9,344 bases of DNA, from contig JAUXGM010000084.1 in assembly GCA_030622125.1 (NCBI GenBank), positions 1 to 9,344 on the forward strand. Direction: 5' to 3'. Under the pieces are notes generated by a model that made no database searches, had not been told where the DNA came from, and saw nothing but the letters and a program-made list of their open reading frames with translations. Source of the stretch: a bacterium. Lineage in GTDB: Bacteria > AUK180. Below are positions 1 through 9,344 of the stretch, in pieces (position 1 is the first letter of the stretch; each line of letters begins with the position of its first letter). The translations under genes were made by a program, and so were the position numbers.

Positions 1-55
1 CTAACCTCTAACCTTTCACCCCACACCATCTTGGTGCTGGGCATGCCTCTAACCT
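1..55. repeat. CTAACCT heptamer repeats at window edge
   Basis: CTAACCT occurs in perfect tandem at 1-7 and 8-14 and again at 49-55. Because the tandem starts at the window edge, the array may extend upstream. Between the copies lies a G/C-richer hairpin (CACCA/TGGTG with a TCT loop, 24-36, flanked by CCC and GGG that can pair across an internal loop). It may be a degenerate intergenic repeat. Confidence 0.45.
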
Positions 56-92
56 CTTCTTCTCTGTCTAATCTGTGGTTAATATTGTTATT

Positions 93-148
93 TAAATACC
101 GAATTCTTCTTGTGAACAGTCGCCGCCGTTCCAGATGTAAATACCGAA
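93..148. repeat. Direct repeat TAAATACCGAA, two copies
   Basis: The 11-mer TAAATACCGAA occurs at 93-103 and again at 138-148, 45 nt apart start to start. The stretch between (GTCGCCGCCGTTCC, 120-133) is much richer in G and C than the surroundings. The repeat could be a remnant duplication or a binding site pair; no protein partner can be inferred. Confidence 0.4.
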
Positions 149-214
149 AACAATAGGGACATCCCTTTCCGAAGGGAAGAGTGTCCCGTCTAATGAAAAG
201 AAATTTCTATTGTT
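149..214. repeat. Nested inverted repeat / hairpin element
   Basis: Three sets of complementary arms are nested. The outer arms are AACAATAG (149-156) and CTATTGTT (207-214). The middle arms are GGGACA (156-161) and TGTCCC (182-187). The inner arms are TCCCTT (162-167) and AAGGGA (172-177), closing on a TCCG loop, with a 4-nt bulge AGAG (178-181) on one side. A further stem TTCTAAA (213-219) / TTTAGAA (237-243) follows. There is no T-tract directly after the strong inner stem, so a classic intrinsic terminator is unlikely. A REP/MITE-like element or structured RNA fits better. Confidence 0.5.
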
Positions 215-272
215 CTAAATCCTGTCTTATTAGTGGTTTAGAATTTCGTAAATGCCTCAATTTTTAAATTAC

Positions 273-301
273 TTGACATTTAATGAAAAAATAGTTATAC
301 T
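273..301 (+). promoter_or_regulatory. Sigma-70-type promoter of rpsU
   Basis: TTGACA (273-278) is a perfect -35 box and TATACT (296-301) a near-perfect -10 box, separated by exactly 17 nt. Transcription would start near 308, giving a leader of about 25 nt that contains the AAGGTGGTG ribosome binding site. This is the strongest-looking promoter in the window, as expected for a ribosomal protein gene. Confidence 0.85.
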
Positions 302-316
302 TTAGATTATTTATAA

Positions 317-325
317 AAGGTGGTG
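317..325 (+). promoter_or_regulatory. Ribosome binding site of rpsU
   Basis: AAGGTGGTG, complementary to the 16S rRNA 3' end, sits 7 nt before the ATG at 333. It shows that canonical Shine-Dalgarno initiation is used in this genome, in contrast to the leaderless-looking starts at 2768, 4649 and 9076. Confidence 0.8.
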
Positions 326-332
326 AACTTAG

Positions 333-539
333 ATGGTTAAAGTCGATATTAGAGATGGCAATGTCGAAAAAGCCTTAAAGATTTTGAAAAAAAAGATAGC
401 AAGAGAAGGAGTACTTTCCGTTCTTAAAAAGAAAAGATACTATGACAAACCCTCCGTTGCTATTAGGAAGAAAGTCGCAAAGGCTACTCGAAGAAGAAGA
501 AGAAGATTTAAAAGAATGCGTCGCTACCTTATTAGTTAA
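333..539 (+). CDS. rpsU: Small ribosomal subunit protein bS21
   Basis: A 68-residue, very basic protein that matches the bS21 family in length and pattern. It has the N-terminal VKVDIRDGNVEKALKILKKK segment, the central GVL...K..RYYDKPS motif corresponding to the family's GVL...RREFYEKP, and an arginine/lysine-rich C-terminal helix. bS21 binds the small ribosomal subunit near the 3' end of 16S rRNA and helps mRNA engagement during initiation. The C-terminus holds six consecutive arginines encoded by CGA plus five AGA codons. The start is fixed by a good ribosome binding site and by the family N-terminus. It is a single-gene transcript by appearance, with its own promoter. Its last 8 bases overlap the 3' end of the convergent Clp-like gene and no terminator is visible. 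Confidence 0.95.
   Translation: MVKVDIRDGNVEKALKILKKKIAREGVLSVLKKKRYYDKPSVAIRKKVAKATRRRRRRFKRMRRYLIS
490..506 (+). repeat. GAA trinucleotide repeat inside rpsU
   Basis: Five GAA units followed by GA (490-506) encode the six-arginine run of bS21, read as AGA codons. An in-frame triplet tract can change copy number by slippage without breaking the frame. Confidence 0.6.
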
Positions 540-1890
540 TCTTTAGTTTTCCGGAACTTAATGTAAATTTAAAATTCTTTTTATTGGGATTTTTCTTTAT
601 AGCATCAAGAAAAGGTATCATAAGGGTTTTTTCTAAGAATGATGATATTTGATCGGGTATTAATTTAATTTCCTTGTAGTATTCATTTGCAAGATAATCA
701 ATAATTGATGTTGAAAAAGAAGTATTAAAGCCTCTTGCCTGAACCTGCGTTTTGATCTGTTCAAGTTTTCTTTTAAATATCTCCTTGTAATCTTCAACTG
801 TAATATCATTAAAAATATAGATCCCGTCAAAGAGAGAAATAAAATCTTCACTGTACTGTTTTATCAATAATTCTTTTATCTCTATTTTGTTCTTTTCTTC
901 ATTTGTATTTTGAAATCCGATTTTTTTAGTCATGGTTGAAACAATGTGTTTATCAAGTGTAATAATAAATATTGAGTTATCAAAACTTATTTTCTTGCCT
1001 TCAACAAATATATATCCTTTTGAAAATATTTGTGTTAAAATATAAAATAATTTTTTAGATAAAAATTCAATGTGCTTTAATAGAAAAACTTTTTCCCTAT
1101 TATTTTTGATCATTTCTTTGAAAATATTAAATTGAGTATTATTTTCATCATTATCATTATCTTCCTCTGATTGAATACTCATCATCTGTGTCAGCATAGA
1201 AAGATCCATTTCCGAAACATCCTCCCTTGAATTCATCACTACCTCTGCTATGGAATATGCAAGCTCCGATTTCCCTGTACTTTTATTTCCTACAAAAAGA
1301 AATATCCCATTAGGCAGATACGGTTTTAGATCAAGGTTCATATATTTTAACATTAAAAAATCGGATATTTCTTTGGTAAAATTTTTGTTTAAATAGACCT
1401 TTTTTAAGAGCTCATTTTCAAAATCAAATGGCTTTATTCCCTTCTTTATTTTGATTCCGGTATTTTTTTTTGCAGGAAAATAAAGGTTTTCATATTGATG
1501 TACCACGGAATTTTTATTTCCAAGTATTGGATATACATTTTTATAAAGATTTAATGGAAGTTTTTTATCACTTATACCAATTTTTAATGCAGAAAGTATA
1601 AGATGGTTTATTTCTATTTTTACGCTTAAAGATTTACTTGCAATGGTAGCAGCAGTCATCATTATTTCGTCATATTTATTTTTTGTTAACGATGTCGAAA
1701 TATTTTTTTTAAAAAACTCTTTATATTCTCCAAAAAAGTTCAAGGCAGCCTTTCCTTCGGTTGTAAGATAAATATCTCCTTTCTCAACAAAATAAGAAAG
1801 GATATTAAATATATTGATCTCACCTTTCTTTATTTTATAAGATCCCATTAAGTTACTTAAAAATTGATTTGAATTAGAAGAGAGCTTCAT
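532..1890 (-). CDS. Degenerate Clp/Hsp100-like AAA+ protein, probably ATPase-dead
   Basis: A 452-residue protein. Residues about 65-125 resemble one Clp N-domain repeat. Residues about 185-420 align with the second AAA+ module of ClpA/ClpB. Walker A is intact (GNKSTGKS, 201-208). The Walker B segment reads VFLLKHIEF (268-276) where Clp proteins have VVLLDEIEK, so both acidic catalytic residues are replaced by K272 and H273. Sensor 1 Asn is D313. The arginine-finger position in the FLNRID-like stretch is L353 (FISLFD, 350-355). Sensor 2 GAR is missing near 411-413. The aromatic pore-loop region is replaced by an acidic stretch (SEEDNDNDENN, 241-251). It may bind nucleotide but should not hydrolyse it like a true unfoldase. 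ATG 1890 is preferred over an in-frame ATG at 1935 because GGAGT lies 5 nt upstream of it, and the longer form would overlap the upstream gene. It lies 10 nt after the YbjN-like gene, in one operon. Confidence 0.75.
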   Translation of the reverse strand: MKLSSNSNQFLSNLMGSYKIKKGEINIFNILSYFVEKGDIYLTTEGKAALNFFGEYKEFFKKNISTSLTKNKYDEIMMTAATIASKSLSVKIEINHLILSALKIGISDKKLPLNLYKNVYPILGNKNSVVHQYENLYFPAKKNTGIKIKKGIKPFDFENELLKKVYLNKNFTKEISDFLMLKYMNLDLKPYLPNGIFLFVGNKSTGKSELAYSIAEVVMNSREDVSEMDLSMLTQMMSIQSEEDNDNDENNTQFNIFKEMIKNNREKVFLLKHIEFLSKKLFYILTQIFSKGYIFVEGKKISFDNSIFIITLDKHIVSTMTKKIGFQNTNEEKNKIEIKELLIKQYSEDFISLFDGIYIFNDITVEDYKEIFKRKLEQIKTQVQARGFNTSFSTSIIDYLANEYYKEIKLIPDQISSFLEKTLMIPFLDAIKKNPNKKNFKFTLSSGKLKIN

Positions 1891-1900
1891 CGGATACTCC

Positions 1901-2332
1901 TTAATTAACAAAACCGAGAAATTTCGGTCTAACATTCATATAGACATGGATAATAAGATTTAAAAAATATCCCATTTGTCCGATAATAATCTCGCTTCCA
2001 TTTATTATTTTAAATATAATTTCATTGTTTTGCGAATCAATGGCGAAATAGCCATGCTCGGTTTCAGCATAATTAAGCTGTAATATTCTAAGGAACATTG
2101 CCCATTGATCCTTAGGATTCGGGGGTAGATCTCCCATGTTTGAGGTAATCTGAAGGAAAAAGGCGTCATTACCGATTAACTCAAGTTTTGTCTCAATGAC
2201 CGGTCCCTCTTTTTCCGTTGCTAAACTGATAAACCATATATAAGGCGTACCCTCTATTTTTCTTGCCTTGATATTTAAATCTTCAAGTACCTGATCCACT
2301 TTTTTAATTACTTCTTGCTGTTTCTCTCCCAT
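1901..2332 (-). CDS. YbjN-like (type III secretion chaperone-fold) protein
   Basis: A 143-residue soluble protein with no signal peptide. The layout resembles the YbjN/CesT-type chaperone fold: an N-terminal helix (about 1-20), an aromatic strand PYIWFISL (30-37), a strand segment KLELIGNDAFFLQI (49-62), then a helix plus hydrophobic strand pattern WAMFLRILQLNY....GYFAID (77-98) and a C-terminal helix (about 112-135). No enzymatic motif is visible. YbjN-family proteins are poorly understood and related folds act as small protein-binding chaperones. The start is supported by GGAGG ending 3-5 nt upstream (2335-2341). It is the first gene of a minus-strand operon, with the degenerate Clp-like gene starting 10 nt after its stop, so it may bind or stabilise that protein (inference). 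Family assignment is from pattern only. Confidence 0.6.
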   Translation of the reverse strand: MGEKQQEVIKKVDQVLEDLNIKARKIEGTPYIWFISLATEKEGPVIETKLELIGNDAFFLQITSNMGDLPPNPKDQWAMFLRILQLNYAETEHGYFAIDSQNNEIIFKIINGSEIIIGQMGYFLNLIIHVYMNVRPKFLGFVN

Positions 2333-2404
2333 AGAACCTCCAGATTTTTATTATTTTCTTTTTATCGGAATGTTTTTATCATTCTTCTAAAAACCATTAA
2401 TAAT

Positions 2405-2433
2405 AGTTTAATCATTTTTACTAAAAATGTCAA
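2405..2433 (-). promoter_or_regulatory. Putative promoter of the YbjN-like/Clp-like operon
   Basis: On the minus strand TTGACA (2433-2428) is a perfect -35 box. After a 17-nt spacer comes TAAACT (2410-2405) as a weaker -10 box. The start would be near 2398, about 65 nt before the ATG at 2332, leaving room for the GGAGG ribosome binding site. The -35 box overlaps the left copy of the direct repeat beginning at 2433. Confidence 0.5.
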
Positions 2434-2734
2434 ATAAATGTCGTGCTGAAATTGTTACAAAATAAAAATGTTAAACTTTTCAAAATTATTTTGAAATTAT
2501 TGCAATATCTTTTCACCTCCGTTTCAGATTTTCAAAAATATTTGACCATAAATATCCGTTGCTAAAATTCAATAACTCACTTCGTTCAAACAAATTGTAA
2601 TTTTTCCTACGGAACGCAACTACTATTTACTAAATCTTCAAATGTCGTTAGAAAAGACATTTACAATATTTTTTTAAAGGAATAAAAGTTTAACATTTTG
2701 ACTTCGGAATAACAATAAATATCGTGTTGAAATT
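2433..2734. repeat. Repeat-bounded segment (inverted arms inside direct repeats)
   Basis: AAAATGTTAAACTTTT at 2465-2480 is a perfect 16-bp inverted match to 2684-2699, enclosing about 200 nt. Outside these arms, 21-bp segments at 2433-2453 and 2714-2734 match each other in direct orientation at 19 of 21 positions, lying 11 and 14 nt from the arms. A related degenerate copy, AAATATCCGTTGCTAAAATT, lies at 2550-2569, and AAATGTCGTTAG at 2640-2651 shares its first half. The arrangement resembles a small non-autonomous element flanked by duplicated sequence, but no transposase or clean short target duplication is seen. Confidence 0.45.
2640..2662. repeat. Hairpin AAATGTC/GACATTT
   Basis: AAATGTC (2640-2646) and GACATTT (2656-2662) form a perfect 7-bp stem with a 9-nt loop. 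A run of seven T residues begins a few bases downstream (about 2669-2675), so a weak plus-strand terminator is possible, but no plus-strand gene lies upstream. An operator for the gene at 2768 is the other option. Confidence 0.35.
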
Positions 2735-2762
2735 TGATTTTTTTTAAAAAATCGTTTATACT
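2734..2762 (+). promoter_or_regulatory. Promoter giving a leaderless start at 2768
   Basis: TTGATT (2734-2739), a 17-nt spacer and TATACT (2757-2762). Only 5 nt separate the -10 box from the ATG at 2768, so transcription should begin at or next to the start codon. No Shine-Dalgarno sequence precedes the gene. The -35 box and the eight T residues from 2738 form the 12-mer TTGATTTTTTTT, which recurs at the promoter for 9076. Confidence 0.7.
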
Positions 2763-2767
2763 ACAAT

Positions 2768-4024
2768 ATGAAAAAGGCTTGTTTAATTTCAATTATTTTT
2801 TTATTTACTATTTTTGGGTATGCCGTAGAACTTGACATTTATTTTACGGGAAAAACATTCGGAACAATTGCACCTTGTGATTGTCCGCTCCATCCGGACG
2901 GCGGTATCTCACGAAGAGTTAAATATTTCAGCGAAATAAATTCTAATGATAATCTTTTTTTAGATACAGGAGGAATACTGAGCGGCGGCTACGGTGAATG
3001 GTTAAATACAAGTGTGGGAGAGGAGAGAAATAATATCTTAAAAGAGGGTTACAAGCGAATTAATTACTCTGTAATCGTCCCTGGATTGTCGGAATTTCAA
3101 TACCCGCTTTTATACTTAAAGGAGATCATTACCACACTAAATTATAATTTTGTGTGTGCTAATTATATTGGAAAGGAAAAAATTTTCAAACAGTACATAG
3201 TGAAAAAAATTAAAGGACAGCGGATCCTAATAATTGGAGTTACGGATAAAGAACATACAAATTTTAAACTCAGCAAGGATTTTAACGATAGTGATTTCAT
3301 CGACCCTAAAAAAGCAGTAAAAAATATTTTAAAATTGCATAAAAAAAGCGGGGATCTTGTCATTGTTCTCGGTTTTTTATCTGAAAAAAAAATAAAAGAG
3401 ATAATTGATTATAATCCGAGGGTTAATCTTGTTTTACATGGAAAAAATGAGATACTTTTGAAAAAACCTTATATATATGGAAAAACACTTATTGCCCAAT
3501 CCTATTTTAATTCCAAAAAAATCGGGAAAATATCATTAAAATTCGTAAGAAATAGAATAGTCAATTGGAATTTTAAATATGACAGACTGTCGCCTTCTGT
3601 TGGTGAGCTTGCGGATATCTTTAATAGAACATACAAATTGCTTGGTGATACCGAAGCAAGAAAAAGATACAATGTTTATCTAATCTTTGATAAATTTTTA
3701 CCTAATAAAAACGAGAAGGAAATAATAAAATTTCTAAAGAAAAACAATATACAATACAAAGCACTTTTTGAAAACCTTGACAGCAAAAATGTCAATGAAG
3801 TAGAATTAATAAATGAACATTCCGATAAATTTGTTTCTTCTCAATATTACCCACAGGAAGAAACAACCGAAAAAATAATTTATAAAAATCAACGGGAGAT
3901 AACAAATTTCGGTAAAAATGATTTAAAGCCGTGTATATTTACCGGATTAAGATATTTCTATTTGGATGATCTTACAATAAAAGATATTCGTTGGGATCTT
4001 CAAATACTCGGTTTAATCAAATAA
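2768..4024 (+). CDS. Exported UshA/5'-nucleotidase-like protein lacking metal ligands
   Basis: A 418-residue protein with a signal peptide (MKKA, hydrophobic 5-17, likely cleavage near GYA-VE, 17-21), so it should act outside the cytoplasmic membrane. Residues 22-270 follow the UshA-like metallophosphoesterase layout, including the segment APCDCPLHPDGGISRR (35-50), which resembles the PCxC/PCxU...GGLxRR signature of UshA-like (seleno)proteins. The usual metal-binding blocks are altered: DLHG reads KTFG (29-32), LDxGD reads LDTGG (65-69), GNHE reads GLSE (106-109), LSH reads LGF (201-203) and GHxH is not recognisable (about 222-228). It therefore looks like a pseudoenzyme; C37 and C39 may be a redox or metal site. 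The roughly 150-residue C-terminal part is unassigned. It is the first gene of an operon with 4047, 22 nt apart. The start fits the signal peptide and the promoter. Confidence 0.7.
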   Translation: MKKACLISIIFLFTIFGYAVELDIYFTGKTFGTIAPCDCPLHPDGGISRRVKYFSEINSNDNLFLDTGGILSGGYGEWLNTSVGEERNNILKEGYKRINYSVIVPGLSEFQYPLLYLKEIITTLNYNFVCANYIGKEKIFKQYIVKKIKGQRILIIGVTDKEHTNFKLSKDFNDSDFIDPKKAVKNILKLHKKSGDLVIVLGFLSEKKIKEIIDYNPRVNLVLHGKNEILLKKPYIYGKTLIAQSYFNSKKIGKISLKFVRNRIVNWNFKYDRLSPSVGELADIFNRTYKLLGDTEARKRYNVYLIFDKFLPNKNEKEIIKFLKKNNIQYKALFENLDSKNVNEVELINEHSDKFVSSQYYPQEETTEKIIYKNQREITNFGKNDLKPCIFTGLRYFYLDDLTIKDIRWDLQILGLIK

Positions 4025-4034
4025 AATATTATAT

Positions 4035-4041
4035 AAGGAGT
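4035..4041 (+). promoter_or_regulatory. Ribosome binding site of the gene at 4047
   Basis: AAGGAGT lies 5 nt before the ATG at 4047 in a 22-nt gap after the preceding stop codon. This fixes the start and supports translation from a shared transcript. Confidence 0.75.
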
Positions 4042-4046
4042 AATAC

Positions 4047-4595
4047 ATGGAAGTAAAGGGAGTAGCCCTCAAAAACAGTTTTGATTGGGTAGTAGAACAA
4101 CATGGGAAAGAGAGCTGGAAAAAGATCATAGAAGATATTCCAAAGGATTCACAGCAATATATTTCTGATGGTATTATTTTTTCAAGTGAATGGTATCCGT
4201 TCAAGGTCTTCATTGATATTAACAAAGCTATTATCAATAAATACGGTAACGGCAATCACAAGATCATCTATGAAATAGCAAAAAATGGTGCAATAAAAAA
4301 TATGAATTCTATTTACAAGATATTTATGAAGATCGCATCCCCTGCTTATGTAACAAAGAAAGCGGCAGCAATATACAGTCAATTTTATACATTTGGTCAA
4401 ATGAAGGTTCACACATCAGAACCAACCAGGGTTGTTTTACATCTTGAAGGCGTTCACAATGAACCGATTTTTTTTGAACGAATATCCGGATATATCACCG
4501 GCGTATTAACATTAACAAAAGTAAAAAATCTCAAATTAACATATAGATATGATGAAAAAGGGAAATCCGCAACCTTTGACGCAAATTGGGAATAA
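4047..4595 (+). CDS. DUF2378/heme-NO-binding-like small protein
   Basis: A 182-residue cytoplasmic protein without signal peptide or membrane segment. The layout resembles the DUF2378 (Mxa TIGR02265) and HNOB/V4R-like group: a helical N-terminal half with a WYPFKVFIDINKAI segment (about 49-62), a YG.GNHKIIYEIAKNGA segment (about 66-83), a central helix ending in AAAIYSQFYTFGQMKV (107-122), strands RVVLHLEGVH (128-137), a helix around FERISGYITGVLTLT (143-157), and a C-terminal edge strand ending ATFDANW (175-181). No heme ligand can be assigned with confidence, and no catalytic motif is visible. The family has no firm function; ligand binding or signalling is the usual suggestion. It follows the UshA-like gene in one operon with its own AAGGAGT site. 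Assignment is from pattern, not search. Confidence 0.5.
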   Translation: MEVKGVALKNSFDWVVEQHGKESWKKIIEDIPKDSQQYISDGIIFSSEWYPFKVFIDINKAIINKYGNGNHKIIYEIAKNGAIKNMNSIYKIFMKIASPAYVTKKAAAIYSQFYTFGQMKVHTSEPTRVVLHLEGVHNEPIFFERISGYITGVLTLTKVKNLKLTYRYDEKGKSATFDANWE

Positions 4596-4614
4596 GGAAA
4601 TACGGGATAAAAAT

Positions 4615-4643
4615 TTGACTTTAAAAGGTATTTGATTTATAAT
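4615..4643 (+). promoter_or_regulatory. Promoter giving a leaderless nadC start
   Basis: TTGACT (4615-4620), a 17-nt spacer and a perfect TATAAT (4638-4643). The ATG of nadC follows after 5 nt (AGACT), so the transcript should begin at or beside its start codon. No Shine-Dalgarno sequence is present. It drives nadC and, by translational coupling, the kinase and regulator. Confidence 0.75.
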
Positions 4644-4648
4644 AGACT

Positions 4649-5497
4649 ATGGATGGTTATGTAAAATCTTTAATCGAACAGGCATTAAAAGAAGATATAT
4701 TAACAGGTGATATAACAACCGAAAATACAATTCCGAAAAATAAGAAAGGAAAGGGAGAAATTTTATTAAAGGAAGACGGAGTGATCGCAGGACTTGATAT
4801 TGTAAAAGAGGTCTTCTTTCAGATAGATCCGAAAGTAAAACTGCAGTTTAATGTAAAGGATGGAATATTTAAAAAAAAGGAGACCGTTATCGGTGATATT
4901 TCAGGATCGCTTCACTCCATACTTCTTGGTGAAAGGATTGCACTGAATTTTCTACAGAGGATCTCCGGAATTGCAACATACACAAAAAAATATATTGATA
5001 TTGTAAAAAAAAGCGGTAAAAACATTAAAATAGTCGATACAAGAAAGACAACTCCCAATTTCAGATATTTTGAAAAACTTGGAGTGCGATTAGGGGGGGG
5101 ATATAATCATAGGATCGGACTTTATGACGCTGTAATGATAAAAGACAATCACATCATCGCCACAGGTGGAATAAGAAATGCCGTCAATCTTATCTCAAAG
5201 CATTTGGGACACACTACCAAGATAGAAATAGAGGTAAAGACCATTGAGCAGCTTAAAGAGGTATTGCAGTTAAGTAATTATGTTGATATTGTAATGCTTG
5301 ATAATTTCACACCGGGAAAATGTAAAAAAGCCATTGAAATAATCGGCAATAGAAAGATCACGGTTGAGATATCGGGTGGAATTGATCTTTCAAATATCCA
5401 ATCATACCTATTAGATGGGATTGATGTAATATCTATTGGAGGATTGACTCATTCTTATAGATCTTTGGATATAAGTCTGAATTTTATCAATTTATGA
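4649..5497 (+). CDS. nadC: Quinolinate phosphoribosyltransferase (decarboxylating)
   Basis: A 282-residue cytoplasmic enzyme that turns quinolinate and PRPP into nicotinate mononucleotide, CO2 and pyrophosphate in de novo NAD synthesis. Family signatures are complete: E.D...GDITT (15-24), ERIALNFLQRISGIAT (95-110), DTRKTTP (130-136), R139, RLGGGYNHR (147-155), YDAVMIKDNH (159-168), IEVKT (194-198), MLDN (216-219) and ISGGI (241-245). Residue 137 is Asn where many homologues have Gly. Length is typical, and the N-terminus matches the family exactly, which supports the leaderless start. The codons for L148-G151 create an eight-G tract (5093-5100), rare in this AT-rich sequence. The stop codon overlaps the kinase start (ATGA, 5494-5497). 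Confidence 0.96.
   Translation: MDGYVKSLIEQALKEDILTGDITTENTIPKNKKGKGEILLKEDGVIAGLDIVKEVFFQIDPKVKLQFNVKDGIFKKKETVIGDISGSLHSILLGERIALNFLQRISGIATYTKKYIDIVKKSGKNIKIVDTRKTTPNFRYFEKLGVRLGGGYNHRIGLYDAVMIKDNHIIATGGIRNAVNLISKHLGHTTKIEIEVKTIEQLKEVLQLSNYVDIVMLDNFTPGKCKKAIEIIGNRKITVEISGGIDLSNIQSYLLDGIDVISIGGLTHSYRSLDISLNFINL
5093..5100 (+). repeat. Eight-G homopolymer inside nadC
   Basis: GGG GGG GG(A) encodes G149-G151 of the conserved RLGGGYNH motif. Using GGG twice makes an uninterrupted run of eight G in a gene otherwise rich in A and T. A one-base slip would truncate NadC and could also disturb coupled translation of the downstream genes. Confidence 0.7.
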
Positions 5498-7035
5498 TTG
5501 GACTTTTGTTATATAAAATAAGTTTCTCAATAATCGTTTTAATCGGGATCCTTCTTGGTTACAAACTTAGAAGAAAGGTGCTTTATTTTGCATTTATCTT
5601 TATTTCAATCTTTTTTCTTAACGGTAAACCCTTTGTCATTGGGAAATTTATTACCATTCTATTTTTTATTTTTATTTTTACTTATTTCCTTCTTTCAACA
5701 AGATCATACTATATCTATAAAGTTTCAATACTTGCCTTATCTTTTTATATTACCTATCTTTTTGCATCTATTATTCATTACTTTTTATTCGGCGTAGAGA
5801 ATTACAGACTCTTTATATTGGAGAGCATTCCATTTTTTATATTTTTACTGCTTTACCCTGAGATCATTAAAAAGGAGAGAATGAAAATATCGCACCCTAT
5901 TTTTAATCTTTTGGTATCGATATCTTTGATATTCCCGATTATTTCCATTATTATTTTTATTTTATTTAAAAATTTTTCACTTGCCGGGAGTGAGAATATT
6001 ACATATTTTTCATTTATTTTAACATTGTGCCTTTCAATTCTTTATCTGCTTTCAAAACCGTTTTTCCACATTTTATCACCAATATATTTCAATATACACA
6101 GTGACCTTGTAAATTACCTTACTCAAATTATATCCATCGATAGTATGGATGCACTATTACAATTTTCCACAAATTATATATCAAAAAAGATCAAAGTAGA
6201 AGATCTTATTATCAAAAAGGAAGATAAGTATTATAAAATATCATTCAAAGAAAAAAAAGGTAAGCCGCTTTTCTTTGAAGAGGCGAATTTCATTGATTTA
6301 ATAGAAAAAGAACTGAATATACGGATGAATAATATCTATTTTACACTGGAATTACAAAAAAAATTAGATCAGATAAAGGAATTACAGGATAGGATCGCAC
6401 AAGCAGAGGTTTATTCGTTAATGGGGCAGATGGTTGGAACCGTAAGTCATCAATTAAAGACACCTCTTGCAATACTTAATAACAGTAACGAAATATTGCT
6501 GCAAGAAAAACTTACAAAGAAAGAAAAGAATGAGGTTTTACAAACAATAAATGAGGAAATTTCTCATTTAAATGAGATAGTAAATAAATTCCTTAATTTT
6601 GTTAAAACAAAAAAATATAAACTTGAAGAGGTTGATCTTAATAAAATAATAGAAAATGTTATTCGGAAAAATCATTTTGATAAGGAAAAAATAGAAATAA
6701 CCGGAAGCATAAATGAAATTATAATCTCAAATGAAAATGCTCTGGAAGAGATTTTTGTTATCATTTTACAAAATGGTTTTGATGCTATTTCCGGTATTTC
6801 AGATGGAAGGATAAGGATAAAGATCGAAAATATGATTCTGAGCATCTCCGATAACGGTACGAAATTGGACAAAAACATAGAAAAGATATTTGAACCTTTT
6901 TATACGACAAAAGCGAAGGGAATAGGACTTGGACTTGCCATTGTGAGCAAATTATCCGATCTTCTGAAAATTAGATTGGAAGTAAAACAAAAAAAAATCT
7001 GGAAATATTTTACCTTATATTGGGGAAATTCATGA
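5494..7035 (+). CDS. Multi-pass membrane sensor histidine kinase (NtrB-like)
   Basis: A 513-residue protein. About seven hydrophobic segments (roughly 5-23, 30-42, 50-68, 75-98, 105-121, 136-158, 168-186) anchor it in the cytoplasmic membrane without a large outer loop, suggesting it senses a membrane-embedded or cytoplasmic cue. Residues 200-283 form a divergent linker and 284-306 a coiled-coil-like helix. The HisKA phosphoacceptor is H319 (VSHQLKTP; many kinases have HELKTP). The catalytic domain has the N-box around N427 (LQNGFDAI), a G1 box ISDNGT (451-456) in which the second glycine is replaced, an F-box EPFYTTK (467-473) and a G2 box GIGLGLAI (476-483). Its ATG lies in the nadC stop (ATGA). 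It lacks a separate ribosome binding site, so it should depend on coupled translation. The partner is the downstream NtrC-type regulator. Confidence 0.93.
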   Translation: MIGLLLYKISFSIIVLIGILLGYKLRRKVLYFAFIFISIFFLNGKPFVIGKFITILFFIFIFTYFLLSTRSYYIYKVSILALSFYITYLFASIIHYFLFGVENYRLFILESIPFFIFLLLYPEIIKKERMKISHPIFNLLVSISLIFPIISIIIFILFKNFSLAGSENITYFSFILTLCLSILYLLSKPFFHILSPIYFNIHSDLVNYLTQIISIDSMDALLQFSTNYISKKIKVEDLIIKKEDKYYKISFKEKKGKPLFFEEANFIDLIEKELNIRMNNIYFTLELQKKLDQIKELQDRIAQAEVYSLMGQMVGTVSHQLKTPLAILNNSNEILLQEKLTKKEKNEVLQTINEEISHLNEIVNKFLNFVKTKKYKLEEVDLNKIIENVIRKNHFDKEKIEITGSINEIIISNENALEEIFVIILQNGFDAISGISDGRIRIKIENMILSISDNGTKLDKNIEKIFEPFYTTKAKGIGLGLAIVSKLSDLLKIRLEVKQKKIWKYFTLYWGNS

Positions 7036-8318
7036 AAAAAATATTGATAGTTGATGATGAAGATAATATGCGAAAGATACTTTCTCTCGCATTAAAAAAG
7101 CGAAACTATGAAGTTGCAACAGCAAGTTCCGCCATTGAAGGATTAAAAAAGATATCGGGTTTTTCCCCTGATATGATCGTTTCCGATATAAAAATGGATA
7201 AAATGAATGGACTTGAATTTCTGAGAAATATCCGAATAAACTATGGCGGAATACCTGTCTGTTTTATTACCGCTTACGGAAGTATCCAGGGTGCCGTAGA
7301 AGCAATGAAACTTGGAGCAGTGGATTATCTCGAAAAACCGTTTGATATTGGTTCACTTATCGAAATAATCGAGGAAAACAGTATTACCGCCAAAGAAAAA
7401 AGTGAAAAAGTAGAGATAATCGGGTCCTCTGAAATATTAAAAAATATATTAAAAATAGCAAAAAAAGTAGCAAATACAGATGCTACCGTTCTTATCAAAG
7501 GTGAAACCGGGGTTGGAAAGGACCTTATTGCTCAGTTCATTCATCAAAATTCCAATAGATCAAAGGGACCTTTTGTAAAGGTTGACTGCACAGCGATACC
7601 GTCAGAACTTTTTGAATCAGAACTATTCGGACATAAAAAAGGTGCCTTTACGGGTGCAATTGATGATAGGATCGGTAAATTTGAAGTGGCGGATACGGGA
7701 ACGATATTTCTTGATGAGATAGGCACATTAAATCTTGATATGCAAAAAAAATTCCTGCGGATCATTCAGGAAAAAATTCTTGTAAGGATTGGCGAAGCAA
7801 AAGAAAGATCAATTGATATACGAATTATCACTGCAACAAATTCCGACCTTGAAAAAATGGTAACAGCAGGAAAATTTAGAAAAGATCTCTATTTTAGATT
7901 GAAGCATTTTGAAATATTTATTTCACCGTTAAAAAATCGAAATGAAGATGTCAAAGAGCTCATTGATTTTTTCTTAAATAGATACAATGAAAAATATAAA
8001 GAGAAAAAAACAATTTCAGAGATCGGACTGGAAAAATTATTACAATACGATTATCCCGGGAATATAAGGGAGCTTGAGAATATATTGGAACAGGCATACA
8101 TTATCTCGGATACCAAAATTATTTCCAAAAATGATCTTATATTTACCAATCTTGCGGAAGAAGATTCTGATAATACTATGGATATGAATCTAAGAAAAAT
8201 GGAAAAGCAACTCGTTATCAGGGCATTGAAAATAACAGGCGGCAATCTTTCTAAAGCTGCTAAAATTCTTGGAATAAATAGAAATCAATTAGCATATAAG
8301 CTTGAAAAATATAATTAA
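7032..8318 (+). CDS. NtrC-family sigma-54-dependent response regulator
   Basis: A 428-residue cytoplasmic activator with three domains in order. The receiver (about 1-118) has acidic residues D8-D9, phosphoacceptor D52, T80 and K102. The AAA+ sigma-54 interaction domain (about 130-365) has Walker A GETGVGKD (157-164), the GAFTGA loop (204-209) and Walker B IFLDE with D228-E229. A Fis-type helix-turn-helix covers the last 35 residues (GGNLSKAAKILGINRNQLAYKL). All catalytic features look intact, so it should activate sigma-54 RNA polymerase when phosphorylated. ATG 7032 is chosen: it is preceded by GGGGA (7022-7026), starts MKKILIVDDE as in the family, and overlaps the kinase stop as ATGA. A TTG at 7020 would add only four residues. 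No convincing -24/-12 target promoter was found in the window. Confidence 0.95.
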   Translation: MKKILIVDDEDNMRKILSLALKKRNYEVATASSAIEGLKKISGFSPDMIVSDIKMDKMNGLEFLRNIRINYGGIPVCFITAYGSIQGAVEAMKLGAVDYLEKPFDIGSLIEIIEENSITAKEKSEKVEIIGSSEILKNILKIAKKVANTDATVLIKGETGVGKDLIAQFIHQNSNRSKGPFVKVDCTAIPSELFESELFGHKKGAFTGAIDDRIGKFEVADTGTIFLDEIGTLNLDMQKKFLRIIQEKILVRIGEAKERSIDIRIITATNSDLEKMVTAGKFRKDLYFRLKHFEIFISPLKNRNEDVKELIDFFLNRYNEKYKEKKTISEIGLEKLLQYDYPGNIRELENILEQAYIISDTKIISKNDLIFTNLAEEDSDNTMDMNLRKMEKQLVIRALKITGGNLSKAAKILGINRNQLAYKLEKYN

Positions 8319-8986
8319 AAATTAAATCCTATAGAAATCCCCGGTTGAAATAGAAGGGCATCAATATCTTCTGTTTCATCTTTATACCTAAAAGCAAGCT
8401 TATATACATCAACTTCCGGGGTAAGTGTTACTTTACCGAGATCAAATTGCAATCCGACAAATCCGCCATAATAGATCTGTGCAAAATCCCCACCGGTAAA
8501 TTCATCTTCGCTAAGTACAACATAAGTTGAATATTGAGCTTTGGGACCGAAATAAAGAGAGATGGAATCACTAAATCTGAAATCAAAAATAAGATTTCCA
8601 AAACCGGAAAAACCTTGAACACCAAAAAGATTTTGGTATATCCCACCAAAGTCGGTAGCAATTCTAAAAGGGGATTCCCTTGAAGTAAGCCGCCATTTCC
8701 AGTCGAATGAAAGGTTGATCCCGTAAAGTTTAAAACCGAGATCCATACTGTCGCTTAATCCGATTCTAAAAAATAGTTCGGTCATCGGTATTGAACCGAT
8801 GAAATTATTATCACTATCAGTATCACTATCCGATGTATCGGTTACATTGAGATAGGAAATACCAATTCCTGCTCTAACCTGCTTAGCTGGTACTGTATCG
8901 GCATTCTGATAGGTCGTAAGGGAATAACAGCCCGCAAAAACCATCAATGCAATAACAATGATGCTTGTAATTATTTTTCTCTTCAT
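8315..8986 (-). CDS. Putative outer-membrane beta-barrel lipoprotein
   Basis: A 223-residue protein with a signal peptide (MKRK, hydrophobic 5-18) and a lipobox-like VFAGC with C20 as the predicted lipidated residue; Phe at -3 is unusual for a strict lipobox. The rest alternates polar and hydrophobic or aromatic residues in many short strands (for example MDLGFKLYGINLSFDWKW, and the C-terminal FQPGISIGFNF) and ends in Phe, as beta-barrel outer-membrane proteins often do. An acidic S/T/D stretch (residues 49-61) is encoded by a 12-bp tandem repeat. No specific family was recognised. The start is supported by GGAGGTG (8995-8989) and a good promoter. Its stop overlaps the regulator stop by 4 bases (TTAA, 8315-8318), so the two genes converge with no terminator between them. 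Confidence 0.75.
   Translation of the reverse strand: MKRKIITSIIVIALMVFAGCYSLTTYQNADTVPAKQVRAGIGISYLNVTDTSDSDTDSDNNFIGSIPMTELFFRIGLSDSMDLGFKLYGINLSFDWKWRLTSRESPFRIATDFGGIYQNLFGVQGFSGFGNLIFDFRFSDSISLYFGPKAQYSTYVVLSEDEFTGGDFAQIYYGGFVGLQFDLGKVTLTPEVDVYKLAFRYKDETEDIDALLFQPGISIGFNF
8809..8832. repeat. 12-bp tandem repeat in the lipoprotein gene
   Basis: TATCACTATCAG (8809-8820) is followed directly by TATCACTATCCG (8821-8832), 11 of 12 identical. On the coding strand it makes the SDSDTDSD part of the predicted surface stretch. The unit is four codons, so copy change would keep the frame. Confidence 0.6.
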
Positions 8987-8988
8987 AG

Positions 8989-8995
8989 CACCTCC
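8989..8995 (-). promoter_or_regulatory. Ribosome binding site of the lipoprotein gene
   Basis: GGAGGTG on the minus strand ends 2 nt before the ATG at 8986. The spacing is short, but the match to anti-Shine-Dalgarno is strong. The predicted leader is only about 12 nt. Confidence 0.7.
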
Positions 8996-9004
8996 ATATA
9001 GTAT

Positions 9005-9033
9005 ATTATAGTATCTTTTCCTAAAAAAGTCAA
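9005..9033 (-). promoter_or_regulatory. Promoter of the lipoprotein gene
   Basis: On the minus strand TTGACT (9033-9028), a 17-nt spacer and TATAAT (9010-9005). Transcription would start near 8998, leaving a very short leader that still contains GGAGGTG. It lies back to back with the plus-strand promoter at 9041-9069. Confidence 0.8.
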
Positions 9034-9040
9034 ATTTTCC

Positions 9041-9069
9041 TTGATTTTTTTTGTTTTTCTTACTATAAT
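9041..9069 (+). promoter_or_regulatory. Promoter giving a leaderless start at 9076
   Basis: TTGATT (9041-9046), a 17-nt spacer and TATAAT (9064-9069), with 6 nt to the ATG at 9076. No Shine-Dalgarno sequence is present. The -35 box with eight following T residues is identical over 12 bases to the promoter at 2734. Confidence 0.75.
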
Positions 9070-9075
9070 GCTTTT

Positions 9076-9344
9076 ATGAATACAAAAAAAGTCGATGAAT
9101 TACTTTATTGGTTACAGACGGGGTTGATCCTTCTTTTAAGCTTTTTAATTGCGATACTTCTTTCAAGACAGACCGTTGATAGCTCCGTTCTTAAAACCTC
9201 ATGGGCACTTGGACTTTCAATAGTTTTATTTTTTGTATTTCTACTCAGAATATATCTAAAAACAGACGGCTATAAATTTTCATCCCTGGACAAATGTGTT
9301 TTAATATACTATATTTGGCTTGTTATAAATGGAATATTTATCTC
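9076..9344 (+). CDS. Integral membrane protein, 5' part (possible O-antigen ligase-like)
   Basis: An open frame of 89 codons that starts at ATG 9076 and runs off the window. The N-terminus MNTKKVDELLYWLQTG is followed by hydrophobic segments at about 15-30 (GLILLLSFLIAILLS) and 45-62 (LGLSIVLFFVFLLRIYL), then a stretch SLDKCVLIYYIWLVINGIFIS (69-89) that begins a third. The pattern of early membrane helices, an SLDK-type turn and a helix resembles the N-terminus of O-antigen ligase/polymerase-like proteins, but this is weak on so short a piece and other polytopic proteins fit too. The start is supported by the promoter just upstream. The gene is truncated only by the window edge. Confidence 0.65.
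   Translation, partial: MNTKKVDELLYWLQTGLILLLSFLIAILLSRQTVDSSVLKTSWALGLSIVLFFVFLLRIYLKTDGYKFSSLDKCVLIYYIWLVINGIFI

Follow-up and report, generated by a model that had tools for sequence, protein, structure and literature searches.

A Clp/Hsp100-derived AAA+ protein with a retained Walker A and a lost Walker B motif is encoded next to a chaperone-fold gene in Candidatus Mcinerneyibacteriota

Gene organization

The window, i.e. the whole stretch of 9,344 nucleotides that was analyzed, belongs to a genome of Candidatus Mcinerneyibacteriota with an assembly of 2.08 Mb in 192 contigs. Its minus strand carries an open reading frame of 452 codons at positions 532-1890 (stop codon included), which starts at position 1890 and encodes the protein referred to as pseudo-Clp in the following. 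This assignment is based on the reading frame and its translation, on Pfam and NCBIfam matches, on an alignment of orthologs, and on an AlphaFold2 model. A plus-strand reading of the same interval is full of stop codons and was rejected. The start codon is preceded by the sequence TAAGGAG-TATCCG-ATG, in which TAA is the stop codon of the upstream gene and is overlapped by the ribosome binding site AAGGAG (1897-1902, minus strand). Because the start sites of all seven orthologs lie at or near the aligned methionine, 452 residues is the likely length of the protein. A start at position 1935, leading to a protein of 467 residues, was rejected since it overlaps the upstream gene and the orthologs begin at the position corresponding to 1890.

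The gene located 10 nt upstream of pseudo-Clp (1901-2332, minus strand) encodes a protein of 143 residues with the CesT/YbjN (TY-chaperone) fold. On the other side, the gene for ribosomal protein S21 (333-539, plus strand) is convergent with the pseudo-Clp gene, the 3' ends of both genes overlapping by 8 nt. Further away in the window, a protein of 182 residues (4047-4592, plus strand) has sub-threshold matches to HNOB (haem-NO-binding) at its N-terminus (E 0.002) and to DUF2378 at its C-terminus (E 0.016). In two congeneric genomes of the phylum, the gene directly downstream of pseudo-Clp (L003:599-1450 and L004:604-1452) resembles REP-associated tyrosine transposases (NRTARFDFPDSYFHIISRGQRKNPLFF), which was recognized by eye only.

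Fold and family assignment

An earlier note, made from the sequence alone, had described the protein as a Clp/Hsp100-like AAA+ protein, and this description is confirmed. Pfam AAA_2 matches with an E-value of 7.7e-9 (36.2 bits, gathering cut-off 27) and NCBIfam ClpB with 1.3e-17, and a profile of the pseudo-Clp family matches PDB chains of ClpB, ClpC, and Hsp101 with E-values down to 4e-42. The AlphaFold2 model (mean pLDDT 78.6) aligns with the D2 domain of ClpC/ClpB with a Z-score of 27.0 over 287 residues at 3.0 A. Pseudo-Clp is, beyond chance, a Clp/Hsp100 D2-type AAA+ protein.

The N-terminal helical domain (residues 1-131; 1498-1890, minus strand) contains an invariant residue, His96, and is a candidate for a degenerate Clp N-domain. 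In an hhalign comparison, residues 71-124 match the second Clp_N repeat in register. The score of 24.15 exceeds those of all 200 column shuffles, the highest of which reached 17.7, but the hhalign probability is only 10.8%. Clp_N gave no Pfam match in pseudo-Clp, and calmodulin matches obtained with the N-domain profile against PDB sequences were dismissed as noise. Judging from the repeat alignment, the N-terminal part is probably a degenerate Clp N-domain.

Distribution

The phylum was represented by seven genomes from two families, two of which (L003 and L004) are near-copies from one genus. Each of the seven genomes encodes one ortholog of pseudo-Clp, and the reading frame is open in all of them. 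A profile search of 379 further genomes, none of them from this phylum, detected no comparable protein; the best score was 174 bits vs 568-701 bits inside the phylum, and the best outside matches are ordinary full-length Clp proteins. A search of genome contigs with the single pseudo-Clp protein gave no match, and an alignment-based scan of the contigs returned six loci of the phylum as well as two ordinary Clp matches. Within the sampled genomes, the gene is confined to this phylum. Some short Clp matches outside the phylum were also considered as counterparts and rejected: L109, L111, and L112 have an intact DE pair, and L113-L115 represent another degenerate kind.

Loss and retention of catalytic motifs

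The canonical ClpC encoded by the same genome served as the reference for motif positions, which all refer to the minus strand. The Walker A motif GNKSTGKS (residues 201-208; 1267-1290) is intact, and its residues G201, G206, and K207 are invariant across the seven orthologs. At the Walker B position, the D-E pair is replaced by K272-H273 (1072-1077). The sensor-1 position, Asn in ClpC, is occupied by D313 (952-954), the arginine-finger position by L353 (832-834) due to a change from FLNR to FISL, and the sensor-2 motif GAR by PDQ (residues 412-414; 649-657). The former pore-loop region (residues 232-257; 1120-1197) is acidic, variable, and modeled with low confidence, with the GYVG pore loop of ClpC being replaced by SIQSEEDNDNDENN. 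These readings agree with those of the earlier note for the window protein.

The comparison of orthologs adds a gradation. The Walker B Asp is replaced by Lys in all seven proteins and the next residue is H, N, or S; thus, the conservation of the K/H substitution, which the earlier note had proposed to examine, holds for the lysine but not for the histidine. No homolog with an intact DE pair at the aligned position was found in the phylum. In the ortholog L006, the sensor-1 Asn is kept, and both members of the second family (L007 and L008) have retained a sensor-1 TSN and the GAR motif; their pore loop reads GHxG and their arginine-finger position FLNK. The assertion that every catalytic element other than Walker A has been lost therefore applies to the first family of the phylum but not to the second, and Walker B is the only element lost in all orthologs. 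As the simplest reading of this pattern, we infer that the DE pair changed first to K followed by H, N, or S, and that arginine finger, sensors, and pore loop would have been lost later in the first family.

Hydrolysis is almost certainly gone because the metal-binding Asp, the catalytic Glu, and the arginine finger are all missing. By descent and fold, pseudo-Clp belongs to the Clp D2 family, from which it departs in Walker B, arginine finger, and sensors, and it is regarded as a derived non-catalytic variant. The retention of GAR, sensor-1 Asn, and GHxG in members of the second family could also be taken to mean that the protein is still a working ATPase or unfoldase, with its catalytic residues located elsewhere owing to a misalignment or an alternative Walker B. 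This is very improbable, as the register of Walker B is fixed by the flanking hydrophobic strand and by an invariant Glu three residues after Lys272, the lysine has no exception among the orthologs, and the proteins of the first family have neither pore loop nor arginine finger nor sensor 2.

AAA+ rings need Walker A for assembly. The kept motif, together with a canonical ClpC with intact motifs in the same genome (contig C23), would be in line with a role of pseudo-Clp as a regulatory subunit of ClpC that either takes part in D2 rings together with ClpC or touches it as an adaptor or dominant-negative form, and that does not bind ClpP by itself. Such a role is doubtful: pseudo-Clp has no D1 or middle domain for stacking on the D1 rings of ClpC, its missing arginine finger would break the site of a neighboring subunit, and the two genes are not co-located.

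A conserved ClpP-docking-type motif

The longest invariant run of pseudo-Clp is KKIGF (residues 322-326; 913-927, minus strand), which follows sensor 1 where Clp ATPases have the IGF/IGL loop for docking on ClpP, the IGF tripeptide being invariant in all seven orthologs. For a run of five residues, shuffling gave a P-value of 0.0016, in a test that ignores the clustering of conservation along proteins. Clp ATPases bind ClpP by inserting a flexible loop with the tripeptide (L/I/V)-G-(F/L) into the pockets of the protease (PMC8745299; also PMC9133912). At the matching position, KSIGL is found in the ClpA-derived loop of a ClpB chimera from the PDB and KKMGF in the ClpC of the window genome. Among the canonical ClpB-type sequences of the alignment, several are without such a motif. 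In the model, pLDDT falls below 50 at residues 323-332, which would fit a mobile docking loop. The MGF/LGF loops of ClpC are the only feature that suggests the presence of ClpP in genomes of the phylum, and the IGF motif could also persist because it is needed in folding, or be an inherited loop that does not bind ClpP.

Selection on pseudo-Clp

For the closest pair of orthologs, L003 and L004, dN is 0.018 and dS 0.385. The resulting dN/dS of 0.047 indicates that pseudo-Clp is under purifying selection and not decaying. Within the first family, the share of invariant positions is 24% for the whole protein; it rises to 75% in Walker A and 62% in the Walker B block and drops to 8% in the region that corresponds to the pore loop; across all seven orthologs, 39 of 452 columns are invariant. 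The many missing motifs might suggest a pseudogene or a relic without function, but this is contradicted by the open frames, the low dN/dS, the strongly conserved blocks, the good ribosome binding site, and the constant gene pair, and the idea can hardly be maintained. The earlier note had likewise judged that the gene is not decaying. Its view that the protein has been kept as a nucleotide-sensing or scaffold pseudo-unfoldase is partly supported: an ortholog in each of the seven genomes, the dN/dS of 0.047, and the rank of Walker A and the Walker B position among the most conserved blocks speak for a pseudo-unfoldase that has no motor activity but is maintained by selection, with nucleotide sensing as a possible role.

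Other degenerate Clp proteins

A second degenerate Clp protein is encoded in three genomes of the phylum (L089:8733-10871, minus strand; L090:1-2097, minus strand; L091:2-1837, plus strand). In this two-domain protein, D1 is intact (GRAGVGKT, DEIHT), D2 is dead (FTG/FKN at Walker B), and MGF/VGF is kept. At L089 and L090, the two loci that cover its upstream side, it is preceded by TY-Chap1-like genes, one or three in number, whose PF22551 scores fall slightly short of the cut-off. The two-domain protein of genome G003 lies within a series of genes that resemble each other and have motifs of the type MYRRVGMKDRAEED and LYRKTGQRELAERD (L089:3-8733 and 11477-17999, minus strand), which apparently represent a local expansion of TPR-like proteins.

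Outside the phylum, two-domain Clp-like proteins of 606-639 residues without an N-domain are encoded in four genomes (L132:6606-8423, L133:8258-10102, L134:8472-10343, and L135:6497-8413). Their Walker B is degenerate in D2 (INGVEK, IEGIEK, FEQIER) and mostly also in D1, VGF is kept, and they are probably part of a wider family. In one tree, the single-domain pseudo-Clp and the two-domain paralog with dead D2 stood side by side, though not clearly once the rows of the first family were omitted. A tree including the further degenerate Clp proteins separated all degenerate D2 domains from the canonical ones by a branch whose support, 87/84, is below the mark of the tool, and other trees came with long-branch warnings. 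The degenerate D2 domains may share a common origin.

The chaperone-fold partner and its genomic context

A CesT/YbjN-type gene lies directly upstream of pseudo-Clp in all seven genomes. The model of the partner protein aligns with VecA with a Z-score of 14.1 over 126 residues at 2.3 A, and nearly all matches above a Z-score of 9 are class I chaperones of type III secretion systems (T3SS) or relatives of YbjN. At the sequence level, the likeness to CesT is weak: Pfam CesT_Tir_1 scores 15.2 bits against the window protein (cut-off 27), and the best E-value in the set is 2e-8. Outside the phylum, the partner profile gave weak matches in 6 of 379 genomes. This co-encoded partner and the invariant IGF, both absent from the earlier note, are the best clues to the function of pseudo-Clp.

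TY-chaperones have been proposed to bind peptides (PMC9503650), and proteins of the CesT/YbjN fold pair with PspA and with membrane-assembly systems elsewhere (PMC11237479). Distant CesT-like genes adjoin PspA-like genes in two other genomes (L077:8021-9404 and L078:7152-8294), as in CesT/Tir-PspA dyads. A PspA link prompted by these matches was rejected for the phylum, as PspA was found in none of its seven genomes.

The gene order sprA - CesT-like gene - pseudo-Clp is present in four of the five first-family genomes, representing three genera, which corresponds to sprA adjacency in four of seven genomes overall; the neighboring SprA matches TIGR04189 with an E-value of 3e-58 (197 bits, cut-off 200). 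An extensive type IX secretion system (T9SS) is encoded in all seven genomes (G000-G006), each having SprA, several proteins of the PorV family, and 24-42 Por_Secre_tail domains. Together with the pairing of CesT/YbjN-fold proteins with membrane-assembly systems, these data would be compatible with a ClpP-independent scaffold, i.e. a holdase or an assembly platform, gated by nucleotide, whose clients belong to the envelope or to secretion and are brought by the CesT-like chaperone; it may be connected with the T9SS, and IGF would be a relic. However, sprA of the window genome is located on another contig (C58) among other neighbors, a TPR gene takes the place of sprA beside the CesT-like gene in the second family, neither of these two genes precedes the pair in the window genome, and IGF is part of the longest invariant run of pseudo-Clp. 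A T9SS link is therefore not general and is suggestive only, and the scaffold role appears rather unlikely, if still a serious alternative.

Proposed function

The preferred reading, to which we assign a probability of roughly 0.45, is that pseudo-Clp is a Clp-derived pseudo-unfoldase, which binds nucleotide but does not hydrolyze it, uses ClpP as a docking site, and acts together with its chaperone-fold partner. Because Walker A and IGF are under selection, both nucleotide binding and docking are suggested to persist. Starting from a ClpC/ClpA-type ancestor, the D1 ring and the chemistry for hydrolysis in D2 would have been lost, and Walker A and the IGF loop would have been kept. Bound, unhydrolyzed nucleotide would keep pseudo-Clp competent for assembly, either alone or mixed with ClpC, and the IGF loops would fill the hydrophobic pockets of ClpP, so that the protease is occupied or gated without threading. 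The CesT/YbjN-fold chaperone may bind a client peptide or the N-domain and thereby couple it to the pseudo-Clp platform. The data set is small, with seven sequences from a single phylum, and the lost sensors could mean that the P-loop is purely structural.

A bolder version of the preferred reading assumes a regulatory device common to the phylum: a Clp ring incapable of hydrolysis, held by nucleotide without normal Mg2+ chemistry (Lys272 replacing the metal-binding Asp), would cap ClpP and couple it to clients of the T3SS-chaperone-fold partner, with the pairing recurring in the two-domain paralog (intact D1, dead D2) behind TY-chaperone-like genes. In this full form, the proposal is unlikely. 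In general, the conserved pairing and the retained Walker A and IGF suggest a regulator built from a dead motor.

Comparison with known systems

A literature search on proteins of the pseudo-unfoldase type yielded no precedent, and no description of a bacterial protein in which Walker A and the ClpP-docking motif are kept and Walker B is lost. With ClpC/ClpA-type unfoldases, pseudo-Clp shares the D2 fold, Walker A, the position of the (I/L/V)-G-(F/L) loop, and probably an N-domain. In contrast to these unfoldases, it has no D1 and no middle domain, and the first family is additionally devoid of Walker B, arginine finger, sensors, and pore loop. If docking on ClpP holds true, pseudo-Clp would be a pseudo-unfoldase controlling proteolysis and would offer a ready test of the effects of bound nucleotide and docking without hydrolysis.

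Atypical Clp/Hsp100 proteins are already known from plants, where the Clp-ATPase relatives SMXL/SMAX1/D53 act in signaling and Walker A of D2 matters for function (PMC9133912). They resemble pseudo-Clp in their Clp ancestry and in the importance of this motif. Unlike pseudo-Clp, they have a double Clp-N domain, two nucleotide-binding domains, and an EAR motif, are restricted to plants, are described with both Walker A and B, and have no chaperone partner gene. The Torsin activators LAP1 and LULL1 are similar to the reading proposed here in that an AAA+ fold is retained as a regulator of another ATPase (PMC4358337). LAP1 differs in having no nucleotide-binding motifs and a conserved Arg that matters, whereas pseudo-Clp keeps Walker A and loses the arginine finger. 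The plant SMXL proteins and LAP1 are analogs of pseudo-Clp and not close relatives.

The partner gene, finally, has the same fold as the chaperones of the known CesT/YbjN (TY-chaperone) dyads (PMC9503650, PMC11237479). Such dyads involve PspA or other partners, for instance in ADP-ribose-linked systems, and not a dead Clp protein as found here. Little is known about what CesT/YbjN-fold chaperones do in the cell apart from type III secretion, and the pseudo-Clp pair connects them with Clp machines.
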